The translations under genes were made by a program, and so were the position numbers. Below, in pieces: positions 1 to 64,000 of a stretch of DNA of 64,000 nucleotides; positions within the stretch are counted from its first letter, which is position 1, and every line of letters begins with the position of its first letter. The DNA is from Aurantiochytrium sp. KH105 (lineage: Eukaryota; Sar; Bigyra; Thraustochytrida; Thraustochytriidae), in assembly GCA_003116975.1 (NCBI GenBank), contig BGKB01000003.1, forward strand, positions 62,001 to 126,000. The letters are read 5' to 3'. The notes beneath the pieces were generated by a model that was not told the origin of the DNA, searched no databases, and saw only the letters and a list, made by a program, of their open reading frames with translations.

Positions 1-647
1 CGCGCTTTCCTCGTTCACGTATGCGTGCGTAGTACGTAAGTACTTTTTGCCTGGAGGAGCGGACAGTCCGACGAAGAATGACGCGGCCGCAGCCGCTGCG
101 GCCGCCGCCGCTCCTTCGCTCCGCTGCCTGCCTCCCTCGCTACCTCGCGCAAGCCCGCCCGCGCCCGCGCGATCGCCCGACCTCCGCGCGCGATCGCCCG
201 AGCGATGGCGCTCTGTCTGCCCGCGTCCTCCTTTCCTTCCTTCGTTCGTTCGTTCGTTCGTTCATTCATTCATTCTTTCATCCATTCTCTCTTTTGCTGG
301 CGAAAGCACTGCAGACCGCGGAGGAGGGGAGTGGCCCCGCACCCAGCTCCACACTGTGGACCGCAGCCAGCTTTAACGCAGCGTGGGTTGTGGGGCGGCG
401 TGGGGGCGGCGGGGGGACCCGCGCGGCGAGCAAGCTTGGCTTGGGTCTTGACGACGATCGGAACGCCTCGCTCGCCTGGCGCGGCAAAGCCGAAAGCGAG
501 GAGGGCTGACGGCAGCGGCGCGGAGCGGCGAGACGGGGCGCTGCAGCGGAGATCGGCTGGCTGGCTTGCGGTCTGGCTTGCGAGCTGGAAAAATTGGGAA
601 CGTGGCGAGACGCTTCCCGAAGAAGAAGGAGGGAGGGCGAGGAGAAG
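1..647. other. Upstream region of the DUF2855 gene, low complexity
   Basis: GC-rich, skewed sequence with no convincing gene. It holds a GCN-type stretch near 84-115, a TTCC/TTCG/TTCA tetranucleotide tract at about 231-279 and purine-rich sequence just before the ATG at 648. Open frames here run on both strands and encode only Arg/Ala/Pro/Ser-rich composition, so I read it as promoter and 5' UTR. Confidence 0.6.
231..279. repeat. TTCG/TTCA tetranucleotide microsatellite
   Basis: Tandem TTCC, then TTCG, then TTCA units, seen directly. Lies about 370 bp upstream of the first gene's ATG. Confidence 0.9.
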
Positions 648-1793
648 ATGAGCGAGTTTCTCGTCGGGCGCGACGCGCTGTCGAGAACCCAGGTTCGACA
701 GCGAACGGCGCTCGAGATCAGGGAAGGCGAGGTCCTTGTCGAGATTGAAAAGTGCGCCTTCACCGCGAACAATGTCACGTACGGGCTCAGCGGCGAGAAT
801 ATGCGGTACTTTGATTTTTTCCCCACCGGAAGCGCGTACCTCGCGGCGATCCCCAGCTGGGGCATCGCGCGCGTCGTAGTATCTCGCGCGGAGGGCATCC
901 GAGTTGGTGAGCGCCTCTATGGTTTCCTCCCCTATGCTCAGTACGCTGTGCTGAAGGCTTCGACAGTGCGTCCCAACCAGTTTATTGACCTCTCCCCGCA
1001 TCGCCGGGACCTGGCGCGCATCTACAACACCTACTCGCGCATTGATGCCCAGCAAGATCCGCTGTACGTCTCGCGGGATCTGGAGGACTTGATGATCCTC
1101 ATGCGCCCTCTCTTTCTCACGTCTTGGCTGCTCATGGACTATGCCGCGAATGACATGGCCAACGAATCGCAAGGGACGGTCCTGCTCACCTCTGCAAGCA
1201 GCAAGACTGCAATTGGAATGGCGTATCTGCTCAAATACCATCGCCCTGAGAACTCCAACGCGGATCTGCGCACGGTTGGCCTGACGAGCGCCAGCAACGT
1301 TGATTTTGTCAAACGAATCGGTCTCTACGATGAGGTTGTTGCCTACGATGACGCAGAGACATTTCTTGGCGCTTCGAACGAGAATGCCAAGGCCATGCGC
1401 AAACACAAAGGTCTGCTTGTGGACATGTCGGGCAATGGCAAGGTCTTGCAGACGGTTCTTTCGTGCCTCCCGAACGCTTCGTGCTGCCGCGTGGGTCTCA
1501 CGCACTGGGACCAGGATAGCCAAGGTCCTGGGAAATTCTTTTTTGCTCCCACCTATGCGGAGGAGGTCGTCCGCCGAATTGGCGCAGCCACTTTTGACAA
1601 GACCACGCGCGAGTCATTTGCAGCCTATCTAGAGGATGTAAAGCGGAACAACTGGTGCCAGGTGCAAAAGGTTGTTGGCGCAGATGCCCTCAAGCGCGAA
1701 TTCACTGCTGCCCTCGAGACGGGCTTCGATCCCTCGCAGGGTATGGTGGTCACGCTCTGGCCTTCTTCGGACGTCTCAAATGCAAAACTCTGA
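648..1793 (+). CDS. DUF2855 family protein (putative reductase-like)
   Basis: A 381-aa protein. The ATG at 648 (GAAGATGAGC) is chosen over an in-frame TTG at 594 because the conserved part begins directly after it. The sequence has the shape of the DUF2855 family: an N-terminal segment ending in an ALEIREGEVLVEIEK-like strand, then a phenylalanine-rich FDFFP segment, a YGFLPYAQYA segment and a central SASSKTAIGMAYLL stretch where a dinucleotide-binding fold would lie. DUF2855 proteins are distant relatives of medium-chain dehydrogenases/quinone reductases. The substrate is unknown and I see no zinc ligands. It ends 92 bp from the convergent alpha/beta hydrolase gene. Family call fairly sure; activity not. 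Confidence 0.8.
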   Translation: MSEFLVGRDALSRTQVRQRTALEIREGEVLVEIEKCAFTANNVTYGLSGENMRYFDFFPTGSAYLAAIPSWGIARVVVSRAEGIRVGERLYGFLPYAQYAVLKASTVRPNQFIDLSPHRRDLARIYNTYSRIDAQQDPLYVSRDLEDLMILMRPLFLTSWLLMDYAANDMANESQGTVLLTSASSKTAIGMAYLLKYHRPENSNADLRTVGLTSASNVDFVKRIGLYDEVVAYDDAETFLGASNENAKAMRKHKGLLVDMSGNGKVLQTVLSCLPNASCCRVGLTHWDQDSQGPGKFFFAPTYAEEVVRRIGAATFDKTTRESFAAYLEDVKRNNWCQVQKVVGADALKREFTAALETGFDPSQGMVVTLWPSSDVSNAKL

Positions 1794-1885
1794 TGGTGTG
1801 GTGTCTTGCGAGCATCCTGAAGAATCCTTCTGACGAAACAGAACAAATGAAAGAATCGTGTCTCTATATTTACTTTACACAGAAT

Positions 1886-2773
1886 TTATTGTCGACTTTT
1901 TCGGGGCGCGTGCAGCTCGTTGCGTACAAATGCTGCGGTTAGAGCAGCCGTAGCAGGCTGCGTGATGATACTCCAGTGGTTACAGTCGCGTATCTCCTCG
2001 AGTGTGCACTTGGCTCGGCGCGGAGAATTGAAAATAGCAAACGCGTCGCCCTTGAGAAGGGGGAGCTCGTTTTGTGGCATGAGCAAGAGCATTCGCTCCT
2101 TGTAAGCCGCCAGTCGCGAAGAATTGGCCAACGCAAACTGGCTTGCTGGGACGTTCGTGCCGACAACGCGATTCACGTATGCAGGACCCACGCGAGGAAC
2201 CATACTGGACAAATTCTCGAGATCATAGATTCCGCTCACGCCAATAATGCCTCGCACACCTCCATCACGAAACGCGAGTCCGGCGTGCATGGCGAGAAAA
2301 GCACCTGCCGAATGTCCTGCCAGAAAGACTTGATTAGGATCGCCGCCAAACGACGCCGCGTTGGCGCGAACCCAGCAGACTGCCTTTGTCACGTCTGCAA
2401 TCTGCTCTTGTAGAGATACACTCGCTCCCATTCGATAGCCGGCAGACATCACTGTAATCCCATGCGTTTCTGCGCACATTTCAGAAAATTGCACAATGCT
2501 CGGCAGCTTTCGCGAACCGAGCTTGAATCCACCACCGTGTAGCATGAGCAGAACTGGAGTAGGTGATCGTGGAAACGGGACAACAGCTTCGCCGGGAACA
2601 AAGACGTCAACTTGCAAACATGGATCTTTCTCGGACGTGTACATCACGTCGGGCCAGCACAAGATTTGCGATGCTTCGTAGGACTTCGTCTTGCCCACAT
2701 TCACGAGACCCTCTGCGCCAGAGGGTAAGAGCGCGCGGGTCACGAGTTCCTTGACTTGAGCGCGCCACGCCAT
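1886..2773 (-). CDS. Alpha/beta hydrolase (esterase/lipase, HGG type)
   Basis: A 295-aa protein. The frame extends ten codons further to a GTG, but the first ATG is at 2773 and is used. Hallmarks are the oxyanion-hole motif LHGGGFKLGS, the nucleophile elbow GHSAGAF with catalytic Ser, a later VSGIYDLENL segment and a C-terminal DCNHWSI that supplies the probable catalytic His. This is the layout of the hormone-sensitive-lipase/BD-FAE/kynurenine-formamidase group of carboxylesterases. No signal peptide or membrane helix is evident, so it is probably cytosolic. It is divergent from TRAPPC11 with about 820 bp between them. The substrate cannot be read from sequence; kynurenine formamidase-like or isoprenylcysteine esterase-like activity are alternatives. 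Confidence 0.85.
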   Translation of the reverse strand: MAWRAQVKELVTRALLPSGAEGLVNVGKTKSYEASQILCWPDVMYTSEKDPCLQVDVFVPGEAVVPFPRSPTPVLLMLHGGGFKLGSRKLPSIVQFSEMCAETHGITVMSAGYRMGASVSLQEQIADVTKAVCWVRANAASFGGDPNQVFLAGHSAGAFLAMHAGLAFRDGGVRGIIGVSGIYDLENLSSMVPRVGPAYVNRVVGTNVPASQFALANSSRLAAYKERMLLLMPQNELPLLKGDAFAIFNSPRRAKCTLEEIRDCNHWSIITQPATAALTAAFVRNELHAPRKSRQ

Positions 2774-3595
2774 TTGCCTGATTTTGCTGAGCCTCGGCTC
2801 CACCGTCCGGCAGACCCCTCAGAGCAAGCGTTAACGAGCTTCGAGACCACCTCGATGCCACGCGGCGGTGTGCACTCCCTGGTTGCGCTGCCACCTGCTG
2901 CCCCTCTCGTGTCGATCGCTACGAGGTGCACCGCCGCCCTTACTTGCTCGAGTTCGTGTTTTGGGCCTCATGTGTCTCTTTTTTCAAAGTGTAATGCATC
3001 TTATCAGGTCTCGGCGAGCTTCAAGCTTCAAGCTTCAGGCTTCGGGACAGCAAACAATGCTGTACATACAGCCCTCATCCTGGACGGCTTCAATCATATC
3101 TGAGGGCTTCGAATCATCCATGAGGCTTCGTCTCAAAGCCATGAAGTACCTCGACATTAGCTAACGAGTTGGCCAGCCTTGGTGTGTTCAACGTTATTTT
3201 CCAACTTTTTACGCAAAAGTGATCAACATGTCGTTCAGTATAGCGATCACTTGGCCTCCAAGTTGTCGTTCAAGCATCAGTTGTCTCAGCGGCGCGCCCA
3301 TTCAAGGGTGTAGTAAATTCATTGAGAGTCTCATCAACAAAATTTAAAGCTCGCTTGCGACGACCACGACATCTTTTTCTGGTCATGACCCGGGTCCTGG
3401 TCCTGGTCCTGGTGCATACCTCAAGACTGGTCTTCTCTCCTGCGTTTCCTGCTCTTGATCAGACGCGCAATGTGGGTGAGAGAACAGATAACAATGATCA
3501 TCCCATTCTCATGATCTCGACGAACTTTATGCTGCCGCTGCTTCGATAATCGATCGATCGATCGACAAAGGCACAAGACGAAAAGATCCTGCGCC
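2774..3595. promoter_or_regulatory. Divergent intergenic region between hydrolase and TRAPPC11 genes
   Basis: Presumed bidirectional promoter. It contains an AGCTTCA-type short tandem repeat at about 3018-3044, a GGTCCT hexanucleotide repeat at 3393-3413 and an ATCG tract at about 3549-3565, just upstream of the TRAPPC11 ATG. No TATA box stands out and no gene is supported. Confidence 0.5.
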
Positions 3596-6500
3596 ATGCG
3601 CGGCGCGGCGCTGCGGCCGCTGGTGGCGGTGGTGCAGGCGGACGCGGAGAAGACCGGCCCCGGCGCAGAGCACGCGGCAACAACACGGCACGCAGCCGGC
3701 GCCGCAGGCAAGGATGGCGCCGTCGTGGCAGCGGGCCTACGGCATGGGCTCACCGAGACCCTGCGCGCGAGCGGCGTTGTGCTGCGCCCTGCCTCGCGGG
3801 CGCTCGATGCCGCGGGAGAGAACAGGGGCACGAAGCATGGCGGCCACGACGGCGACCTCGCGGCAGGAGCTCTTCCCCCCGGCGAAAAGAATCATGAAGA
3901 CGCAAGCGCCAGCGATGATAACAGCAACGACGATTCTGGGGGCTTCGTTGTGCACGAGCGATCGATGCGCTTTGCTTACCCAACGAAAAAAGAAGCGGCC
4001 ATGCAACCTCAAGTGAGGCTCCAGGAAATGCAGCGAGGTGTCGACGCAGACACCTTGCAGCAACAGCAGCAACAGCAACAGTTTTCCGGTGGGACGGGCG
4101 GGAAGCCGCCCGCAGGGATCTTTTCTACATCCTGGATGGACAAACACCAGGGTCTCATTCCAAGCTGTGTCCTTCTTGTCTGTCAAGCAAATGCCCCTGA
4201 TCGTGAAATTGGAGACAAAGTGGCCGAGCTTCGTCGAGGGCTTAAACAGTACGCGTCATTTGTTCGCCTTATTGTCATTCTCTTTGCTGAGAGCGACGTG
4301 CCGTCCCAACTCGAGGTGCCTCACAAGCTAGAACAGGTTCAGCAGAGGACAAGTGCGCTCGCACGCGAACTCAAGCTCTCACAAAACTGCGTGGTTGTTG
4401 TGAATAGTGCCGATGCTGCCGAGGCGCCGCTTGTGTCTCTGGCGCGAATCGTACGCAAGGAGTCTGCCGCATATTACACAGCAAAAGGCTTACGCGCGCA
4501 GCAACATCTTCTTCACTTGGGTCAACAACAGCATGGGAGCCGAGGCCGTAGTGTCGAGGCCTACTACGCCGCGACTGCTCGCTACAATCTCAAGATGGCA
4601 CGCCTCTACGAGGCAACCTTTACCTTTGAAAAGGCACTCAAACATCACGAGCTCGCGTATCTAGCCTGCATCGAGCTTGCCTCCCGCAAATCCTCAAATC
4701 AGCCCACTCAAATGCAGACCGAGGAGCTTCTCGTTCACGCGCCGGGCACCTACCCCGTCATGGAGATCAAGGCAGTTGCAGAAACATTGCACATTCGCCT
4801 CTGTCGGCTGCGTCTTTCGTCGAGCCAGAGTACCAAGGCCATATTAATGCAGTTCGACCGGCACATGCGCACCTTTCGTGCCCTCGAGGGCCCCGCCAGT
4901 CTCATCTTCCAGCACTGGGAATGGCTTGCAAATCAGCATGTAGGGTTCTCGGGCCTCATTTACGAACTCGGTACCGCCGTCTCCCTCTCCGGACTCTCCG
5001 CATTCGATCGAGCACGCTGCAGCGTTGCATATCACATTCGTCTTGCAAGCCGTTTTGCCATCCGGCGCCGAGAGGCCGCAGAGGCGCTCGGTGTCGCCGG
5101 CCCTTCCGCTGCAAATGCCCAACAACTGCGCGAGCAGCTCGATTCCCTTACAAGTCAGCACAATGCTCGCGTCGAATCAAGCCAATTTATGGGCGCCTAT
5201 CCGGTGGTGACACCTTTGCAGAGCAATGCGTCCATTGAAGCATCGGTATCGAACTCTCTGACCCAGTGCGCAATATACCTCGAAGAGGCTAAGTGTGATC
5301 AGGGCGCCTTGGCGCTTCATTTGCTTCGCAGAGTTCTCGCTCTATCCACCGAGACGAACAAGGATGCGCGCAGTGTCCGTCTGATCGCCGGAATCCGGGC
5401 CTGCATTGGCCGCGAGCTAGTCCAAAGAGGGGCCATTGGACTGGCCATGCAGGACCTCCTCCATGCCGTCGTCGCCTTCAATCGCGATCAGTGGTTTGCG
5501 CTCGCTGAGCCAGTTTTATCCGACATTGTTGACTCGGCGTCCAAGCTTCATCCCGGCGATGCTGATTTTGACATTGATGCTGTCTCCGAGCGTCGTAAAG
5601 TCATGCACAGCGCGCTTCGCCTCCTCTCCATGCGCGCTGTACCGCCAGCGCGCAAGGCAGCTGTCGCCCAGCAGTTCCTCACATGGCTCGCCACGCCCGT
5701 GCGCCGCGCAAAGGATGGCAACACGCCTGATGGTGCTCGTCTCAAACTTGGTTTTACACTCGATGATTTGCAAGATTCCCCCATTCAGTGGTCCGCATAC
5801 TTTGACCGTCACGAAGCCGCAGTAGGCGACACGGTAGAGCTCGTTGTACGAATACGGTCGACCTTTCACATCGAGACGCGCTTTCAAACCCTTTCCATGA
5901 TCTTCAATGATTCGCGCTACGAGGTTCCTTTGACGCAGGGCCAAGGCGAGGTGCGCTTCGCCGCGAACACAGAGCAGACTTTTAAGGTCCCTGTGCATCT
6001 CCTTGATCTGGAAAATTCCAAGCCGCGATCTTCTTCTGCGGACGCAGGCGATATGACGAGCCTTGCGAGGCACCGCCAAGGCGGGCTCTTGGTTTCGCCG
6101 TCTCGTCGCGGTGTTCCCTTGACGCCCGTGCGCCTGCAGCTCAAGCTCGTGGCTGAGGAATCGGCCACCATGGAGCCACCAGCTGGCTTTGCAATGTTCT
6201 CGGGCGTGTCTTTGTGGTCGTCTGCCCGAGAGGCCGCTAATGACCCGTTGCACTCCAGCGACACGGTGCTCAATCTAATCACAGCTTCGGCAAACCTCAA
6301 CGGGGCCAGTAGAACCTCCCTCTCGTCTGCGATGCATGGCGCAAGATCTCATGGTGCATCTCAGCAGCAGAGCTCGACGCCAGCTCGCCCCTCGCGCTCT
6401 TTGGTCATTCGCCCCTTTGAAAGCTCGTTAGAGATCCGTCTCGAACATTCAGGCTTCGCTTTGGTTGGTGAAATGTTTGAGCTCGAGGCACATCTTTCCG

Positions 6501-7618
6501 CAGGCAAGGAATCAATCAGGGACGGCAAGCTCTGGGTCATGTGCGATCCACCGTTGCAGTCCAAGTCAACGCCGTTCTTTTTCAAAATGGATCATACGTC
6601 CCTCGACCTTTCATCTGACGATCTGCAGCCAAGTGATCCTCTCGAGCAGAATGTCTCTCTCGAGCCTGGGACATCGTGCTCGATCAAATTTGCATGTCGG
6701 TTCAGCTCACTACCGTTTTCTGCATCTGCGGCGTCGGGGCGTCGTCAGGCCAGAAAGTGTACACTCAGGCTGGACTACGTGCTCCCAAACGCTAGGACCT
6801 GCGTGCAGGCAAGCAAGACATTCGAGATCCCTTGCTGTCTTCCTTTCGAGAGCCAAGTCAAACTCATTCCACGCAATCCGCAGCTACCAAGTGCCTTGGG
6901 CGTCAACGCTCCCTGTACTGTCGACCTTGATCTTGTCTGCCCGCAAGAGCCTCTTGCTGTCGACCGTATCGAGGTTGTTGACGTTCGCGTTGAGCCGTCC
7001 AAAATGTGTACGGTTGCCAGCGAGTCAACATCTCCGACGCGAAGGCTCGACGAGACACCGGGGGCTTCGAACGTATCTACGTCTGTGCTTCCAGCCCCTG
7101 TTGCAATGCACGGGGGCGAACGTCTTTCGCTCGGCTTTGAAGTGAGCACATCCTCGATGGGTGACAACACGACCCTAGGTTATGTGGCAGTTCTGTGGCG
7201 CCGCCAAGAGGGCAGACCGGAGATGACCATGCACATTCCACTGCCAAAATTGCGAGTGGAACACACGCAGTTTTTCTTTACACTCTCGACATTTCCTTCC
7301 GAAGACAAGCGCGTGGGCGAGTCCATGCTTGCAGTCCTCGACATTCAGAATGCATCGGGGATGGCGCAGGAGCTCGAGCTTTCTGTGTCGCGAAATTCGT
7401 CATTTTACATTGCTGGAAGTTACTCCACCACGCTCCTTCTTGGGCCGACGCAGTCTACAAAGTTTAAGCTCAACCTTGTTCCACTCGTGAGTGGCAATGT
7501 GCAGCTGCCAACCATTACGGTGGGCTCGAAGCGATTCGCAGACAAGTATACAGTGCCGTCGCCAACAGAAGCGATGATCTTCGTGGCGCCGCCACAAACG
7601 CTGTCAACTCATTCGTAG
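3596..7618 (+). CDS. TRAPPC11: TRAPP complex subunit 11 (foie gras/gryzun family)
   Basis: A 1340-aa protein in one uninterrupted frame. TRAPPC11 is a subunit of the TRAPPIII tethering complex acting in ER-Golgi traffic and autophagy. Family marks: a GIFSTSWMDKHQGLIP segment near residue 175, matching the GILKTGWMNKH-type start of animal TRAPPC11; a foie-gras helical region of about residues 310-570, including MEIKAVAETLHIRLCRLRL near 388 and FQHWEWLANQHVGFSGLIYE; and a C-terminal beta-rich gryzun-like half starting near YFDRHEAAVGDTVELVVRIR. The first 130 residues (Ala/Gly-rich, then acidic) and a polyglutamine run (QQQQQQQQ near 158) have no counterpart I recognise. The length is close to the animal protein plus this extension. 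Cytosolic/Golgi-peripheral by family. Confidence 0.9.
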   Translation: MRGAALRPLVAVVQADAEKTGPGAEHAATTRHAAGAAGKDGAVVAAGLRHGLTETLRASGVVLRPASRALDAAGENRGTKHGGHDGDLAAGALPPGEKNHEDASASDDNSNDDSGGFVVHERSMRFAYPTKKEAAMQPQVRLQEMQRGVDADTLQQQQQQQQFSGGTGGKPPAGIFSTSWMDKHQGLIPSCVLLVCQANAPDREIGDKVAELRRGLKQYASFVRLIVILFAESDVPSQLEVPHKLEQVQQRTSALARELKLSQNCVVVVNSADAAEAPLVSLARIVRKESAAYYTAKGLRAQQHLLHLGQQQHGSRGRSVEAYYAATARYNLKMARLYEATFTFEKALKHHELAYLACIELASRKSSNQPTQMQTEELLVHAPGTYPVMEIKAVAETLHIRLCRLRLSSSQSTKAILMQFDRHMRTFRALEGPASLIFQHWEWLANQHVGFSGLIYELGTAVSLSGLSAFDRARCSVAYHIRLASRFAIRRREAAEALGVAGPSAANAQQLREQLDSLTSQHNARVESSQFMGAYPVVTPLQSNASIEASVSNSLTQCAIYLEEAKCDQGALALHLLRRVLALSTETNKDARSVRLIAGIRACIGRELVQRGAIGLAMQDLLHAVVAFNRDQWFALAEPVLSDIVDSASKLHPGDADFDIDAVSERRKVMHSALRLLSMRAVPPARKAAVAQQFLTWLATPVRRAKDGNTPDGARLKLGFTLDDLQDSPIQWSAYFDRHEAAVGDTVELVVRIRSTFHIETRFQTLSMIFNDSRYEVPLTQGQGEVRFAANTEQTFKVPVHLLDLENSKPRSSSADAGDMTSLARHRQGGLLVSPSRRGVPLTPVRLQLKLVAEESATMEPPAGFAMFSGVSLWSSAREAANDPLHSSDTVLNLITASANLNGASRTSLSSAMHGARSHGASQQQSSTPARPSRSLVIRPFESSLEIRLEHSGFALVGEMFELEAHLSAGKESIRDGKLWVMCDPPLQSKSTPFFFKMDHTSLDLSSDDLQPSDPLEQNVSLEPGTSCSIKFACRFSSLPFSASAASGRRQARKCTLRLDYVLPNARTCVQASKTFEIPCCLPFESQVKLIPRNPQLPSALGVNAPCTVDLDLVCPQEPLAVDRIEVVDVRVEPSKMCTVASESTSPTRRLDETPGASNVSTSVLPAPVAMHGGERLSLGFEVSTSSMGDNTTLGYVAVLWRRQEGRPEMTMHIPLPKLRVEHTQFFFTLSTFPSEDKRVGESMLAVLDIQNASGMAQELELSVSRNSSFYIAGSYSTTLLLGPTQSTKFKLNLVPLVSGNVQLPTITVGSKRFADKYTVPSPTEAMIFVAPPQTLSTHS

Positions 7619-7926
7619 GAAATAGTACAATGACACTATCTTGATTCTGTCGATTACAACATCTGCTACTTATAATATTTTGGCTTTGCTTGCTTGCTTG
7701 CTTGCTCACTTACTTGCTCGCTTGTCTATGCGTGGCTACGTCGCGCGCACGGACACTGATTCTCGCTTGAAGGACCTAAAACTGGGACTAATCTCTTGTT
7801 GACATGAGACACCAAAAGGAACAGGCCATCGACCATGCATTGTTGGTTGGTCGACTTCCTCTCCTTGGTGCACTAGAGTTTACACTCCTATATTTGAAAA
7901 AAAAAAGGTAGTGAAGGAGCAAAAGG
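7619..7926. other. Convergent 3' region with TTGC repeat
   Basis: AT-richer 3' flanks of two convergent genes, with a TTGC/CTTG microsatellite at about 7684-7723 and an A-run near 7898. No gene seen. Confidence 0.6.
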
Positions 7927-10578
7927 TCACAAGTATCTAGATCTGTTGTTGCCCAGTCTCGCATTGGCGTAAGTGGAAAGGAGCGCAACGAGGGGTTCGA
8001 CCTCTTGACGAAGCTCTGCAGAATGAAGAATGCCTTCGCACAGCTCCTCGACTTGACGACTTAGGTGAAGGTATGAGCCGTCGCTCGCGCGCTGAGAGCG
8101 CAGAATGCTCTTGTAAACAGTCACGAGCTGCTCATGCGAATGATTCTGCAAGAGACCCGGGTCCACAGGACTGCTGCCCGGAGAGGCACCCCGCCTCCCA
8201 AGCACAATGTCGTTCAGAATCTTGCGCGTCTTTTGGTCAAGTTGGGCGCGAACCTCTTCTTCTATTTCATACAAGACCGTCTGCGGAAGGTCTCTGGCTG
8301 AACTCATTAAAGATGCAAGATAAGCCTGCTTGGCGCGCTCAAGCTTGACGTGAATCTCGCGCATCACATTCTGCGCGTCCGTGTGGCGATGTTGATACGG
8401 ATTGACCTGGGACCCTGCGCCAGAGTGCGTGGGGTAGCCTCGGCCTGCTTGCATGCCCCCACGCGCGCCGGGCCAGGCGTTCCCAGGCTCGGACAGGGCG
8501 GAAGGCGAGAGCGTCAGCCCTTCGGCAACCGGGGGCGGTGGAGGCGGCGAGAGTGGCACGCGAGGAACCGCGGCGGGTTGATTGGCATGTTTCGTTGTCG
8601 CGGTCGCTCCAAAAGATCGCTCACTTGGCGTGCCATACGGATGCGTGTGGGAAGGCTCAGCTGAGCTCGGTGGCAAGTCAGACACTGTGCGCAAGCCAGG
8701 TATCGAGGACTGCTGGGAGGAGTGCAAAAGTGCCGATGGAAGACCGCCTCCCTTTGCTTCCGCGTGATGACCTTGCGAAGCATCAATGGGCACGAATTTG
8801 GAAACGGACGAAGCCGGACTTGCATTGGAATGCGATGGATAAAATCCTCCGAGTTCGTATGCCGAGGAACCAAAGTCTGACGATGATTTCGCAGTCGGTG
8901 ACTCTTCAAAGTCTTCGTAAGGGGGCGGCGGCGGTCGCGGAGAGCTCGGTGGCGGCGGGCTCTGTTGCTGCGAGGGGGACACACCGCGACCGCGTTCGTC
9001 GCGGCGAGTATATCGCGAGTCGAGCGTTTCGCCGGAGCTGGCCTTGGACTTCGGCATACGCTTCTGTGTTTGTGACTCCCGCAAAGAACGAGATGCTCGA
9101 TCGGCAGCACCATCCAAGGTTTCCCGAGCCATGAGTCCTGCGGCCCACTCGCGAATTGTTGCCTCATTTACATCAGGTAGGGAGTCTCGCGTGGCATCGT
9201 TTTCTAGCAAGGCGCGCTTTATTGCGTGACACATCTCGTCGAGTCGGCGTTGGCGGTGAAGATCGCGGCTGAGCTGGTCGTCGGCCACGCTTGCAGCAAA
9301 TCCGAGCTCGCGGAGTTTATCGTGATAGGTGTTCTGCGCGTTTCCGAAGACGTCCTGCATGGCCTCGTCGCGACGGTGCGCCATGCGAGCATCGGTGCTC
9401 ATCGACTGTGCACGAATGTCATGATTCTGCGCCACCGCGAGGTGGAGGAGCTGGGCGACCTCTACGAGTGGTGCATTGGTTTCGGAGTCTCCGGCATACC
9501 CAGACTCAGCGTCAGAGCTCAAAGGCATGGCATTCTCGTCGACTAAAGCCAAAAATGTCTCCTGGCGCTCGGCACTGTCGCTTGATCCAAAGAGGTGCTT
9601 TGCTACGGCTTCGACTTCGTTCCACTTGAGATAGACGTGGATGTCTGAGCGAGTAGAGGTAGTTGAACGTTGACTCACAGACTCCTTTGACCAGCCAGCG
9701 CGCACGGAACGCTGAACAATATTGTCGGTGATGCTACGAACGCGAAGGTAGAAGCGAAGATCTTCGCGGTCATAGTACTCTTCAAGAAATCGAGCAAAGA
9801 CCTCGACCTCGATGCGATGTCGTCGGTGTGTGTGCACGCTGAGGACCATATCCCAGGCGACCTGGTCGATGATTTGTCTTAGTCCGTATCTTTTCCCGAG
9901 GTGGTCCATTACAAAGACGGGAAAGATGCGAAGTTCCTCGAGGTCGTACTTGCTCTTGACAGCGGCGCGGTCATCGTAAACGTCATTGATGAGTCCGTTG
10001 AGCCACTTGAGAGACCGGGGCCGGGGATCGAGTTTGTCCCGCATCTCGATGAGCGAGCAGAATTTGGAGTACGTCGCAAAGTCCTCTTCATCGGCTGACT
10101 TGCGAAAGGCGCGCAGGATACGTTGCGTCTCCTGCGGCGGCCTTCCTCCCGATGTTATAGACCTTGTGCCGGACAAGCTCGCGCCTGCACTGGCACGTGC
10201 ACCCGCTCCACTTTGCATCCCGCTGGAGAGAGCGCTCTGTCTTCGTCCTTGCTGCTGCTGTTGCTGCTGTTGCTGGTCTAGGGCAAACCTGATTTCCTCA
10301 AATGCGTCGCTTTCTCGTCCGTCGCCGCCGTTTCCTCGCCGGAGGTCGTGGTCATCCTCGTCCTCGTCCTCGTAGTCTTCCTCGTTGTCGTCGACCTCGT
10401 CGTCCACGAGCGCAACCTCGGCCGTGTACGAGTTACCGTCCTGGGACCTGACAAAGGCGATGTCGTTCTCCGCCAGGAACGCGAGGTAGCTTTCCCTCTC
10501 CGCGGCGTCCTCCACGCCCCCGAGCTCCACCACGACCATCTCCCCGTGCCTGCCTGCCTGCCTGATTGCTGATTGCAT
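7927..10578 (-). CDS. Conserved protein of unknown function with polyQ and Pro-rich linker
   Basis: An 883-aa protein. The open frame continues upstream to 10917, but that part overlaps the divergent gene and reads as noncoding, so the ATG at 10578 is used; an ATG at 10539 (MVVVELGG) is equally possible. Order: short N-terminal domain, acidic stretch (DNEEDYEDEDEDD), polyQ of nine, then a predicted globular part containing PRSLKWLNGLINDVYDD, KRYGLRQIIDQVAWDMVLSV and ARFLEEYYDREDLRFYLRVRS. I associate that block with uncharacterised, cilia-associated protist proteins, but cannot name a family. A long Pro/Ser-rich disordered linker follows, then a C-terminal helical segment with VMREIHVKLERAKQAYLASL and VEELCEGILHSAELRQEV. 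Function unknown. Confidence 0.75.
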   Translation of the reverse strand: MQSAIRQAGRHGEMVVVELGGVEDAAERESYLAFLAENDIAFVRSQDGNSYTAEVALVDDEVDDNEEDYEDEDEDDHDLRRGNGGDGRESDAFEEIRFALDQQQQQQQQQGRRQSALSSGMQSGAGARASAGASLSGTRSITSGGRPPQETQRILRAFRKSADEEDFATYSKFCSLIEMRDKLDPRPRSLKWLNGLINDVYDDRAAVKSKYDLEELRIFPVFVMDHLGKRYGLRQIIDQVAWDMVLSVHTHRRHRIEVEVFARFLEEYYDREDLRFYLRVRSITDNIVQRSVRAGWSKESVSQRSTTSTRSDIHVYLKWNEVEAVAKHLFGSSDSAERQETFLALVDENAMPLSSDAESGYAGDSETNAPLVEVAQLLHLAVAQNHDIRAQSMSTDARMAHRRDEAMQDVFGNAQNTYHDKLRELGFAASVADDQLSRDLHRQRRLDEMCHAIKRALLENDATRDSLPDVNEATIREWAAGLMARETLDGAADRASRSLRESQTQKRMPKSKASSGETLDSRYTRRDERGRGVSPSQQQSPPPPSSPRPPPPPYEDFEESPTAKSSSDFGSSAYELGGFYPSHSNASPASSVSKFVPIDASQGHHAEAKGGGLPSALLHSSQQSSIPGLRTVSDLPPSSAEPSHTHPYGTPSERSFGATATTKHANQPAAVPRVPLSPPPPPPVAEGLTLSPSALSEPGNAWPGARGGMQAGRGYPTHSGAGSQVNPYQHRHTDAQNVMREIHVKLERAKQAYLASLMSSARDLPQTVLYEIEEEVRAQLDQKTRKILNDIVLGRRGASPGSSPVDPGLLQNHSHEQLVTVYKSILRSQRASDGSYLHLSRQVEELCEGILHSAELRQEVEPLVALLSTYANARLGNNRSRYL

Positions 10579-10892
10579 TCGCCTTCCTCTTCGAGCGAAG
10601 AAACGGTCTAGCGTGGGACTGCTGGGTGGGGGCCTTCCTGCGCTCTGATTTGCCAAAGTCCCAGCAATGCAAGAGCGGAGCTGACAGAGAGGCCAGGCGA
10701 CCAGCCACACAAATACAACAACCGGGCTCTGAGAGCAAATCTCGTTCGAGACACGCGAGGCTCGAGGCAGGCTCGAGGCAGGCTCGCGCCCGGGTGCGCA
10801 GGGCGGGCGGAGACGCGTGGGCGTCGTTCCCGGCAAGTCGAGTCGAGGCGACTCGAGAGGGCACGAGGCCGCACGTCTGTCTGCCGGCAGCC
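10579..10892. promoter_or_regulatory. Divergent intergenic region
   Basis: About 314 bp between two divergent starts (ATG complement at 10578 and ATG at 10893). It is open in both directions, which is why longer frames overlap here. Contains a direct repeat GAGGCAGGCTC near 10763-10785. Presumed bidirectional promoter and 5' UTRs. Confidence 0.5.
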
Positions 10893-13169
10893 ATGGCAAG
10901 CTTGGTCCGACATGCACAGGAAAAGGAGGGGGCCGCGGCGGCGTGCGGCGAAGGGACGACGATCCACGGCCAAGATGAAGACGGAGCCGGCGTGCGCGTG
11001 GCGAACTTGAGTGCCAAAGCTGGCGAGCTGATCTGGCACCAATCCTCAGCGAGCAAAGCGAATGGCATCAACTGCGCGAATTGCGGATCGGCAAATGTGC
11101 GGTCGCTGGCGTGGCAAATCTCCCACATTGCCGGCAGGCCTGAGCTGCAAGAGGCCGCAGAAGTCCTTGATACAGCCGCCAAGAGTACCTTTGGTGCCTT
11201 TGGTGCCGAAAGCGTCGTGTGCAGCCTTGGGTGTGGCGAAATCTATTGCTCAGAGTTGTGCCGCGCGCGCCACTTCGAAGACGGCGGTCACCGCTTCTTT
11301 TGCCTCGGCCTTGCAGAAAGCGAAGAACATGAACTTTACCAATTTCGTCTCGCTGCATATGCGAGCGGCTACAACGACGAGCTCGCGCTCGCGCAGAAAC
11401 TGCTCGCGCGTATTATTGCCGATACGCTCCAAGGGCAAGATGAGGTCCTCCATCTCGTCAAGACGCACGGCAAGTGCTGGTACAAATTTTCCAGCAATGA
11501 TACCGCAGATGCGCGCGAAATTGTACAAGAAACCTGGTCTTTGTTGCAAGAAGCGGTGCCCATTCTCGAACAAGTTCCGGCAGTGGACTGCGCCATGTGG
11601 AGCAAAATGATTGGCTTCGCAGTGCAATGTTCCCTTGAGACGGACGACATCAAGTCTTCACTTTTGAGATTTGCCGAGGACCTCAAGATGCGTTCGCCAA
11701 CGGAGCAGCTCCATCTGGGTAATTTTTATCTCGACGCTTTGCAAGCGCGTCGAATGCGGCGCCAGGAAAGCGATGAACTCGATGACGAAGAGGAGGATGA
11801 GGACTTTGGCGCGGATGTGGAAAGCGAGGAGGATTCCTTCGCAGGAGGATCGGATCTTGACGAGGACGATGCCGAGCTTCCTCTTGAGCTTCCCCGGTTT
11901 ATCGCAGAGCCAGAGCTCTACCTGCCGTGTCTACACGGCCTCACTCTGCCCGTGGGCAAGAAGGGCGCCGCCACTTTCGTGCGGCACAGCTGCGTCCCAA
12001 GCATTGACGTCAAGTGGACGTGCACGGATGCGGCAGGTTTGGAATGTGACCTGCGCAAGACCTGGCTCACCGCTGAGCAAGACACGCTGTGCTATGTAGT
12101 CCGTTCGCTTCCATACGAGGAGCGGCGCGAAGACCTCGAGGAGCGTGACATCAAGTGCTCATGCGCACGCTGCAAGATCGAGGGTGCACATGATTTCGCT
12201 TCTGCAACTGCGTCTGCTGATCTTGATGCTCTTCGCGTTTGGTTTAAGCAAGCTCAGCAGGATAGTCTGCACAAAGATGCGTCGCGCATCGCGGACGCAA
12301 TTCTTGCACGTGACCCACTTGACATTGTTGCTCTTTACGACAAGGCTCGCATTTTGAGCTGGTCTGATCGATGGACGGAAGCTCACGAAGTCCGAAAAAC
12401 TGCAGTTGCCGCTCTCGAGGCGGCCCATGAGGGCGCTTCCTCCGCATCTTTGGAGGGGCGCGACAAGGCAGAGGAGGCCAAGGCCGTTTCGTTGCTGCGT
12501 CGTGCCGTGCGGATTCACGAGCTCTACACGTGCTCCAAAGCTCAGCCAATGGAGCTCTCAAAGGTAGACACCTTATTCGAGCGCGTTGCCTTGGAATCAC
12601 AAGAACGATCACGAGAGGTATGGATCTCGCAAGCTTCGCAGCCCGTAATGCCAAAGGACAAGTGTCGTCGTATTATCGAGGAGGCAGAAGCATACGCTGC
12701 CTCGCACGGTGGCTGGACAAGCTCTCGTCATTACGCGGTGCCGACCACTGACCTTGAAGTCTGCAATCTGGAGTTCACAAGCGAAGCACTTATCGAGGCC
12801 TTTGAGCATGCGATTTATCCTGCACTTGCTTTGCAATTTGATGTGGATCCGGCTTCCATTCGTACCATCGACGCCTTTCTGGTCAAGTACGAGGCGTACA
12901 AGCAGGCATTTTTGCCAGTGCATTCTGACGAGAGCCAATTTAGCATCACGCTTGCTCTCAATGAGCCCTCCGCATATGAGGGAGGAGGCACTTGGTTTCC
13001 TGGACTCGGTCGTTCGCTCAATGCCGAGGCTGGCGGGATGGTGAGCTTTCCGGGGAATGTCGTCCATGGTGGCAAGGCCGTCTCGCAAGGAACGCGCTAC
13101 ATCATTGCCGTCTTTCTCTTTGCCTCAACGCTGGAGACGACGCCAACGCCAGCAGCAGCGTCGTCGTAA
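10893..13169 (+). CDS. MYND/SET-like protein fused to a 2-oxoglutarate/Fe(II) oxygenase
   Basis: A 758-aa protein. The ATG at 10893 (GCAGCCATGGC) gives a better start than the frame's upstream ATG at 10566, which would run through the divergent promoter. N-terminal zinc-finger-like cysteines (CANCG, then VVCSLGCGEIYCSELC and H-x5-C) resemble a MYND finger. A SET-like core follows: RHSC at residues 364-367 stands where SMYD proteins have NHSC, with CSCARC as a post-SET-like zinc site and a TPR-like helical region after it. An acidic insert (DDEEEDEDFG) interrupts the core. The C-terminus is a prolyl-4-hydroxylase-type double-stranded beta helix: H677-x-D679, GGGTWFPGLG, H725 and R735 supply the iron and 2-oxoglutarate ligands. 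The Asn-to-Arg change in NHSC makes methyltransferase activity uncertain; the oxygenase site looks intact. Confidence 0.8.
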   Translation: MASLVRHAQEKEGAAAACGEGTTIHGQDEDGAGVRVANLSAKAGELIWHQSSASKANGINCANCGSANVRSLAWQISHIAGRPELQEAAEVLDTAAKSTFGAFGAESVVCSLGCGEIYCSELCRARHFEDGGHRFFCLGLAESEEHELYQFRLAAYASGYNDELALAQKLLARIIADTLQGQDEVLHLVKTHGKCWYKFSSNDTADAREIVQETWSLLQEAVPILEQVPAVDCAMWSKMIGFAVQCSLETDDIKSSLLRFAEDLKMRSPTEQLHLGNFYLDALQARRMRRQESDELDDEEEDEDFGADVESEEDSFAGGSDLDEDDAELPLELPRFIAEPELYLPCLHGLTLPVGKKGAATFVRHSCVPSIDVKWTCTDAAGLECDLRKTWLTAEQDTLCYVVRSLPYEERREDLEERDIKCSCARCKIEGAHDFASATASADLDALRVWFKQAQQDSLHKDASRIADAILARDPLDIVALYDKARILSWSDRWTEAHEVRKTAVAALEAAHEGASSASLEGRDKAEEAKAVSLLRRAVRIHELYTCSKAQPMELSKVDTLFERVALESQERSREVWISQASQPVMPKDKCRRIIEEAEAYAASHGGWTSSRHYAVPTTDLEVCNLEFTSEALIEAFEHAIYPALALQFDVDPASIRTIDAFLVKYEAYKQAFLPVHSDESQFSITLALNEPSAYEGGGTWFPGLGRSLNAEAGGMVSFPGNVVHGGKAVSQGTRYIIAVFLFASTLETTPTPAAASS

Positions 13170-13409
13170 AAGTTGTTCGCTTCATTTCATTTACGCGTTC
13201 ATGCGGCACAATTCGCAGCATTTTCGCAAGGGGGAGAGGAGAATGGGATTGGGAGCAAAGAGAAGGGAAGGGAAGAGAAGAGAAGAGAAGTTTTGGTGTC
13301 TTACTACTTTCATTTCGTACTTTTTCTTTTGATATTGATTTATAAAAGGGCTTGAAATACGTTACGACTTTTCGTTTTGTTGTGCAGTCGCGCTGTAGCG
13401 GAGTGTTGA
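13170..13409. other. Convergent 3' region, purine-rich
   Basis: Contains a GAGAA/GGGAA purine tract (about 13251-13291) and TTTATAAAAG near 13340, probably 3' UTR and polyadenylation signals of the two convergent genes. Confidence 0.5.
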
Positions 13410-14438
13410 TCATCGGTCTTCATACGGGGCATCACCTTGACCAAATTTGTGGATTTGGCACAGAGAGACAACATCCTTGATGGCGTCTCCCTGCACAGAT
13501 CGAAGAAGCTGCGTGCCGCGAAACGTAGCATCTGTGTCACGGTATCCGGCGCGCTTTTTCACGACGGGTCGAACACGGCCGCCACGAACCGCGCAAAAGC
13601 GCTCGGGCTTTTGACCCACCGTCATGTGACGATTGGACATGTCCTTGAAGTGCAGCTGCATCCGCACTTGCGTCATGTCAAGACGGCGCTCGTGGTTGCG
13701 CTCGTGCCGTAGCTTGAGGTCATGCAATTTCTCGCGCAGCTTGACGAGCTCGAAATCCTGGCGCTCCGCAAGTTTGCGACGAAGTACGCTAATTTTGTGT
13801 TGAATTTGACGTTCATGATGCGCGACTTCCTTGGGCCTGCGTTTTGCGATGATGCGATCGACGGCCTTGGCGTCTTCGAACTGGTCAAAATTACGCAAAT
13901 GCTTTTCACTGTGCATGAGGTCCAGCAGTCCTTTGCTGTATCGGACTCGAGGTCGGTGCATGTTCTCAATATACGATTCCAGGTTTGCGCGCTGCACGTC
14001 GTGTGCATGTTGCAAGTGTGCAAGTCTCGTGTCGCATAGAGCTTCGAGTTCTGCGTAGGCATCGCGATTCGCGGTGTCTAATCCGCGGTTGATTTTGCGC
14101 TTGGCATCTTCAAACTTGCGGCGTTCGTCGGCCTGATCTTTGGCTTGATCTTGAAGTTGAATTGAGAGAAATTCTTCCTGAATGTTGCGCAGACGATCCC
14201 GGACTTTGGCTGCTGCATCATAGTCGCGTGCCGACTCGCACTCTTGCTTGACGGCCTTGAGCTCTTCCTCTACGGTGGCGGTGAGAATGACAAGGTCGCG
14301 GGTCTCAATGCGGTCACCCTCTTGCACACCAAAGAGGCCAAAGGCTTCCTTGAGACTACGCACATTGATGAGCTTGCTTCGCTCTAACTTGTGCTCGTTC
14401 GGGTTCACCGCCAGTTCGTGCGTCTCGGGCGTGGCCAT
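13410..14438 (-). CDS. Coiled-coil protein with UVR-like motif, unknown function
   Basis: A 342-aa, strongly charged, mostly helical protein; ATG at 14438 in context GGCCATGG on the reverse strand. A central ARDYDAAAKVRDRLRNIQEE stretch looks like a UVR motif (paired helices seen in UvrB/ClpC-type and many protist proteins), followed by long coiled coil to about residue 255 and a basic C-terminus. The segment KHLRNFDQFEDAKAVDRI is the sort of motif repeated in uncharacterised ciliary or centrosomal coiled-coil proteins. No signal peptide or membrane helix. It shares a 1.5 kb divergent region with the metallo-beta-lactamase/cNMP gene. Function not known. Confidence 0.75.
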   Translation of the reverse strand: MATPETHELAVNPNEHKLERSKLINVRSLKEAFGLFGVQEGDRIETRDLVILTATVEEELKAVKQECESARDYDAAAKVRDRLRNIQEEFLSIQLQDQAKDQADERRKFEDAKRKINRGLDTANRDAYAELEALCDTRLAHLQHAHDVQRANLESYIENMHRPRVRYSKGLLDLMHSEKHLRNFDQFEDAKAVDRIIAKRRPKEVAHHERQIQHKISVLRRKLAERQDFELVKLREKLHDLKLRHERNHERRLDMTQVRMQLHFKDMSNRHMTVGQKPERFCAVRGGRVRPVVKKRAGYRDTDATFRGTQLLRSVQGDAIKDVVSLCQIHKFGQGDAPYEDR

Positions 14439-15466
14439 TATCGCGATGCGCGATGACTCTCGACTTCTGCGTCGTGCCTTGCGTCCTTTTTGTCCAGCCA
14501 GCTAGCGCGCACACAAACACGCATATACACTAGCAGACGCAGACGATGGATGCTGTGAGATCCGTCGGAGCCGTCATTCATTGATCAATCGATCGAGCAA
14601 ATAAATTGTCCTAACCTTCAGTAAAAGGACCATAGCACACACACCTAGTCACTGGCACCAACTTCCCTCCTGCCCTTTCGCATCGCGCGACCTCTCATTC
14701 TCGACGTCGGCGCGGGCGGATCTCCTTCGCTTCAGTGTTCACGCAAAACACGACCATTCCATGCTACACAGCGTCAAACCCACGAACAAATCCAAAAAGC
14801 TCCATCAAGAACAGAAAACCTCGCTCCCTCATCCCGCTGTCGTTTGTCTCCCTCCGCGCAGGTTCGCTTGCTCGCTCTCTCTCTCACCTCCTTCCTCCTC
14901 GCCCTCCCGCCCGAACCTCCGCCCCGCGTTAGCTTTTCATCGCCAGATCCGTTGGCCCCCCTCCGAACCTATCCGTTGCGTCCGGGTGCATCTCGCAACA
15001 GTTTCCCCGCCTCTAATTTCCCCGGGCGCTGCGCTGCACTCATCTGGCCCGCTTCGGGTAAACTTCATCGGAGCGAAAGTCGCCAGGTGCACCTCAAGGG
15101 CGGCGGGTCTACCAACGGCGCCTCTCCCGGACCACCCGGGCATAGCACGCATCGCGCCGCGTCGCATAGCCGCGACCGCTCGGAGCGCTTGCGTTGAGGC
15201 TTCGCGCGGGATGCCCGCGGCGGGGCGGGGCCAGCCAGCAGCTGCAGCCGGGCGGCAGCAGGTCGCCAGGTCAGGGCGCGCGGGTCCGTCGCGCGGCGCA
15301 GGGGCGCGTGCGTGGGACCGAGGAGATCGATTGCGGCGGCGCTAAACGAGTACGCGCGCGAAGACACGCGTGCACGCGCCGCGCGGCCAGCGCGCGAGCG
15401 CGCGAGAGAGCGAACGGAGGGCGGCGCGGGCAGGCGGGCAAGCGAGCAGGCGAGCAGGTTTAGCGG

Positions 15467-15499
15467 GCAAGGCGAGGCGAGGCGAGGCGAGGCAAGGCA
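15467..15499. repeat. AGGCG pentanucleotide repeat
   Basis: Tandem GGCGA units, seen directly, in the divergent promoter region. Confidence 0.85.
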
Positions 15500-15715
15500 G
15501 CGAGCGACCGCGGGAAGGCGCGAGAGGAGAGCCGCAACGCGTTCGCGCGGCGGGCGCGGGAGATTGCCCTGCGCCGCGCTGCGCTGCGCTGTGCTGCGCT
15601 GCACCGCGCAAGGGAGCGGCGAGCGAGGCGGCGCGTGGAGACGTGCGCGGCCTCGCGGGTACGGGAGCAGGAGCAGAGGAACAAAGCGAACCGTCTTGCG
15701 CGAAGCGGTGGTGCA

Positions 15716-15744
15716 CCGACCGACCGACCGACCGACCGACCGAC
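15716..15744. repeat. CCGA tetranucleotide microsatellite
   Basis: Seven tandem CCGA units, about 210 bp upstream of the next start codon. Confidence 0.9.
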
Positions 15745-15956
15745 GCCGAGAGCAAGAACACCTTTTTCCCTCCCTTTAGCTTTGTCTCCGCGAATCAGAT
15801 AAAAGCGAGGGGGAGGAGGAGGAGGCGAGCGGCGAAGAAAAGTTGATTGGTTCATAAAACAATCGCCCTGAAGGACCTCTTCTCCAAACCCCGCTCAAAT
15901 TTCTCGGACCGTCAGTCGTCTTGCACGCGCCCACCCTCTCTGAGAGGCCACCCACC

Positions 15957-18917
15957 ATGGGCACAGCCAGAAGTAAACCGAAAACGATCTCCCCGTCTCA
16001 GCCCGAGGAAGCAAAACCGGTTGTGGATGCTGGCAGCGTAGCCCGAGAGAATGAGTCGCTCAAGGCTGCTCGCGCCCAGCTCGAAAATGCTAACGCAGAG
16101 CTCAAGCACATTCTCGAACAAACCAAAGAAGAAAATAAGCGACGTCTGCAAGAGGTTGAAAATCACAAGTGTAAAATTGCCAGTCTGACGGTGGAAATTA
16201 ATCAGCTCAAGTCCGGCGAAGACGACACCTGGGAAGCCGGCGGCGCGCCGTATCTCCGACACCTCAAGGCTTCACCGGGCGACAAACGCGTGTCGGCACC
16301 CAAGGACGCAGCGTTTACAATGAGTCGACACAACATTAACAAGCGCGTGTCGGCGGCGCTCTCAAGCAGCCTCGCGAGCAGTAGCACCAGCGGCGCAAGC
16401 AGCTTTGGTGGCACCAAGTCCAACAATGATACGTACAATCGGGGCCCATCTCGCATTGCAAAACAACTGAACCTGCATCTTCGAGGGAAAAAGTCCAAAC
16501 AGAGCGTCGCCTTTAGCAGCCTCGACTCGAATACAAACATGGATCAGCCCGGAGGGGGCCCTCAGTCCGTCTATCATTTGCCTCGTGGCGGGGTCTACGT
16601 GCATACCAAAGCCGGACCGGTGCAATTTGGTATTCCGCCAGAGACGGTCAAGGACAGCATGAACTTGGGTCTCGAAGTTCCGACCTTGTTCGTTGTCCCT
16701 CGCGAGAGATTTAATATGCAGGCTGGAATCAACGTGAGCGAGATTGAGTTCCCAGCGTTCTTCAACTTCTTCGTGAGAAAGAGGCAAATGACGCTCATCA
16801 CGTACCAGGACTGCTCCGAAGATCTCTTGACCATAATGAAGGAAGCCCTCGATGGTCCCGACGAGGACCAGCTCTACATCAACGAAGAGTACTCTCGCTT
16901 TGCTTCCGAGGACGTGTTGGCTGCGCGGCCTGATCACGTCAAGGAAATGGCTGTCTTTTGCGAACCTCGGCCAGGAACGCCGGCCATCAAGGTTTCAAAC
17001 CTTGTCAAATTTGCTTATTTCAATGCACTTGGGGAGTGCCGGCTTGATAACGACGTAGTGATCAAGGATGAGTCCTTTGGGTTTACGGTCTTGCAGGAGG
17101 ATACGCTTCTTGCGGCTATTTCTGACGACGAGGCGAGCAGTTGCTTTTTCCCTGGCATGGACCCGACTACAGCCGTTCCTCGACAACCTGCATCCTTGGG
17201 TGTTCTCGGCGCGGACGATGATCCTGAAAATTCCGTGATGTCTTCGCCAAGCGCGACGCTGGAGACACCAATATCAAACTTTAGCATTCCGCGCTTCGGA
17301 ATGACGATTCTGGGTAATTCGCACGGTTTCGACGCTCTTGGCTCGACGTCTGGCTTTGTCATCTGGATCAATGGCCAGGGCATCATGGTGGACCCGCCAC
17401 CGCACAGCGGCGAATTCCTGAAAATGAATGGCATTCAGCCCAAGCTCATCACTGCAACCATTCTTACGCACTGCCATGCCGATCATGACGCAGGAACAAT
17501 CCAGAAAGTCATTACTGAGGACAAGGTCACGCTCATGACGACCAAGACAATTTTTCAGTCCTTGCTACGCAAGTACAGCGGTGTCGCGGGCCTCGGATCA
17601 GACTTTCTGCGCCAGCTCGTCAACTTTCGTCCCGTTTTTGTCGAAGAGCCAACGTACTGGGGTGGGGCCTCGTTTCGATTCTTTTACTCCTTGCACGCCA
17701 TTCCGTGCGTCGGCTTTGAGGTCACCTTTGAAGGCAAGAGTATGGTGTATTCGGCAGACACCTTTTACGAGCCCAAAGGTCTCGAGGAGATGCATGAACG
17801 TGGTGTGCTCAGTCGGGCCCGTTGCGACGCTCTGCTCAACTTTCCATGGCACAGCGACCTGGTCTTGCACGAGGCAGGTGTTCCGCCGATCCACACGCCG
17901 ATTTCGGCGTTTGACAGCCTCCCACCCGAACATCGAGCCAACATCCAGCTCATTCATATTGGCAACAAAGACCAGGCCAATGCGATTGCTGCAGGCCTCA
18001 AGGTGAGTCAACCCGGACTCGAAAATACCGCGGTGCTCATCGCAAACACCGACACGCAAGATACACTGCGATTTATGCAGCTTATCGCGGGCGTCGATAT
18101 ATTCCGCGGGTTCCCGATCCCACAGGCCCTGGAGCTACTACTCATGTCCACCAACGTTGACTACCAGCCCGGACAGATTATTGCGGAAAAGGGCACTCCT
18201 GGCGACAAGTTTATGGTCATAATGTCTGGCGAAGCTTCCGTTTCATTCGGAAAGACCAAAAAGATCTTCAAGGTAGGAGACTACCTGGGCGAGATCTCCG
18301 TCATTACAGGTGAGGACCGTACGGCGACGATTGTGGCAGAAACTGCATGCACGATTGTCGAGGTTGACAAGTACGCGTTCCACTACTTTCTCATGAAGGA
18401 CAAGAAGCTTTACGCAAAAATGGAGTGCCTCGTGCGAAGTCGCATGGATGGAAGCTGGCACGCCATTGCCCGCAACTCGCTGCTTCGTCGACTGTCTGCT
18501 GCGCAAAAGACGAGCTTGCAAGCCTTTCTTCACCGCCGGCAGTTTAAGCGAGGAGACGAAGTCTGGCGCAAGGGCAGCACGGGCCACGGTGCAGTGCTGA
18601 TTCTATCCGGCGACTTTGTCTTTGAGGAGGTACACAATGCCGATCCCTTTGAGCTTCTGACGGCGACGCGGCATCCGCATCAGAAGCGAGCTCACATGGC
18701 ACAGGAATCCGAGTCTCTTTCCTTTGACCCTCTCACTACCGGGTGTTTTGTTTGCGATCTTTTTGCCATGAGCGCCAATGCAGAACTTACGGTCACACTC
18801 AAGTGCGACTCGGATGAGGGCGTCCTGTTCTACATTACGCAGGAAAATGTTCTTGGTTTCCTCGATGCGAATCCCATGACGCTTCTGACTCTCTTGAAGA
18901 CGATCGTCATCCTCTAG
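15957..18917 (+). CDS. Metallo-beta-lactamase-fold hydrolase with cyclic-nucleotide-binding domains
   Basis: A 986-aa protein starting at the ATG at 15957 (CCACCATGGG). The N-terminus MGTARS fits an N-myristoylation signal (Gly2, Ser6), followed by a coiled coil at about residues 28-85 and a Ser-rich linker. The metallo-beta-lactamase domain starts near FGMTILGNSHGFDALG and has the zinc motif THCHADHD at 504-511, a metal-bridging Asp in YSADTF near 600 and a late His in LIHIGNK near 666. The first cNMP-binding domain (about 735-815) carries the phosphate-binding-cassette pattern GEISVITGEDRTATIV with its Arg. A second, more degenerate cNMP-like fold follows from about 830. Dictyostelium GbpA/GbpB-type class II-like cyclic-nucleotide phosphodiesterases combine the same domains, so a membrane-tethered, cNMP-regulated phosphodiesterase is the leading inference. 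Confidence 0.85.
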   Translation: MGTARSKPKTISPSQPEEAKPVVDAGSVARENESLKAARAQLENANAELKHILEQTKEENKRRLQEVENHKCKIASLTVEINQLKSGEDDTWEAGGAPYLRHLKASPGDKRVSAPKDAAFTMSRHNINKRVSAALSSSLASSSTSGASSFGGTKSNNDTYNRGPSRIAKQLNLHLRGKKSKQSVAFSSLDSNTNMDQPGGGPQSVYHLPRGGVYVHTKAGPVQFGIPPETVKDSMNLGLEVPTLFVVPRERFNMQAGINVSEIEFPAFFNFFVRKRQMTLITYQDCSEDLLTIMKEALDGPDEDQLYINEEYSRFASEDVLAARPDHVKEMAVFCEPRPGTPAIKVSNLVKFAYFNALGECRLDNDVVIKDESFGFTVLQEDTLLAAISDDEASSCFFPGMDPTTAVPRQPASLGVLGADDDPENSVMSSPSATLETPISNFSIPRFGMTILGNSHGFDALGSTSGFVIWINGQGIMVDPPPHSGEFLKMNGIQPKLITATILTHCHADHDAGTIQKVITEDKVTLMTTKTIFQSLLRKYSGVAGLGSDFLRQLVNFRPVFVEEPTYWGGASFRFFYSLHAIPCVGFEVTFEGKSMVYSADTFYEPKGLEEMHERGVLSRARCDALLNFPWHSDLVLHEAGVPPIHTPISAFDSLPPEHRANIQLIHIGNKDQANAIAAGLKVSQPGLENTAVLIANTDTQDTLRFMQLIAGVDIFRGFPIPQALELLLMSTNVDYQPGQIIAEKGTPGDKFMVIMSGEASVSFGKTKKIFKVGDYLGEISVITGEDRTATIVAETACTIVEVDKYAFHYFLMKDKKLYAKMECLVRSRMDGSWHAIARNSLLRRLSAAQKTSLQAFLHRRQFKRGDEVWRKGSTGHGAVLILSGDFVFEEVHNADPFELLTATRHPHQKRAHMAQESESLSFDPLTTGCFVCDLFAMSANAELTVTLKCDSDEGVLFYITQENVLGFLDANPMTLLTLLKTIVIL

Positions 18918-19507
18918 TGGAGAGCTCCTTCCTTTGCTCCGCACATGAAAGCTACATTGAGGACTATCTTCTTTTCCATAAAGTAAGGGTATGTGATGTA
19001 CGTAACCTATGCATGCAGTGACGATGAATTTAAGAAACACGACAACGAGGGGCTCGAAGAACGAAGTCCAGAAGAGAATGAACGTAATTTCTTTTTTCAG
19101 CGTTTCCTTTATAAATCATGATATGTACTCAGGCAATCAAGTTGAGAAAGAGGCTCAGGTTCACATGCATACGTGCATACGAACCCAGGCAAAACCCAGA
19201 ACAGGAAGCGACGACTTGAACCTGCCCATTTTGGTCGGCCAGGAAAACCGAGAGCAATCTTTGCCCTCAATCAGTTCCATAACTTGGGACGAAATCTCGG
19301 CTTGCGGGATCTGACCTTGCACCATTGAAACTTCGCTACGTGTCTCTAACTTGAGCGCAGTCTACGACTATACATCCTGTGTGCCAGAGTATGATACTCT
19401 GAAGAGTACTTTTTCGTCGAAATTTGGAACAAAAGTGTTGGCCGGCGGCCTCCTTCGAAACTCATTGTCCTCAAAAATTCCTCGTAGAGTACGGACGTTG
19501 CGCCGTA
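18918..19507. other. Convergent intergenic region
   Basis: AT-richer 3' flanks of convergent genes, with several ATG-initiated short frames that lack coding features. I see no gene, repeat array or RNA. Confidence 0.5.
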
Positions 19508-20629
19508 TCAGCGTGAGATCAAGGCAGCGCTATCATTGCTGCCATTGCTGTCATTTTCGTCGGAATCGTCTTGCTCGTTGCTATCTTCTTCGTTGAACGC
19601 GCTGCCGACTTCAGATATCCGTTCAAGACGATCGACGTATCGCGTGACTGCAGCAGGCGCAGCGTGCGATAACATGTCAAAATGTTGCGAAGGGAGAGGC
19701 GCGAGCGCGGCCTCAGTATTGCACAAAAGAGTGAACACCAAAGTGGTGATGCCAAAGATGACAAGAAGCATGTGCATGGCAGCTGGTTCGGCCGCCGTTG
19801 TGCAGTCGCTTGTGCTCATGCTGATCGTGCCAGCACATCCCCACGCGAGACTTGATAAAATGATACAAATGATAATTGCCAACGCTCCGCGACGCCCAAG
19901 GTAAGAACAGCGTACAAGCGCAGAGACCATGACAGCATAGGTCCCAAGGAGCGCAGTCGCCACGCTCAAATATGTACGGCGCTCGTCACGGCACGCGGCG
20001 CCGCCCTCGGCGTCGTTCCAGTGCGCGGCGGTGAGAATGGCCCCAAGAACCGCCGTTAGAGCGAGAGGGCCGCACACCAAGATGGCGCGGCGCGATTCCT
20101 CGGACCAGCAAAGGCAGCGCAAGTGATACAACAAAACAGAGTCCATGGGCGCGTCCGGGGGCTTGGACAGTTCGAGCTCCACGACCCAGAGCGTCAGAAT
20201 CACTGCGCCGGCCCATAACGCCGCCAGCATCCCGAGCCATGCACTCAGGACCGCAAAGCCGCCCGCCACAGCCTGGCCTGCAGCGCCGCGGCCCCGAAGA
20301 AGCAGCACCGCGACGCCTGCCGCGAGTCCTGCCAGGACGACGGCGGCGCCGCCGGCCAGAACAGTTTTCGGGACGGGCTTGTTGCGCCTGCGCTGCTGCA
20401 GCAGCGGCTCCATGTCCAGCCGCACGGCGACCGCGCTCAGCACGGCCGTCGCGCCCGCCAGCGCCGCGGCCTGCGCGACGGCGGCGGCGGTCTTGGCGCC
20501 GCTGCTGCCGCCCGGTCCATCGCCGCCCAGCGCCGCGCCGCCCAGCTCTGCCAGCGCGGAGGCCGCGCAAGCCAGCGCCGGCGCCGCCAGCGCGGGTCTC
20601 CGCGCCAGCGCCGTCGCGCGCGACGCCAT
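19508..20629 (-). CDS. Multi-pass membrane protein, unknown family
   Basis: A 373-aa protein; ATG at 20629. About eight hydrophobic segments can be seen, roughly at residues 14-36, 47-70, 88-111, 120-150, 184-203, 222-243, 249-270 and 285-305. A C-terminal hydrophilic tail holds the acidic, Asn/Ser-rich run NEEDSNEQDDSDENDSN. The first third is alanine-rich because of very high GC, with codons such as GCG/GCC, whereas the second half has normal composition. No family motif recognised; no charged residues arranged as in known transporters. It could equally have a longer 5' part, but no better ATG is evident upstream. Confidence 0.65.
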   Translation of the reverse strand: MASRATALARRPALAAPALACAASALAELGGAALGGDGPGGSSGAKTAAAVAQAAALAGATAVLSAVAVRLDMEPLLQQRRRNKPVPKTVLAGGAAVVLAGLAAGVAVLLLRGRGAAGQAVAGGFAVLSAWLGMLAALWAGAVILTLWVVELELSKPPDAPMDSVLLYHLRCLCWSEESRRAILVCGPLALTAVLGAILTAAHWNDAEGGAACRDERRTYLSVATALLGTYAVMVSALVRCSYLGRRGALAIIICIILSSLAWGCAGTISMSTSDCTTAAEPAAMHMLLVIFGITTLVFTLLCNTEAALAPLPSQHFDMLSHAAPAAVTRYVDRLERISEVGSAFNEEDSNEQDDSDENDSNGSNDSAALISR

Positions 20630-21418
20630 CGTCGCGACCTCGTCGACCTGGCCCGAGTTCGCGTTTGCTTTTGCTTTTGCGTTTGCTTTTGCTTTTCAAA
20701 GTCGTTTCGGGCCAAGTTCTCTTTCCGCGTTTCACCTTCCTTGTCACAGGAAATCGTTGTGCGTACAACCACCGGCGATCTTCTACCACCACCGTGGCCC
20801 CGGCAAAGAATGTCGTCAGAGGCAACTAGTGCTCGAGCAGGTTGCAGCAAGCGGACCGCACGAGATGGAAGGATTCGAAGCAAAAGGCTTGTACTTGTTG
20901 ACTGAAAAAGAGCGCTCGTCGTCTTGGCTCGCCTTGAGCTTCTCTGCGACAAAGAAATCGGAGAACGAACGTCTTTCACAGGAATGACATGCCAACACGT
21001 GCGACGACCTAAAACAGAACGCGGTCCGACAATTGTGAATAATAGTTTAATGAAGCAAGCTCCCCAGCGAAGAACAAATTTCGTGCTTATGTTCAGAAAA
21101 CTGATCGATCGTTCGATAGGACCATTTCGCCATCGGATACCAGAACACTGAGACGGCGTCCCTTTCGCAAAGTCGCGGCGATGCTCTCGAAAGGGCCAAG
21201 CCGTGGTCGATGTCAGATGGGTCAGTCAAGTGATTCGACGAAGCGAGTCTCCAACCTCGCTGTCAGGCTCACACGGCTGTAGCCTACTAGTTAGAAAGAT
21301 AAGCGGAGAGAGATAAGTAGGTAACCCGGTCGCTTTCTCGGCCGCCTCTACGGTCTCTTTGCTCGGTCGCTCGCGCGCCAGCAGTTCTGCATCGCAGATC
21401 GCGGAGCGGCCCAGCGCC
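20630..21418. promoter_or_regulatory. Divergent intergenic region with TTTTGC repeat
   Basis: Between divergent membrane-protein and hydrolase genes. The hexanucleotide TTTTGC/GTTTGC repeat at 20661-20697 lies only about 30-70 bp upstream of the minus-strand ATG. The rest shows nothing I can identify. Confidence 0.5.
20661..20697. repeat. TTTTGC hexanucleotide repeat
   Basis: About six tandem units of TTTTGC with GTTTGC variants, immediately upstream of the start at 20629. Confidence 0.85.
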
Positions 21419-23032
21419 ATGAGCAGCTCCGCGCAGAGCAACGCGCGCAGCGGCGTCGGCGCGGAGAGCAACTGCATCTACGACGACGCCGGATCCGCGG
21501 CGTCGGGGTCTTCGTGGAGCTGGACGTCGAGCCCGCGAGGGGCAGCTCGAGGCGCAGCTGGCGCGAGCGGGAATCGTGGGCGCTCTTCGCTCGCCGTGGC
21601 ATCGTCGGCGCCCTGGAGCAACGCCCCGTATTCGGCAGCGGCCGAGCCCATTAGAGACGGTCTCCCGCCGGCAACGAGCCCGCTTCGTCAGAGTTTTCTG
21701 AGCAGGAACCGCCAGCCGCAACAATTTGGGAGCGTAGTGCTCACCAAGCCAAGCCGTCTCGAGCCCATTCGCACGTGCCTGACATGGATATGGCTCGGAC
21801 CGGTCATTGTCACTGCCCTTGCAGCTCTTGCCGTGCTCTTTGGAACGCTCTGTTTGACGGAGCAGCTCGTTCTTTTCGATACCTGCGGCGAGATTCTTGT
21901 TCCCCTCGGGCTCTTGCTACCATGCGCGGCCCTTCTCGTGGCTATCTATATGTCTCAACCATCTACATCAGGTCAGCAACATGATGCATTCTACTCTGAT
22001 GCTCTTCTCGAGGAAGTTCTTGCTGGCGAAAATATCCTCGACGTATACACGGTCACGACGCGCGGATGCCCTCCTCGGGATGGCAACGTCGTCGTTTTTC
22101 TAAGCGGTGTTGGCGGTGTTGCAGAAACGTGGCGCCCTCATGTAGAGGCTGTGGTGGATGCAGGCTTTGCGGCCATTCAAATCCAACTTCCGGGATCCGG
22201 CTGTCTCGGCGCAATCACCTTTTCCTTCGAGCGAGCAGCACAAACAGTCATGCGTGTCATTGAACAAGAAGTCCTCGATGAACCCCTTGAGCAAGACGGT
22301 CCTCTTGGGTACGGGGCACCGACTGCGCCAGGGGGTCTCTTTGCGAATGCAGAAATTGTGGGTGCGCATCATCTTTCTTCGCAGACTCTCAATCCTCTGA
22401 TGTGCTCCCCACCTCCACGCGCTGCCGATACTCAACCTCCTGGCTGTCAGAGCAAGCCAGAGTCAACCGGAACGGAGGGTCCTCCTCGGCGGCTTGTGCT
22501 CGTCGCTTGGGGATTGAGTTGTCATGTGGCCATGTATCTCGCCTCGTCGCAACGTTTGGGCAACGCCCATCTTGCTGGTATTGTGCTCTGCGGCTCGCCA
22601 CCTCTACCATCATGGGGCCTCTCGTGGTCGAGTAAGCTCTTTTATCGGGCATTTCGCGTCTCTTGGATTGCACAACTTGCACGCCTTTCCGAATACGCCC
22701 GAATGGGACCCCAGAATCGTCGTTCCGTATCACTGCAGTCGCTTCGTCCTCAGGCGCGTGCTGACTGGGGCGTCAGCTTCGAGCACTCGGGAGAATCGCT
22801 ACGACTGGCATGTTCAAGTTTTCTCGCGCCTGTCTTGTGTTTGTCCTCCGATCCAAGTTACTTGGACGAGGTTCGTGCACATTTCGGAGGTCCTTTACAG
22901 GAGTCTGGAAGCAATGTTGACGGCGCACTTCTTTCAGGGGGGCGCTCTGCTAGCACGCAATCCTTTCCACCGCCATCGGACGAAGAGCTCGTTGCGCACA
23001 TTCTCGATTTTGCATCCATGACAATGGCATAG
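21419..23032 (+). CDS. Membrane-anchored alpha/beta hydrolase-like protein
   Basis: A 537-aa protein. The ATG at 21419 is chosen; the frame begins upstream with a TTG. The N-terminal 110 residues are Ser/Ala-rich and probably disordered, then two hydrophobic helices follow (near LGPVIVTALAALAVLFGTLCL and ILVPLGLLLPCAALLVAIYM). The hydrolase fold begins with VVVFLSGVGGVAETWRPHVEA and AAIQIQLPGSG. The segment in nucleophile-elbow position reads VAWGLSCHVAMYLA: the Ser is present, but the usual GxSxG has His in place of the second Gly. An HILDF C-terminus is close to where a catalytic His would sit, but I cannot place it. An insertion of about 100 residues separates the strands. Catalytic status uncertain; no substrate inferred. 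Confidence 0.7.
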   Translation: MSSSAQSNARSGVGAESNCIYDDAGSAASGSSWSWTSSPRGAARGAAGASGNRGRSSLAVASSAPWSNAPYSAAAEPIRDGLPPATSPLRQSFLSRNRQPQQFGSVVLTKPSRLEPIRTCLTWIWLGPVIVTALAALAVLFGTLCLTEQLVLFDTCGEILVPLGLLLPCAALLVAIYMSQPSTSGQQHDAFYSDALLEEVLAGENILDVYTVTTRGCPPRDGNVVVFLSGVGGVAETWRPHVEAVVDAGFAAIQIQLPGSGCLGAITFSFERAAQTVMRVIEQEVLDEPLEQDGPLGYGAPTAPGGLFANAEIVGAHHLSSQTLNPLMCSPPPRAADTQPPGCQSKPESTGTEGPPRRLVLVAWGLSCHVAMYLASSQRLGNAHLAGIVLCGSPPLPSWGLSWSSKLFYRAFRVSWIAQLARLSEYARMGPQNRRSVSLQSLRPQARADWGVSFEHSGESLRLACSSFLAPVLCLSSDPSYLDEVRAHFGGPLQESGSNVDGALLSGGRSASTQSFPPPSDEELVAHILDFASMTMA

Positions 23033-23375
23033 GCGCGCACTCATTTTCTCTGCTCTATCAAAGTCGCTTGCCATGACAAATCTGCGCTGCCGACCGAGGC
23101 CACAACACTTGCTCAACTCTCTCTCTCTCTCTGTCTGTGTGTGTGTTTTACGCTCTCGTCTTCCCGTTTCTAGTTTGTTTTCTTCGAGACGATGATCGCG
23201 ATGACAATCCCATTTTCGCCCACCAGGCCAGTGCGATGCGGGTCGAATGTGTCCGTTGCGCTCTCAAAAAACTTTGGAAAAAACCTGTTTCTCGAGTCAC
23301 ACGTTTGCTTGGGCATCTCAGCAAACAATCCACGCACACAATCCGCGGCGCTGGCGGTGAGGATCGCCACGCACG
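23033..23375. promoter_or_regulatory. Intergenic region with CT/GT microsatellite
   Basis: Between two plus-strand genes. A CT repeat runs into GT repeats at 23117-23147, about 230 bp upstream of the next ATG. No other element recognised. Confidence 0.55.
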
Positions 23376-24947
23376 ATGGCGGGCGGAAGCGTCGCGGCGC
23401 GGCGCGCGGGACCCGGCGCGCAGCAGCCGCTCTCTGCGGAGCACAAGCGGGTCCGCGAGCAAGACAAGATGGCCATGCGCCGCATGGTGGAGCACCTTCT
23501 CGCGTTGACGAGCGCGGCGCACGTGGAGCGCACGGATTTCCAGGCGCTGGATAGGGAGCTTTCGGCAGCGCTGCTTGACAACGAAGAGAATCTCGCGCGT
23601 ATTGTAGAACACCGCGCAGCAGAGGCGAAGGAGAGGCGCAAACAGGGTGAGCGGGGCGCTGCACCCACGTCTGCGTCGCGGACGCGCAAGCTGCCGCATA
23701 TTACCCGGCGGCAGCAGCAGCAGCAACAACAACAGCAAGCGACAAAACAAAGATTACCACACGTGTCGTCTTCGTCTTCGTCGTCCCGGCAGACGCAACA
23801 GCGGCCACTGGGAAACTCTCGAGAGACCACCAAGAGTGTCGCGCGCGTCAACGGTGTGTCTTCCCGTTTGTATGCCCCTAAACGGAGAGACGAGCAGCAA
23901 GCAGAACCCAGGACGAAGATCCCTGCAACACGCGCGAGGCCTCCGTCCGTAGCGACAAGACGAAGACCCGAGCGCGAACGCAAGGCTCGTACCACAACAG
24001 GTGGTCGTCAGCTCAGTTCGCGCCATTCAAGACAGTCCGAGGAGCCAGATTACGATGCGCGCATGGCGGCGGAGCGCGCTCGCGAGCAGAAACTTATGAT
24101 TGAACAACTTCGCAAGGAAAAGGAGCGCAAACTTCTCGAGTCGCGGGAACGCGCTGCCCGCAAGGCTGCGGCAGCAAAAGAGGCCGCAGAGGCCGAGGCG
24201 GCAGCAGCTGCTGCTCGTGAAAAGGAGGAGACTGAGGCTGCTGCTCGCCTCGAACAAGAGAGAATAGAAGCCGAAAAGGAAGCAGCACGTCTTGAAGAAG
24301 AAAAAAGAATAGCAGAAGCGAATGCTGCTGCGCTTCGTGAAGAGGAAATGAAGCGAAAAAAGCGTGAGGAAGAGAAAGAAATGGCTGTAAAGATGCAGGC
24401 AGAACGCGAGCGTGAGACCAAGCAGGCTGAAGAGGTTATGTCACCATACTCGGACACCTTCGACGATGATTTTGATGATGATGTCAATGAAGATCATGGC
24501 GAGATAAAGGATGGAACTGATGGACGAACGACCTGGAAGGATAAGGAAGCCCAAAAATTGGAGCCTTTGACAACAAAGGAGGAGCCCAAAGCTGGCGTGG
24601 AAGGAAATTTGAGTGCAGCAGCCTTGCTCTCCCCAGAATCATCTCCCACGTACACGGCAAAGAGTCCAGCGCTCCCGTCCATCGGACCTATTTCTCCGTC
24701 ACCTGAACAAGTTTCCAAGGAGACAAAGACGCAAAAGGAAAGAAAGAAGATCTCGCCGCGTTCGCCCAAGTCGGCGAGATCAAGATCGAGTGCGACTTCG
24801 GCCTCATCCGCGAATAAGAAGACGACGGCGATGACGAAGAAGAAAAAGCCATCGAGAGCTCCTCTTCCCACGGAGAAGGACCCTGAAATCTCCTCCGACT
24901 TTTCGGATTTCGAGAACCTCGACTTTGGCGGTCAGGCTCCCATGTAA
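23376..24947 (+). CDS. Charged coiled-coil protein with polyQ, unknown function
   Basis: A 523-aa protein; ATG at 23376 (ACGATGGCGG). A short N-terminal helical domain (RMVEHLLALTSAAHVERTDF, ALLDNEENLARIVEHR) is followed by a polyglutamine run (about residues 113-121), a basic Ser/Arg-rich linker, a long Glu/Arg/Ala coiled coil (about 220-355, with AAAAAAREKEETEAAARLEQ) and a disordered tail holding YSDTFDDDFDDD and ending in SDFSDFENLDF. The two acidic-aromatic patches look like short interaction motifs. This arrangement is common among ciliary and cytoskeletal proteins but is not diagnostic. No transmembrane segment. Function unknown. Confidence 0.7.
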   Translation: MAGGSVAARRAGPGAQQPLSAEHKRVREQDKMAMRRMVEHLLALTSAAHVERTDFQALDRELSAALLDNEENLARIVEHRAAEAKERRKQGERGAAPTSASRTRKLPHITRRQQQQQQQQQATKQRLPHVSSSSSSSRQTQQRPLGNSRETTKSVARVNGVSSRLYAPKRRDEQQAEPRTKIPATRARPPSVATRRRPERERKARTTTGGRQLSSRHSRQSEEPDYDARMAAERAREQKLMIEQLRKEKERKLLESRERAARKAAAAKEAAEAEAAAAAAREKEETEAAARLEQERIEAEKEAARLEEEKRIAEANAAALREEEMKRKKREEEKEMAVKMQAERERETKQAEEVMSPYSDTFDDDFDDDVNEDHGEIKDGTDGRTTWKDKEAQKLEPLTTKEEPKAGVEGNLSAAALLSPESSPTYTAKSPALPSIGPISPSPEQVSKETKTQKERKKISPRSPKSARSRSSATSASSANKKTTAMTKKKKPSRAPLPTEKDPEISSDFSDFENLDFGGQAPM

Positions 24948-25519
24948 GCTTTTTTTGTAATTTTTGCATTTTAGTTTTCTCTTGATCAGTTGCGGATACT
25001 GAGGTGCAAGAAGATTGATTGTTCGTGTAAGAGCTTGTGATATGACCTTAGGCAGCCTCGGCCTTCGCCTGGAAGGGACTAACAGTAAAGGGCCTTAAAG
25101 GGTTAAGAGGGCCTAGACGGCCTTGGTCAGACCCGAGGTTATATAACCTAAAAGCAAAGACGTCAACAACCACCACGACAAAGGAAGACGGAGAAAAATA
25201 AAGCGAGGCCATTGAACCAAGGTTTATATTTTTCTGAAACAAAAGTCTTTTCTGTACCTCTGCGATCCCTCGATCCTCAATCTTCTTCGAATCACTTCCT
25301 CTTTTCCCCTCCCTCTTATTTTCACTGAGTATAGGCTTAGTAGGCCAAACTGAAATAATCTTCCAACTCTGGTATCCATCAACGTGATGGATTTCAATAG
25401 GCCCACCACGGATCGTGTAAAGCGAAGCTAGTCTCATTTGCTGTTTTTTGAACTTTTATTAGAATGTTTATAGAAAGCGTTTCATGTCATCTTGTTGGTC
25501 ATGGCCCGACGTGGAGCGT
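24948..25519. other. Intergenic region between convergent genes
   Basis: AT-richer than its neighbours. A minus-strand frame at 25048-25437 starts with ATG and encodes 129 aa with a hydrophobic valine-rich patch and no recognisable domain. A GGCCT-rich stretch lies at 25095-25135. It could be 3' UTR, an eroded mobile element or a short gene; the evidence is too thin to call. Confidence 0.4.
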
Positions 25520-26098
25520 TTACTCGTCTGCGCCGCCCTCAGCCTCGGCCTGGGCCTTGAGCCTTGCGGTGGAGTTTTGCACCCGGCGGGATTCGTGGGC
25601 CAATTTCTTGAGCATCTTGGTCATGAGCGCCTTGTCAGGGGTCTCGCCATCCTTGTCGACCTTTTTGAAGTACAGCTCGACCTCCATTGCAGCGTTCCCG
25701 AGGACATCAAGGCTGCACTGGAGAGAGGATCCTTTGATGCTATGCGCCTGGCGCCACACGCCCTCCCAGTCGTCCTTGGGGAAGCTTTCAAAGGCAGCCG
25801 TGAGTTTCTCGTCGAGGCCGTCGGCCAGCAGTTCGATGATCATGAGCATGAACTCCTCGTCGCCGCCGATGGACTCGCAGTCGCGAACGGTGTTGAGCTC
25901 CTCCTCGGTGAGCTCCTCGTCGTGCGTGGCGAGTTCGAGCGCGCCGCCGTCCGCCTCTGCGCTTCCTCCGTTCTCCTCCGTCTTCTCCGCGCCGCCGCCC
26001 GCGCTCTCCGCCGCGGCCTCCTTCTGCTGCGTCTTGTCCACGCCCTCGGCCGCCGTCTCCTGCTCCGCCGCGGCGGTCTGCGTCGTCGGCTCCGCCAT
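25520..26098 (-). CDS. Histidine-containing phosphotransfer (HPt) protein
   Basis: A 192-aa protein. The ATG at 26098 (MAEPTT) is chosen over an upstream in-frame ATG/alternative start at 26131 because the sequence before it reads as GC-rich UTR. The N-terminal 65 residues are Ala/Glu-rich and disordered. The rest is an HPt four-helix domain with the phospho-acceptor motif AHSIKGSS; His119 is the predicted phosphorylated residue and Lys122/Gly123 are the usual neighbours. HPt proteins shuttle phosphate between hybrid histidine kinases and response regulators in multistep phosphorelays. This one is free-standing, without kinase or receiver domains, like yeast Ypd1 or plant AHPs. Its promoter carries one of the phased CACTT clusters (26412-26488). 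Confidence 0.9.
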   Translation of the reverse strand: MAEPTTQTAAAEQETAAEGVDKTQQKEAAAESAGGGAEKTEENGGSAEADGGALELATHDEELTEEELNTVRDCESIGGDEEFMLMIIELLADGLDEKLTAAFESFPKDDWEGVWRQAHSIKGSSLQCSLDVLGNAAMEVELYFKKVDKDGETPDKALMTKMLKKLAHESRRVQNSTARLKAQAEAEGGADE

Positions 26099-26411
26099 CT
26101 CGCCAATCCGCTCCGCCCGAGCCCGCGCCACGGCCCGCGCCCGCGCAAACGCCGCCGCCGCGCAAACGCTTTCCTCGCCGCGCGCAGACGCCGCCGCCGC
26201 TCCCGCCGCGCTCGCGCTCGCGCTCGCACGCGCCGCCGGACTCCGCTCGCTCGTTCTCGATTTGCTGCTTCTGCTTTTCTCTCGCTCTCCTTCTGCTTCT
26301 TTCTCCCCTTCGCTGCTCTTTTCTTTCTCCCCTTGTGCAAGTAGCCTACACTACTACTACGCAAGAGGGAATATCCACGCTGCGCCTCGTACCACCCGCC
26401 GCGGCCGCCGC

Positions 26412-26488
26412 CATTCCGCACTTCCCCGCACCCATTCCGCGCTTCCGCCCCGCGCTACGTCCACTTGCGCCGCGCGCACCGTCCACTT
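26412..26488. promoter_or_regulatory. Phased CATTCCGCACTT element cluster upstream of HPt gene
   Basis: CATTCCGCACTT at 26412-26423 and CATTCCGCGCTT at 26433-26444 are 21 bp apart. The core CACTT recurs at 26462 and 26484, giving core positions 26419, 26440, 26462 and 26484 (steps of 21, 22 and 22 bp). It lies 314-390 bp upstream of the HPt start. The same element occurs at 56.7 and 61.3 kb. Read as a cluster of transcription-factor sites on one helix face; function inferred. Confidence 0.55.
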
Positions 26489-27252
26489 GCGCGCGCCCCG
26501 CAGCTAGCACCCACAGCGCGCGCGTCTGCCCGCAGCACCGCGCCGCGCGGCGCCAGGACCCCCAACCAAGCCCGAGGCGCGAGTCCAGCCGCCCCGAGCG
26601 TCTGGGCGACCCGGAAAATTGGACGAGGAGCGGGCGCTTCGTGCGATCAGCGGCGGTGGCGGGGAGCGAGCGGCGGAGAGCTCTTGCGGCTCGAGCTTCC
26701 GAGGGGAGCGGAGCGAGGGGCCTGCTCGTAAAGGCGACCCCGATCCCCACAGCGGGGTCCATTCCGTCGGGGGCCTGGTCGACGAGGCTACACGAGCGTA
26801 CAGAGACGTGTCGCAGAGCCGCGACGGCCCGCACGCTGTGGAAAGGCGCGAGTGGGGTCGCGCAGTCCAGCTCTGCGTCCGCGCAGGACGCCGTGGCTTC
26901 GTAGCTTCGCTGGCAGCTTTTTTCTTTCGCAGTTGTGGTGCGTAGAACCTGCAGCGCGCGGAAATCTCGGCTTCGGCGGGACGTCCTGCGGAGAACTACA
27001 TGAGTCCAACTCGTGGTGGCCTGGACGAGGACCAAAGCGTGACAGCGGGGTACTGCGGCAGTCCACTCACAAGCATAATAGCAAGCAACGCTTTCGCATG
27101 GAGCCGTTCGTGAATCTCGAATGCAGGCACATGGCACGCACTGATCCAGCTTGAGTCGCATCTGGCTTTTTTTCGTCCAAGGTGGCGCTTGACCGCACAG
27201 CTGCAGGCCTGTAGAGCGGTCGCATTGGTTGCGCCTGGCCTTTGTATTCGCC

Positions 27253-27291
27253 ACCTTAGGGCGCTACCTTAGGGCGCCACCCTGGGGCGCT
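27253..27291. repeat. Three 13-bp direct repeats
   Basis: ACCTTAGGGCGCT, ACCTTAGGGCGCC and ACCCTGGGGCGCT follow each other without spacer. Confidence 0.85.
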
Positions 27292-27300
27292 GAAACGAAG

Positions 27301-27770
27301 ATGCGCCGAGACTATCATTTGCGCAAGGTTAAAGCACGTCCGCTTCGCCAAATTTTGCAAACGCCAGGACGGCTTCTTTCACGCCATCGTAACATGAAGC
27401 ATTTTCACACCAACGAAATTTTATCCTCCGTTATCGAGAGAATGCTTTTACCGAAAAGAAGGCTGCACTACCATCACTTGTCCTCACCTCTGTCTCTCTC
27501 TTTAGTAATCAGTGTGGTTCAAGACTCGCACTTTTTCGTGAAGCTCATTACATGTGACGTGGGCCTTCGAGAGAGGAATTTCAGGAGAAAACTCAATTTT
27601 ATCTATCAGGGCCTGCCAGAAAACTTCAAAGCTTTCAAAGTTGGTATGGAGGAGTAGCTACAGGCCCAGACCCGAGGGCCTGACTCTCTGGCAAGAGTGA
27701 AAATTCCCCTCCTGAAACTTTTTTCTTCGTTCACCTTGTCGCAGCAGATCGCGTCCAATCTCTGACACCA
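27301..27770 (+). pseudogene. Possible eroded Copia-type gag fragment
   Basis: The frame from ATG 27301 reads to a stop at 27655-27657. Its end, LNFIYQGLPENFKAFK, followed past the stop in the same frame by PDSLARVKIPLLKL, resembles the gag (UBN2-like) region of Ty1/Copia elements, where a GLPEEF-type motif is followed by a SLxxVKxxLLxxE helix. No LTRs, zinc knuckle, integrase or reverse transcriptase are visible nearby. If real, this is a short decayed remnant; a chance resemblance is quite possible. Confidence 0.3.
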
Positions 27771-28040
27771 GAACGAGTCCGTTCTGTAACCGACTCAACT
27801 TGGTATACTTAGTTTATTCCGCTTCAGCAGTTTCAACATTGAATTCCAGCTACGGTGAGGGGTAAACATCATCGTGAAAATGCATTGGCATTTATTGATC
27901 AAACTCAGGATAACATTGTGCCTGGGTCGCAGGCGATTTTGCTTCATTCAATCTTTGCAAGCATAGGTAGCATGGCTGAAAGTCATTTTTTAAAAAGTGG
28001 CAAGAATGCGCGGCCGTGTCCAGTCTTGTCAACTTTCTTC

Positions 28041-28457
28041 TCACAGTAGGCGAGCAAGCTTTGCTTGCGGGCAAGCTTCGAGGCCACTCTTGGCCCATCG
28101 GCGAAGGATTTCGCGCTTGACACCTTCTCGGCACTTTTTGACTGCAGCGACGGACTCCCGCTGCATGAGCGCGCAAGTCTGGTATCGAATGATCTCCTGA
28201 CTTGTCATGCACGATTCTGAGAAGTTGAGGACACTCTCGCGATCATTCAACTCCATACTATCAAACTCATCTTCAATAAAGTCATAGTCAGGATCCCGAG
28301 GCATGTGGTCCTCATGATCAACCTTGTCGAGCTCGTCTTTCTCAAACTCAAGCGCACGCAAGTACCTCGGCCTCGTCGTTGCTTCGCAGGTGCCGAGAGA
28401 AGAGAGGACTAGGGCGAGCAAGAGCGCAAAAGCGGGGAACGTCCGGCCCGCGCCCAT
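28041..28457 (-). CDS. Small secreted protein, unknown family
   Basis: A 138-aa protein; ATG at 28457. The N-terminus is a classic signal peptide (hydrophobic FALLLALVLSSLG), with probable cleavage after CEA near residue 26. The mature part is first acidic (DPDYDFIEDEFDSMEL) and then helical with four cysteines at 83, 95, 109 and 129, an arrangement that could make two disulphides. No GPI or ER-retention signal at the C-terminus (KLARLL). No family recognised. Its promoter contains the palindrome GCGCTATAGCGC 84 bp upstream of the ATG. Confidence 0.7.
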   Translation of the reverse strand: MGAGRTFPAFALLLALVLSSLGTCEATTRPRYLRALEFEKDELDKVDHEDHMPRDPDYDFIEDEFDSMELNDRESVLNFSESCMTSQEIIRYQTCALMQRESVAAVKKCREGVKREILRRWAKSGLEACPQAKLARLL

Positions 28458-29402
28458 CGTGACTCGTTTCTGAAATTTTTGATCAGATTCAAGACGTCGA
28501 GTGATGGGGATCTGCTGTTCCCGACGATGTGCGACGAGTCGCGCTATAGCGCGGTGTGATGGGCCACGGCGCGGATCGTTGGGCGTCCCTGCCCGAGCGC
28601 AAGAGACTCTTCAAGCTACTAGTAGCTACTATTGGAAAAGACTACGAGTCCCAACGGATAGTTCATTCTAGATTTGACCCTCTTTTTGCTCACCGACACT
28701 CGCCCAAAAGCAGTGACTTCCAACTTCTGTTAATTTTTTTGCCGTTGTGGTGACTTTTGCAAACATTGGTAGCCCTTGGCTAGGGCTTGCGAGTCAGCGA
28801 GTCTTCGCTTCAAGTGTACTCATTGTCCACCTCTAAGAGCGTTTCGTGGCTCATTTGCAATTCGCTACAAGCCTTTGCGTTGGTCCCCTCCGGTGCGGTT
28901 TCATAGCATTGCGCTCTTGAAGACGACGACGACGCCCCCGATCGGTATGCGAGTGCTAACCGATGTTGCTGCGTCCATCACTTTGCGTTTCGTTACATGC
29001 ATCACACAACCCCTTTTCACAATGAAAAGCAGCGAAAATCGCCGCGCATTTTGGTTTGAGAACGGCCAGCCAACCTAGATGAGAGAACCTCAATATTGAG
29101 ATGGAGTGCACTCACTATCAGAGTGGGCCTATCATTGCTAAACTTTTCATGGTGTCCCGCGCTGAACATTCAAATGAAGACTGCAGTAAGAAGTTGATCA
29201 AAAAGGCTCCCTGCGCGCGCAAGAGCGTCGAAACAGACAAGAACACAATTGCTGGCCTATAACTATCATGGCGTGAATTGAGCGCGAACGCACGAACGCA
29301 GAAGAATAGTCTTGACCCTTGCTGGACAAATCAAACCAAAAGAAACAAGAAAAGCATGCCATAATCTTGTAAGGTGTGCTCTAAAGTTGGCTTTAAAAAG
29401 TC
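28458..29402. other. Intergenic region between two minus-strand genes
   Basis: About 940 bp holding the upstream region of the small secreted protein gene and the 3' flank of the tetraspanin gene. Apart from the palindrome at 28541-28552 I see only short frames without features. Confidence 0.5.
28541..28552. promoter_or_regulatory. Palindrome GCGCTATAGCGC
   Basis: A perfect 12-bp palindrome, 84-95 bp upstream of the start at 28457. The identical palindrome occurs at 61545-61556, also in a promoter region. Candidate dimeric factor site or core-promoter element; inferred. Confidence 0.45.
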
Positions 29403-30095
29403 CTAAGCATAGTACAAGCCTCCTGGGTCCTCGTGATGTACAGGCTGCGGAACAACGCGAACGACAAAGGCAAAGAGCATGATCGTGTCCGCAAGCGAGA
29501 GGCTTACAAAGACGCAGTACGTTCGCAGCACTGCTGTGACCTCCTCAATAATATAGGTCGCAAGATACTCCTTGCAGGTGTCTTCAAACGAGCAGCGAGC
29601 TGCCTCTGGGTTTTGAAGCTCGTCCTCGATCGAGTCATATCCACAGCATCGGCCATCATTCTGAATTTGAGAAACGAAAGCAAAATAGTCGGCTGCATCG
29701 CTACCGCCAGCCACCACATTCTCCATTACCCTTTCCCATCCCCTCTTGATCTCAAATTCCTGCACTCGAAGCTGATCTGGATTTCGTGCGCCTGCGACGA
29801 GGATCGCGCAGACGAATTGAAATACCCCGAGCAACACACTTGCAAACAAATATACCTTGAGAAGTCCTCGATGGCGTGCAAGCGCTGCAAAGAGACCCAT
29901 GACGCTGTTTGCTGCAATAACTCCAGCACAAAGAGCAACCAGGGACCCGGTGCTTCCGCCAGCAGTGTACACGACGGAGAAGAGAACCTCGTGGTTCATG
30001 TAGTACAATGATTGAGCAATGGCAAAGCATGACACTACGAATTGAACAACGCATGAGCCCATGAGCAACAGCTTGTTACACGCAAGGCTCTGCAT
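29403..30095 (-). CDS. Tetraspanin-like membrane protein
   Basis: A 230-aa protein; ATG at 30095. Four membrane helices in tetraspanin order: TM1 from residue 9, TM2 and TM3 close together (about 45-72 and 80-102), and TM4 near 190-212, separated by one large extracellular loop of about 85 residues. That loop holds the signature GRCCGYDS plus two further cysteines (ARCSFEDTC), the pattern that makes the paired disulphides of tetraspanins. Length is typical of the family. Tetraspanins organise membrane microdomains; the partner proteins here are unknown. It stands alone, about 300 bp from the next plus-strand gene. Confidence 0.85.
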   Translation of the reverse strand: MQSLACNKLLLMGSCVVQFVVSCFAIAQSLYYMNHEVLFSVVYTAGGSTGSLVALCAGVIAANSVMGLFAALARHRGLLKVYLFASVLLGVFQFVCAILVAGARNPDQLRVQEFEIKRGWERVMENVVAGGSDAADYFAFVSQIQNDGRCCGYDSIEDELQNPEAARCSFEDTCKEYLATYIIEEVTAVLRTYCVFVSLSLADTIMLFAFVVRVVPQPVHHEDPGGLYYA

Positions 30096-30395
30096 TTCTC
30101 TTGCACGTCATCATCGTTAGTTTTCCTTGCCAGATATGCAATGAACGAACTTTTCAACTGCACGTGGTGATGTGTTAGCATCTTCATGAAGCGACGAACG
30201 TACCGTCTGCAGGCTCGTGCACTGCAGTTTCCGGTTGCCTCGCAAGAGTCCTTCATTCTTGCCTGCAGGCTGCATGGTCACTCCACAAGCACCAAGGTGC
30301 CGGGCCGACGACTATTTATGCTCTGCAAGACAGCTCAGCTCCATCCCATTCCATCCCATCCTCTTCCATCCGCCTCGGCGCTGCAAACTTGACAA
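30096..30395. promoter_or_regulatory. Divergent intergenic region
   Basis: 300 bp between the tetraspanin and the small membrane-protein gene. Contains a CCATC/CCATTCCATCCC-type short repeat at about 30341-30371. Presumed bidirectional promoter. Confidence 0.45.
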
Positions 30396-31019
30396 ATGGC
30401 CGTTGCAAGTGAAATATATAAAATGAAACAAATTCTCGCTCAAATGGAGAAACGCAAAATTGTACACTTTAATTGCAGGCCCCCGAAAGCGCACCTTGTT
30501 GGCTGTCACCAGTTTGTTCATTTTGGTGGGACTCACCAAAACCAGGAGCAACTCACAGGCTTGGCGCGCGGGCGTAGCGTGTGGTGGCGTGGCGAGCATG
30601 CGGGCCGTGGCACAGGCACGAGGCCAGGTTTGCATGGCCCTGGCCGTGCAGCTCGTCTTCAGCTGTCTTCTTGTGGAGGGTAAGTGTGCTGAGGGACGCA
30701 GGGCGACGAAAAGACTTACTGCTGACTTGCTTGGGACTGAGGTTGACCTCTCTTTTCTTTCTCCTCTCACTCTCTCGCCCTTCCGAGCGCAGGCGAAGGC
30801 AGAAGGCAAAAGCGTAGTAACTTGGGCAAGACCCTTTCCGACTATGAACCCAAGCTGCGTATGCTCGGGATTGCAATCTTTGCGCCTCTAATTGTCTGGT
30901 TCCTGTACAGTTTAGCCCGTGATCCGGCCTTGCCAGCAATCATGAAGCGCGCCGGATTTGCCATTCGAGATCGCTTTGCCATGCAACTCGGGCCTGCGCC
31001 CAAGTACAAGCGCCGATAG
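30396..31019 (+). CDS. Small spliced membrane protein, unknown family (three-exon model)
   Basis: No single frame covers this gene. My model joins 30396-30408, 30479-30679 and 30793-31019, giving 146 aa. Intron 2 (30680-30792) is well supported: GTAAGT donor, CAG-type acceptor, and the frame is kept into LSDYEPKLRMLG. Intron 1 (30409-30478) has a good TTTAATTGCAG acceptor but a weak GTGAAA donor; it links an ATG in good context (ACAAATGGC) to PRKRTLLAVTSLF. The alternative start is the ATG at 30598. The product has a hydrophobic N-terminal segment, a second near VCMALAVQLVFSCLL, and a clear C-terminal membrane helix (MLGIAIFAPLIVWFLYSLA) followed by a basic tail ending KYKRR. Family unknown. 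Confidence 0.5.
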
Positions 31020-31411
31020 CTGCAATATCCAAGACTTGACAGTAAAAGATGTTCCTGCAATAAAATAAGTAAATTGTTGGGGAGGATGATGGCACTTTGT
31101 CCAGTTTGTGGCAACGTCTGACGATCATGTACGTCGAGACTCTTTCAGTGTTCTTTGTAGCATGACCTCGTATAATCTGGCCCTTTAAGAAAAAAATTGA
31201 CAACTTGAAAAAAGAAACAAAGCTTGCGCCAGAGTCTTGTAATAGCTCACTTGCTGCATCTTCGCGAAAACGAAGAAGAATAAAACGACGACGACGATGA
31301 TGATGATGATGATGCGCCGAAGTTGGCTTGGTGCCCAGTTCCCTTTATAATGTATTTTAATTGTCATGCATCCGTCCCATCTCTGGCCCACCAAGTTTTC
31401 TTGATTTGTGT
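31020..31411. other. Convergent 3' region
   Basis: AT-rich 3' flanks with an imperfect GAC/GAT triplet repeat at about 31288-31313. No gene seen. Confidence 0.55.
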
Positions 31412-33736
31412 CTAAGGGGCCGAGTCCGACGGCCCAGACTTTGCAGCTGGCTCGGAACGTGTTGTGAGCGCTCCGTCAACAACGCCGACGTTCATTTCCT
31501 CGGTACTCTCGGGAAAGGCGCCGTCCGCTGCTCCGGCCGTTTTCGGGCTTGTCGGCTCGCTTGTCTTGGGCCCTGGGCGCCTTAAGCGAGAAGTAAATGT
31601 CTTGACAATGCGGACAATCTTGTACGGGTCCACGGAAGGACCTTCATCGCCGACGAGCGCGGCATCCTCTTCAAGCTTCTTCCTCGCAATTGCAGCCTTT
31701 TTGAAGTTTCGAAGATTCTGCGCGTGCGAGGATTTAAGGAAGCGCGGAAAATTATCTCGCTCCAGCTGCTTGTAAATCTCTTGGCGCGCTTCGTCATAGA
31801 GGTCCAAACGATACGCAAGACCATCGAATTTGAGAATCCTGCGGCGCTGAGAGTCGTTGATATTAACCTGGAACTGGCCATGCTCGTCAATGTACCGCCT
31901 GACCATCGACTCGTGCATGTTATTGATGACACCCCATCGCGCCTTGTACGCGTCAACCTGCTCCACGAAAAGCAAGCTTTCCACAGCAAATTCAGAGGTC
32001 AAAAACACCTTGAAGAATGTGAGACTCTGCTTGTCCTCAAAGAGATTTTCAAATGACTTGAGCGAATCGATCTGCTCGTCGTCAATCGTGCCCATGGCTC
32101 GGCGCAGCTCGGGATCCTCGCGAACATCGAGGGCACTATCTTGATGAAGAAGGCGATTTTGCGTCGACGACGATGGGTGCACCTTTGCATCTGCGCTTTC
32201 CACCTTTCCAGCAGGATGATCATCCTCCTTGGCATCGACCTTGAAAAACGTAATGAGCTGGTCCATAACGGTGTCGATAAAATGACTCTCCAGCATTGAC
32301 TCGTCATCGGCAGCATCTTGCTTTTCATCGTCTTCCTTCGAGAGCAAATACAGGGTGCGAGCAAGTTTGCGAACAACCATGGTAGTTTTTCGGATTGGGC
32401 GAACCACATTTTGATGCACATCCCGATTGAAAAAGAAGGACGAGAGAGCCATGAGAGACGTGAGGACGCACGTCAGTATAATGTTGAGTTTGGCTTGGGC
32501 TTGCTCAAAGAGAGTTTCGTCGAGGACAGCGACACTGTCAGCGTCGGTAATTGCATAAACGAGGTAGTCGTCTCTTGCAGATCCTCTGAGGACTTCGTTG
32601 ACAAACTTGGTCTCGTTCTTGACAATAAGCTCGACGAGATACTCTTTCTGTTGCTCGATATAAGCGCTCTCTAAAGAGGTGTAGACGGGCGACGTCTCGT
32701 TCCCGGTTTCAAAGGACAACTCGAGTAGCTCGAGGCCGTACTCCGCCGAGCTGTCGACCCGACTCACCTCGAGATACGGAAGGACCAAAAGGAGTAGGAT
32801 CGTCCCAAGGATGACACGCTTGCCAAGCAGATCGGCCAGACGAAGGCCAAGCTTGTTGGGTGCTTGCGTGTGAGCGTCACCTTTGGAAGATAGATACCTC
32901 CGGGTGAGATGCGAGCGCAAGATTCGAATAAGGCGAAAGATGCGCATGAGGCGCGCAAAGCGGACGATGCGGAGGAGGCGCAGCGCTCGGGACGTCCGCG
33001 TCCCTGTGCGGACAAGACGGCCTGCTCGGAGAATGGCGAGATTGTCTTGCTCGTCCGTACTCGCAATAGCGCTGTCATTGCCAATAATCTTATCCCAGAT
33101 AAAACTGATGTCGGGGATTAGGCTAATGAGCGCCACCACGTCGAGAAAGAAAAAGAACGACAAAATGTACCCTTCGCGGTACATTGAATTCAGGGCCAGC
33201 TCAAAGGTAAAGAGAAGCAAGGTGACGAACATGAGGTCGTCCAGCACATAATCCGTCTCGATCGAGCCATAAATGACAAAGAGATCGGGCGCAAACAGCG
33301 CAGAGAGCGTCGCCAAAAAGATGAGAAATTGGACCCATTTTGAGTCGAGGAAGCCCACGACAGAGAACTGTCTCGCCGACCTCTTTCCGCCAGCATCGTC
33401 CTTTCCGGATTTAGACTTGAGACCTGCAGCTGTTGCATACGCATTCTTTCCAAAGGATGCGTCGCCTTTCGCCGCAAATGGCGCCAGGATCGCACGTTTG
33501 ATCTTATGCGCACCTCCGTTTGATCCCCTGCGTCCGCTGCTGGTTAGAGGCGATCCAATGCTTTTCATGCTCGAGAAAATGCTAGATCTCCGTACTTCAG
33601 CGACCGTGGCGCGCACTTCTTCTTCAATTTCCTGGGGCGTCTTTTTCTTGCGTTTCCCGGATGAGGTGGCGTCGCCGATCGAGGGAAGGTCGTCATCTTG
33701 AGCAGGCGAGACTGTGCCACCAGGGGGCGTGGCCAT
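31412..33736 (-). CDS. Voltage-sensor-like transmembrane protein fused to RGS domain
   Basis: A 774-aa protein; ATG at 33736. After a basic cytosolic N-terminus come four helices like a voltage-sensor module: S1 about 134-156, S2 163-185 (with acidic residues), S3 191-212 (Asp199), and an S4 with Arg at 237, 240, 243, 247, 250, then every third residue to 274. A fifth helix (about 307-324) leads into an outside loop of about 90 residues with two NET/NET-type glycosylation sites. A sixth helix (about 416-437) is followed by a VVRPIRK linker of the HAMP/P-type kind. The C-terminal part is an RGS domain (about 558-675: FENLFEDKQSLTFFKVFLTSEFAVESLLFVEQV). No pore loop is visible. RGS domains speed GTP hydrolysis by G-alpha; a voltage- or ligand-gated G-protein regulator is inferred. 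Confidence 0.8.
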   Translation of the reverse strand: MATPPGGTVSPAQDDDLPSIGDATSSGKRKKKTPQEIEEEVRATVAEVRRSSIFSSMKSIGSPLTSSGRRGSNGGAHKIKRAILAPFAAKGDASFGKNAYATAAGLKSKSGKDDAGGKRSARQFSVVGFLDSKWVQFLIFLATLSALFAPDLFVIYGSIETDYVLDDLMFVTLLLFTFELALNSMYREGYILSFFFFLDVVALISLIPDISFIWDKIIGNDSAIASTDEQDNLAILRAGRLVRTGTRTSRALRLLRIVRFARLMRIFRLIRILRSHLTRRYLSSKGDAHTQAPNKLGLRLADLLGKRVILGTILLLLVLPYLEVSRVDSSAEYGLELLELSFETGNETSPVYTSLESAYIEQQKEYLVELIVKNETKFVNEVLRGSARDDYLVYAITDADSVAVLDETLFEQAQAKLNIILTCVLTSLMALSSFFFNRDVHQNVVRPIRKTTMVVRKLARTLYLLSKEDDEKQDAADDESMLESHFIDTVMDQLITFFKVDAKEDDHPAGKVESADAKVHPSSSTQNRLLHQDSALDVREDPELRRAMGTIDDEQIDSLKSFENLFEDKQSLTFFKVFLTSEFAVESLLFVEQVDAYKARWGVINNMHESMVRRYIDEHGQFQVNINDSQRRRILKFDGLAYRLDLYDEARQEIYKQLERDNFPRFLKSSHAQNLRNFKKAAIARKKLEEDAALVGDEGPSVDPYKIVRIVKTFTSRLRRPGPKTSEPTSPKTAGAADGAFPESTEEMNVGVVDGALTTRSEPAAKSGPSDSAP

Positions 33737-34665
33737 TGTACTAGGCTAGATATGACCAGCGCGCGTTTGATGGCGTCGATAGCGATGTGATCACAGCCAC
33801 GACAACGCTTGCCGTGCTGAGCTCCAAGGAGCAGTCTCCGTCCACACGTGAATTCTGCAGCCCGTGCACAACGCCGCTACCTTTTTGCACTATGATCTCC
33901 TAAAACACGGCAAGCCGAGCCTCTCATTTCACGGGGATGAGGGGGCGCAGCCTCGCTAGTTTGCTTCGCTGGATGCGTCGCGTTAAAGTACATATTGTCC
34001 GTGTCAAAAGCGTCACATCAAGCGTGCAACGTGATGAGCATAGTAGCATTATCATAGAAAATTTATCCGTTTGGCCACTTTGCGACTTCGATTCGGGACT
34101 TCAACTCGAACTCGCTGTCAGAAGACTCGAAGCGTCCTGCTTATTGATAGCAGTCGCCATGGTACGAAACGGACCTAGGCGAGTCCCGAGGCTCTCACTG
34201 TCAGTTTACTAATTGTAAGAAAGAAAAGCTCAGCCCACGTGAACTTGAAGTTTTTGCAACGGGCCGTTAGACCACTTGCGTGGCAGTAAGCCGTACTTTG
34301 TTTCGACAGAAATGGTGGTTTTGTAGCATGGAACTTCCTTTTGCTTGAGGAGTGTGAGGAGCAAGTTTGAGCATGGTTGGGTGAATTACAAGGACAGAGG
34401 CAGGAGCAAGCGAGCAGAAAAGTGAGGGGTGTTCATGGCACGCCATATCATGTTAGTTAGCACACCGTGTATCCTTTTCTCTCTTTATCTTTTTTTTTTT
34501 TGTTCAATAAAAGCTTCATCATTCTCTCCTCTGCAGTTCGGGAAGTCTACGTAACTCTCTTACCTTCGAGGCTGCGGCCGCTGGACCTTGACTTGAACCG
34601 TCCGCGAAGCTGCCTCGACGGGCAAGCGGACGCTCGTGGACGGGCAAAGGGGAAAGAGCTCTGCA
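33737..34665. promoter_or_regulatory. Divergent intergenic region with possible intron acceptor
   Basis: Upstream region of the voltage-sensor/RGS gene and of the EGF-like gene. A pyrimidine tract ending in CTCTGCAG (about 34478-34536) looks like a 3' splice site, preceded by an ATG at 34435 whose first codons encode a signal-like MARHIMLVSTPCILFSLYLFFF. I could not build an in-frame join to the downstream gene. One isolated CACTTGCG lies at 34273. Confidence 0.4.
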
Positions 34666-35748
34666 ATGCTATGCAGAAACCACACAGGCAGTGAGGATGA
34701 TGACCGTCTGACATTTGAAATCTGTGTCCATGGAACTTGCAACGCCAGTGGGGTTTGCGAGTGCTTTGAAGGCTTTGAGCACCTTCAAGTTTTCACCTTT
34801 AATACGCTCTGCGACATTGCTTCAACGCGCAAGACCATCATTCTTGTCACTCTCGGATTCCTTTGCAGCATCACCGCAGCCATTGCATTACAGAGTTTGA
34901 TAGTCCGCCAGAGTAGCACATTTGTGCGCGGGGCCGCAACCGCCGCTGCGTGGACTGGTCTTCTGTCCAGCTTATTCTTTTATTTACTCGCCGGGACACG
35001 GTCGGCAACTCCGTTCACGTTTGCTCTTCTTTACGCCAGTATAGCAACAGGCATTTACATGGCTTGTCTTTTGGTGATGGGACTCGTACAACCAATTCAT
35101 AGACTTTCGGGGAAACGCCTGCATTGGTTCCGTAAAGAGCGCTTGCGGCGTCTTATCTATATCGAAGCTTTGGCCTTTCTGATTCTTGAGATCATCGCCA
35201 GCATCGCCTACAAGCGAAACATCCGCGGAAAATTAATGCTTCGTGTCACACTCACTGTCTATGTGATCAACGCAACGGTCGGGTTGTACATCTTTTGGTT
35301 ACTCAAGGCCGCATCTCGCGTCCTTGCTGATAATCTGAATGCAAATCTGCAGCAGGTGCCCCCAGGTGACGTTGCTACCGAGAACCGCGTCGTTCGATTT
35401 ACCATGCGTATTCAAAATCACCGGAAGTTTGCGCAATTTATCGCGTTCGGGCTATGTGCCATCGCCTGCATTGGAATTGCAGGTGGTGCTCTGGGATATG
35501 TGATTCCAGAGGAGGTGTCCGTGTATTCCTGCGTTAACATACCTTTTCTAGTGCTTTTGCCAACTCTATTATTTGTAGATGACGTGCCACTTTTCCCCCG
35601 TAGGTCACGGACGATCCTTCCCAAGAAGAGTTATTTGAAGGAGCTCAATCGCTCCAAGAGTCATTCTGGTGGACAATCACACGACCGAATAAAGATAGGT
35701 GCTTCAAGTCTGGTCCTTTCTACCCAATCCGTGGAAGCAACAGATTGA
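34666..35748 (+). CDS. Multi-pass membrane protein with N-terminal EGF-like motif
   Basis: From the ATG at 34666 the product is 360 aa; the open frame extends 10 codons upstream to a GTG. It begins with a cysteine cluster CVHGTCNASGVCECFEGFE that has EGF-like spacing (CxxGxC x4 GxCxCxxGF), then about seven hydrophobic segments between residues 55 and 300 (including TIILVTLGFLCSITAAIAL, AAAWTGLLSSLFFYLLAG, ALLYASIATGIYMACLLVMG, YIEALAFLILEIIASIA and FIAFGLCAIACIGIAGGALGYV) and a basic, Ser-rich tail. EGF-like domains are extracellular, yet no signal peptide precedes it, so a 5' exon is probably missing from this model. The seven-helix count suggests a receptor-like fold, but no GPCR motif is recognised. 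Confidence 0.6.
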   Translation: MLCRNHTGSEDDDRLTFEICVHGTCNASGVCECFEGFEHLQVFTFNTLCDIASTRKTIILVTLGFLCSITAAIALQSLIVRQSSTFVRGAATAAAWTGLLSSLFFYLLAGTRSATPFTFALLYASIATGIYMACLLVMGLVQPIHRLSGKRLHWFRKERLRRLIYIEALAFLILEIIASIAYKRNIRGKLMLRVTLTVYVINATVGLYIFWLLKAASRVLADNLNANLQQVPPGDVATENRVVRFTMRIQNHRKFAQFIAFGLCAIACIGIAGGALGYVIPEEVSVYSCVNIPFLVLLPTLLFVDDVPLFPRRSRTILPKKSYLKELNRSKSHSGGQSHDRIKIGASSLVLSTQSVEATD

Positions 35749-36368
35749 TTGATTGATTGATTGCAGCTTTCTAATTTTTTTTAAGCCTTCATATCATTGC
35801 ATTCATCTGTTCGTTCTTCTGGGTCACAGGTGTCCAAGGTTGCTGCTTTTCTTCCTTTAGCGAGAAAACTTCGCCGTGTGCACAAGGAATGATTAAATTC
35901 CGAAGACGCGTCTCTTTTCCTTTGCGCGTATCGAGTCGATTCTCCTGACGAGTTGGATGCTGTGTCGTGCGCTGCTGAGCAAGCTTTCTCATCAGGCTCG
36001 CAAGGTTTCTCAAACTAGAAAAAAAAAAGTGGCAAAATCAATTTGTATTTTTTGGTGGTGGTGCTCGGATAGCTTGGCCTTGGATTTGACGATACACTAT
36101 GCATTCTGGCAGGTCGAGAAAAAGGCCCTTCTCTATCTTGGCATGTCCCGCTGATGGTCAACTCGGATAGTGAAGAATTTGTCTAGTGAACGCATGACAT
36201 GGCACGGCATGGAACTGCACGACATGAAAGATAAACAAACAGACAGACAGACGAATGCCATGCTGCTGCCCAATGATCATGCGCACTGGACTTTCCTCGA
36301 ATTATGAAGAAGGAAAAGAAGTCTTTTGTCGCTTCACTGACAAGACTCCCACTCTCACAAAAAGAGTT
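35749..36368. other. Convergent intergenic region
   Basis: Starts with a GATT repeat at about 35744-35763 overlapping the end of the previous gene and contains ACATGGCACGGCATGGAAC-type imperfect repeats near 36197-36225 and a GACA run near 36238-36252. No gene seen. Confidence 0.5.
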
Positions 36369-38060
36369 TTAGCGTGCGCGGACACGAAGAGGAAGTCCGT
36401 GCTTGGGACCCATGGTAACGTCAGACTGGATGTAGAGCTCCTCGCGCGGGTCCATGGCGACCTTGAAGTCGATGTTCTTGACAATGGAAGAGAGTACCAT
36501 GACACCTTCGATCATGGCAAGGCGAGCGCCAGCGCAGGTGCGAGAGCCGGCGCCAAAGGGGAGGAAAGCGTACTTGAGGTCGTCGTTGCCCGGCACGCCA
36601 ATAGGCTTGGTCGGGTGAAGGTCCGGAAGGTCGTCGAAGCGCTCGGGGCGGAACTCGTTCGGGTTGTCCCAGATCTCGGGGCTGCGGTTCATGGGGAACT
36701 GGCTGACAAAGACAAAGGCGCCCTTGGGAACCTTGTAGCCGCAGAGCTCGGTGTCACACGAGGCTTCGCGCGGGAAGGACGGGACGGTCGGGTACATGCG
36801 CAACGTCTCGAACATGACCTGGTAGGCGTACTTGAGGGTGCGGGCCTCCTCGTACGAGGTGGTGTTGCCAGAAACAACCTCGTCGACCTCCTTGCGGAGC
36901 TTCTCGAGCTTGTCCGGGTTCTCCTGAAGAAGCTTGAGCATGAAGCAGATGGTGTTGGAGGTGGTCTCATGGCCAGCGCCGCGGATGGTCTTGAACTCCT
37001 CGTTGGCCTCCTTTTCAGTGAGAGCAAGAGAACCGTCCTCGTTCTTGGCGGTGAGAAGGGCGTCAAGCATCGAGTTGGGAATCTTCTTCTCCTTGGCGAT
37101 CTCGACGGCACGGTCAAAGGTGGCGTCCATGCGGCCCTTGATCTCGTCGATCTTGGGGTCGTGCATGTAGTCCATGATGGGCATGGCGGTGCGCATGACA
37201 ATGTCCTGGAGACCGTAGTCGAGGTCGTGCGCAAAAATGTTTTCCTTCTCAGTAAGCCGCTGCTGCGACGAGAGGTCATTGTGCTCTCCGGTGCCGACGT
37301 TCATGATGATGTCGAGGGTGAGCATGGACATGTCGTAGTAGCAGTTGATGTTGCGGCCCTCCTCGCCGGCCTTGCGCCACTTGTCGAGGAGCACGGCGAT
37401 CTGGTTCTGCATGATGGGGGCGTAGTCGCGGAGGTGCTTCTCGCTGAGAAAGTTCATGACGACGCGGCGGTGCAGCATCCACTTGGGGCCGGTGGGCAAA
37501 CCAAGGAGGCCGTCGCCGACGTGCGCGGTGAAGCCGGTGTGGCCACGGGTGTTGTAGGTGACCTTGTCGGTGAGGACCTTTTTGACGGCGACGGGGTCAC
37601 TGACCCAGACGACGGGGATGGCGAGGCTGTAGTCGGTGCTGCTGAGGGGGCGGATGAGGGTGTGGATGGGGCCCATTTCCTTGGCGATGGCCTTTTCGAG
37701 CTCGTGGCGCTTCCACGGGCCGTACTTGTGCACTGCCTTCACGAGCATATCCGTGGGGACCACGGGGGGCAGCTCGGTGCCTGCCTTGCCCCAGAGAGCC
37801 CTGCGCCAGCAGTATTGGAAGAGCGTAAGCGCTGGGAGGCCCTTGCGCGGGCTAAATTTGGCGATGGCCACCAGCAGCGAGACGGCGCGCACGATGCGGC
37901 CCTTCATCGCGAGCCGCGCGGCGTGCAGCACGGTCAGCGCGTCGAGCACGATTTTCCGCTGCTTCCTGAAGACGCCCAGGCCGAGCTCCATATTGGTGCC
38001 CGTGGCATCTGCCCACGCCACCAGGGCCAGCGCCCAGTCTGCCACCTTGACGAGCGACAT
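36369..38060 (-). CDS. Cytochrome P450 monooxygenase
   Basis: A 563-aa protein. The ATG at 38060 (MSLVKV) is used because upstream codons fall in a CTCG microsatellite. All P450 marks are present: I-helix oxygen-binding motif GAGHETTS near residue 361, K-helix ETLR, PERF motif FRPERFDD and the heme-ligand loop FGAGSRTCAGARLAM with the axial Cys near residue 508. The N-terminal 110 residues form extra helices and there is no clear hydrophobic anchor, unlike ER-bound P450s; the pattern is closest to the CYP4/CYP97-like clan in general. Codon use is markedly more biased toward C/G-ending codons than in neighbouring genes, which suggests high expression. Reductase partner not in this window; substrate unknown. 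Confidence 0.93.
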   Translation of the reverse strand: MSLVKVADWALALVAWADATGTNMELGLGVFRKQRKIVLDALTVLHAARLAMKGRIVRAVSLLVAIAKFSPRKGLPALTLFQYCWRRALWGKAGTELPPVVPTDMLVKAVHKYGPWKRHELEKAIAKEMGPIHTLIRPLSSTDYSLAIPVVWVSDPVAVKKVLTDKVTYNTRGHTGFTAHVGDGLLGLPTGPKWMLHRRVVMNFLSEKHLRDYAPIMQNQIAVLLDKWRKAGEEGRNINCYYDMSMLTLDIIMNVGTGEHNDLSSQQRLTEKENIFAHDLDYGLQDIVMRTAMPIMDYMHDPKIDEIKGRMDATFDRAVEIAKEKKIPNSMLDALLTAKNEDGSLALTEKEANEEFKTIRGAGHETTSNTICFMLKLLQENPDKLEKLRKEVDEVVSGNTTSYEEARTLKYAYQVMFETLRMYPTVPSFPREASCDTELCGYKVPKGAFVFVSQFPMNRSPEIWDNPNEFRPERFDDLPDLHPTKPIGVPGNDDLKYAFLPFGAGSRTCAGARLAMIEGVMVLSSIVKNIDFKVAMDPREELYIQSDVTMGPKHGLPLRVRAR

Positions 38061-38083
38061 CCTCTTCTCCTCTCCGGCCTCGC

Positions 38084-38109
38084 GCTCGCTCGCTCGCTCG
38101 CTCGCTCGC
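38084..38109. repeat. CTCG tetranucleotide microsatellite
   Basis: Six tandem CTCG units just upstream of the P450 start. Confidence 0.85.
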
Positions 38110-38347
38110 CGCTTTCCTGCGTGCAAGCCGCTGCTCTTCTCGCTGCCTCGGCTCGATTCGGGTTTGCTCTCGCCCTCCCTCGCGCCGCCCCAGCTCCTCC
38201 ATACATGCGTCCTCTATCCTCTCCATGGCTGCCCACTCTTTGGTACATCCGCGCACGCATCCGTTCTCTGCCAGCCGCCCTAACCCAAACTCTCGTACGT
38301 ACCGTCCCCGCCGCGCGGGGGGTCTCGCTCTTCGCAGCCCCGCGCAC

Positions 38348-38399
38348 TGCAGGGCGCGCAGGGCGTGCAGGGCGTGCAGGGCGTGCAGGGCGTGCAGGA
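38348..38399. repeat. 10-bp minisatellite GCAGGGCGTG
   Basis: About five tandem copies of GCAGGGCGTG, the first one with a variant base. Confidence 0.9.
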
Positions 38400-38812
38400 C
38401 GGCGCGCTGGGACGCTCTGTCTCGGCGTGTGGGTGTCTCGTGCGCGCATTGATTGACTGACTGGGTCGCGTCTGCTGCCTGCACTGCAGCGCCGCAATCA
38501 CAGCCCTAACGGGAGGGGGCAGAGTTCGCACGCGCGCCGGGTCTTTCACGGGACCGGCGCGCCGCGTCCGCGCGCCGGAAGGGGAGGAGGTACCGCGCCT
38601 GCGCCAGGACTCCCCGCGTGCCCCGCGAGCGAGACATGGCGCGATCGCGCGCGATGCGCAGCCGCGCAGCCGCGCGGGCTTGCGAGACTGGCCTGACCCC
38701 GCGCTCTGCTGCCCTTCCCTCACTCGCCCACTCCCCTGCGCGGAGCGCGAGCTTCGCGTCCTCGCCCCGCCGCCTGTCTCCGCGTCGCGTCGCGTCGCGG
38801 GGCTGTCTGTGG

Positions 38813-38873
38813 TCGATGCGATGCGATGCGATGCGATGCGATGCGATGCGATGTGTTGTGATGTGATGTGATG
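38813..38873. repeat. GATGC pentanucleotide array
   Basis: About eight perfect GATGC units degrading into GTGAT units. The same motif on the other strand forms the array at 56527-56630. Confidence 0.9.
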
Positions 38874-39902
38874 GCGGGGCCACGCGCCAGAGCCCGTGCC
38901 CTACCCGGCCGCGAAGCCGCATGCGCTGCGAGACGCCACGCTGCGCTGCGCTGCGCCGCGAGACGCGACGCCACGCAACGCGAACGTACGGCGGGGCGAA
39001 ACGTTCCGCTTCGCGCGGCCTCGCAGCATCAACATCGTCCATCTCCATCCTCACGGCGCCGCGACCTCAACGTCCTCGCGGGCTCGACGTCCTCGCGGCC
39101 TCGATCGCGCTGCGCTGCGCTGCGCTGCGCTGCGAGCGGCGGCCAGCAAACCCGCCGCGTGCATCCGAGTGCGCGCTCGGGGTCCTGGATGCGCTTTCTG
39201 CACCGTGAAGTGTCGCTGCCGGCCTAGCGCACATCTGTAGCTAGAGATAGCAGCGGTGACCTGCCCGGCCGACATCCATCCCCCGCAAGGCGCGAGCGCG
39301 GCGAGCGAATGCGAGACGCGGCGCATTCTCGCAGCGAGCGCAGCGCGGCTTCGCGCCAGCTTGCGGCCACCGCGTTACGCGACTCCCATTGCGAGCGAGC
39401 ACGCAAGCACGCAAACACTTACGCGGCCAGTGCTGCGCTGCGGACGCGCAGGGTGCGTGCGTCCATTCGCGGAGACCACAGGGTGTTGTTGTTGTGTCGG
39501 GTAAGTATGCGGCGAATCGCGACGAGAGCGAGACAGCGCGCAGTCCGTGCCGCGGCAGCGTCACCGTCGGACTCGCTTTTCGCGCACCGGCGCGCAATAC
39601 AACCTGTTCGTCTGTCTGCAGCCAGCAGCAGCTTCTTGGTTGGCAGAAGCATGACGCCCAGAAACGCCAAGGAGGCAAGCTAACTAACTGTAAAGGCGAG
39701 CAGGATGGCACACCCCGTCGCAAACACGCAACCGACGGAGGGAAGGGAACTTGCGCTTCAGCAAAACGGTGGTGGCGTCGCCACACGCAACGCGACGATT
39801 GTTTTGGCCAACAGGCGTTTCTTTGATTTTAGGTTACTCACTACGACGACCAGTCAAATCAAGGCTTGCCTAACCTTGGTGTGCCTTCTCTTGACATAAC
39901 GC

Positions 39903-42900
39903 TCACTCGTCTTCGGCTTGAAGCTTACGCTGGCGAACAAAGAGCGGCTCCGGCAGCTTGCCGTGCTGTGCGACTTGCCAGCCGTCAAGAGGAGGTTTCT
40001 TCGCGCTACCATTCTCCATGTTGACAAAGTAAATGCGCTTTGTCGTCATCGAATCCTTCCGACTGGACCGTCGCGACTGGCGCCGAGATTGGGGCGTCGA
40101 GGGCGGCAAGCTCGTGGCTCTGCCCCCCGACGCTGCCGCCTCCTCGTCCGTTTCATCAATGTGAAACATGAGCGAACCCACCAAGAGCCAGATGCGGCGG
40201 TCCGCGTACGGCGAGCGAAGCAGCGAATAGGTGGCGCCAGCCTTTTGCATTACAAACTGCGGAACCCCATCCGCCACGCCCGACTGAAAGTAGCGTCCGT
40301 GGACCTCTGCACATCCCGAGTCCGTCACGACGACAGCCTCGCGGTTCATCAGCTCCATGTCCTTGAGGTAGCTATCAGAAGTCTTGCACACCAGCGACGG
40401 CGCAGGCGGGCGACCGGAAATTGCCTCCCATGAACGCACAGGCGGCTTGAGAGACCCGCCCTCGAGCTTGTTCACGTAGAGCAAATGAGTCTCTCCCGAC
40501 CCCTTGACGAGCTTTAGTGTCCAGATCGGCACTTGACCCACTTGAACTTCGGAGCGCTCAATAAGATAGGTATCATCCGTGCCAGGGGCGGTCATGATGT
40601 ACTTTGCAGCGTCTGTGACTTCCATTTGCTCGTACGAACCGCATGCGGACCGCGTGCCAGCGTCGGTGACGTTCACGCGCACAATACTCTTGAGGATGTG
40701 GCGCTTGCGTTGGCCCAGCTGTTTTTGGGCGTGATGCGCGCGGTAGCACGCCTGAAGGCGGATGGCGGCCCGCACCACAATTTGCTGTACTCTTGCCTCG
40801 AAGCGCACTTGCTCTTGGTGGGATCGAAAACGCGCCTGAATGACCGTGGCAGCCGTTTGCTGCTTGCTGATAGACTTGCGAGTCATGTGCGTGCGCACAT
40901 GCTTTTGCAGCATGATGGCTGCGTGTTTTTGCTCGAGCATGCGCGTCATCTTGCGCTTGGCTCCAAACTGACGAAATCGCGACTGGAGACGAATGGCCGC
41001 CACGTCGACCATGACGCGATTCTCCTCCTCGCAATGGCGCTGCGCCGTGACAATAACACAGCTCATGAAATGAGCAGCTGCCTTTCGAACGCTTCGCCGG
41101 CGCAGCGCAGCTCGACGCGGCGGCAACATACGCAGAAAGGCCTGGATGCGCACAATCTCGCGCATCTGGCGCTGAAAGTGCTGACGCGAAATGCTCGCTC
41201 GTGCATGGCTCTGGAGAAGCGTTGCAGCCTTCTCTTGCGCCGCCGCCTCGGCCTTTGCACGGGCCTCCTCTTCGATGCGAGCCTGCTCGGCGAGAAGGCG
41301 TAGCCGTTCGGCTTCGGCCTCAGCTTGCAGTCGTGCTTCCTCAGCCTCGGCCTCGGCCTGCAATCGAGCTCTTTCCGCTTCGGCCTCTTCGATCGCTCTT
41401 TGCTTGGCTTCTGCTTCTTCTGCCAGAGCTTGGGCGCGCGCTGCCTCCTCGGCGCGAGAAATGGCCGACAAGCGCTGTGCGGCGATTGTCTCGTAATAGT
41501 CATCCGGGTCGTGCTCGATGTCTTGGGTTTTGGTCATGTCTCTTCTCGCTGCATCACCTCGATCAGACGCTCTGCTTCTTGAACTTCTTGAACTTCTTGC
41601 GGGTTCTACCTCCGAATTTTTGTGTTCTTCTTCTTCTTCTTCGTTCTCGTCACCATCTTCTTGCTGCTGGTTGGGCGCGTACTGAGATGGAGGTTCGAGC
41701 AGCGAAAACGCTTCAGCCCCTGTCAGCATTTCAAGATCTCTGACAAAGGGATCCTCTTCCTCCTCATCTTCCCCCTCTTCCTCTTCATCATCGTCATCGT
41801 CATCGTGGGCAAAGTCGGCGTCACTGGCATTTGCTCTTCTGTTGGCTCGAGTTCTCGTTTCATCTCCTGCGGCGTGCTTGTCTCGATAGTGTTGCTTGAG
41901 GGGGATCTTACTCTGCGTTTCGTAGGTATGAGTCCACAGGAGCTGACTCTTTCGAATCGAGTCTGCGTCGCACTTGCTTGGTGCTGGAGAGGCCGCTACA
42001 GTGGCAAGTAAGCGACGATTACTTTCATTTGTGAGCGGCATTTTGCGCGTCGAGTTTGGGTGCACGAGCTTTTGCCGGTATGGATTCCTCTTGCGGCCCG
42101 GTGAACGTGAAGGAGATGTCGTAGCGGGGGGAGACGGCCGGAAAAGAGGAGCGTCAGGTATTCTTACCTCGCGGTCTGGTCCGGTCGTAATAGTCAAGAG
42201 AGAGGTCTTCGTCGAAGTTGTCTTGAGGAGTTTCTTCTGCAAGCTTTCAAGCTCGTCATCAAATACTGAAGGCGTCGTTGCATCACGCCAAACGGGAGCG
42301 GCCGTTGCCATACGCGCGAGTTTGTGTGTTGCGTGATGCTTTTTCTGCTCTTCTTTGGACTTGTCTTTGGAGGGCTGTTTGGCGGGTTTCTTTGGCGAAA
42401 TCTTGCGTTTTTCAATTCGAAATACGGAAGGCTGGTCCTTGTCGACAATGAGGTTGCTGTCGAGGTAGTCGCGAACAAGTCTCCGCGTTCGCTTCAGACG
42501 TCGATCCTGTCTTGAGCCTTTCATGGTAACAGGTCCAAAGGCATCGGCAGTTCGACCCGTTGCGCTTGCTTGAAAATGAGATTGTTTCGCACGCGGGGCT
42601 GCCGGAACCGCAAAGGCCACATCGAGGACTGTCTCACGACTGAGCCCGACGGCATTTCGCGCCGTGACCGCAAAGGTGCATGCATAATTGAACGCATGCA
42701 CACTTACCATGGCGCTGAGAACACAGGCGCATGAGGTTGTCCTGTAAACAATCTTCCAGTCGGGTTCCTTGACGCTGCAGCGTTGTACGATATACTCTTC
42801 GATGTCAGCCCCCCGGTCATCGCTAGCGCGCCATTTCAGTTTGACAAACATGTGTCTGCCGCGTGCGCTGGCGGCGTGCGAGTCATCGTAGAGCGTATAT

Positions 42901-43244
42901 GATGCATCAAGGGCAAGCACGGGTGCCGGTCTCGCGGCTGGGGTGCGGACTGCAATCATGCGGCTGTACTGGTTGTTTTGTTCGGCATCTTGGCGCGTGC
43001 GAATCCAATACCAGGTCGCTGCATCGAGGAGGTTAAAGACGAGCTCCTTATCTGCGTCGCTTTTTACGTGGCGCTCTCTTGCGCGAAGAAAGGCGCCTGG
43101 TTCACTCGGCACGGCGGCCTTGGGGCCGCTCTGGTCGCGGGCAATCTCCACCACCGCGCCAAGAGGTACCGCGCCGGGCCATCGCAGCGTGAGAGCGCTC
43201 GATCTGCCTCCCACGACGGCGGGACATTTGGGCGGCGGAGACAT
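39903..43244 (-). CDS. FN3-coiled-coil-IQ motif protein
   Basis: A 1113-aa protein. ATG at 43244 (MSPPPK); the frame continues eight codons to a TTG. Two fibronectin type III domains fill about residues 1-215 (LTLRWPGAVPLGAVVEIA; FVKLKWRASDDRGADIEEYIVQR; YACTFAVTARNAVG). A basic disordered region, an acidic run (DDDDDDEEEEGEDEEEE near 477) and an Ala/Glu/Arg coiled coil (about 610-670) follow. Then come at least five IQ-type motifs (about 674-835; AATLLQSHAR, AAIRLQSRFR, AAIMLQKHVR, AATVIQARFR, AAIRLQACYR) expected to bind calmodulin or EF-hand light chains, and a C-terminal beta-rich region with repeated YVNKLEGGSLKPP / FVNMENGSAKKPP segments. No motor or kinase domain; a cytoskeletal or axonemal scaffold is the inference. 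Confidence 0.8.
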   Translation of the reverse strand: MSPPPKCPAVVGGRSSALTLRWPGAVPLGAVVEIARDQSGPKAAVPSEPGAFLRARERHVKSDADKELVFNLLDAATWYWIRTRQDAEQNNQYSRMIAVRTPAARPAPVLALDASYTLYDDSHAASARGRHMFVKLKWRASDDRGADIEEYIVQRCSVKEPDWKIVYRTTSCACVLSAMVSVHAFNYACTFAVTARNAVGLSRETVLDVAFAVPAAPRAKQSHFQASATGRTADAFGPVTMKGSRQDRRLKRTRRLVRDYLDSNLIVDKDQPSVFRIEKRKISPKKPAKQPSKDKSKEEQKKHHATHKLARMATAAPVWRDATTPSVFDDELESLQKKLLKTTSTKTSLLTITTGPDREVRIPDAPLFRPSPPATTSPSRSPGRKRNPYRQKLVHPNSTRKMPLTNESNRRLLATVAASPAPSKCDADSIRKSQLLWTHTYETQSKIPLKQHYRDKHAAGDETRTRANRRANASDADFAHDDDDDDEEEEGEDEEEEDPFVRDLEMLTGAEAFSLLEPPSQYAPNQQQEDGDENEEEEEEHKNSEVEPARSSRSSRSRASDRGDAARRDMTKTQDIEHDPDDYYETIAAQRLSAISRAEEAARAQALAEEAEAKQRAIEEAEAERARLQAEAEAEEARLQAEAEAERLRLLAEQARIEEEARAKAEAAAQEKAATLLQSHARASISRQHFQRQMREIVRIQAFLRMLPPRRAALRRRSVRKAAAHFMSCVIVTAQRHCEEENRVMVDVAAIRLQSRFRQFGAKRKMTRMLEQKHAAIMLQKHVRTHMTRKSISKQQTAATVIQARFRSHQEQVRFEARVQQIVVRAAIRLQACYRAHHAQKQLGQRKRHILKSIVRVNVTDAGTRSACGSYEQMEVTDAAKYIMTAPGTDDTYLIERSEVQVGQVPIWTLKLVKGSGETHLLYVNKLEGGSLKPPVRSWEAISGRPPAPSLVCKTSDSYLKDMELMNREAVVVTDSGCAEVHGRYFQSGVADGVPQFVMQKAGATYSLLRSPYADRRIWLLVGSLMFHIDETDEEAAASGGRATSLPPSTPQSRRQSRRSSRKDSMTTKRIYFVNMENGSAKKPPLDGWQVAQHGKLPEPLFVRQRKLQAEDE

Positions 43245-43436
43245 GCTCTCGGTCGCCCTCGCGCACAAAAGCCTGCGGCAATTGCTCGCTCCTCAACGCT
43301 CGAGCGTCGCGAGCTTCGTTGATCCGTCTACTAGCTCGATGATGAAGTGAGCGGTTGACGACGACAGCGAGGACGCGTTGGCGCGGCCGTCTCCGATCGC
43401 AGAACGGGTGTGCACACGCATCCACGGGGCGGGAAC

Positions 43437-43440
<4 letters not shown>

Positions 43441-43481
<41 letters not shown>
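43441..43481. repeat. CT dinucleotide microsatellite
   Basis: Seventeen CT units (43441-43474) followed by GT units, about 200 bp upstream of the FN3/IQ gene start. Confidence 0.95.
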
Positions 43482-45978
43482 CGTGTTCTGGCTGTCCTTT
43501 TGCCTCTTGCAGTCACAGTCAATACAGAAAGGCACAGAGGGAATCACAAGTAGGCCTAGATCGAGTTGGTCGAGCAAACTTGCGCGCGCTTTTTTCATTC
43601 ATCAACGACGCGTTGTATCCATTTGTCGCGAGCTCTCTCGGCTGACACCGACCGCGCTCTGCGCTGGTCGTGGGCACGGCTGACGCAGTCTTGGCGTTGG
43701 TGCGACTGCGCGCTCCAGAGCCGGCAATCATTGCAGCATGACGGTGTTCGAGATGCCGTAACGGATAGGTAGGTCTGTCTACACCTCGCTATTCTAGTTG
43801 TGAGACGGCCGGCAAGGAAGAAAAGAACGAATAGGGCCTTGAGGGACGCGCTGATCGCTCGCACGTGCAATCACGCGCTCGCAAGTGCAAGTCAAGTCGT
43901 TCTTGTGAAAACAATCGCAGGAGCAAGGCGCGCGTCCGACGAAGTCAGGGCCCAAGAAGTACGCACGCAGGAATCCTGACGTTCCTTTGGCACACTGGCG
44001 TGAGATGAGAGGCTTGATTTGGCTCGAATTGTGAGTTTCCATGGGCCACGTACCTGCGCAAGATATCGACATCCGTTGTGGTCGTCCACCCTACGTTCTT
44101 TTTCCCTCCGCAAGCACCTGGCAGCAAGAGATCAATCAAGCAAGCAATCTGCGTCCAAGCGTCCCTGCCGGCATACCTTCGCGTCGCAACTGGAAGCGGC
44201 CGCGACGCGCTTCTCGTCGCTCGCTTCGTTGCTGCCGGCCCCGACGCCGCAAAAGCGAGCAACCACGCAACCACCATGGCCACTGGTTTACAATCAACCA
44301 ATCACATGAACGAACGAACGAACGAACGCACCTCGTGCGCATCGCAGTCGGGATCGGCGCTTGCTTCCCTGCGGACCACCTGTGGAGGCGAGAGAGCGTG
44401 TAGGTGTGCATTTGTGTGCACCGAGGTCGTGATCGCGTCGTCATCGTCGTGGAGGGCCGGCCCTGTCTTGACTGCCCAGGGGGGGAAGGCGAAGGCGAAG
44501 GCTTCCTCGGCAGACCGACGTGGACGGAGAAATCGGATTGGGCGAGCGTAGACGTAACGAAAGGAGACGATACAACTGCGAAACGACCAAGGGTGTGCTG
44601 AGCTAACAGCGGTCTGCAAAGAGTCAGATAAGGAAGATTGGGGCTAAGATCTGCACTTGGTTGGTCGGTTAATTGGCTTGTTCCGCCAGGTTGCGATGAG
44701 GTTGCATTCATGCCATGTGCGAGTTTCAAAATGCCTTGTCGGCCTTGGCCGTGACGTCGTTTGAGCTGGCACGAGTTCCATCTCATACTGTATCGTTTAG
44801 CTCATGACCTGGAGTGCCAGTGAGCCTGAGCCGATCCAACATAAGTAACCAGCCGAGCAACCAAGGCTCATTGGCGGTCCAGCCGGCCGGCCTTGCAGCT
44901 TGTCGTCGCCGTGACCGTGTTCGGTTCTCCAAGCCCGGGCAGGCAGCAACCCGACTTCGTTGCTATGCGAGTCGACCTCCACCGCCGATCTCGCCTGGCG
45001 CAGGGCCTGCCTTTGCCTGGCAGGGCCTCGCTGGAGCCTGACCCAGCTTGGCCCGTACAGCGCGAAGCAGCACGAGGCAGCGCGAAGCAGCGCAAGGCGA
45101 GCAAAGCGTCCGCGCAACCGGCTGCCATAAATGCAGGTTTCCGGGCGCACGCACTCGTGGTCGGCGCTGTCGACGGCGGGCTCGCGAGCCGGCCGCAAAA
45201 GTCTGGCGAGTCGAAAAGCTCTTGCGATTTGAAATCTTCTTGCGAGTTGACTCACAGTCAAGTTGCCATGGTTGGTTGATCGATCGTGCTGCGCTCGCCG
45301 GCACCGCCAGCCGGACCAAGCCGCGCGCGTGTGCAGTGCCTGCGTCCATACCGCTGCTGCTGCTGCTGGCCGGAAAACGAGTTGTCCGGCCGGTCTGGGG
45401 CCGGGACAAAAGCTGGCAGTGATCGTTCGTTGCCTTCGTGCAAAGTTTTGGAGGAGACCGCGTACGTCCACGCGTACCGGCCAGCGACGATGCCTTGTTG
45501 GCTGGCCAATGTCGGCAAAGTGCGGCCGACGGGCGATGGTCGGTCGCTCGTTCGGTTGCGAGGCTCCAGGCAGCGTGGCTGACGGGGTGTGGCTAAGGAT
45601 TGTCCGAGCGACGACACGAGGTTGGGGCCCCAGGAGCCAGGGTCGAGTGAGGTGGTCCGAGCAAGCGAACTGGCGCGAGGTTGAGCTAATCTTCATGATG
45701 AAAGGCAAGGCTTTTTTGGTCCAGGCCTAGTAGCTATGTCAAGTTGCACGGGATGATTCCAACGAAGGTCGGAGAAAAGACAAAAAATAAAGAAGAACTT
45801 GCAGCAACGCAGCATTTTTGCGGTAAGCGCAGTGATGATGCGATTTGAGCTTGGCAGCGAAGCTACCGACCGGCCAACAGACTCGGCTTAAGCGCGTTGA
45901 GGCGCCGGTCGATCGATAACGAACTCGAATGAAAGGGCCAGCCTTCGAAGAGGCCCGCCCGCTAAGTCGCTAGATGCC

Positions 45979-45985
45979 AGACAGG

Positions 45986-46024
<39 letters not shown>

Positions 46025-46025
46025 G
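45979..46025. repeat. GACA tetranucleotide microsatellite
   Basis: About eleven GACA/GGCA/AACA units. Confidence 0.9.
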
Positions 46026-46107
46026 CTGGCCGAAAGAGTGCCAGTCAGTCCGGACCGCAGTGTCCTCGTTTGACCGTAAGAGAGCAAGTCAGTGTGTGTA
46101 GGGATGT

Positions 46108-46134
46108 GGGGGGGGGGGGTAAGGGGGGGGGGGG
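46108..46134. repeat. Two 12-base G runs, quadruplex candidate
   Basis: Runs of twelve G at 46108-46119 and 46123-46134 separated by TAA. Enough consecutive G for an intramolecular G-quadruplex. Length may be uncertain because homopolymers are error-prone in sequencing. Confidence 0.8.
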
Positions 46135-49100
46135 CGACCCTGTGTGTGTAGGGATGCGGGCACGGGTGTGTGGACAAAACCACAGCAAGCCACGATGGCA
46201 ACTGGCACGCAATGAACGAAAGAACTAACCTACCCGTCCTCCGGTCAGTCAGCAAAGGACCAAGGCGACTTCTTTCACAAAAACTCGCAGCAACGGCGAT
46301 GATCGCGTGCGACGCGCCCTTTCTCCCTCCGCGGCCGCCATGTCTCCGCGATACCACCGGTGATCGCGCTGGTGACGACTCCAATAATTCGGTGACCGAT
46401 ACAGGACATGCAGCCAGCCAGCCCTTTCCTTGCTTTTCCTTGTCTTGTTTCTACATTCCTCATTTTTCCTTTCCCTTCCATCGCATTCCCTTCCACCGCC
46501 TTGCAGGCAGTTTCCGACGTATCGCGTTCGGCACGCTCGCGCGCTTTCCATCCAGCTTTTCCTCCTATCTCCGTGCTGTGCTGGCCAGCCGCAGCCAGCG
46601 CAGGCAGCCACCACGCAGTTTCTACCCCAATCAGCGCTCTTCTGCGGCCCTCGCCGTCCTCCGGACTCGTCTCCCGCCGCGCGAACCCACGCACGCACGC
46701 TCGCACGCATGCAGCGCGTCGCTCGGCGCATCATTTTTTGCACACCTCATCATCACTCATCGTTGCCACGCGCAAGTTCAAGTTCACGTTGCGCTTGAAG
46801 AAGAAAGCAACCACGTGCACGCACAAGTCGGCACAAGTCGAAGCAAGCAAGCAAGCAACCATGGCAAGCAAGCACGTTGCACCACGTGCGTCCCTAAAAC
46901 CTACAAAACTGCTGGCGTTGCAGCAGCGCGCGGGAAGGTCCTCGCGCCCCGCGCGCAAGCGTCCTTGGCTCGCTGGTCCGAGAACTCCCCCGGCGCTCGC
47001 CCCAGCCGCGCTGCGTCGCACGCCTCGCTGCTGCGGCTCGGGGCGCAGGCTCGCTCGGCGCGGCGTCGCAGAGACCGGGGTAGGGCCTCGCTCGGCAGCG
47101 GCGGGCCCTAGCGGACTGCAGCAGCAGGCGCTGTCTCTGCCACTGGCGACAGGCGTGTCCTTCTTGCGAGCGAGTGTGCGTGTACGTGCTGCAAGAAGGC
47201 CAACTCTGCGCGCCTGAGCGAGCGAGCGAGTCCCACCTCTGCGGCGAGGACGACGGCGAGAACGGGGACGAGGCCGGCTTGGATGCGCAGCGAGCGCGGG
47301 CCTCGCGAGGTTCCAGCGTCGCGCGGGGTCGGCGTCGCGCACGAGCCGGCCCGACGAGGATCGGAGACGGAGGCGGAGCTGGCTGCGCGAGTGGGGAAAC
47401 GCGGATCAAGAGGCTCACGGAAATGAGAAAAATGCGCATGCAGGCAGGTAGGCAGGCAGGCACGCACGCACGCATGACGGCGATTCTATTGCGATTCCGA
47501 ATCGAATCATCGCCGGGCTAGCTGGCTGGCTGCGGCCGCTTGGAAATCGCGCTAACTTACTAATTAATTTCGGCCAACCATCTTGTCGGAGCGGGCCACT
47601 GTTGACCGACCGAACTCTGGAGAAGATGAAGATGAAGAAGAAGAAGGAAAAGAGACTTCTTGCGAGTGAGCGCCGATCGATCTTTCCGAGCCTTCTTGCT
47701 TGTTTCCTTGCTTCTTGCGCAGCTTCTCTTGCTTGGCCGCGTGCTAGCTGCTTGGTTCCGTCGCAAGCTGATCCTCTCACGACCGATTGGCCCTTGGGAG
47801 GAGGGCAGCGAGAAGCTCTTGTTTCTCTGGTGGACAGCCGGAAATCCAATAGCTCGCAGCGCCTGGACGAGGACGTCTCCGATCACCAGCACTGGTGGCT
47901 GACGCATAGAAAGGGGAACTTGCTCCACGCTGCTAGAACGCCGGCCAGTGGGTGGGCAAATCCGTGAAGATTGGCTCGGGGTGGAATGCCAGGTTCCGAG
48001 CCACCATGCTCTGCTCTGCTTTTTCGCCTTGCCTTCTCTCGTCGCTCTTTGTCAGGCCGGACTTGGCACGCTTCTCGGCCCCGTGGCTAGTAATTGATTG
48101 GCTGGCTGGTGATTGATCGCTTACATTAGTATACTTGCTTGCCTGTTCTGAAAACGGCGGACGGACTAAGAAGTCGTCCGCGCACCAAGACACCTCGAGT
48201 CGCTCGTTGACTTGTGCAGTGGGCCGGGACAGACGAAATCATGTTTTTCCTCGCTTCATCGCGCAATGATCGAAAAGCAAGAAAAAAAAGAAAAGAAAAA
48301 AGCAAAGCAAAGAAAGCAAAGCCCGCTTTCCGACAGCGTCGCAGCGGTGCGGCGGTTAAGACGCTGGAAAGCGATGCCTCGGACTGGCTGGTCACTGATT
48401 GTGCGCAGCGAGGCGAGCACGCTCGTTCCGCTTGGCGACCACAGATTCCTTTTCAAGTTTTCATCAACCATGGCAAGAAGAACTCAAGTTCTCTTTCCCA
48501 TTCTTGGCCACTTTTTGCCGTCCAGGCGGCTCCTTCCGGCTCCGCACCGTCCCCGTATCTCCGAGGAAAATCACGACATCCGCGCCCGCTGCCATCCGCC
48601 CCTCGTGGCCGATCTTCAAGCTGCCGCGGCAGCCTATCCTCGCCGCCATTCGCCCTGGCCGCAGGTCATCGCCGCGGCAGGTCATCGCCGCGGTATAATG
48701 CGAAGGGTCGACTCGCCCTCGACCCCGGCCGGCGCACACCATCCCCTCCACACCTCGTTCCACAGCTAGCCCACATCTTTAACACACACCCGTTTTCCAG
48801 CAGCGCGGTTCCGGCTCCGCAGCGCGCGTGTCTTTCATGCCAGACGGGCGTGCTGGGGAGGGCGGTCGGCCAGACCCGGGCCGTCGAGGCGACCTGCCCC
48901 GTCCCTTGGGCGGCGATCCAGCAACGGCCAACAGCCCAGCAGACGCGGTACCACGTCGAGACGGGGCCGCGGCGCGGGGCGGACCGGGCTCTTAGCGCGG
49001 CCGGGGACGGCAACGTTCGCGGCGACGCATCAGTGCAGCGCTCACTCGTTCTCCAGCTGCTTCAGCAAGGGGCAGCTACAAGCGCGGCCACTGCTGCGCA

Positions 49101-49284
49101 CTCGTACGATTCGTCGGGCCCTCAGCTTACCACTGGGGAGGGAAGGTCCCCGACGTCTCCCCGCAGGGGGGAAGCCGTCGCACGCAGAGAGGCAAGCTGG
49201 CAAACTGACAGACAGACAGAGACGAACACGCAGTTCGAAAGGGGGAGACAGAGACAGACAGACAGCTGACAAAGAGGCAGACGC

Positions 49285-49364
49285 AGGAAGGAAGGAAGGA
49301 AGGAAGGAAGGAAGGAAGGAAGGAAGGATAGAAAGGATAGAAGGAAAGAAAGGAAAGAAAGAAG
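49285..49364. repeat. GGAA/GAAA purine microsatellite
   Basis: About eleven perfect GGAA units (to 49328) followed by imperfect GAAA/GGAT units. Confidence 0.95.
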
Positions 49365-51209
49365 TGAAAGACGGCTTGATGTGAAAGACTGGCGCGCGGA
49401 GCAAGTAAGTGAGTGGGCTAGTCCTGGCCGAGGCTAGCCGCGCGACGCGAGACGAGCGACCGAAGGCACGATCGAGGGTCGGTGGAAAACAAACCAAACG
49501 CAAGCAAGCAACCAACAGCAACCAACCAACCGACCAAGCAACCAAGCAAGCAACTTACGAACTAACTTCGAACCAACCAACGAGCGAGCACGCACGCACC
49601 TACGCACGCACACACGCACGCGCACCCGCGAGGCGAGTCGGGCCGGGTAGAGTGTGCCTCGGACAGACTCACAACGTTCTCTCACAGACCGACTGACAGA
49701 CCGCCAATCTGGGCCCGGACCACGCGCTGCAGTTGCACATACGCATAGCAAGCAAGCGAGTGGTAAGCAAACCGACAAAGCGCGTCGTGGCGCTGCCGGA
49801 CAAGCATCCGGAGTTTGTGCAAACGCGCAAACGTGCAAACTGCAAACGAAGATTGAGCGCAAGGCAGAAACCAGCGGGGAAAGGAGCTCCGGGGGGGGGG
49901 GAGCAGAAGACAAGGCTGCCAGCCAGCCCGCGCGGTCCGACAAACATACACACAAACCATACAAGAACGAACGAGCAAGCGAGCAAACAGACGCCCGGAG
50001 CTGCGTCGGGACAGACGCAAACAACCTCCGGACGAACGCGGGTGTAAAGCAGCAGTGGCGCGGGAGCGGAGGAGACGTACGCGGCGACGCACAGACGCGA
50101 CCGCCAAACGAAGAAGATCAGGCGCGACAAGCCAACAAACTTGAGACTTTCGCAGGCAGGCAAAAGGAGCAAAGCCTACGCCAGCAAGCCAGTTCGCAGT
50201 CGGGGGAAGCGCATCGACCCGGAGACGCAGCCGGAAACTCTCTGTCGAACGCCAGCCAGCCCGCCTGCAAGCCAGCACGAAAGCAAGCACGTGCTCGCGC
50301 TCGCGCACGAATACAAAAAGCAGTAGTACGTACGTACGAACTCGAACCTACTCGGAGCAAACTCGCAGAGACAAAACAAGGCAAGGCAAGGCAAGCCGAG
50401 ACGAGACGAGACGAAACAAACGTGACGGCAAGCACGCACGCAAGCAAGCAAGAAGAGAAGCCCAGGCTGGCCCGGCCGATGCGCACGTCCGCAACAGAGC
50501 CCGCAAATCGGCAATAGGCCGCGCAGGCAGGCTGGAGCGAGAGCAAGCGCGCAGGGCCTGCTCTTCGGTTCTCAACGCTGGCGCTAAAAACAGCCAGTCT
50601 CGAGACACACACTGACAGACACACTGACAGACAGAGAGAGAAACAGAAAGAGAGATCAGCAAAGCCAAAAAAGAGACGCACGAACAGTCGCTCGCTCGCG
50701 CCCGAGACGACCGCGCGAGCCGCGGCAGCAGGCGGGCGGGCGCGCGGGCAGACCCGGGTCGCGCGGCGGGGCCGCGCGCGCGGGCTCGAAGGGCGCGAGG
50801 GGCCGGGTGGATTCGCTCGCTGATAGGTTGATTGACTGCTTGCTTGCTTGCTTGATTGATTGCGGGAGAACCGCGGGACTCGCAGGTCCCGAAAACGAGC
50901 GAGCGGCCTCGAGCCCGGCGCAAGGCAAGGCCGCGGCGCCAGACCTCGCGCGGCGCGCGCCGGCGCGGGCCTGCTGCGGCGCGGCGCGCTCTGCTCTGCT
51001 CTGCTCTGCTGTGCGCGGCGCGGCGCGGCGCGGCCCTGCTCGCTCGAGCGAGCGAGCAGGGGCATCTGGCATTGGGCGGCATCATCGGGCGGCAGAAATA
51101 TCTTGCGCGGAGACGCCGAGACGCGGAAACGCGACGCGGGCGACGCGCGCGAGGAGCGCGCGCGGGAGGGCGGAGAAGAGGAGAGACAGACAGGCAGTCG
51201 CGAGCAGAC

Positions 51210-52256
51210 ATGCAGACCGCGCCCCGGGACGAGAGCCGCGAGGCCGGCGAGGACCCAGGCGTGGCACGCGACGAGGGACCTCGCGACGACGACAACGACG
51301 CCGCGCTCGAGGCCGAGGAAGACCCCGAGCTCGCGCAGCGAAGCGACAGGAGGGACAGCCGCAGCGGCAACGGTAACAACAAGGCTGACATGAAACGCAA
51401 GGACGCGGGTAATGGCAAGGAAAAGCAGCCTTGTCCGGCGCAAGCCACGCGAGAGCTGCCACGCGCCCATGATCTCCCTGCTTGCGAGGAACCCGCTACG
51501 CAAGAAGCAGAACCAACGACGGCCCGAGCAACTCGCGCAAGGGAATGCGACCGACAAGAGGAAACCAGCGCGTCAAGCAATCCAAAAAAGATGCCCTGTC
51601 TCGCGCGCCCTGGCATGGAGTTTACCGGACCCCTTTCACCCCAATCTGGATCTTCATTTTCAACCGCCGCGGCAACGACAGAAGCGACGCTGACTGGAGC
51701 AACAAGTAGCGCCGTGTCCTCGTCAACAGCAACAACAACAGTAACGACAACTACACCTGCACCATCAACCTTAACAAGACCAACGACACTGACACCACCA
51801 TCAACAGCATCACAGGCAGTACCAACAGCTGCCGCTTCGCCACGACCGCGACCAATATCAATCGCAGGAATCGAGACGACATCAGCAGCAACAGCAACAG
51901 CAGCAAGTGGAACTCCCAACATCTCCCCAAGATCAGCTTCATTATTGTCAATTATTCCAGGCCCGGGGTCACCAACACGGGCTCGAACAAAAATGGTCTT
52001 TGCTGCGAGCACAACAATGCCCCCGGCCTCATCGCCAGGCTCGCCTGACAGCGCAACACACGATTCGCCGTCGTCAGCGGCCTCGGCAGCAGAGGCAGCA
52101 TACCCCAATCCGCCCGACCACATTCGTATCCGGGGTCCTCGGCCGCAAGGGGCCTCAGTTCGGAGGCGCCGAAGGACGCAGCGTTCCTATGCGGGTCCAT
52201 TGCCCATCTTTCGCCGCCCACCATCACCACCACATCCACCAGCGCCTCCATTCTGA
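51210..52256 (+). CDS. Doubtful ORF, acidic then Ser/Thr/Pro-rich
   Basis: An ATG-initiated frame of 348 codons, the longest inside the gene desert with some codon-like regularity. The N-terminal third is acidic (DESREAGEDPGVARDEG, DDDNDAALEAEEDPE). The rest is Thr/Ser/Ala/Pro-rich, reading like a disordered or mucin-type sequence, and ends in a basic, proline-rich tail. The middle is built on AAC/ACA triplets, so the other forward frame gives Asn/Thr-rich sequence with the C-ending codons that biased genes here prefer (about 51710-52050). No signal peptide, no domain. It may be noncoding. Confidence 0.3.
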   Translation: MQTAPRDESREAGEDPGVARDEGPRDDDNDAALEAEEDPELAQRSDRRDSRSGNGNNKADMKRKDAGNGKEKQPCPAQATRELPRAHDLPACEEPATQEAEPTTARATRARECDRQEETSASSNPKKMPCLARPGMEFTGPLSPQSGSSFSTAAATTEATLTGATSSAVSSSTATTTVTTTTPAPSTLTRPTTLTPPSTASQAVPTAAASPRPRPISIAGIETTSAATATAASGTPNISPRSASLLSIIPGPGSPTRARTKMVFAASTTMPPASSPGSPDSATHDSPSSAASAAEAAYPNPPDHIRIRGPRPQGASVRRRRRTQRSYAGPLPIFRRPPSPPHPPAPPF

Positions 52257-52777
52257 CTCTAAACTCGACACACACGAAGACAAATAGTTGTATATCCGAT
52301 GCTGGCACGTATGCATCCGTGGACACACACACAAAATTCATAAAGGGCAAACAAGCAGGCAGGCAGGCAGACAAGCAGGCACGCAGAAATGCGTTGACTT
52401 CGTTGCCAAATGCGAAAGCATTTCTATAACCTGCAATGCATGCGCCCACCCGTCCGCGGCATCGTGTCGAGCATGTGCGAGCATGCGGTATTTACCTCTT
52501 TTCTTCTTTGCATCGAAGCATCCTCGATTTATCGTGGTCGACCCATCGTTGTGCATTTCCAATTTGTTGAACCCTTTCTCACCAAAGAAAATTCCATGTA
52601 TTACGTTCTTTTGCTCATCGCCTTGCTGTCCCATCATGATGCACATCTCCTTTCTCCGTTCGTTTGTTTCTCCCTCCCGTCCTTCGTCCCTCTCTCACGC
52701 GAGCAATGCAGCGCGCAAACATGTGGATTTTTCCCCCACTCTTGTCAACGTCCGCGTCAACTGCCATGATGATTGTG

Positions 52778-52856
52778 ACTGACTGACAGACAGACAGACA
52801 GACAGACGGAGAGACAAACAGACAGACAGAGAGAGAGAGAGACAGACAGACAGACC
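52778..52856. repeat. GACA/GAGA microsatellite
   Basis: Long imperfect GACA array with an internal GA run. Confidence 0.95.
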
Positions 52857-52899
52857 GCCGTTTGTTTGTTTGGGCGGACGACGACTCTCCCATTCGAAG

Positions 52900-52940
52900 A
52901 TTGATCGATCGATCGATCGATCGATCGATTGATTGATTGA
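52900..52940. repeat. GATC/GATT tetranucleotide microsatellite
   Basis: Seven or more GATC units followed by three GATT units, 75 bp upstream of the DGK start. Confidence 0.95.
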
Positions 52941-53015
52941 CCGCGCGACCGAGCGGCCACCGGGCGGGCGGGCAAAGCTGCAGTGCTGCGCACGCGAGGC
53001 CGGGCTGTCTTTAAG

Positions 53016-54467
53016 ATGGCCGCAGAGGCGCAAGGATGGTCCGGGCTGCCAGTGCACCAGGAGATGGCAGCCGCGCTCGCAGTGCTCTTGTGCATGGCGG
53101 CAAGCTTGCTGTTCTTTGCAGGAGCACCACGCCGCGTGGGCGCCGACGGAGTCTCGTCAGACTCGGCGTTAGTGCTCACCAAGTCGCAGCGCAAACGCAT
53201 CGAGCGCCTGCGTCTGCCCGAGATCTATGTCAAGACGTCGAGGCGGCTCACCTTGCGACAGTCAAGTGCGGAAGACTCGCTCTTGCAGAATCTGCGCACG
53301 GTCGGCGAAAAGCTCTACCAGTTTGACATTGATGCCTATCGGGAGGAGGCTCTCAACGCTGCCAAGACGCCTCTTCTGGTCTTTGTCAATCGCAAGAGCG
53401 GCGGTCAAGTCGGGGACCTCATCCTGCAGCAACTGCGGAACTTCTTGCCAGAATGGCAAGTCTTTGAGCTCGGAGGGCCGCACGGCCAGCCGGAACGCGC
53501 CCTCGAGCTCTTTCGCGAAATTCCCCGTTTTCGCGTCATGGTGGCCGGAGGCGATGGTAGCGTTGCCTGGGTGCTGGCCAGCATCGACGCCCTCAAGCTC
53601 AAGGAACGCCCACCGCTCGCGATCTTGCCCGTGGGGACCGGCAACGATCTTTCCCGCGTTCTTGGGTGGGGTGGGGGCACCACCGGCCTTGCGACGGGTG
53701 GAAACGCTCTTGTACGGCATTTGCTCGAAGTCGCCGACGGCGCGGAGGGTCCGCTCGATCGTTGGAAAGTGCGATGCCTCGGCACAGGGAAACGCGAACT
53801 CGTTCTCAACAACTACCTAGGCGTTGGCGTCGATGCGCAAATTTCCCTCAACTTCCACAACAATCGCGAGCGCAGTCCGCATCTCTTTACGAGCAGCTTC
53901 ATCAACAAGTACATTTGGTACGCATCGAGCGGCGGCAAGGAAATCCTCATGCAGCGCTTCGCAGATTTCAATAACATCGTTCATCTCGAGTGTGACGGCG
54001 AGCCAGTACCCTTGCCACCGCATACAGAGGGCCTCATTGTTCTCAATATTCGCAGCTATGGAGGCGGCGTTGATCTCTGGGACGACGGCCTGAGTCCTGC
54101 CGAGCATCACGACGGCCGTCTTGAGGTCGTGTCCGTGGCCTCGAGCTTTCAGTTGGGCGCTGCGCAGGTTGGCCTTGCCAAGCCCACGCCTTTGAGACAA
54201 TGCACGTCGTGTCGCATTTTCGTCAAGCCCACGCGCAAGGAGTTTCCCATTCAGATTGATGGCGAGCCTTTTCTCTTGGACACCAAGCGAGACGAAAATT
54301 CCGTCATCCAGATAGACTTTCTCAACAAGGCCAAGGTCTTGCGTCCCCCATCGGGCCACATCAAGGTTCAGGCTTTGCACATTGAGACTTCGCTGCGCAT
54401 CGCTGTCCAACGAAAGGTCATTACGGAGGCGCAGGCCCAGGAGCTCCAGCGCCTCATCCTCAAGTGA
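53016..54467 (+). CDS. Diacylglycerol kinase
   Basis: A 483-aa protein. ATG at 53016 (MAAEAQ); the frame extends 11 codons further to a GTG. A single hydrophobic helix (about residues 15-36, MAAALAVLLCMAASLLFF) would anchor it in a membrane. The catalytic domain starts with PLLVFVNRKSGGQVGD near residue 118, has the ATP-site motif VAGGDGSVAWVLASID near 178 and LPVGTGNDLSRVLGWGGG, and continues into the accessory domain (NNYLGVGVDAQISLNFH, then the FPIQIDGEPF strand). This is the canonical eukaryotic DGK core without C1, EF-hand or ankyrin modules, similar in size to plant cluster II/III and DGK-epsilon-like enzymes. It phosphorylates diacylglycerol to phosphatidic acid, linking lipid signalling and synthesis. 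Confidence 0.93.
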   Translation: MAAEAQGWSGLPVHQEMAAALAVLLCMAASLLFFAGAPRRVGADGVSSDSALVLTKSQRKRIERLRLPEIYVKTSRRLTLRQSSAEDSLLQNLRTVGEKLYQFDIDAYREEALNAAKTPLLVFVNRKSGGQVGDLILQQLRNFLPEWQVFELGGPHGQPERALELFREIPRFRVMVAGGDGSVAWVLASIDALKLKERPPLAILPVGTGNDLSRVLGWGGGTTGLATGGNALVRHLLEVADGAEGPLDRWKVRCLGTGKRELVLNNYLGVGVDAQISLNFHNNRERSPHLFTSSFINKYIWYASSGGKEILMQRFADFNNIVHLECDGEPVPLPPHTEGLIVLNIRSYGGGVDLWDDGLSPAEHHDGRLEVVSVASSFQLGAAQVGLAKPTPLRQCTSCRIFVKPTRKEFPIQIDGEPFLLDTKRDENSVIQIDFLNKAKVLRPPSGHIKVQALHIETSLRIAVQRKVITEAQAQELQRLILK

Positions 54468-54866
54468 TTGCTGCATGCAACGTAATCACGTTGCTATCGT
54501 TTCTTTGTCCATTTTTTTTTCCTTCTTTGGAAGCAGAGTCTTCGGCAACCTCGATGTAGTCTTCTGCATGTTCTCCGGGGCAAGTTGGAGACTGCGGAGG
54601 CTCTGTGTGTCAGGCAATCGTGGGTAAGATAGTAAGTAATACCTCCGCCAAAAAATGAGCGAAAAGGACAGGGAAAGAGAGAGACAAAGTTCAAGCCAGG
54701 GACTAGCCTTTACACGCTGTAAATATTTTGAGCAAGGGATTTTTCGAGCGGAGGCCATCTGTTCGTTTTCTTGTTTCAGGATTCTCTCACATACAAGTCG
54801 TTCACCGCCGATCAACTTTAGTTATATAAATTCCAGCGTCACCGTTAGCTTCAACAAAAGTTGTAA
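54468..54866. other. Intergenic region between DGK and tRNA
   Basis: About 400 bp: 3' flank of the DGK gene and the 5' flank of a tRNA. Short T-runs near 54513 and no recognisable gene. Confidence 0.55.
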
Positions 54867-54945
54867 GGCCTGATGACCGAGCGGTTAAGGTGCCACGTTA
54901 AGGCCGTGGTTCGAAAGAGCGTGGGTTCGAGTCCCACTCAGGTCA
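54867..54945 (+). tRNA. tRNA-Leu (anticodon AAG)
   Basis: All arms fold by eye: acceptor GGCCTGA pairs with TCAGGTC (one G-T), discriminator A at 54945; D-arm ACC...GGT with loop GAGCGGTTAA; anticodon stem CCACG/CGTGG with loop TTAAGGC, anticodon AAG; T-arm GTGGG/CCCAC with loop TTCGAGT. The 11-nt variable region can form a three-pair stem (TTC GAAA GAG) as in class II tRNAs, though it is short for Leu. No intron. A run of T (54953-54957) after it fits a pol III terminator. Confidence 0.93.
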
Positions 54946-54996
54946 ACTTTACTTTTTGCTTTTTATTTTTTTTGTCGCTTTTTTTTTTTGGAATTC

Positions 54997-55953
54997 ATGA
55001 AAAGCCGTCACGCCGCTGCCAAGATGAGCACTGTTCAATCAAAAGATTGTGCAAGGGCGAGACGGCAACACGACGCGAGACGGCAAGTACGCACGATGCC
55101 CGCATCCCCAGAAGCGGCGCGTGCAGAAAACACGTGGCTCGTAGTGCGCTCGCACAACCCCTTGCCAGGAGCATGTTCCCGGGTGGTGACCTGGGCTCGC
55201 CAACTTCAGGGAAAACTTGCAGGCATGACCGTGAGCGTGGACACCTCTGCGCTCGGACCTGGCGTCGCCGTAGAGCGCTTTCGTGCTGCTGGACTTCCAG
55301 ACTGGGTGCAGGTTCACGAATACTGCGAGGCAGACATGGTGCGCGCTTACCCTGTGCTCACGGAAGAGCTCAAGAAAAAGCCCGCCATGCAAAAGGTACG
55401 CCAACTGCGCGAGGGCGTGTACTCGCTGGCATGGGGTTTCCATGGTTGTGCGCTCAACATTTGGTTTCAGAGCATCCCAGACGAGAGTCGGCCTGCATTC
55501 TGCTGGGTTTTTGAGGATGACGTGGGATTTACGGGCGACTTGGCCGACTTTTTCGCTGCAACACATCACGAAACTGCCGATCTTCTCGCCGATACGATCA
55601 AACCTGTTTCCAAGACTTGGTTCTGGTGGGACACTGTTTCCGATGAGTACGATGCTCGGGTTCCGCTGCAGGACCGATGGGAGGCGCGAGAGCACGTGCA
55701 GCGTTTTTCGCGATCCCTTTTGGACGGTTTACATCAACTTGCCGCAGAACATCGCTGCGCAGCATGGTCTGAGCAGAGCACGCCGTCTCTCTGCCAGCAC
55801 TTAGATCACGAGATGGCCCAGATTGACCCTGTCTTCATTTCTCGCCCTCGGTTCTCCTGGGATACCCGTCTCGAAGAATCAGACTGGTTGGCACTCGTGT
55901 CTGCGCGCTCCCCGCGTTTTCGCAACAAGCTTTACCACGCGCTCAAATTCTAG
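54997..55953 (+). CDS. Putative glycosyltransferase-like protein
   Basis: A 318-aa protein from the ATG at 54997; the ATG at 55024 (MSTVQSK) is equally plausible, and the frame also has an upstream TTG. The core reads ENTWLVVRSHNPLPGACSRVVTWARQL, KPAMQKVRQLREGVYSLAWGFHGCALNIWFQ and then FCWVFEDDVGFTGDLADFF. The acidic EDD following an aromatic strand is the kind of DXD metal-nucleotide site found in GT-A-fold glycosyltransferases, and WFWWDTVSDEYDAR plus a C-terminal PRFSWDTRLEESDW fit the rest of such a fold. No signal peptide or membrane anchor is visible, so it is either cytosolic or my start is wrong. Donor and acceptor are unknown. It lies 51 bp downstream of the tRNA. Confidence 0.6.
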   Translation: MKSRHAAAKMSTVQSKDCARARRQHDARRQVRTMPASPEAARAENTWLVVRSHNPLPGACSRVVTWARQLQGKLAGMTVSVDTSALGPGVAVERFRAAGLPDWVQVHEYCEADMVRAYPVLTEELKKKPAMQKVRQLREGVYSLAWGFHGCALNIWFQSIPDESRPAFCWVFEDDVGFTGDLADFFAATHHETADLLADTIKPVSKTWFWWDTVSDEYDARVPLQDRWEAREHVQRFSRSLLDGLHQLAAEHRCAAWSEQSTPSLCQHLDHEMAQIDPVFISRPRFSWDTRLEESDWLALVSARSPRFRNKLYHALKF

Positions 55954-55959
55954 CGTTCT

Positions 55960-56026
55960 GTATGCATGCTGCATGCACAGTAGCCATTCTTGCACAGCAT
56001 CTCGTATGCATGCTGCATGCACAGTA
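55960..56026. repeat. Two copies of a 23-bp GCATGC palindromic element
   Basis: GTATGCATGCTGCATGCACAGTA occurs at 55960-55982 and 56004-56026 (44 bp apart), each with the internal inverted repeat GCATGC. Immediately downstream of the glycosyltransferase-like stop codon, so probably in its 3' UTR. Confidence 0.85.
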
Positions 56027-56526
56027 TCTCGCACCCAGCACCTCGAGCAAATTGGACCCTTCACTACGTTCAAGGAGTAGACACGCTCTGCAAATGCGCC
56101 ATGTTTGTGCAGGCGAAGGATGATGCTTTTTGTGTGCGTGTGTGTGTGTCAAAGTCGAGTCCAAGGGTGGTGGGCAGGCGCATGGGTTTGGAGGGTCGGT
56201 CTAAATGGATTTGTAGATCCCAATGGATCGACCACCCCGATGCTCAATCGATGCTCATTCATCTTCATGCTGCATACCGTTCTGCCTCTTGTGCACGCAA
56301 GTCGTCACAGTCACCCTCGCTTTATAGCATCAATCGTGACTTGCCACGTCAACGGTCGTTGCCGTTGAGATCGCCTGTACACCTTGACGATCCCACCTTC
56401 ATTCACCTCCCTCCTTGGCCTCACCTTCAGTGTGGCTGCGGGATGCTCCGGTTGCTGCTCTCTCTGCCTGCCATCCATCGCCATCGGTAGGCGCAGATGC
56501 TTCCGCACATCGCCGCGTCTTCTTCT

Positions 56527-56630
56527 CGCATCGCATCGCATCGCATCGCATCGCATCGCATCGCATCGCATCGCATCGCATCGCATCGCATCGCATCGCA
56601 TCGCATTGCATCGTATCACATCGTATCGCA
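56527..56630. repeat. CATCG pentanucleotide array
   Basis: About fifteen perfect units then degenerate ones. Same motif, opposite strand, as the array at 38813-38873. Confidence 0.95.
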
Positions 56631-56726
56631 CTGCGTCCCTCGCGCGACAGAGTGCGCGACCTGTTTGTCACTGGCACGCGGCGCCTCCTTCGTCCCCCCT
56701 CACCAAAACACCCTTTTGCACGCGCC

Positions 56727-56780
56727 CATTCTGCACTTATCCGACCGCATTCCGCACTTGCCCGCGCGCATTCAGCACTT
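56727..56780. promoter_or_regulatory. Three phased CATTCNGCACTT elements upstream of CapA-like gene
   Basis: CATTCTGCACTT at 56727-56738, CATTCCGCACTT at 56748-56759 and CATTCAGCACTT at 56769-56780, starting exactly 21 bp apart. Located 420-473 bp upstream of the ATG at 57200. Candidate binding sites on one face of the helix. Confidence 0.6.
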
Positions 56781-56824
56781 GCGGCGCACAGGTGCGCTAG
56801 CTAGCTCCGGAAGGCTGGCAGCCA

Positions 56825-56868
56825 GCCAAGCCAAGCCAAGCCAAGCCAAGCCAAGCCAAGCCAAGCCA
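56825..56868. repeat. CCAAG pentanucleotide repeat
   Basis: About eight tandem AAGCC units. Confidence 0.95.
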
Positions 56869-57066
56869 GGGGCCCAAGCCAGGCCCCGCCGCTCGCGCCG
56901 CGCGCTCGCGCCCAGGCTGCCCCGCTCGCGCCAACCTTCCATCCCTCTTTCTCCCCGGGCCGCGCGGCGCGAGGCGGAGGCGCGGCCGCGCTCGGGACCG
57001 AAACGAAGAGGGGGTCCGTTTATGCCGCCTTATGTCCGGGAGAAGAGGGGTAGCAGCCCCCGAATC

Positions 57067-57105
<39 letters not shown>
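57067..57105. repeat. AAAG tetranucleotide microsatellite
   Basis: About nine AAAG units, 95 bp upstream of the ATG at 57200. Confidence 0.95.
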
Positions 57106-57199
57106 CGCGAGAGGCGGAAATAAATGAACGAAGAGGCGCGAAACGAGACGCGGAGCAGCAGACACGAACACGACCGCACGGCGGGCGGCGAGCGAGAGG

Positions 57200-58873
57200 A
57201 TGCGCGCGCGCGCGGGGCCGCAGCGGCTGCTGGCGTTCGGGCCGGGCGCGCTGGAGGCGGGCGACTGCCGCGAGCTGGACAGCAAGGCCGCGCGCAGGCG
57301 CAGATGGTCGAGATGGGCGGCGGGCGCCGTGATCGCAACTCTGGGCCTCCTCGGCCTCTCCGCCGGCGCGAGCCCGCTCGCCGCGCTGGCCGCGCTCGCG
57401 GAGCCGCCCAGCGAGGAGGCGCGCCTGCGCGCGGGCAAGGCCGAGGCCGCCGCCGGGGAGGTCGCCTTTGGCGGCGGCCGCCTCGAGGGCCTCGCGGACG
57501 ATGACGAACTCGACCTCGACCAGGGCCTCAGGCCAGAAGCCGATGGCGCTGGCGGCGACGACGAGGACGACGGCAACGACGGGGGCGACCGCGACGCGGA
57601 GAGAACTGGCGACGAAGACGAGGAGGAGGAAATTAATGATGACGACGACGACGACGACGACGGCAGCAACGACGGCAGCAACGACGACAGCGGTGCAGGA
57701 GCACGTGAGGCAGCCAGCGACCAGGCGGACGATGGGTACCGCGGACCCCGCGCAGAGACCTTCACGATCGCACACACGGGCGACACCATGATCAGCCAGA
57801 ACATCAACTTGCACGTGTACGCGCGGGGCGAGTACACGTACCTGTGGAATTCGGTCTCGCACCTGTGGAAAGATCATGCGGACTTGACCATCTCGAACTT
57901 TGAGGGAACGTGCACGAGCCTGACCGGAGCGGTCCCGCGCCGAAAAGTGTCAAATGTTAACAAGGCCAACTTTCGGTCCGTGTACACGAGCAGCAATACC
58001 AAGGGTGGGTTTAACTACCCGCCCGCATTTGCCAGAGCGCTCTTTGAAGATGCAAAAATTGACGTCATGACATTGGGCAACAACCACATTTTCGATCGGA
58101 GCGTTCAAGGCATTGGCATTACAAAACGCACGCTCGAGAACATTGGATTCATCACTGCCGGCGTTACCGATCCAACCACAATCGAGTCAGCACAGGACTT
58201 CAAAGACCCTGAACGCTGGTACAAGATCGTGCGTCGCAAGGGATGGAAGCTGGCGCTCATCTCGTGCACAACCTTCCCCTTTGGTCAAAATTGGGCGCCC
58301 TACATTCTCTTTTGCAACGATGTCCTCAGCCTCATCAAGGAGCACGTCCGCCCCACGCACTCGGATCTCGACGCAATTGTGGTTTTACCGCACTGGGGCA
58401 CTGAATTCGTTGTGCAAACCACGGTCAACCAGAACAAGCTCGCCAAAGCGTGGACAAAGGCTGGTGTCAACCTCATTCTCGGAAACCATCCTCACGTGGT
58501 GCAGCGCACAGAGAGCACCGAGGATAATGACGGTGTACGCACGTCCTTTACCGCGTATTCCCTGGGCGGTCTCGTCGGGGGCCTCGGTCAGGCCGCCAAA
58601 GAAACGGCTCGTCCTCGAGCATCCGCAGTGCTGCTCGCGACGCTAGCCAAGTCGGCAAGCGGGCAGACCATCGTGCAAAATGTGGTCATGGAACCAATCT
58701 GTGAAGTCTATGAGCCGTTCATGATCACTCGTGGAAAGTTTGTCAAGACGATTCCGGTTTCAAGTACGGACAAATGTAAGAGCGAGGAGCGCATTGTCAC
58801 CCAGCTCCTCGAACCTGCAGCAACACGAATGTACCCCAAGTCTGAGGATGATGCCGCGTCCACTTCCGACTAA
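57200..58873 (+). CDS. CapA-like (PGA_cap) metallophosphoesterase-family protein
   Basis: A 557-aa protein; ATG at 57200. The N-terminal part has a possible membrane helix (about residues 35-60, WAAGAVIATLGLLGL) followed by an extremely acidic linker (about 95-170, EDDGNDGGDRDAE, DDDDDDDDGS). The globular domain starts near FTIAHTGDTMISQN and has the CapA/PGA_cap marks: GDTM, SNFEGTC, LGNNHIFD, LPHWGTEF and GNHPHVVQ, which are the metal-binding positions of the calcineurin-like fold. In bacteria CapA takes part in poly-gamma-glutamate capsule synthesis. In microbial eukaryotes the family is uncharacterised. Type II membrane topology would place the domain in the secretory lumen. The very high GC of the N-terminal 500 bp contrasts with the normal composition of the domain. 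Confidence 0.85.
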   Translation: MRARAGPQRLLAFGPGALEAGDCRELDSKAARRRRWSRWAAGAVIATLGLLGLSAGASPLAALAALAEPPSEEARLRAGKAEAAAGEVAFGGGRLEGLADDDELDLDQGLRPEADGAGGDDEDDGNDGGDRDAERTGDEDEEEEINDDDDDDDDGSNDGSNDDSGAGAREAASDQADDGYRGPRAETFTIAHTGDTMISQNINLHVYARGEYTYLWNSVSHLWKDHADLTISNFEGTCTSLTGAVPRRKVSNVNKANFRSVYTSSNTKGGFNYPPAFARALFEDAKIDVMTLGNNHIFDRSVQGIGITKRTLENIGFITAGVTDPTTIESAQDFKDPERWYKIVRRKGWKLALISCTTFPFGQNWAPYILFCNDVLSLIKEHVRPTHSDLDAIVVLPHWGTEFVVQTTVNQNKLAKAWTKAGVNLILGNHPHVVQRTESTEDNDGVRTSFTAYSLGGLVGGLGQAAKETARPRASAVLLATLAKSASGQTIVQNVVMEPICEVYEPFMITRGKFVKTIPVSSTDKCKSEERIVTQLLEPAATRMYPKSEDDAASTSD

Positions 58874-59415
58874 TCGCTTCTTCTTCTCCTTCTTCTTCTT
58901 CTTCTCATCCTCTTGTTTATGAATCAGAAAGCCGAGCTTTGTTTGTATGTTATTCTACGCGTTCAAGCCAAGGACACAGGCAACTCCTTCTTTCGCTTTA
59001 CTCCTTGCAAATTTAATTGTCGGTTCTGGCGGGTTCATCCTCATCTTTAAAAAAAAATGCAAACGAAAACGAAAACGAAAAAAGAGAAGAAGAGAAGAAG
59101 GGCAATCGATTAACCGACCCAACGCCGACGCAAAGTGATGAATTTCTTTCTTGATTGAAGTCAACGAAATTTCAAGGAATGTGCGGAATACGTGGTGCGC
59201 GGAATGCGTGCGTAGAATGCGTACGCGGAATGCGTGGAACGCGCGGAGACGAGTCTAGCCATCGCCTTGCTTCAGTTGTCATGCCTACCATTCTTGCAAC
59301 TATTGATAGCGCCTCGTCCAGTGTGAGGCGTTGATACAATTGCGAGAGGGAGATAGACAAAGTTAAAGAACATCGCTTGCCGGGTTAACTGTGCGACAAG
59401 ACGAGTTGTCATTCT
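58874..59415. other. Convergent 3' region with GGAATGCGT repeats
   Basis: A CTT/TTC repeat at about 58877-58905, an AACG/AAA-rich stretch near 59050-59080 and a set of degenerate GGAATGCGT units (about 59177-59236) spaced 9-16 bp, mainly 13. No gene seen. Confidence 0.55.
59177..59242. repeat. Degenerate 13-bp GGAATGCGT repeats
   Basis: GAAT cores at 59177, 59186, 59202, 59215 and 59228, mostly within CGGAATGCGTG. On the other strand this reads CGCATTCCG, which overlaps the first half of the CATTCCGCACTT promoter element. Confidence 0.7.
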
Positions 59416-60909
59416 TTAAATTGTTTGCATCTGGTCCGAATTGGACTTTGACGGGGACTTCTGTCCTCCCCGTGCCGAAGCCGAAGTTTCCTGCATTTCC
59501 AAGCCAAACTCCTCGCGATGCTCATCCTCGTTAAAGAAATGGTCCTCGTCGAGAGGATCTTCGACGTCGTCGTTAGCGACACGACGGCTTGGGACGTAGT
59601 CGTCGTCGTCCTCAAGACCATACTCTCCATCTTCAGCAGGCAGCTTGAGGTAAGCGCTACCTTCCACAGGTCGAAAGAGGTAGCCAATGACACCATAAAA
59701 GAGAACAGAGGCTGTCTCGCGCAAAATGTGTGCGACATAGAGGTGACGAAAATTCATAGCATTTCCAGCAAGGAAAACGATGATGCGAGTAAAGTAAATG
59801 TACGCAAAGACGAGCAGATAAAAGCGGCGAAACTGCCTGAGCTTGGCCAAGTTGACCTGACCCTTGCCGTCAATCTGCGACTGACTCTCGAGGAACTGAA
59901 TGTGCGAGTAAATGGGAAAAGTCACCGCCAAGCAGCAGACGAGGTCCACAAGTTGAAAGGCGTTCTCCCACTTCATCATCGCCGAAGACCCGCGCGTAAG
60001 CTCGTCCGCAACCACCAAGGCAATGTTGGCCACCACTTGCAGCGAAAACGCGGCCATGAGGAACTTGCGCTCGCGAGGGCTCAGCGCAGGCTTCAGCAGA
60101 GACCAGCCCGTGCCAATCATAATGATGACGACAAAGAACATGATGGTGCGCAGTGCGCGCAGCAAATGATACAAAAAGTTCCACGTCACCGACGACCCAT
60201 ATACCTTGACGTAATGCATGTCAAAGGCCTCCGCAAAGACCGTCAACGTCTTGAGCAGCAAAATCACCGTCATCATGTGATGAACCTTGTGCACGCTCAG
60301 CTTCTTCCGCTTCAGATACGTAATCCAGGCGACGAGCATGCCGAGGAAAACGAGACCATAGAGGAAGAGAATAGTCGGCGTCGGCATCTCGCCCGCCGTC
60401 AGGTAGTTCGGTCCCGCATTGTACATTTCCGTGTGCAGCGTGTACGATGCGCCAACATCTGGGCCGCAGCGCACAAACGAGAGGTCGTAGATTCCCTCCG
60501 TGGCCAGATCAACCTCGTGCGAAATAACCTTTGACAGGGGAAGGGGCTCTTCTCCCTTGAACTCAATGATGCCAATCAACTGCAGTTCGCGCTGCTTGTC
60601 GATCGGGCATTCACGGATCGCGTCCGTCGAGTATTCTTCTCTAATTTCCTCGTGAAAAGCGTCGAGAACCATGTTTTCCGAGTCTGCGAGGTGCAAGAGA
60701 AAAGCGGCACGTGACCCCTTGACTTTGCTGCTAAAGGAAAAGTCCTTCACCTCGATGTCTACCTTGCCCCCCTGCACCAGGCCAAACTGCTCCACGGCGT
60801 ACCACCTCCGCGACTCGTCCGAGGCGCTAATGTCGACCTTGAGCCCAGACGCGCACACTGCCATGCTCAGCGCGAGCGAGGCGCCCAGCATCATCTTGAC
60901 GCCCGTCAT
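59416..60909 (-). CDS. GPR107/GPR108-type seven-transmembrane protein (lung 7-TM family)
   Basis: A 497-aa protein. ATG at 60909 (MTGVKMML) starts a signal peptide cleaved near CASG; the open frame upstream to 61014 begins with GTG. A luminal beta-rich domain of about 180 residues (with CPIDKQ and RCGPD cysteines) precedes seven helices from about residue 198 (PTPTILFLYGLVFLGMLVAW; VHHMMTVILLLKTLTVFAEA; ALRTIMFFVVIIMIGTGWSLLKPALSPRER; IALVVADE; YLLVFAYIYFTRIIVFL). The GTGWSLLKP-x-LSxRE motif is characteristic of the GPR107/GPR108/plant CAND family. The tail is acidic (DDDDYVPS, DEDHFFNEDE). Family members act in Golgi traffic and endocytosis; G-protein coupling is disputed. Divergent from IDO; the shared region holds the phased CACTT array. 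Confidence 0.92.
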   Translation of the reverse strand: MTGVKMMLGASLALSMAVCASGLKVDISASDESRRWYAVEQFGLVQGGKVDIEVKDFSFSSKVKGSRAAFLLHLADSENMVLDAFHEEIREEYSTDAIRECPIDKQRELQLIGIIEFKGEEPLPLSKVISHEVDLATEGIYDLSFVRCGPDVGASYTLHTEMYNAGPNYLTAGEMPTPTILFLYGLVFLGMLVAWITYLKRKKLSVHKVHHMMTVILLLKTLTVFAEAFDMHYVKVYGSSVTWNFLYHLLRALRTIMFFVVIIMIGTGWSLLKPALSPRERKFLMAAFSLQVVANIALVVADELTRGSSAMMKWENAFQLVDLVCCLAVTFPIYSHIQFLESQSQIDGKGQVNLAKLRQFRRFYLLVFAYIYFTRIIVFLAGNAMNFRHLYVAHILRETASVLFYGVIGYLFRPVEGSAYLKLPAEDGEYGLEDDDDYVPSRRVANDDVEDPLDEDHFFNEDEHREEFGLEMQETSASARGGQKSPSKSNSDQMQTI

Positions 60910-61225
60910 CTTGGACGCCGACGTCGACCGCCGCCTCACGGCCACCTCGGAGTCCACGCCTCTCGCGCGCTTTTCCCTCGCGTCGCCCTCGCCTTGCTTG
61001 TCCTCGTTGCGCACCTCAACCGCGATGACACGCTGGAGTTACTCGCGCTCGCCGCGACTCCTCTCTTCGTACGCGGGGTCGCGAACGGGGCAGAGGGCAG
61101 CAGAGGCGAGCGGCCGGCGCCGGCGGCGCGCGGCGGGCGGGCGGGCAGGCGGGCGGACGGCCAGGCCTCGGCGGCTCGCGCGGCAGCGGCGCCGGGCGAG
61201 GGTCGTTCTTTCGAGGACGGAGGCG

Positions 61226-61257
61226 TTGTTTGTTTGTTTGTTTGTTTGTTTGTTTGT
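61226..61257. repeat. GTTT tetranucleotide microsatellite
   Basis: Seven tandem GTTT units. Confidence 0.95.
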
Positions 61258-61323
61258 CTGGCGCGAATAGGACGATCTTGGAGGCCCGGCTGGCAGACAG
61301 GCTGTTCTGCGGTTCAAACTTCG

Positions 61324-61545
61324 CACTTGCGCGATGCCCCGCAAGTGAGCTATTCGCCCATTCTCCACTTTGCGGCCTCCCTCCCCCGCCCCTGCGCGCT
61401 ATAACCCACTTGCCAGGGCCCCGCGAAGTGAACGATGCACGTTTACCCCACTTGCACGCGGGGCGCGCAGGGGCAAGTGCGCCTGCAGCGCGGATAAAAC
61501 GGTTGCGGCGCCGATAAAGGCACTTGCGGCGGCTCGAGGCAAGTG
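61324..61545. promoter_or_regulatory. Alternating CACTT/AAGTG array between GPR107-like and IDO genes
   Basis: Forward cores CACTT at 61324, 61366, 61407, 61449 and 61521; reverse cores AAGTG at 61343, 61426, 61475 and 61541. Forward cores are 42, 41 and 42 bp apart, with reverse cores 19 bp after the first and third, so sites alternate at about 19/23 bp. One copy reads CATTCTCCACTT (61359-61370), the same 12-mer as in the other clusters. Roughly 410-640 bp from both starts. Confidence 0.6.
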
Positions 61546-61556
61546 CGCTATAGCGC
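61545..61556. promoter_or_regulatory. Palindrome GCGCTATAGCGC
   Basis: Identical to the palindrome at 28541-28552. A related GCGCTATAAC lies at 61396-61405. Confidence 0.45.
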
Positions 61557-61560
61557 GGCG

Positions 61561-61593
61561 CAAGCGCGGCGCAAGCGCGGCGCAAGCGCGGCG
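61561..61593. repeat. Three 11-bp direct repeats CAAGCGCGGCG
   Basis: Perfect tandem copies at 61561, 61572 and 61583, right after the palindrome. Confidence 0.9.
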
Positions 61594-61650
61594 TATTCAA
61601 ACCCGATCGCCGCCGTGTTCTCGAGCCGCCGCGGACGGCACGGGCGCGCG

Positions 61651-61678
61651 GGCAGGCAGGCAGGCAGGCAGGCAGGCA
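61651..61678. repeat. GGCA tetranucleotide microsatellite
   Basis: Seven tandem GGCA units. Confidence 0.95.
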
Positions 61679-61948
61679 GCTACGCGGGCGGGCGCGCGTG
61701 CGTCTCGCCGGCGCGCAGTCTCGCTCCTCCCCGCACCCTTCCCTTCCCGCCCCCCTCGCCCTCACCCGCCTCCGCCCTCCCGCGCAGGGGGCCGGAAGCA
61801 AGCAGTTCCCTCGCATCGAATCCGCGGCCGGAGAGACGACGTCGACGTCGTCGAACGACGACCACGACGACGACGACAACGTGGGCGAGGAAGGAGACGC
61901 GGGAGCCTGAGTCTGTTGAGGTCTTCTTGGGCTAGGGCAGAGGCTGCC

Positions 61949-63670
61949 ATGGAGACATCCACGGAGACGCACTGGGATCCGGCGAGAAATGGCTTTTTGC
62001 CGGCAAACCCAAGCCGCAATTTCTTCTGCGAGGCTCTCAGGGAGCACATCAGCGCGTATGATGATCTTCCCGAGCTTGCTCGAGAACGCTCCATCGGACC
62101 TCGGCTCGAGAATCTTCGCGTCCTCGACATCGTCTTTGAGTATGAAGCTTACTACGATCCCATCTCCTGCGTCCTCTTAGCGGAACCTGAAGACTGCGAG
62201 AGCGTCTTCACCCTCTTCGGCATCCTCGCAGGCGCCTATGTACACAAGGACACGGTCGAATTTTCGCAAGGGGACGCAGCTGCAGCGAGCGAAAGGCGCA
62301 AAGAAGGCCCCGTCGTCTTGCCCGCGTGCATTAGTGTGCCGCTCAAGAAACTGGCTGAACATCTTGGGCGCCAGCCGATTCTCGATTATGCTGGATGTGT
62401 TCTTTCCAACTGGACGTTAATCGACGCCGACAAACCCATGACTCCAAGCAATGTCCGTGTACTGCGCACCTTTACCAGAACCGTCTCGGAAGAGTGGTTT
62501 TACAAGATCCATGCCGTGATCGAACATTGCGGCGCAGAGGCAATCACATCTTCGGTGGCCATCATTGACACGCTCGACTCTTTGTTCGAAACCAGGGCAG
62601 ATGTGGCCTCGTACGATGCACGTATTCCACCCATGGTACTTCGCCTTCGCGCCATCGAAAACGCGCTCAAACAGATGAACATTATGTTGGGCCGCATGCG
62701 CGAGCGCTGTCGTGAGGTGGACTTTTTCAATATTGTTCGGCCCTGGCTTAGTGCCTGGCCGGAGCCAGGCGTCGTCTACAGCACCAGAGACTCGAGCGAT
62801 CTCGAGCCTGAAAAGTATACGGGTGGGTCCGGCGCGCAGAGTTCAATCATGCCGTGCATCGATGCACTTTTTGGCGTTGGTCATGGCGCAAAGCAAGTTG
62901 CGCAGCAGCAAAGTCGGGTAGAGGGTGCTCGTGTCGCGATCAAGCAGACCGAAACCGTAGCAAAACACGCCGCGGATCGCGAAATGTTTCTTGCTGCGCT
63001 AAAGCGTTACCGGAAATACATGCCACCGCCGCACCGCCGGCTTATTGAGCGTCTCGAAAACTCGAAAAATCTTCGAGATCTCATCTGCGAAATGGAAGTC
63101 CTTGAACGCGAAATTTTAAAGCAATCGCGCGATCGAAACCTGCCCGTGGCCGTGCACGAGCCAGTTTTGCGAGACGCAATTCATCTTGGCCAGAATATTG
63201 TGCACTTGAAGGAGGCATACAACGGCGCAATGAACGAGATTATCAAGTTTCGTCAAAAGCATGTCGGCATCACCGTCTCATACATTACAAGTCAGGCCAA
63301 GATCCGTGCCGACAGTCTTCAAGCCTCCGGTAGTGCGTCGACCGGACAGGAGCTCTTGAAAAAGTCTTCCAAAGGAACGGGCGGGAGCAACTTCAAGTAT
63401 CATCTGACACAACACATTCGTGACAGTCGAAGTTGCCTCTACGAGTTGCCCGAGAATCTCAGCCCGGCTCCTCGGCCGCCCGAGTCTCACGTCATGCCGA
63501 GTCTTGGCTCACGATTGCCGATATCTAGTCCATTTGCTCGAGCTCCTCGCCAAGTCTCCATGTCTCCTTTGACCTCACCATCTGCTTTGAATCGAACTGC
63601 CCTTGATCGATCGCGATTATCTGCAAAACTGCCCGCAGCTCCCAGCTCTCCCCCAGATCCCGAACCTTGA
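61949..63670 (+). CDS. Indoleamine 2,3-dioxygenase family protein
   Basis: A 573-aa protein; ATG at 61949 (TGCCATGG). Heme enzymes of this family open the indole ring of tryptophan in the kynurenine pathway. Family marks: LPACISVPLKKLAEHLGRQPILDY near residue 128, GSGAQSSIMPCIDALFGV, YMPPPHRRLIERLE, the segment IKFRQKHVGITVSYI whose His matches the proximal heme ligand of animal IDO (SLRSYHLQIVTKYI), and KGTGGSNFKYHL matching the C-terminal KGTGGT signature. It is longer than the roughly 400-aa animal enzyme because of inserts and a Pro/Ser-rich tail of about 75 residues after the conserved part. No targeting peptide is seen. Activity on tryptophan is likely but distant IDO relatives can be weak. 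Confidence 0.92.
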   Translation: METSTETHWDPARNGFLPANPSRNFFCEALREHISAYDDLPELARERSIGPRLENLRVLDIVFEYEAYYDPISCVLLAEPEDCESVFTLFGILAGAYVHKDTVEFSQGDAAAASERRKEGPVVLPACISVPLKKLAEHLGRQPILDYAGCVLSNWTLIDADKPMTPSNVRVLRTFTRTVSEEWFYKIHAVIEHCGAEAITSSVAIIDTLDSLFETRADVASYDARIPPMVLRLRAIENALKQMNIMLGRMRERCREVDFFNIVRPWLSAWPEPGVVYSTRDSSDLEPEKYTGGSGAQSSIMPCIDALFGVGHGAKQVAQQQSRVEGARVAIKQTETVAKHAADREMFLAALKRYRKYMPPPHRRLIERLENSKNLRDLICEMEVLEREILKQSRDRNLPVAVHEPVLRDAIHLGQNIVHLKEAYNGAMNEIIKFRQKHVGITVSYITSQAKIRADSLQASGSASTGQELLKKSSKGTGGSNFKYHLTQHIRDSRSCLYELPENLSPAPRPPESHVMPSLGSRLPISSPFARAPRQVSMSPLTSPSALNRTALDRSRLSAKLPAAPSSPPDPEP

Positions 63671-64000
63671 TCTCCTTTTCCGGCTGCTGCTTCTCCTCAT
63701 TCTTCATCTGCACCAAGTAGCGAGGAATTCCCCATTAGCCCAAGGTTTGGGTATGCCAAGCTCCTCCTCATAGGCACCGAATACGAGCTCTAGGCCTACC
63801 TTGCATTTCTCCCGACCCTTCCAGAACTCGTTAAATTGACATTTTCGTACTTTACTGCCAGAGATACAAAGAAATCGCATCAGTGGAACTAGGCATCTTT
63901 AGCTTTTACGCATGTGCAAGCGTGAAACGTTGTGGTTGAATGCAAGTAAGAAATTCGTGAGGATGTTTATCTTTCAAAGTATCCATTTGGAGTTGTAGTA
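63671..64000. other. Window end, no supported gene
   Basis: On the minus strand an open stretch (about 63710-63842) reads FNEFWKGREKCK and GLELVFGAYEEELGIPKPW before a stop, with GIPRYLVQMKNEEKQQPEKE in the next frame. It could be the end of a gene or an eroded element continuing outside the window. Too short to call. Confidence 0.35.

Follow-up and report, generated by a model that had tools for sequence, protein, structure and literature searches.

A pore-less voltage-sensor scaffold with an RGS domain in the output position

The window, the 64,000-nucleotide stretch of DNA analysed here, holds a gene (VSD-RGS; 31412-33736, minus strand) that joins a pore-less voltage-sensor domain (VSD) to a C-terminal RGS domain. 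Judged from its sequence, VSD-RGS is an output swap, in which RGS takes the place of a cyclase on a known scaffold; this reading follows from two VSD-cyclase relatives in the same genome that share the scaffold and from the fact that VSD-cyclases are an already described family. The VSD-cyclase scaffold is known, and what is new is that scaffold with an RGS output, a combination unnamed in the literature searched (no VSD-RGS protein appears in the titles and abstract openings of the papers that searches of the open-licence PMC literature listed). Our best explanation of the whole, to which we assign a probability of roughly 0.4, is that the protein would work as a voltage-set RGS that tunes the on-time of G-alpha. 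The original prediction had anticipated the VSD, the missing pore, the two-helix unit, the RGS output and the link to cyclases, all of which stand; its HAMP domain and its glycosylated loop, given as facts, do not.

The frame runs from ATG to stop without interruption (774 amino acids plus stop). C3 and C19 each carry the gene, and the two copies share 96% amino acid identity, with differences at 99 of 2,331 bases, no indels and equal frame length; the protein first noticed as a VSD-like part joined to RGS is thus one intact gene on two contigs. The assembly comprises 76.0 Mb in 367 contigs, gene matches in it are mostly paired, and a G-alpha gene lies about equally far from VSD-RGS on both C3 and C19. 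A PUFA-synthase model gives 24 matches in the assembly, all of them below its cut-off. On these grounds the eukaryotic genome seems to be kept as two haplotypes, C3 and C19 among them, with two homoeologous genomes as a possible alternative.

Elsewhere in the window, a divergent neighbour (34636-35748, plus strand) begins 900 bases from the VSD-RGS start and encodes 370 amino acids, in which about seven hydrophobic stretches can be counted by eye and an EGF-like domain matches weakly, short of the cut-off (E=0.026); it might be a receptor-like protein that shares a promoter region with VSD-RGS. The window also contains a tetraspanin gene (29403-30095, minus strand; Pfam E=6.5e-12), a 998-amino-acid frame with metallo-beta-lactamase-type and cNMP-binding domains (15921-18917, plus strand), and a GOST-type seven-helix protein with a CAND6-7 N-terminal domain (59416-61014, minus strand).

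Voltage-sensor scaffold and its cyclase-bearing relatives

Following a mostly polar N-terminal part (residues 1-123; 33368-33736), VSD-RGS has an S1-S4 bundle (residues 124-282; 32891-33367), in which three hydrophobic helices, S1-S3, precede an arginine-rich S4 (residues 237-274; 32915-33028). The S4 ladder comprises 13 Arg, at 237, 240, 243, 247, 250 and then each third residue to 274, so that the approximately thirteen arginines at three-residue spacing counted at the outset are confirmed, with one step of four as the exception. Shuffling the segment (n=20,000) never gives a 13-Arg ladder, the best result being 9, and the longest ladder in shuffles of the whole protein (n=5,000) is 8. The Pfam Ion_trans check advised in the original prediction gives a divided answer: the match aligns to the S1-S4 half, but its 13.7 bits (E=0.037) fall below the cut-off of 25. 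The model represents a whole channel repeat, and the alignment covers no more than positions 2-113 of its 241. At E<=1, a profile made from the membrane parts of the three VSD genes of this genome (VSD-RGS and the two discussed below) retrieves Shaker K+ channel sequences and no others from the PDB, eight in number, with E values of 0.0016 to 0.0038 and alignments that span S2-S4. The F..E of S2 and the Asp of S3 (F176, E179, D199), which we take to be the charge-transfer and counter-charge residues around S4, are in register with Shaker and invariant among the three VSD genes, and Arg 250, 253, 256, 259 and 262 are invariant in all six sequences of these genes. Together, the 13-Arg S4, the Shaker matches and the register of the S2 and S3 residues bear out the proposed S1-S4-like bundle. 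A GYG/GFG selectivity filter is absent, by eye, from the 774 residues, and with Ion_trans limited to the S1-S4 half a channel pore is rejected, as had been claimed from the letters.

Beyond S4 lies the two-helix unit with an outside loop that the original prediction described: hydrophobic helices at residues 300-318 (TM5; within a post-S4 plus TM5 segment, residues 283-322, 32771-32890) and 417-435 (TM6) flank the TM5-TM6 loop (residues 323-412; 32501-32770), for which Pfam gives no ligand-binding domain. Sequons occur in the loop (N346, N374) and between S3 and S4 (N220); the other copy of the gene has Ser in place of N346, and glycosylation is therefore not established. TM6 and the VVRPIRK helix that follows it together span residues 413-470 (32327-32500). 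This PIxK helix-start motif is all that appears in place of the predicted HAMP/P-type linker: Pfam finds no HAMP match in VSD-RGS up to E=10, and a HAMP domain is accordingly rejected.

Queried with the VSD part, the genome returns six places, namely VSD-RGS and two other genes in two copies each (L003/L006 and L004/L005), the sole VSD relatives that this query finds. Both genes have the same S1-S4, TM5, TM6 and PIxK helix and end in a class III cyclase, not RGS; the cyclase scores 35.8 bits in L003 (cut-off 21.9) and, in L004, 22.2 bits in a frame truncated at the end of the locus and 33.8 bits for the full stretch, whereas PF00211 finds nothing in VSD-RGS up to E=10. Family listings for the genome are incomplete, the cyclase list containing neither L003 nor L006 and the Ion_trans list none of the three VSD genes. 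In L004 (1-3453, minus strand) the sequence GFCSIRNF stands where L003 reads GFCDIRNF, the Asp of which presumably binds metal in class III cyclases; because Ser replaces it, L004 may be catalytically inactive, or it may be a partner subunit.

The shared portion was delimited by comparing VSD-RGS with L003 and L004 segment by segment, with 300 shuffles for each comparison. The VSD scores 223 (L003) and 252 (L004), the post-S4/TM5 segment 41 and 67, and TM6 with the PIxK helix 69 and 64, values that no shuffle reaches, although for post-S4/TM5 the best L003 shuffle comes close at 39. Scores for the loop (41 and 32) are reached by 35 and 222 of the 300 shuffles, those for the linker (residues 471-557, 32066-32326; 36 and 36) by 54 and 125, and those for RGS (29 and 33) by 265 and 179. 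At the level of sequence, these comparisons establish homology between VSD-RGS and the cyclase genes from S1 to about residue 460-470, the loop excepted, and to nothing beyond. The RGS domain does occupy the output position, as had been supposed, since a cyclase sits in the same place in two related genes. In two collections, of viral and prokaryotic sequence, no relative was confirmed among the 27 stretches that the VSD-RGS protein retrieved from the viral collection, the 242 that the three-gene profile retrieved from it, or the 230 that the profile retrieved from the second collection.

Among known proteins with a comparable plan, Ci-VSP has, to our knowledge, no TM5-loop-TM6 unit. It resembles VSD-RGS in its pore-less VSD and cytosolic signalling domain but has a lipid phosphatase as its output, and the ion channel-adenylyl cyclases of Paramecium, Tetrahymena and Plasmodium likewise combine a VSD with a cytosolic signalling domain but, unlike VSD-RGS, have a K+ channel pore and a cyclase output (PMC10651576). 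Section 4 of that source, a 2023 VSD review, covers voltage-gated channels, sNHE, a VSD-adenylyl cyclase with a K+ pore, Ci-VSP and VSOP/Hv1, and the outputs given there are ion pores, proton conduction, lipid phosphatase, exchanger and cyclase, with RGS unnamed (PMC10651576). Closest are the pore-less VSD-cyclases, which are described as a stramenopile/alveolate family and in which (PPTG_13136, PPTG_13761) an N-terminal pore-less VSD, a long interval and a C-terminal signalling domain are arranged as in VSD-RGS, the output being a class III cyclase rather than RGS (PMC12223298). The early hint that similar architectures feed cyclases is thus correct both for L003/L006 and L004/L005 and for the proteins described in Phytophthora; the Phytophthora proteins are likened to the VSD-RGS scaffold by description, through their domain spacing, and L003 and L004 are additionally homologous to it in the VSD, TM5, TM6 and PIxK helix. 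The 7TM-RGS proteins (AtRGS1; Naegleria 7TM-RGS) also place a membrane part before a C-terminal RGS, but this part is seven-helix and receptor-like (PMC9283941), whereas that of VSD-RGS is VSD-like with two more helices, and assignment to that class is rejected. Oomycete GPCR-bigrams, finally, share the combination of membrane sensor and C-terminal signalling domain, but their sensor is 7TM and the types named in the accessible text do not include RGS (PMC6033456).

RGS output in VSD-RGS and elsewhere in the genome

The identity of the C-terminal RGS domain (residues 558-675; 31712-32065), called in the original prediction, is certain: PF00615 matches residues 561-670 at 46.1 bits against a cut-off of 23.9 (E=7.6e-12), and the closest PDB match is RGS4 (E=1.3e-8). 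The first of the objections that the original prediction raised against itself, a lack of any RGS match in residues 558-675, therefore falls away. A C-terminal tail follows (residues 676-774; 31415-31711). At the RGS4 positions that we assume to contact G-alpha and to matter for GAP activity, VSD-RGS retains E83, E87, N128, D163 and R167, and has Ser587 for Asn88, Gln657 for Leu159 and Asn662 for Ser164. N88 is kept in 19 and L159 in 22 of the genome's 29 readable RGS rows (30 rows less L038, which gives no sensible alignment and is probably on the wrong strand), and the matching papers examined make no mention of N88S. Judged from these residues, G-alpha binding is plausible; GAP catalysis is less sure, and may be weak, because of the Ser and Gln at the Asn88 and Leu159 positions.

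Potential partners are at hand. The genome has 89 RGS matches (87 above cut-off) and 46 G-alpha matches (27 above cut-off); T[ST]G[IV] and DVGGQR are present in every one of the 12 loci fetched from the latter, and G-alpha genes with the RGS-sensing glycine exist in this genome. Naegleria G-to-S mutants of this switch-1 glycine are reported to be unresponsive to RGS domains (PMC9283941). G-alpha triplets occur in both copies at G000:C314 10306-19683 with C245 46997-57288, where both copies of the middle match contain a single in-frame TGA, and at C38 415276-421855 with C160 103205-109880. A tree of 18 RGS domains leaves 14 of its 15 inner branches open, with none starred.

Intersection of the genome's match lists places RGS and Ion_trans in one frame in at least two further gene pairs. 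L057 (G000:C110:48700-56700, second copy on C33; 2,583 amino acids, Ion_trans in four stretches, RGS E=7.9e-15) and L058 (G000:C49:307300-316100, second copy on C90; 2,802 amino acids read out of a 2,878-amino-acid frame, Ion_trans in four stretches, RGS E=1.8e-6) are four-repeat and K+-channel-like, with GYG/GFG-type filters, a cNMP-binding domain and a C-terminal RGS; they presumably recall the CNGK channels of sperm, with RGS added. Nine other RGS frames were scanned, and four of them (L009, L015, L017, L038) have cNMP-binding domains, in two or three stretches ahead of RGS, which makes them possible cyclic-nucleotide-controlled RGS proteins. L030 has BAR and PH, and four frames match RGS alone, including L011, L013 and L020, which have 5 to 7 predicted hydrophobic helices and resemble 7TM-RGS. 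As far as domain content can tell, sensors of electrical or cyclic-nucleotide signals repeatedly have RGS as their output in this genome, and this recurrence makes the VSD-RGS gene more believable. The notion that any membrane protein with RGS would look the same is rejected: in the comparison set (30 of the 89 matches, L009-L038, several cut at locus ends, with the ladder checked in the multi-helix ones), the longest basic ladder is five steps, in L012, and is absent from its allele L011.

Proposed mechanism, constraint and alternatives

We propose that the pore-less VSD scaffold common to the two VSD-cyclase genes bears RGS instead of cyclase and that its S4 would move with membrane voltage, the movement passing through the post-S4 stretch to TM5/TM6 and on to the PIxK helix. 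The protein is probably a dimer; class III cyclases act as dimers. A change in the PIxK helix could then alter how RGS meets membrane-bound G-alpha-GTP; RGS would deactivate G-alpha, membrane potential would tune the duration of the active state, and a second input could possibly come from the variable outside loop. RGS is best read as the controlled output because the related genes have an enzyme after the PIxK helix; mechanical coupling to RGS finds no support in the linker itself, which lacks homology to the cyclase genes.

Changes between the C3 and C19 copies, scored by Nei-Gojobori, give an omega of 0.147 for the whole gene, 0.112 for the N-terminus, 0.089 for the VSD, 0 for the TM5 segment (0 N, 3 S) and for TM6 with the VVRPIRK helix (0 N, 7 S), 0.189 for the linker (3 N, 4 S), 0.03 for RGS (1 N, 8 S) and 0.201 for the C-terminal tail. 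The VSD and RGS halves are both under purifying selection. The loop stands apart in having 13 N against 4 S changes, for an omega of 0.918; it is not clearly under purifying selection, and its omega fits relaxed constraint and diversifying selection alike. Set against the remainder of the gene (20 N, 61 S), the loop gives a Fisher p of 9e-5, an optimistic value because the region was picked after the omegas had been seen.

This fast-changing loop (13 N vs 4 S) would be the business end of the protein if VSD-RGS were a ligand-operated receptor, similar to AtRGS1 but with another membrane part, in which a ligand docks on the loop and the VSD serves chiefly as an anchor. The other RGS fusions with 5-7 hydrophobic helices in the genome are consistent with such a design; the strong constraint on the S4 charges and their S2/S3 counter-charges, together with a loop that matches no Pfam ligand-binding domain, makes it unlikely. 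Signals could also run in reverse, with active G-alpha binding RGS and thereby altering the VSD or its leak current, or recruiting VSD-RGS, with little GAP activity, in the manner of RGS-RhoGEF-type effectors. We consider this doubtful: the substituted Asn88 and Leu159 positions would suit a reader of G-alpha, and a Naegleria RGS-RhoGEF is described as a candidate G-alpha effector (PMC9283941), but the RGS domain of VSD-RGS occupies the output-enzyme position of two related genes and its core retains E83, E87, N128, D163 and R167. Finally, voltage would be irrelevant if the scaffold did no more than keep a constitutive RGS in place, for instance at the flagellum. Anchoring would require neither the 13-Arg S4 nor the charge-transfer residues, which renders this reading distinctly improbable, even though a VSD-cyclase of Phytophthora zoospores is found mostly on one flagellum (PMC12223298) and dynein heavy chain frames are abundant in the genome. 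That two adjacent genes or an assembly error have been taken for one gene can be dismissed as highly improbable, since an uninterrupted frame of equal length and without indel on both C3 and C19 speaks against two genes, the linker has an omega of 0.189, and long unbroken genes are the norm in this genome, with frames of 4,181 amino acids or more around 36 of the 41 dynein matches.

If VSD-RGS is the voltage-set RGS that we favor, a single polypeptide would suffice to bring heterotrimeric G proteins under the influence of membrane potential, with no receptor involved, and the VSD-cyclase scaffold would be a modular sensor with an exchangeable output, a property that would open voltage control of VSD-cyclase-type proteins to direct assay. 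More tentatively, voltage may set the lifetime of active G-alpha as a new class of VSD output, in an organism that would have wired electrical, cyclic-nucleotide and G-protein signalling together by fusion.
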